A DNA stretch of 13,305 nt from Actinomycetota bacterium (GTDB taxonomy: Bacteria > Actinomycetota > CADDZG01 > JAHWKV01): positions 1 to 13,305 of the forward strand of contig JAHWKV010000004.1 of the NCBI GenBank assembly GCA_019347725.1. The letters are read 5' to 3'. The notes under the pieces are model-generated. The model saw only the letters and a program-made list of their open reading frames with translations. It did no database searches and was not told where the DNA came from. The translations under genes were made by a program, and so were the position numbers. Positions 1-13,305 of the stretch are shown piece by piece (position 1 is the first letter of the stretch; each line of letters opens with the position of its first letter).

Positions 1-788
1 CTGCTATCTGCTACTCCATACTCCTCCGCAAGCGCCAAAGGCTCCGACTCACTGCACAGTGTTACAGCGACCTCGTAGGTGTTTTGGACCAGTGGGTCAT
101 CGAAGCGGCTCTCTTCATTGGTTGCACTACCCTCAAGATCCGGCACCGATGATGCGGGCTCCGGATTGCGCTCACCTAGGAACTCAAACGAGCCGAGTAT
201 CCGGTCGAAGTCCTCGGCAAGTCCGGTGTAGTTCTGTTCGGGAAACGCCTGGAAGGTCAACGTGTAGGCGTTGTTACCCCGGAACAGGAAGTGTTTGACG
301 TGAACGCCGACCCGGCCGGCTTCGTCTTCGAACCTATAGATATACGTCCAACCCTGTACGTCCTGCACCCGAATCCGGCGGCGCTGGATGATCTCGACGA
401 CCCCGGGCATCGACTCGACGGTTCGGTCCAACACGTCCTCGACACCCGAAACCAGCTCCGGGCGAGTACGCGAGTTGATAGTCACCGGCTCGTCAAGGGT
501 CAGCGTAGATACGCTTACTGCATTCTCTGTACCGGGAGGAGTGGCCAGAAAATCTGGATCTCCTGCGCCCGAGCGAGCTTGACCCTCGACCCACGTGGCC
601 GGGTAGGAGATCCGGAAGCCGTTCTCCTCATCGGTAAAAGATTGATACTCGCCGGCCTGATTTCCGGGGTCGTCGCTACCGGGCTCGGCTTCGGAGTCGC
701 CCGCCACCAGGTAGTACACGGCTGCAGCCACTCCCACGATCAAAGTGGCTCCGGCCAGCGTGAACGCCATGAGCCGACGTTTGTTCAT
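1..788 (-). CDS. PsbP-like N-terminally anchored exported protein (3' end outside window)
   Basis: The frame is open from an ATG at 788 to the window edge (262 codons and 2 bases), so the C-terminus is missing. The start is supported by an AGAGGG Shine-Dalgarno 6-7 nt upstream. Residues 1-6 are basic (MNKRRL) and 8-29 form one hydrophobic segment, a signal anchor with no lipobox cysteine, so the rest should face outside. After an acidic, Gly/Pro-rich linker (30-50), residues 51-204 read like a PsbP/Mog1-type small alpha/beta domain: a GFRISYPATWVEG start, a central WTYIYRFEDEAGRVGVHV strand pair, then YTLTFQAFPE and a closing FDRILGSFEF. In non-photosynthetic bacteria such domains are common in exported proteins of unknown role. 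A second linker (205-227) leads into a further segment (NTYEVAVTLCSESEP) cut by the window. It lies 91 bp downstream of the FtsH-like gene on the same strand with no obvious terminator between, so co-transcription is possible. The domain call is from memory of the family pattern, not a search. Confidence 0.72.
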   Translation of the reverse strand, partial: MNKRRLMAFTLAGATLIVGVAAAVYYLVAGDSEAEPGSDDPGNQAGEYQSFTDEENGFRISYPATWVEGQARSGAGDPDFLATPPGTENAVSVSTLTLDEPVTINSRTRPELVSGVEDVLDRTVESMPGVVEIIQRRRIRVQDVQGWTYIYRFEDEAGRVGVHVKHFLFRGNNAYTLTFQAFPEQNYTGLAEDFDRILGSFEFLGERNPEPASSVPDLEGSATNEESRFDDPLVQNTYEVAVTLCSESEPLALAEEYGVADS

Positions 789-879
789 CGAAAACCCTCT
801 TTCGCTCTCACCCGACCGGCCGGATTGCGCTTAGCAGCCTATCGGGGGCCTCGGATACGGAAGGTGAAAGCCTAAACGC

Positions 880-2427
880 TCACGCGGAGAAGCTCGATCG
901 GTCGCCCAAACGCTCCGTGAGATTGGTCACCGCAGCAAACTCGCTCTCCTCGATCCGCAGGTCCGCCAGGCCGGCCAGTCGTGCCACCTCGTCCACGCTG
1001 AGGGTCTCTCGTTCGATCAGGCCCTCGGCCACGGCCCTCAGCCGCTGAGAGTTGTCCTGGATGATCGTCATGGACGCCTGCTCGGCGCGCTTCATGAGCT
1101 TCCTGACCTCCAGGCCAGAAGCCTCATCGGGACGCGAAAAAAGGTCACGGCCATTGTCAGTGCCGGAGAACTCGTACTTGCCGGTCATCGCCCAGCGTTC
1201 CACCATCTTGCGTGCCAGCGCACTTGCCTCGCGCAGGTCATCCTCCGCTCGTGTGCTCGGCTCCCCGAACGTGTACAGCTCAGAGGCGACGCCGGCAAGA
1301 AGGACCATGAGCTTGGCCATCAACTCGCGCCGGGTCATCACCTGACCGTCTTCCGCGGAAGACCACATCGACCTACCCGAATCCCCGATCCTGCCGACTA
1401 TCGACACCCGGGCGACGGGTTTCACGCCCTTTAGCAGCAGCGACAAGAGTGCATGTCCGGCCTCGTGGTAGGCGATCAGTCGCTTTTCCTCGTCGCCCAT
1501 AGCCCTGCCGCTGCGCGGACCGGAGACCGCCCGGTCCATCGCCTCGTCGACTTCCTCGCTGCCTATATAGTCACGCTGCCTGCGTGCGGCCAGAAACGAT
1601 GCCTCGTTGATGATATTAGCCAGTTCTGCGCCGGTGAGACCGACGGTGCGCTTGGCGACCGAAGCCCAGTCGATGGATCCGGAGCACGGCCGCTTAGCGG
1701 CATGAAGCCTAAGAATTTGCTCGCGGCCCAGCACGTCCGGACCGGACACATGAATCCTTCTATCGAATCTTCCCGGCCGCAACAGCGCGCCGTCGATCAT
1801 CTCCGGACGGTTGGTGGCCCCTATGAGCACCACTCCGGAATCGGCGGAGAAGCCGTCCAGCTCAACCAGCAGCTGGTTAAGGGTGTGGTCGTACTCCCGT
1901 TCTCCGGCCGCCTCCGAGTTTCTCCGGCGACCCACGGCGTCAAGCTCGTCGATAAAAACTATGGCGGGGGCATTCTTCTTGGCTTCGTCAAACAGCTGGC
2001 GCACTCGAGATGCTCCAACTCCCACGTACACCTCGACGAAGCTGGCCGCGGACACCGAGTAAAAAGGAACGCCGCCCTCCCCCGCCAGGGCTCTGGCCAG
2101 CAGGGTCTTACCGCTGCCCGACGGGCCGTACAGCAGAAGTCCGTGCGGAAGCTGAGCGCCAAGGTTTTGGAATCTGGTGGGATCGGTCAGGAAGTCCTTA
2201 ACCTCCCGAAGCTCGGCAATGACCTCGTCGAGCCCGGCGACATCCGCAAACGTCACACCGGTTTCGTGCGGCGTGGTCTTGGTCTTATCCGCCTTAAAGG
2301 AGTTGATCGACTTGAAGCCCTCCATAGCCTTCTTATTGGAAAGCCGAACGGCAAAGTAAGCCCCGACCAGTATTAAAAGGGAAGGGATCCAAAAAGCCGG
2401 GCGCAGCGCGGTGTCGAGTAAGCTCAC
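880..2427 (-). CDS. ftsH: FtsH-like AAA+ zinc metalloprotease, short single-membrane-pass form
   Basis: This is a 515-aa membrane-anchored ATP-dependent protease of the FtsH type. One hydrophobic segment (about residues 12-28) is followed by a short linker and the AAA+ module: Walker A GPSGSGKT (101-108), pore loop FVEVYVGVGASRVR (130-143), Walker B IVFIDELDAVGR (156-167) and the second region of homology IGATNRPEMIDGALLRPGRF with arginine fingers R220 and R223. The peptidase domain has the zinc motif HEAGH (321-325); D397 in STRAEDDL matches the third zinc ligand of E. coli FtsH. All catalytic residues are present. Differences from ordinary FtsH (600-700 aa) are the absence of the ~75-residue extracytoplasmic domain and second membrane helix, Ser for Pro in Walker A, Tyr for Phe at the pore position, and GVASELY where GRxAEE is usual. 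The start is GTG at 2427 with AAAGGA 5 nt upstream; the ATG just before it runs into a stop. It is probably a specialised paralogue beside a standard FtsH elsewhere, which is inference. Confidence 0.9.
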   Translation of the reverse strand: MSLLDTALRPAFWIPSLLILVGAYFAVRLSNKKAMEGFKSINSFKADKTKTTPHETGVTFADVAGLDEVIAELREVKDFLTDPTRFQNLGAQLPHGLLLYGPSGSGKTLLARALAGEGGVPFYSVSAASFVEVYVGVGASRVRQLFDEAKKNAPAIVFIDELDAVGRRRNSEAAGEREYDHTLNQLLVELDGFSADSGVVLIGATNRPEMIDGALLRPGRFDRRIHVSGPDVLGREQILRLHAAKRPCSGSIDWASVAKRTVGLTGAELANIINEASFLAARRQRDYIGSEEVDEAMDRAVSGPRSGRAMGDEEKRLIAYHEAGHALLSLLLKGVKPVARVSIVGRIGDSGRSMWSSAEDGQVMTRRELMAKLMVLLAGVASELYTFGEPSTRAEDDLREASALARKMVERWAMTGKYEFSGTDNGRDLFSRPDEASGLEVRKLMKRAEQASMTIIQDNSQRLRAVAEGLIERETLSVDEVARLAGLADLRIEESEFAAVTNLTERLGDRSSFSA

Positions 2428-2482
2428 ACCATTCCTTTACAGTCGGGTAAGTGAGGACAAAACATCTGTCGATGAGGTCAAC

Positions 2483-2510
2483 ATTCTAGGTTACATAGAC
2501 ATAAGTTCAA
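2483..2510 (-). promoter_or_regulatory. Candidate sigma-A/70-type promoter for the FtsH-like gene
   Basis: On the minus strand there is a -35 TTGAAC (2510-2505), a 16-nt spacer and a -10 TAGAAT (2488-2483), each one or two bases from consensus. It lies in an AT-rich patch between the upstream terminator and the GTG start at 2427, giving a leader of about 50 nt. It is the only good promoter-like match I see in this gap. Confidence 0.5.
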
Positions 2511-2553
2511 TGACTGCAGATGATGGCCGGCCTTTAAATTAGATTTTGTAGAC

Positions 2554-2591
2554 ACAAACAAGCCCGGTGGGAGTCCACCGGGCTTGTTTGT
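2554..2591 (-). terminator. Strong hairpin terminator after the small membrane-protein operon
   Basis: A perfect 17-bp inverted repeat (2554-2570 with 2575-2591) closes a 4-nt loop. The core is CCCGGTGG/CCACCGGG and the outer stem is A/T-rich. On the minus strand the 3' arm ends TTGTTTGT and runs into GTCTAC. It sits about 60 nt past the stop of the 93-aa gene and before the ftsH-like promoter, so it should separate these two units. The same structure could also act on the other strand. Confidence 0.8.
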
Positions 2592-2613
2592 TCATGCCTC
2601 GACTACTACTCGT

Positions 2614-2667
2614 TTGGCCCTTCGGCCTGTTAGTTGGCCCTTCGGCCTGTTAGTTGGCCCTTCGGCC
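2614..2667. repeat. 20-bp tandem repeat, 2.7 copies, overlapping a stop codon
   Basis: The unit TTGGCCCTTCGGCCTGTTAG occurs at 2614-2633 and 2634-2653 without mismatch, followed by a 14-base partial copy at 2654-2667. Each copy carries a small GGCC-CTTC-GGCC hairpin. The TAA stop of the 93-aa membrane protein (2650-2652 on the complement) lies inside the array, so its last residues (GRRAN) are encoded by the partial copy and the rest of the array is 3' untranslated, just ahead of the terminator hairpin. Confidence 0.9.
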
Positions 2668-2931
2668 GGGCTGAGCCACGATCTTCTCGGTAAGGCCGTA
2701 CAGCAGCGGCAGCGCTCCGGCAATGACGCCCAGCGTGCGGTTGATCTGTCCGACTCCGGGAATGATGGGCTCGACGTGTGCCACGATGCCCGTAACCGTG
2801 GAGGACGAGTCCGCCAGGTTGGCGTTGATGTTGTTCAGCCGGTTGGAGATGAGGATCAAAAACAACGCCAGCACCCCCACCAGCGCAGCAATGTCGATGA
2901 TGGTCAGCAGTGTCAGTAGTCCGATGCTCAT
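2650..2931 (-). CDS. Small single-pass membrane protein (93 aa), third of a tandem trio
   Basis: The protein has an N-terminal membrane segment (about residues 5-28) and a short C-terminal part with spaced hydrophobic residues (LNNINANLADSSSTVTGIV), and a Gly/Leu-rich stretch around 64-80 that may dip into the membrane. The Arg just after the membrane segment (SNRL) suggests N-out, C-in topology. Its ATG at 2931 overlaps the upstream gene's TGA (ATGA), with a GGGAGA Shine-Dalgarno, so translation is coupled. The overall layout resembles small DUF948-type proteins, but I cannot assign a family. Function is unknown; co-expression with its two neighbours implies a shared membrane role. The C-terminus and stop lie within a 20-bp tandem repeat. 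Confidence 0.72.
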   Translation of the reverse strand: MSIGLLTLLTIIDIAALVGVLALFLILISNRLNNINANLADSSSTVTGIVAHVEPIIPGVGQINRTLGVIAGALPLLYGLTEKIVAQPGRRAN

Positions 2932-3239
2932 GCTCTTCTCCCGATCTTGGGCCTGCCTGCGCCCGAGGTCATAACTCTGGTCAAAAACAGGTGGTGCTGC
3001 AGACCTTCGTTCAGCACGTCGTCGACCCCGGATGCGGTCTCGGCTATCAAGTAGGTGGCCGAGGTGTTGCCGGACACCCGGTGCAGCGTGTCGCGTACGC
3101 CGATAACTCCGTTGTCGATGTCCTGCACGAGCCTAAGCAGCAGGGTCAGCAGTGCGATAACCACCAGCACGACCACGAACCCGATGCCCAGCGCTACGTA
3201 CCAGAAGGTGATCTCTGAGTAATGAAATCCATTCGTCAT
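2928..3239 (-). CDS. Small single-pass membrane protein (103 aa), second of a tandem trio
   Basis: After a short polar N-terminus (MTNGFHYSEITFWY) comes one strongly hydrophobic segment (about residues 15-35), then LLRLVQDIDNG and an amphipathic region, ending in a basic tail (RPKIGRRA). Positive charge follows the membrane segment, so the C-terminus is probably cytoplasmic. The tail after the membrane segment shares spacing with its upstream neighbour: I, then L at +11, V/I at +14 and Asn-Thr at +17, suggesting duplication. The ATG at 3239 follows the upstream stop by a few bases, with a GGGGGG stretch serving as ribosome site; the TGA overlaps the next ATG. No known domain recognised. Confidence 0.72.
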   Translation of the reverse strand: MTNGFHYSEITFWYVALGIGFVVVLVVIALLTLLLRLVQDIDNGVIGVRDTLHRVSGNTSATYLIAETASGVDDVLNEGLQHHLFLTRVMTSGAGRPKIGRRA

Positions 3240-3242
3240 TGG

Positions 3243-3518
3243 CTAACCCCCCAATCCCTTCCGGACGCCGAGCATGCCTTCCACGATGGCCCGGGCGTGA
3301 TTCACAGTAGTCTGCAAATCGGCGAGCGGGGTCGTGTTGGTGAAAATCTGCTCGAGGCCCTCAATAGCCGACTGGGCCTGGGTCCCGATCTTGCGGGCCA
3401 GCATGAGGATGGCCTGCACCTCAACCACGATCACCACGATGATGGCGAAGGCGATGGCGAATCCGAGATACCACCCGAAAAGGTGGGGTTCACCCGGTAT
3501 GTGTGCCGCTAAATTCAT
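3243..3518 (-). CDS. Small single-pass membrane protein (91 aa), first of a tandem trio
   Basis: First gene of the three-gene unit. The start is an ATG at 3518 with GAGGAG about 5 nt upstream. Residues 14-33 form the membrane segment, followed by LMLARKIG (positive, so C-in) and an amphipathic, probably helical or coiled tail (QSAIEGLEQIFTNTTPLADL) ending in MLGVRKGLGG. There is no enzyme motif and no cysteine. It may form complexes with the other two through the tails; this is inference from the shared layout. An upstream promoter candidate at 3696-3725 would give a leader of roughly 170 nt. Confidence 0.72.
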   Translation of the reverse strand: MNLAAHIPGEPHLFGWYLGFAIAFAIIVVIVVEVQAILMLARKIGTQAQSAIEGLEQIFTNTTPLADLQTTVNHARAIVEGMLGVRKGLGG

Positions 3519-3695
3519 AGGTCTCCTCTCGAGTACCTCTCAGCCCCCGCCCGCCTGACAGCGTTGCTGGGGTGCCTGCCCGAAACCCTTTTCCGGCCAA
3601 AAACCCAACTGGGCCCCTCACACACCGGCACGAAGAGTCGAACTCCCTCGGCGCTCGATTCTCCGGATGATGCGGGAGTATCTTACCGTAAGGGA

Positions 3696-3737
3696 ACGAT
3701 AGTCCAGATGACTGTCAGCGGTCAATCCTTATTTTTC
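3696..3737 (-). promoter_or_regulatory. Candidate promoter with A-rich upstream element for the small membrane-protein operon
   Basis: On the minus strand there is -35 TTGACC (3725-3720), an 18-nt spacer and -10 TATCGT (3701-3696). Directly upstream of the -35 is GAGAAAAATAAG, an A-tract placed like an UP element. It is the only such AT-rich patch in the gap and faces the 91/103/93-aa genes. Confidence 0.42.
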
Positions 3738-3781
3738 TCGCGCTGAGGGTGGTAAGCCCAAAGCGAGGAACGCAGTCGATC

Positions 3782-3833
3782 GGGCACCAGGTGCGTCGTG
3801 CCACGAACCGCAGCGGTGCCCTTGAGAGGGCAC
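3782..3833 (-). terminator. Hairpin cluster after the giant gene, weak or factor-dependent terminator
   Basis: Immediately after the TAA at 3836-3838, AGGGCAC (3827-3833) can pair with GTGCCCT (3816-3822) across a 4-nt loop. The segment GGTGCCC (3815-3821) can instead pair with GGGCACC (3782-3788), enclosing a smaller TCGTG/CACGA hairpin. The two folds exclude each other. There is no T-run, so a normal intrinsic terminator is uncertain. Confidence 0.35.
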
Positions 3834-3835
3834 TG

Positions 3836-6800
3836 TTAATCCCAGCGAACGAGCTCTTCCAGTTCCTGGACGTCGAAGAACCTCAACAGCTCGATGGCCG
3901 CATTCCTCACATCCTGGTCCGCACTGCCCATGGCGTTGGTGAGTATCGTCCTCGCATCCTCCGCCAGCGCCAGCAAGCTTGTGCTGTCCTGCTCGGAAGA
4001 CAGGATCATTCCCAGGCAGTTGACGGCTCGCTCGGCAAAGGACTCGTCCAGCTCCTTCAGACGCGCCACAACCGGCACGGCGCCGTCGAGCTTCACGCCC
4101 ATCTCCAGCACGGAGCTCAACTGCGAAAGCGACCAGGAATCGTCCAGCTTGCCGGAGGCAAACCACCATCCGAAAGCAGATAGCTCGTCCGCGTAGTCCT
4201 CCGGCGCTCTCGCCTTCTTCGCGGCGGCTAGACGCCTTTCCCACAATGTTCGCATTCTCAGCAACAGGTCCCGCGGCACCTTGCCCTGCTGACCTTGCTG
4301 CCCCTGTAACGAGCGGCCAATGAACGCCAGGGCGTGGCGCCTGAGCTTTGGATGCGCGGAGGCGAAAAACTGCTGCAGAAGGCCATAGCGGTCCAAGGCC
4401 AGGCGGCCCCGCAGGTAAAACACCATCAGGTGCTCGGCCAGACGACTCTCGGGCGTTGGGACGTTGGCCGGCCGTTCATTGAACCGGTCGATCAGTGTAA
4501 CGGCCCTCTCGTAATCCTCTCCCAGCACATCCAACAGATAGTCGTATGGGGGGCAGAAACTGATATGGCCCTCCCAGGCCGCATCCCGCAGGTACTCGAG
4601 TTTCGGGTCGGTCGGAAAGACTTGCCGAAGCTTGCTGTTTCCCCAATTCGGGTCGAGCATCAGCATCCATGCGAACCATCGTCCGTAGACGGCCCGAATT
4701 GCCGCTTCCGGGTCTTTGTCAGGATCCAGATGGCTCTCCAGAACCTCCAAGACCTCTGGAATCTCGTGCAGACCGCGACTCATCCGCTCGCGGGCGTTGG
4801 GGCTCGATTCGATTTGCCGCCGCACCCACAAGGCGTAGCGCACCACTGCGTGCATCGCCTCACCCCGCACGCTCGACGAGGATCGCACCGAGGCATCGAC
4901 CGCTCCGGCGGCAGGGCCCTCTGAAGGATCGGGGTCGTCGGTTAGAGGCCTGATGACGTTCCAAGCAGCCTGACGGTACACGTCGGGGATCTGCGCCGGA
5001 CCCTGCGCCAAACCACGCGAGAGCAAACGTGCAATTTCCAACCGCGCCGGCCTCCAGCGCGCTGCTTGCGCTCCCGGCTTGACGGAAACGGCCCACCGAC
5101 ACAGCTCCAGGACGGGTTCCCACTCAAAAGCGGTGCCTTCTGCAGCTTCCTGCAAGCCGCGTACGACCGCCCAAACGTAAATCGGGTCCTCGCCCACAAA
5201 ACTGGCCGCGCCCAGGGCGAACCGGACGGGCTCGGAGGCGGTCACGGCCGAGAGCTTGCGTGCGAGCCCCTCAACCGTGGGGTTGCCCAAGCCCGGGGTC
5301 GGCTGGAACGAGCGAGCAAAGCTCACGATTTCCGCTACGTCGAGCTCATGCAGCTCTTCGGCTTGCAGCGGTGTAGTGGGATCGGCGCGCGTCTGGGTAA
5401 CCGCGGAAACAAACTCCGCATTATCCGGCCGGCCCGCCTCCGCGGAGAGCTCCTCGTAGCGCTTCAGGTGTTCGCCGGAAAGCCAATCCGATAGCAGGTG
5501 TAGTCGCTTCAATATCCACCGACGTTCGTAGGTTTGACTGCCCTCGCCGGTCGAGTAGGCCTCGCTCAACTCCGGATCCGATTCCCACGTTTTCAGGTCC
5601 GGACCCTCGCCGACCCAGTCGAGGACCATAGCCTGCTGCTCGTCGGGCAGCCGGTCAAAGTGGTCCTGAGCGAGCAGCAGGTACTCGTGGTGAAGATGCG
5701 GGTCGTGAAAGAGGTGCCTGTCCACCATGCGCGGCTCTATCAAATTCTCCGCCTGGTCCGGCCATACCCGCAGGATGTGCAGGGCCACCCGTTGAAATAT
5801 CAGCCACCCCCGATTCTCCAGCGTTTTCACGAGCTCGGGAACCGCCTCGGGCTCTTCCCGTGCAATTTGCTCTGCAGTGTCGACCAACGCGGTTACCAGC
5901 GGGTCTCTCAAGGTCTTGTCCACGTTCTGCTCGTGTGGATGTATAGCAGGACGCCACAGGTGGGAGAAGTCTCTGGGGTGTTCCTGCTGGCCGGGTTCGA
6001 TCGACAGATCGATAGCCGATTCCAGTACGTCGGCCAGCAGATTCAGCGTCCCCATGGGGTCGGCGCTGACCAGCAGCGTCAGCTGCTCCGAGAGAATCTG
6101 CTCGTACTGATACTTGCCGAACCTCGCACGGGGTTCGGGTGGCGCCCAGTCGGCGTGCCTCACCGAGGTAGAGTCAAGCGGCTCGAGCTCCAATAGAACA
6201 GCGGCCAGTTCCAATGCTTCGGTGGTGCGCCCGCCTCTGGCCAGGTGCGTGACCAGTTCCCCGAGCTTCTCGGGTAGGTGCAGCAGATACGGAGACTTCA
6301 ACCACTCGCGAGCCCTCGGTACGAACTTAGCGGCCAGATCCCCAGGCAGAGCCAGGGCCGCGTCGGCCAGATCTTCGTGCACCAAGACGTTGTTTGTTTT
6401 AGGAATAGACAGGGCAACCTGCGCTACCTCCTGGGGATTCAGCGAGGCCATACGAGCTAGATACTGGGACTCCGGCCACGGCGGCGAAGAGATCGTGCCT
6501 TCCACGAAATCGAACACCGGCTCCGGCGGTGCCCGGAACATCCCCGCCTCCTGCAGCGGAACGACCCAGGCGGGATTCTGCAGGTTGTCGAAGAAGTGCC
6601 GTCGCTGCAGCGCGTTGGAGATGAGATCGGTGACCTTCCGCACCTGCCTGTCGGTGGGAGGAGGCCAGAATCGTAATGCGGCCGGAATCGCGGCCGGATC
6701 ACTGACGGGGGACTTGATCAAGCTTCCCTGCCTCACGTGAGCCGCCGGCTGACCGTCCACACGGCCCTTGCCCTGCAACATCGGAAAATGGACCCTGGGC

Positions 6801-8656
6801 GACCCGCCGGCCACCACCTTGTTGGGTTCAAAGCTGCGCCACACGGCAGCGCACAGCCGGCGCGTTGCCCTATCTGCAAGGTCCCCCGCAATCGCCACCT
6901 CGGTGGTCCCCGACAGCAAAAAGTCCATCGCCGCCAGCATCCCCGCCGACTCGACGAACTGCCCCTCAAGGTGCGCTGTGGTTGCATTAAGGGCTTCTGC
7001 GGCCTTGCGTTCGTACATCGAGTTTCCGGTGAGAACGCCCAATTTCTGCAGCACGCTGCAGGCCGCTGCGTAGCCGGAGATCAGCTCGCCGTCGAACCGC
7101 TCCTTGTGTCGGGGTATTACGCCGTCGCTCTCGCTGTTGGCGAACGGACCCGGGACCTCCGGGTCCCAAAATCGGTCCAGGATCTGCCGGCACAGCTGCT
7201 CGCAGTGCTGCGCCCACTCCGTCTCAAACGTCGTTTCCCAAAGGGTGAAAAGACCTTCGGCTACAAACGCGTAGTCCTCAAGCAGCGCCGGCGCCTTAGC
7301 GCCCCGGTGGTCCCCACTGCGGAGCAGCCGCTGTTGACCCGCGTCCCAGTGCCGGGACAAAAGAAACGATGCGGCCCGTCGTGCCGCCTCCACTAAATGC
7401 GGCAGATCGAGCGCCGCGCCTATCTCGGCAAGAGCGCCGATGGCCAAGCCGTTGTGTGCGGAGACGACCTGGTCGTCACGGGCCGGCGGGGTCCGCTCGG
7501 AGCGGGCCTTAAGCAATGCCGCCTTCACCGGTCCGGGAACCTCCTCTTCGGTGGCGTGCAGCACGTTACGACCGGAAAAGTTCCCGCGCTCGCTTGCGCC
7601 GAACAGGGCGCCGGCGCCTTCGACGGCGTCCTCCAGCTCGACCAACGACCAGGTGTAGTAATCGCCCTCCCGGCCCTCCGACACGGCGCCGAGGCCCTCA
7701 CAGAACGCCCCGCCTGGGTCGGCAAGATCACGCAACAGGAATTCACAAGTATCCAGGGCTACCTGCTTGTTTAAGGGTGCATCGTTTAGCTGCCATGCAC
7801 GCAGGTAGGTTCGGGCAAGCAGCGCGTTGAGGCCAAGCAACTTCTCGAAGCGGGGAACGGACCACTCGCGGTCCACGCTGAGCCGGTGAAATCCACCGCC
7901 GACGTGATCGTAGGTACCTCCCAGAGCCATCTGCTTTAGCGTCGTTTCCGCGACCAGCTTGGCCCTTGGAACACCTCTGGAGGCAACCCGCAACATGAAG
8001 TCGATAGCCGTAGGCATTGGCGCCTTGGGAGCCTGGCCAAAGCCGCCGTACTCCTCGTCAAATGCCGCCTGCAGTGCAAACACACCACGCTGGAGAAAAC
8101 CGGGGGTAACGGACTCGACTTCGGCAAGAGGCTGGTCCTGCACCTTTAGGTGGTCCACAAGCTGCGAAGCGCTGCCCAGCACCTCCCGACGCTCCTGCTC
8201 CCAGAGGCGGACGACCTCCTTGAGGATAGAGCTAAACGCTGGTATCTCTTTGTTGCCTACAGCCGGGAAGAAGCTGCCCCCGTAAAACGCCATGCCGCGG
8301 GCGTCGGTGAACAGAGTTTGTGGATGAGCAAGCTCTCCGGAAAGGGCGGCCAGCACCGGCGCAAAGTGCCGTTCAACGTCCGGCCGCAAAACGGCATCGA
8401 CCTTAACGCACACGAAGTGCTCGTTGAGGTAGGAGGCGACCCGTTCGTCCCGAAAGGACTCATCGTCCATACGGGCACACGAATGGCACAGCCCGCAGTT
8501 CACCGAGATCAATACTGGACGGACCAGCGCCGCCGCGCGCTCGAACGCCTCCTCGGACCACCCGAACCACTCCACGGGTTGGTCGGCCTGCCGTTTCAGA
8601 TACGAACTGGCCTCGTCGGCCAAACGGTTGCCGGAAGGTTCTTGCTCAGCGGTCAT
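3836..8656 (-). CDS. Giant YyaL/DUF255 thioredoxin-fold protein fused to a ~940-aa helical extension
   Basis: This uninterrupted 1606-aa protein has no signal peptide or membrane segment, so it is probably cytoplasmic. Residues 10-170 match the DUF255 thioredoxin-like domain: NRLADEASSYLKRQADQPVEW, then NCGLCHSCARMDDESF with the CHSC pair C57/C60, then VKVDAVLRPDVE and FYGGSFFP. Residues 186-660 follow the YyaL/SPATA20 layout of an alpha/alpha barrel related to N-acylglucosamine 2-epimerases: FDEEYGGFGQAPKAPMP, YDHVGGGFHRLSVDREW, RDDQVVSAHNGL, LLEDYAF, and a closing VRQGSLIKSPVSDP. Ordinary YyaL proteins stop near here (~690 aa). Residues 665-1606 continue as a helical-repeat-like region opening with RRHFFDNLQNPAWVVPLQEAG, PPWPESQYLARMA and TNNVLVHEDLADAALALP; I recall similar wording in the C-terminal parts of large STAND/NACHT-type proteins but cannot confirm it. 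No P-loop or nuclease motif is seen. QGQQGQQG (1451-1458) is low-complexity. The ATG at 8656 lacks a clear Shine-Dalgarno. Exact function unknown. Confidence 0.85.
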   Translation of the reverse strand: MTAEQEPSGNRLADEASSYLKRQADQPVEWFGWSEEAFERAAALVRPVLISVNCGLCHSCARMDDESFRDERVASYLNEHFVCVKVDAVLRPDVERHFAPVLAALSGELAHPQTLFTDARGMAFYGGSFFPAVGNKEIPAFSSILKEVVRLWEQERREVLGSASQLVDHLKVQDQPLAEVESVTPGFLQRGVFALQAAFDEEYGGFGQAPKAPMPTAIDFMLRVASRGVPRAKLVAETTLKQMALGGTYDHVGGGFHRLSVDREWSVPRFEKLLGLNALLARTYLRAWQLNDAPLNKQVALDTCEFLLRDLADPGGAFCEGLGAVSEGREGDYYTWSLVELEDAVEGAGALFGASERGNFSGRNVLHATEEEVPGPVKAALLKARSERTPPARDDQVVSAHNGLAIGALAEIGAALDLPHLVEAARRAASFLLSRHWDAGQQRLLRSGDHRGAKAPALLEDYAFVAEGLFTLWETTFETEWAQHCEQLCRQILDRFWDPEVPGPFANSESDGVIPRHKERFDGELISGYAAACSVLQKLGVLTGNSMYERKAAEALNATTAHLEGQFVESAGMLAAMDFLLSGTTEVAIAGDLADRATRRLCAAVWRSFEPNKVVAGGSPRVHFPMLQGKGRVDGQPAAHVRQGSLIKSPVSDPAAIPAALRFWPPPTDRQVRKVTDLISNALQRRHFFDNLQNPAWVVPLQEAGMFRAPPEPVFDFVEGTISSPPWPESQYLARMASLNPQEVAQVALSIPKTNNVLVHEDLADAALALPGDLAAKFVPRAREWLKSPYLLHLPEKLGELVTHLARGGRTTEALELAAVLLELEPLDSTSVRHADWAPPEPRARFGKYQYEQILSEQLTLLVSADPMGTLNLLADVLESAIDLSIEPGQQEHPRDFSHLWRPAIHPHEQNVDKTLRDPLVTALVDTAEQIAREEPEAVPELVKTLENRGWLIFQRVALHILRVWPDQAENLIEPRMVDRHLFHDPHLHHEYLLLAQDHFDRLPDEQQAMVLDWVGEGPDLKTWESDPELSEAYSTGEGSQTYERRWILKRLHLLSDWLSGEHLKRYEELSAEAGRPDNAEFVSAVTQTRADPTTPLQAEELHELDVAEIVSFARSFQPTPGLGNPTVEGLARKLSAVTASEPVRFALGAASFVGEDPIYVWAVVRGLQEAAEGTAFEWEPVLELCRWAVSVKPGAQAARWRPARLEIARLLSRGLAQGPAQIPDVYRQAAWNVIRPLTDDPDPSEGPAAGAVDASVRSSSSVRGEAMHAVVRYALWVRRQIESSPNARERMSRGLHEIPEVLEVLESHLDPDKDPEAAIRAVYGRWFAWMLMLDPNWGNSKLRQVFPTDPKLEYLRDAAWEGHISFCPPYDYLLDVLGEDYERAVTLIDRFNERPANVPTPESRLAEHLMVFYLRGRLALDRYGLLQQFFASAHPKLRRHALAFIGRSLQGQQGQQGKVPRDLLLRMRTLWERRLAAAKKARAPEDYADELSAFGWWFASGKLDDSWSLSQLSSVLEMGVKLDGAVPVVARLKELDESFAERAVNCLGMILSSEQDSTSLLALAEDARTILTNAMGSADQDVRNAAIELLRFFDVQELEELVRWD

Positions 8657-8685
8657 CGATTGCAGCAGAGAAGGGTTGTGGACAC

Positions 8686-8718
8686 AAAGCGGGCGCAGGG
8701 AACCCCTGCGCCCGCTTT
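8686..8718 (-). terminator. GC-rich hairpin between the 135-aa gene and the giant gene
   Basis: A perfect 15-bp inverted repeat (8686-8700 with 8704-8718) with a 3-nt loop; the stem is AAAGCGGGCGCAGGG and its complement. On the minus strand it starts 9 nt after the TAG of the 135-aa gene and ends in TTTGTGTC, the same tail as the terminator at 2554-2591. It lies only 29 nt before the giant gene's ATG with no room for a normal promoter between, so it may act as a partial terminator that lowers expression of the giant gene relative to the small ones, or shield the upstream mRNA 3' end. Confidence 0.7.
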
Positions 8719-8727
8719 AGCGAAGTC

Positions 8728-9135
8728 CTAATTTATGGTGTCGTAAACGTTATTGTTCGCACTACGCTGCAGCGGTATACGGTACGACGTAGTCCGTGGA
8801 CCCGACCTGGTTCCCGCCTTCGCGGGGAGGGCATTGAGGTCGCTGGCATTCGGGTACGACGTGTGCCGTGTGGAGTAAGCCGACCGGTTCCCGGCCGAAC
8901 CCCCTCCGGAGGTCAGCGCATAACCCAGTGCCTTGGTGGTGACGCCGCTCGATTTGCCTCCAGCGCCGGTGGGCGCCGCGTAGTTACCGCCGAGAGCGGC
9001 CTGCAACGCCGCCGGGCTGATACCGGAGGAGGAGCCTCTCCCCCCCCCGCCTGAGCCTGAAGCCTGCGTGCTGGCGGGAGCGGGTGCCTGCTGTGCCTCC
9101 TCACGCTTTTTGAGCTTCGGACGCTTCAACGCCAT
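8728..9135 (-). CDS. Small basic Gly/Ser-rich low-complexity protein (135 aa)
   Basis: I do not recognise this protein. It begins with a lysine/arginine block (KRPKLKKREE, residues 4-13), then an Ala/Gln/Pro stretch, a Gly/Ser tract (SGSGGGGRGSSSG, 26-38), a short possible helix (SPAALQAALGG, 40-50) and a Gly/Ser/Thr/Tyr-rich rest to a polar end (SANNNVYDTIN). It has no cysteine, no signal peptide and no membrane segment, and should be largely disordered and basic, as in nucleic-acid-binding or scaffold-like proteins (inference). Translation should be strong: GAGGAGG at 9141-9147 lies 5 nt before the ATG. It sits between the 131-aa gene and the giant gene on the same strand and is followed directly by a strong hairpin. 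It could be a partner or substrate of the thioredoxin-fold protein, but only position supports this. Confidence 0.65.
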   Translation of the reverse strand: MALKRPKLKKREEAQQAPAPASTQASGSGGGGRGSSSGISPAALQAALGGNYAAPTGAGGKSSGVTTKALGYALTSGGGSAGNRSAYSTRHTSYPNASDLNALPAKAGTRSGPRTTSYRIPLQRSANNNVYDTIN

Positions 9136-9211
9136 TTCTTCCTCCTCTACTCCACACTTACAACGAAATCCTAAAAGACGATCCTAATTTATCGCTTTAG
9201 CGAGCTTAAGG

Positions 9212-9607
9212 TTACTCCGACTTCGGCTTGCCTGCTGGCGACTCCTCGCCGGACTTCTTGGCGGCGTCCTTCGCGGTGTATTCGCCGAGCTTTCCGTCCA
9301 TCGCCAGCTGGGACTTCCAAGCGTCCTTGAACTTGGTCGCCGCCTCGCCACGATCGAACGTTGGCTCATTGGTCTCGGCAAAGTCGGAGAACCCAACGTT
9401 GGAGCTTGGGTCGCCACCCTGTGCCTGGAAGGTTGTTCCGATGGCGTCGTCCTGCGAGGGAGCGCATCCGCTGCCACCGCCCTCTTCTTCCTGGCCCAAT
9501 CGGTCGGCCGAGTCCATCTGGCCGGACATGGACCATAAAGCGCGCAGTGCTTCTCGAGCATTAGCGGCGTCGTCGTCTCGAGCATTCGCGGCGTCGTCTT
9601 CTGGCAT
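9212..9607 (-). CDS. Small acidic-to-lysine-rich protein (131 aa) with an N-terminal duplicated octapeptide
   Basis: I do not recognise this protein. It starts with an acidic in-frame duplication (DDAANAR then DDDAANAR, residues 4-18) leading into a probable helix (EALRALWSMSGQM, 19-31), a Glu/Gly linker with the only cysteine (GGGSGCAPS, C48), a middle of polar and aromatic residues, a possible helix with AATKFKDAWKSQLAMDGKL (89-107), and a Lys/Ser tail (AAKKSGEESPAGKPKSE). There is no signal peptide or membrane segment. The ATG at 9607 is preferred to the GTG at 9616 because GGAAGGAG (9623-9616) lies 8 nt from the ATG but overlaps the GTG itself. It heads the minus-strand run, 76 bp before the 135-aa gene and without a clear terminator between, so the two are likely co-transcribed. 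An overlapping frame at 9184-9585 is Arg-rich with no ribosome site and is taken as a shadow. Confidence 0.6.
   Translation of the reverse strand: MPEDDAANARDDDAANAREALRALWSMSGQMDSADRLGQEEEGGGSGCAPSQDDAIGTTFQAQGGDPSSNVGFSDFAETNEPTFDRGEAATKFKDAWKSQLAMDGKLGEYTAKDAAKKSGEESPAGKPKSE
9552..9599 (-). repeat. 24-bp in-frame tandem duplication in the 131-aa gene
   Basis: Two adjacent 24-base copies (9552-9575 and 9576-9599) differ at two positions. Each encodes an acidic octapeptide of the form DDAANAR plus one residue. The length is a multiple of three, so copy number could change without breaking the frame. Confidence 0.85.
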
Positions 9608-9615
9608 ACACGACA

Positions 9616-9623
9616 CTCCTTCC
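9616..9623 (-). promoter_or_regulatory. Ribosome binding site deciding the start of the 131-aa protein
   Basis: GGAAGGAG on the minus strand lies 8 nt upstream of the ATG at 9607. Its last base is the first base of the GTG at 9616, so that GTG cannot be served by it. Confidence 0.7.
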
Positions 9624-9858
9624 GGTTGGCCGGTGGGCCAATAGGCGGCTCTTATGCTGTCTATATATCAATCCTAACCGTTGCCGGAGGATATCGTAGC
9701 CAGCGACCCCGAGTTCTCCTGGGCGAAAACCGCAATGGCGTCCCCCAAATGTATCGAAACCACGGCTCCACGCGTCATAAGCTTCGGGCTAATACAGCGC
9801 CTCCGGGTGCCTGGATCCCCCAAACCGGATCCGGCCGGCCCAACAAACAGGGAGATAA

Positions 9859-10413
9859 TTGAGCACCAAAGACCTCTCATACATCGCAATATTTGCCGCC
9901 CTGGTGGCCGCGTTAGGCCTTTTCCCGCCGATCCCGGTACCGGTGATACCTGTGCCCGTTACTGCGCAGACAATGGGCGTGATGCTCGCGGGCTCCATCC
10001 TTGGTTCCAAACGGGCGGGCCTCAGCATGCTGGTCTTCCTGGCGCTGGTCGCTCTTGGCGTACCCGCGCTGTCGGGTGGTCGAGGTGGCCTCGGAGTCTT
10101 TGCAGGCCCCAGCGGAGGGTTTCTCCTGGGATGGCCCATCGGGGCGTTTGTTATCGGGCTGTTTACCGAGCGAAACTGGGACCGCTACAACACAGCCCGA
10201 GGCGTCGTTTTCAACCTGATCGGCGGCGTCGGCGCCGTCTACGCTTTGGGGATACCCTGGCTCGCTTGGGTGAGCGACGTCGCAATTCATCAGGCTGCAG
10301 CGGCCTCCGCGGCGTTTCTGCCCGGTGACAGCGTCAAGGCCATCGCCGCGGCGTGGGTCGCCGTCGCCATAAAACGTGCTTACCCGTTGATCGAGAGCGC
10401 CTCCGCCCGGTGA
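9859..10413 (+). CDS. bioY: Biotin ECF transporter S component BioY
   Basis: This 184-aa integral membrane protein is the biotin-binding subunit of an energy-coupling-factor importer. It has five to six hydrophobic segments. Family features are clear: IPVPVTAQTMGVMLAGSILGS (30-50) with the conserved Pro-Val-Thr-x-Gln stretch, then GVPALSGGRGGLGVFAGPSGGF (67-88; GPSGG where GPTGG is usual), and the late FLPGDSVK (153-160). Length is normal for BioY. The start is TTG at 9859 with GGGAG 4 nt upstream; no other start candidate lies before the first membrane helix. It is the first gene of a four-gene operon with an acyl-CoA ligase, bioM and bioN. No biotin-repressor operator that I can identify is visible in the divergent gap 9608-9858, only a CCGGATCCGG palindrome at 9825-9834. 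Confidence 0.95.
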   Translation: MSTKDLSYIAIFAALVAALGLFPPIPVPVIPVPVTAQTMGVMLAGSILGSKRAGLSMLVFLALVALGVPALSGGRGGLGVFAGPSGGFLLGWPIGAFVIGLFTERNWDRYNTARGVVFNLIGGVGAVYALGIPWLAWVSDVAIHQAAAASAAFLPGDSVKAIAAAWVAVAIKRAYPLIESASAR

Positions 10414-11909
10414 AGCACCAAACTGCCAACCGGTCACAACTGGTCACCGGACGCATTCTTGCCCACGGTGAGGCGATGCCGGACAAAACTGCATTGATCG
10501 TCGGCAACCGCGTTATCTCGTACGGATTTCTTCTAGCTCAGGCCGAGAAGATGGCGTCGACCCTATCCTCGGCAGCGCCGGCGCCTCGGGTCGGAATCCT
10601 CACCACCGATCCGCTGCAGCTCCTGGCCGGCTTCCTGGCTACAGGCCTGTCCGAAGGCACCGCCGTCGTCTACGACCCCGCTTGGACCCGCCGGCAGCAA
10701 TGCAGTGCAATGGAACAGGTCGGTGTCGATACTTTCGTGACCGAACCCTCCGGCCGTCGCCGCCTCGAACAGATTGCACAGCTGCCCAAACCGACATCTA
10801 ACGGCAGGTATGCCCGCGGGGCGGTAGCACCCAAGGGCACCCTTGCGGACTTCTACGTCGGCTTTACCTCGGGTACCAGCGGCACTCCCAAAGCTTTTTC
10901 ACGAAGCCACGCCTCGTGGCTGGCCAGTTTTCATGTGGCTCAGCAGCAATTTGACCTTTGCAAATCCGACCGGGTGCTCGTCCCGGGCGCTTTGCACCAC
11001 TCCCTTTTCTTGTTCGCAGCCCTGCAATCCCTTTGGATGGGCGCCACCGCCTGCGTCCTGCGCAGGTTCAATCCTTCCGGGCTGGTGCGGGCCGTGGAGC
11101 GTAGTCCCATTACCCGAGTGTGGGCGGTACCCACCATGCTCGCCGCCGCAGAACCCCGACTGAGGACAGTCGAGGAGGACAGCTTGCTCAGCGTGCGCGG
11201 GGTGTACTGCAGCGGCTCCGCCTGGGCCCCCGACCAACGCCGGCGCTGCTCGGGCACCTTCCCTCGAGCGGAAGTGGTCGAGTTCTACGGATCCAGTGAG
11301 CTGAGCTTCGTAGCCTTTGCCTCCAGCCGGGACGAGGCGGTCGAACCCGGATACCTGCGGCCATTCCCCGGTGTCGATCTCAGCATTCGGCCCGAGGATC
11401 CCCCGCGCCCAGGCGCCGGCGGGCTCATATACGTGCGCAGCCCCCTGCTCTTCAGCGGGTACCACTCCCCGGAGCCAGCGGGCTTTGCCCAAGACGGCCA
11501 GGGATGGATAACGGTCGGCGACATTGGCCACCTCAACACCGAAGGAGCTTTAAAAGTTACGGGACGCGCCACCAGCACCCTGATCTGCGGCGGCCAGAAC
11601 CTCCAGCCTGAGCCCATCGAGCACTGCCTTGAGCAAGTCGAGGAGGTTGCGGACGCAGCCGTGGTTGGCATTCCGGACCCGCTATGGGGGCAAAAACCCG
11701 TCGCGCTCGTGCGGTGGCGCGCCGGCTCGCAGCCACTGGCGCGCAGCGCGCTGGCATCGCACTGCCGCCGGGAACTGGGGCCCGGCGCCCGACCCCACGA
11801 CTTCAAGCAGGTGAGCAGCCTCCCGCGCACCCCGAGCGGGAAGGTGGCACGTGGCGAGCTGGAGCATCAGCTCGCCACCGGTGCTATTCCGGCACAGGCG
11901 ATTACATGA
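10410..11909 (+). CDS. AMP-forming acyl-CoA ligase (adenylating enzyme) within the biotin transport operon
   Basis: This 499-aa enzyme of the acyl-CoA synthetase (ANL) superfamily activates a carboxylic acid with ATP and transfers it to CoA. Visible motifs: P-loop FTSGTSGTPK (152-161), EFYGSSE (291-297), TVGDIG (368-373), the hinge region GRATSTLICGGQN (385-397), and C-terminal TPSGKVARGEL with the catalytic lysine K478. Length is normal for the family. The frame is open from 10353, but the GTG at 10410 overlaps the bioY TGA (GTGA) and is preferred by analogy with the other junctions; it has little Shine-Dalgarno of its own, as expected for coupled translation, and an ATG at 10476 is an alternative. 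The substrate cannot be read from sequence. Its place between bioY and bioM suggests pimelate or a related biotin precursor, or a fatty acid in biotin-dependent metabolism; this is inference. It is not BioW, which belongs to a different fold. Confidence 0.9.
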   Translation: MKHQTANRSQLVTGRILAHGEAMPDKTALIVGNRVISYGFLLAQAEKMASTLSSAAPAPRVGILTTDPLQLLAGFLATGLSEGTAVVYDPAWTRRQQCSAMEQVGVDTFVTEPSGRRRLEQIAQLPKPTSNGRYARGAVAPKGTLADFYVGFTSGTSGTPKAFSRSHASWLASFHVAQQQFDLCKSDRVLVPGALHHSLFLFAALQSLWMGATACVLRRFNPSGLVRAVERSPITRVWAVPTMLAAAEPRLRTVEEDSLLSVRGVYCSGSAWAPDQRRRCSGTFPRAEVVEFYGSSELSFVAFASSRDEAVEPGYLRPFPGVDLSIRPEDPPRPGAGGLIYVRSPLLFSGYHSPEPAGFAQDGQGWITVGDIGHLNTEGALKVTGRATSTLICGGQNLQPEPIEHCLEQVEEVADAAVVGIPDPLWGQKPVALVRWRAGSQPLARSALASHCRRELGPGARPHDFKQVSSLPRTPSGKVARGELEHQLATGAIPAQAIT

Positions 11910-12616
11910 GCGCTGCATCCCCTCGGTCGCAGGTGATTCCGGGAATCCGGATAAGCCAGGTGACGCACGCCTACGGTGCTCGCACGGTACTCAAGGACGT
12001 GGATCTTAGGATCACCGAACACAAGACCGCGGTCATCGGCGGGAACGGGTCCGGCAAGAGCACCTTCGCCAGGCTGATCAACGGCCTCGTGATCCCCACT
12101 CAGGGCCGGGTGAGCGTAGACGGTATGGACACAAAAATCCAGGGCAAGCAGGTGCGCCGGCAGGTGGGCTTCGTGTTCCAGGACCCGGACGCCCAAATAG
12201 TCTTCCCCACCGTCGCCGAAGACGTCGCCTTCGGACTCAAAGCCCGCCGGGAACCCGCCGGCACGATTGTCGAGCGGGTCGCCGAAGTGCTCGACAAGTT
12301 CGGTCTCGGCGATTACGCAGACCACCCGGCCCACCTGCTGAGCGGCGGTCAAAAGCAGATGCTCGCACTGGCTTCCGTACTGGTGCTCAACCCCGCCTAC
12401 CTTGTTCTCGACGAGCCAATGACCCTGCTTGACCTCAAGAACAAACGCCTGATCACCGAGGTGGTGCTCGCGCTGGAGCAGCCGGTGGTCCTGGCCACCC
12501 ACGAGCTTGACCTGCTCAGCGACTTCCAACGCGTCGTGGTGCTCGACGGTGGACGCGTAGTCGCCGACGGGGCTCCTGCCGATAGCGTGCGCACCTACCG
12601 GAGGTTGATGGATTGA
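11906..12616 (+). CDS. bioM: Biotin ECF transporter ATP-binding protein BioM
   Basis: This 236-aa ABC ATPase powers biotin uptake with BioY and BioN. Motifs are complete: Walker A GGNGSGKST (45-53), Q-loop FQDPDAQIVFPTV (91-103) in the form usual for ECF ATPases, signature LSGGQKQ (145-151), Walker B YLVLDEP (165-171), D-loop TLLDLKN (173-179) and switch histidine H199 (ATHELDLL). The ATG at 11906 overlaps the ligase stop (ATGA). The frame is open further upstream, but those codons overlap the ligase and have no start context. Only one ATPase is encoded here, which fits a dedicated (group I) ECF transporter with a BioM homodimer. It carries no membrane segment and should sit on the cytoplasmic face. 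Confidence 0.94.
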   Translation: MSAASPRSQVIPGIRISQVTHAYGARTVLKDVDLRITEHKTAVIGGNGSGKSTFARLINGLVIPTQGRVSVDGMDTKIQGKQVRRQVGFVFQDPDAQIVFPTVAEDVAFGLKARREPAGTIVERVAEVLDKFGLGDYADHPAHLLSGGQKQMLALASVLVLNPAYLVLDEPMTLLDLKNKRLITEVVLALEQPVVLATHELDLLSDFQRVVVLDGGRVVADGAPADSVRTYRRLMD

Positions 12617-13221
12617 GCACTGCCCCTGCGCTCGGTATGTACCTGCCCGGAGACAGCATGCTGCATCGCACCGGCACCCGCAGGAAGATGGGGTTGCTGC
12701 TGGCCGGCGGCATCGCAGTGTCGTTCACCCGCGACCCCTGGGTGCTGCTGGTTGTCATAGCGACTCAGCTGGCGTTGGTCGCTTTCGCTCGCATACCGCT
12801 TCGGGTGCCTCTGCGCCAGCTGCGTACCCTGGCGCCGTTGCTGATGATCCTCTTGATCGCTCACGCCTGGCTCGATAGCTGGGAGGCCGGCCTGCTCGTC
12901 GACCTGCGCATCGTAGCTTTGGTGCTGGCGGCCACGGTGGTCACCCTCACCACCCGTACGAGCGAGATGCTCGGTGAACTAGAAATCCTTCTGCGTCCCG
13001 CCCGGTACGTCGGCGTTGATCCGGCCCGCGTGGCGCTGGCCATTTCAATGGCCATTCGCTTCGTGCCGCGCATCGCCCAAAAAGCTCAGCAAGTGAGAGA
13101 GGCTCAGCGGTCCCGTGGGGTGGAGAAAAGTTTAGCGGCCTTACTGGTTCCCCTGTTGATCAAGACCCTGCAAATGGCCGATCAGACGGCCGAAGCGTTG
13201 GAGGCCCGAGGGCTGGATTAA
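12613..13221 (+). CDS. bioN: Biotin ECF transporter T component BioN
   Basis: This 202-aa membrane protein is the coupling subunit that joins the ATPase to BioY. Hydrophobic segments lie at about 27-37, 43-59, 73-85 and 93-111, with a further hydrophobic stretch before the C-terminus. The two short cytoplasmic coupling motifs of ECF T proteins are seen as AQRSRG (164-169) and EARG (197-200), the Arg-Gly pairs that dock into the ATPase dimer. The start is TTG at 12613, overlapping the bioM TGA (TTGA), with GGAGG (12600-12604) 8 nt upstream, better than for the internal ATG at codon 9. Together with BioY and BioM it completes a full transporter, so no shared EcfAAT module is needed. Confidence 0.92.
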   Translation: MSTAPALGMYLPGDSMLHRTGTRRKMGLLLAGGIAVSFTRDPWVLLVVIATQLALVAFARIPLRVPLRQLRTLAPLLMILLIAHAWLDSWEAGLLVDLRIVALVLAATVVTLTTRTSEMLGELEILLRPARYVGVDPARVALAISMAIRFVPRIAQKAQQVREAQRSRGVEKSLAALLVPLLIKTLQMADQTAEALEARGLD

Positions 13222-13229
13222 CCACCGGG

Positions 13230-13305
13230 CTAATCGCCGTACCTCTCCTCCAGCGCTCGGTGGCCCGGTAGGTCGACTACCGCTTCGAAACCCTGGAAGG
13301 ACACC
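13230..13305 (-). CDS. Possible 3' end of a convergent gene (25 codons visible)
   Basis: On the minus strand a frame is open from the window edge to a TAG at 13232-13230 and reads ...FQGFEAVVDLPGHRALEERYGD. The composition looks like real protein rather than a shadow, and it lies convergent to bioN with 8 bp between stops. Twenty-five codons are too few to exclude chance, and I do not recognise the family. Confidence 0.35.
   Translation of the reverse strand, partial: VSFQGFEAVVDLPGHRALEERYGD

Follow-up and report, generated by a model that had tools for sequence, protein, structure and literature searches.

Proteins of the YyaL/DUF255/Thioredox_DsbH family, presumably the family also named SPATA20, combine a thioredoxin-like domain with a barrel-type region in about 660 residues, and we know of no function assigned to them. 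The fusion protein described here has this whole arrangement and adds to it a 939-residue extension, which it has in common with the C-terminal helical region of Dsr1 (defence-associated sirtuin 1). According to the published account of DSR2, the helical C-terminal domain of that protein binds a phage tail tube protein and thereby releases the SIR2 domain, and the C-terminal region of DSR2 has limited sequence homology to that of Dsr1 (PMC10973363). Because that homology is limited, sensing by the extension is proposed here by analogy.

In the window (the whole 13,305-nucleotide stretch of DNA that was analysed), the fusion is encoded by a single ORF of 1606 aa on the minus (-) strand (3836..8656), which begins at an ATG, runs without an internal stop and has full-length homologues in five other genomes. 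A sequence-only reading made beforehand had described this frame as unbroken, which it is, and had left its strand unstated; it had also taken the first ~660 residues for an apparently complete YyaL-type protein. The YyaL/DUF255 part occupies residues ~5-667, with the thioredoxin-like domain DUF255/Thioredox_DsbH at residues 10-170 (8147..8629; Pfam PF03190, E 4.1e-43, 147.6 bits against a 27-bit cut-off) and the YyaL barrel and tail, in which many canonical residues are replaced, at residues 171-667 (6656..8146). The solved YyaL-type structure 7tkv (PDB) matches residues 5-579 (E 4.1e-72). Since alignments with relatives' separate YyaL proteins span about residues 8-660, this part is indeed essentially complete.

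The fusion recurs in several genomes of the window's order, an outcome that the sequence-only reading had named as support. All eight genomes compared belong to this one order: family f1 comprises the window genome (G000, genus g1), G001, G003, G004 and G005 (genus g2) and G002 (genus g3), and family f2 comprises G006 and G007. Six of the eight (G000, G001, G003, G004, G006 and G007) carry a full fusion; the five other than the window's are 40-54% identical to it over about 1600 residues, and one lies on a 986-kb contig. A seventh copy, in G005, is cut, its YyaL part running up to the contig end with both small upstream genes (described below) present, and no fusion was found in G002, a genome that is 90% complete. 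Each of the eight genomes also encodes a separate YyaL, about 660 residues long and 37-40% identical to the window fusion; that of G003 has one in-frame TAA, and that of G007 is cut by the contig. The sequence-only reading had allowed for two separate genes joined by an assembly error, and the assembly of the window genome is indeed fragmented (346 contigs) and incomplete (64%). However, the recurrence of the same fusion in five other genomes, one of them on the long contig, together with the separate YyaL elsewhere in each genome, rules out such an error; joining of two genes during assembly or annotation was rejected, and we consider its probability negligible.

Residues 668-1606 (3839..6655) form the extension. 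The PADLOC Dsr1 profile (PDLC04166) matches residues 752-1498 (E 1.7e-32), and the NCBIfam Dsr1 model NF041818 matches residues 872-1036 (E 2.9e-6; 25.3 bits against a 1400-bit cut-off for the whole protein), a segment that includes the W-R-P-A-I core motif. These profile matches identify the extension as the C-terminal portion of defence proteins of the Dsr1 type. The core motif was confirmed at residues 901-905 (5942..5956), where the sequence-only reading had placed it, and is invariant in 7/7 aligned rows; other blocks named there, such as FFDNLQNPAW, are likewise found in the extension. No Pfam family scored above its own cut-off over residues 668-1606. For the G006 fusion, the Dsr1 profile match falls short of E 0.001 in the genome search and reaches E 1.7e-5 in the protein scan. 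The predicted structure of the extension (15 rows; mean pLDDT 83.2, pTM 0.55) is almost wholly helical, in line with the earlier description, and the only signs of its reported repeat-like character are a likeness to HEAT/ARM solenoid folds and a sub-threshold Pfam HEAT_2 match at residues 1530-1595 (E 0.031). That likeness is generic, the best fold matches being importins and CAND1 rather than immune proteins.

A search of 24 genomes of the class found the extension in 6, all six from the window's order, and a phylum sample of 396 genomes yielded it in 11 at E <= 1e-10. These 11 comprise the six fusions, the carriers in G063 and G329, which have a HEPN-like module, that in G326, where Pfam shows a split SIR2, and a distant pair with SIR2 upstream (G078 by Pfam, G077 by eye). 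Outside the order, the extension follows SIR2, a HEPN-like helical module or a second helical module, and in L037 and L042 the N-terminal module is helical and of no assigned family. A more distant Dsr1-type extension follows an AAA/nSTAND1-like NTPase in a haloarchaeal plasmid protein (L078:4339-8820), whose neighbourhood includes an annotated HEPN domain-containing gene. On a Streptomyces plasmid, a protein with a HEPN-like module (by eye) and the extension (L077:5401-8682) adjoins TnsA/TniB-type transposition genes. According to a Pfam scan of neighbouring genes, L038 and L041 (HEPN-like module plus extension) adjoin type I specificity genes (HsdS), L046 (second helical module plus extension) adjoins HsdR-like and HsdM genes, the L044 carrier adjoins an Eco57I/MmeI-type methylase and the G063 carrier adjoins a GTPase and a DUF3644 gene. 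We know of no description of proteins of the L038/L041/L046 type beside type I restriction genes, where they look like a defence add-on. The idea of a sensor with exchangeable partners, raised in the sequence-only reading, is therefore supported: the extension recurs with several N-terminal modules (SIR2, HEPN-like, second helical and, distantly, AAA/STAND), and several carriers stand beside restriction or other defence-type genes.

In an unrooted tree of 20 extension rows built by our careful method, the two helical modules interleave, with at least two changes of each forced by starred branches; interleaving of SIR2 is not forced in this tree, unlike in the quick tree. The fused extensions form one branch (support 100/100; 20 rows, unrooted, careful method). 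A careful, unrooted tree of 24 YyaL rows (6 fused, 18 standalone) likewise places the fused YyaL parts on one side of a branch (100/99). Their own branches are long and none falls among the 18 standalone copies, so the tree lends no support to a recent duplication of the YyaL native to the order. The simplest reading of these trees would be one fusion event in the ancestor of this actinomycetotal order, followed by vertical inheritance.

The two halves of the fusion have not been conserved alike. Between the window and G001, G003 and G004, identity is 44-45% in the YyaL half and 58-61% in the extension, a gap (extension minus YyaL) of +0.14 (95% interval 0.09 to 0.19). Among the g2 members themselves this gap shrinks to a small +0.04 (0.003 to 0.075), and the two f2 copies show the opposite sign, with the extension less conserved than the YyaL half (-0.05; -0.10 to -0.003). 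The window's standalone YyaL has 67% mean identity to those of G001, G004 and G005. Taking the 220 columns invariant in nine standalone copies as the canonical YyaL residues, 86 are changed in the window, 74 in G004, 76 in G001, 73 in G003, 28 in G007 and 39 in G006; at 44 of the 220, every one of the four complete f1 members departs from the standalone residue, and both f2 members retain 23 of these 44. Among the 23 is the His of the P-H-F-E-K motif, replaced by Arg in each of the four f1 fusions. Alignment places the CxxC of the window (C-H-S-C, residues 57-60; 8477..8488); the first Cys is Ser in the four g2 copies (SxxC in G001, G003, G004 and G005), and the motif reads CHWC in G006 and G007 and in 18/18 standalone copies aligned. 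The tail C-x4-C of standalone copies is absent from the four complete f1 fusions and present in f2. Values of dN/dS, which are rough since dS is 0.8-1.9, range from 0.14 to 0.40 in both halves and are highest in the f2 extension. Judged by these rates and by the lost residues, the fused YyaL of f1 is under purifying selection, yet what is being preserved is no canonical YyaL; the fused copy of f2 (G006, G007), by its residues, still closely resembles a canonical YyaL enzyme.

Two small ORFs lie upstream of the fusion on the same (-) strand: a low-complexity ORF of 135 aa (8728..9135), directly upstream and 71 bp before it, and an ORF of 134 aa (9212..9616). Copies of both lie beside the fusion in G001, G003, G004 and G005 (60-64% identical for the 135-aa ORF, 48-56% for the 134-aa ORF), and the gene order 134-aa ORF, 135-aa ORF, fusion is kept in 5/5 f1 carriers. 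The 135-aa ORF had no match in G002, G006 or G007 and the 134-aa ORF none in G002 or G007; G006 has a weak match to the latter (E 7e-4) 2.4 kb upstream of its fusion. Upstream of the g2 fusions there are biotin synthesis genes (by eye), where the window instead has BioY (Pfam), as if uptake had replaced synthesis. Inspection by eye revealed no biotin genes near the f2 copies, which share other neighbours, for example a CoxL-like oxidoreductase (by eye). The window's BioY cluster (9859-13221), which is divergent from the fusion operon, also holds an AMP-binding acyl-CoA-ligase-like gene and an ABC ATPase (Pfam) and a CbiQ-like ORF (by eye). After the fusion come three consecutive small ORFs (91, 103 and 93 aa; 2650-3518), each likely with one membrane helix (by eye), of which one is recognisable downstream of the G003 fusion (L024:13132-13461). 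Elsewhere in the window, an ORF with FtsH-like AAA and M41 protease domains (880-2427) is followed by a PsbP-family ORF (3-788; both by Pfam).

At four fusion loci (window, G004, G006 and G007), PADLOC found no defence system among 10 flanking ORFs, the rest having been inspected by eye. Three of these 10 gave partial PADLOC matches through common domains: an AAA region to IetA and TRIP13, 71 residues to PrimPol and 45 residues to a CARF model. Two features of the fusion itself speak against a plain defence role: it forms a single clade confined to one order, with conserved neighbours and with none of the scanned flanking ORFs belonging to a defence system, and in the window's family its extension is better conserved than its YyaL half, in which many canonical residues have been lost.

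We propose, with about even confidence, that a Dsr1-type protein-binding sensor was captured once, kept vertically and fused to a second YyaL copy that became non-canonical in f1. By analogy with DSR2, the solenoid would most likely bind a protein ligand, be it a structural protein of a phage or a partner inside the cell, and the resulting conformational change would be relayed to the N-terminal module. A ligand that is internal or widely conserved would be at least as likely as a phage ligand, because the fusion is present in most genomes of the order, its neighbours are conserved within each family and the f1 extension is well conserved. Since many canonical residues are lost, the YyaL module of f1 would more likely serve in binding or assembly than in thiol redox chemistry. 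The 'redox or carbohydrate-linked' role offered by the sequence-only reading fits poorly with these losses in the window's own family, the window itself keeping its CxxC; on residue evidence, thiol redox or enzyme output seems an unlikely function in f1 and is possible in f2. Weighing against this proposal are the generic nature of solenoid folds, the limited homology between DSR2 and Dsr1, the weak Dsr1 match in G006, the small conservation gap within g2 and its reversal in f2, the CxxC kept in the window, the lack of the fusion in G002 and the small number of full-length fusions, six in all. On the proposed reading, an immune sensor has apparently been turned into a stable, inherited cell component.

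Several of these observations could also be accommodated if the extension sensed nothing foreign and the fusion served as a housekeeping scaffold, forming a stable metabolic complex with the two small upstream proteins that is perhaps biotin-linked. Such a role, which we hold as a tentative second choice, agrees with the six full copies and one cut copy in eight genomes, with the presence of both small ORFs upstream of the fusion in 5/5 f1 carriers, with biotin genes near the f1 fusions (BioY by Pfam, synthesis genes by eye), with the slow evolution of the extension in f1 and with the lack of a defence system among the 10 flanking ORFs scanned. It sits less easily with relatives of the extension outside the order, which, where readable and apart from L037 and L042 with their unassigned helical module, carry SIR2, HEPN-like or STAND modules or adjoin restriction genes, and with the f2 copies, near which no biotin genes were seen by eye. 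Those same relatives, in which the extension is joined to SIR2 and HEPN-like modules, are what would make an anti-phage effector conceivable: YyaL would be an enzyme with toxic or inhibitory action, activated when a phage protein binds the extension, as SIR2 is in DSR proteins. The near-canonical YyaL of G006 and G007 (39 and 28 of 220 invariants changed) is compatible with this, but active sites would be expected to be kept, and 44/220 invariants are lost in all four complete f1 members. Moreover, YyaL activity is not obviously toxic, because all eight genomes encode a separate YyaL, and no defence system was found among the 10 flanking ORFs scanned; we therefore regard an effector of this kind as improbable.

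The separate YyaL counts the other way if the fused copy is an integrated decoy, imitating a host protein attacked by phage while the extension relays the alarm. Separate copies exist in 8/8 genomes, with CHWC seen in the seven of these whose copies were aligned, and the fused f1 copy is degenerate but maintained. However, no effector module is left for acting on the alarm, the f2 fused copies are not degenerate, and we know of no phage factor that targets YyaL, all of which makes a decoy very unlikely. A related idea, to which we assign an equally slight chance, is a domesticated immune receptor with bait, in which a decayed YyaL and a Dsr1-type sensor would act like the integrated-decoy receptors of plants and the small upstream proteins would be downstream partners.

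The capture and vertical retention of a Dsr1-type sensor, which we prefer among these readings, suggests that such a region moved out of defence islands to become a cell component passed on by vertical inheritance. It would also provide a handle on YyaL/SPATA20, since the binding partner of the extension would point to the YyaL pathway. Beyond the order, the occurrence of the Dsr1 C-terminal region with several N-terminal modules predicts further defence proteins, notably the HEPN-like ones beside type I restriction genes.

Among titles and abstract openings in the open-licence literature, we found no paper joining YyaL/DUF255 to Dsr1 or phage defence. STAND NTPases such as Avs4 carry an NTPase, whereas no NTPase family was found in the window fusion (Pfam, E <= 1), and the fold match of the extension to Avs4 ties with many unrelated solenoids. 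Dsr1 carries an N-terminal SIR2 and the fusion carries YyaL instead: Pfam (E <= 1) detected no SIR2 domain in the window fusion, DUF255 standing in its place. Compared with these systems, what is new is a known type of sensor region with a new partner and in a stable, inherited location.
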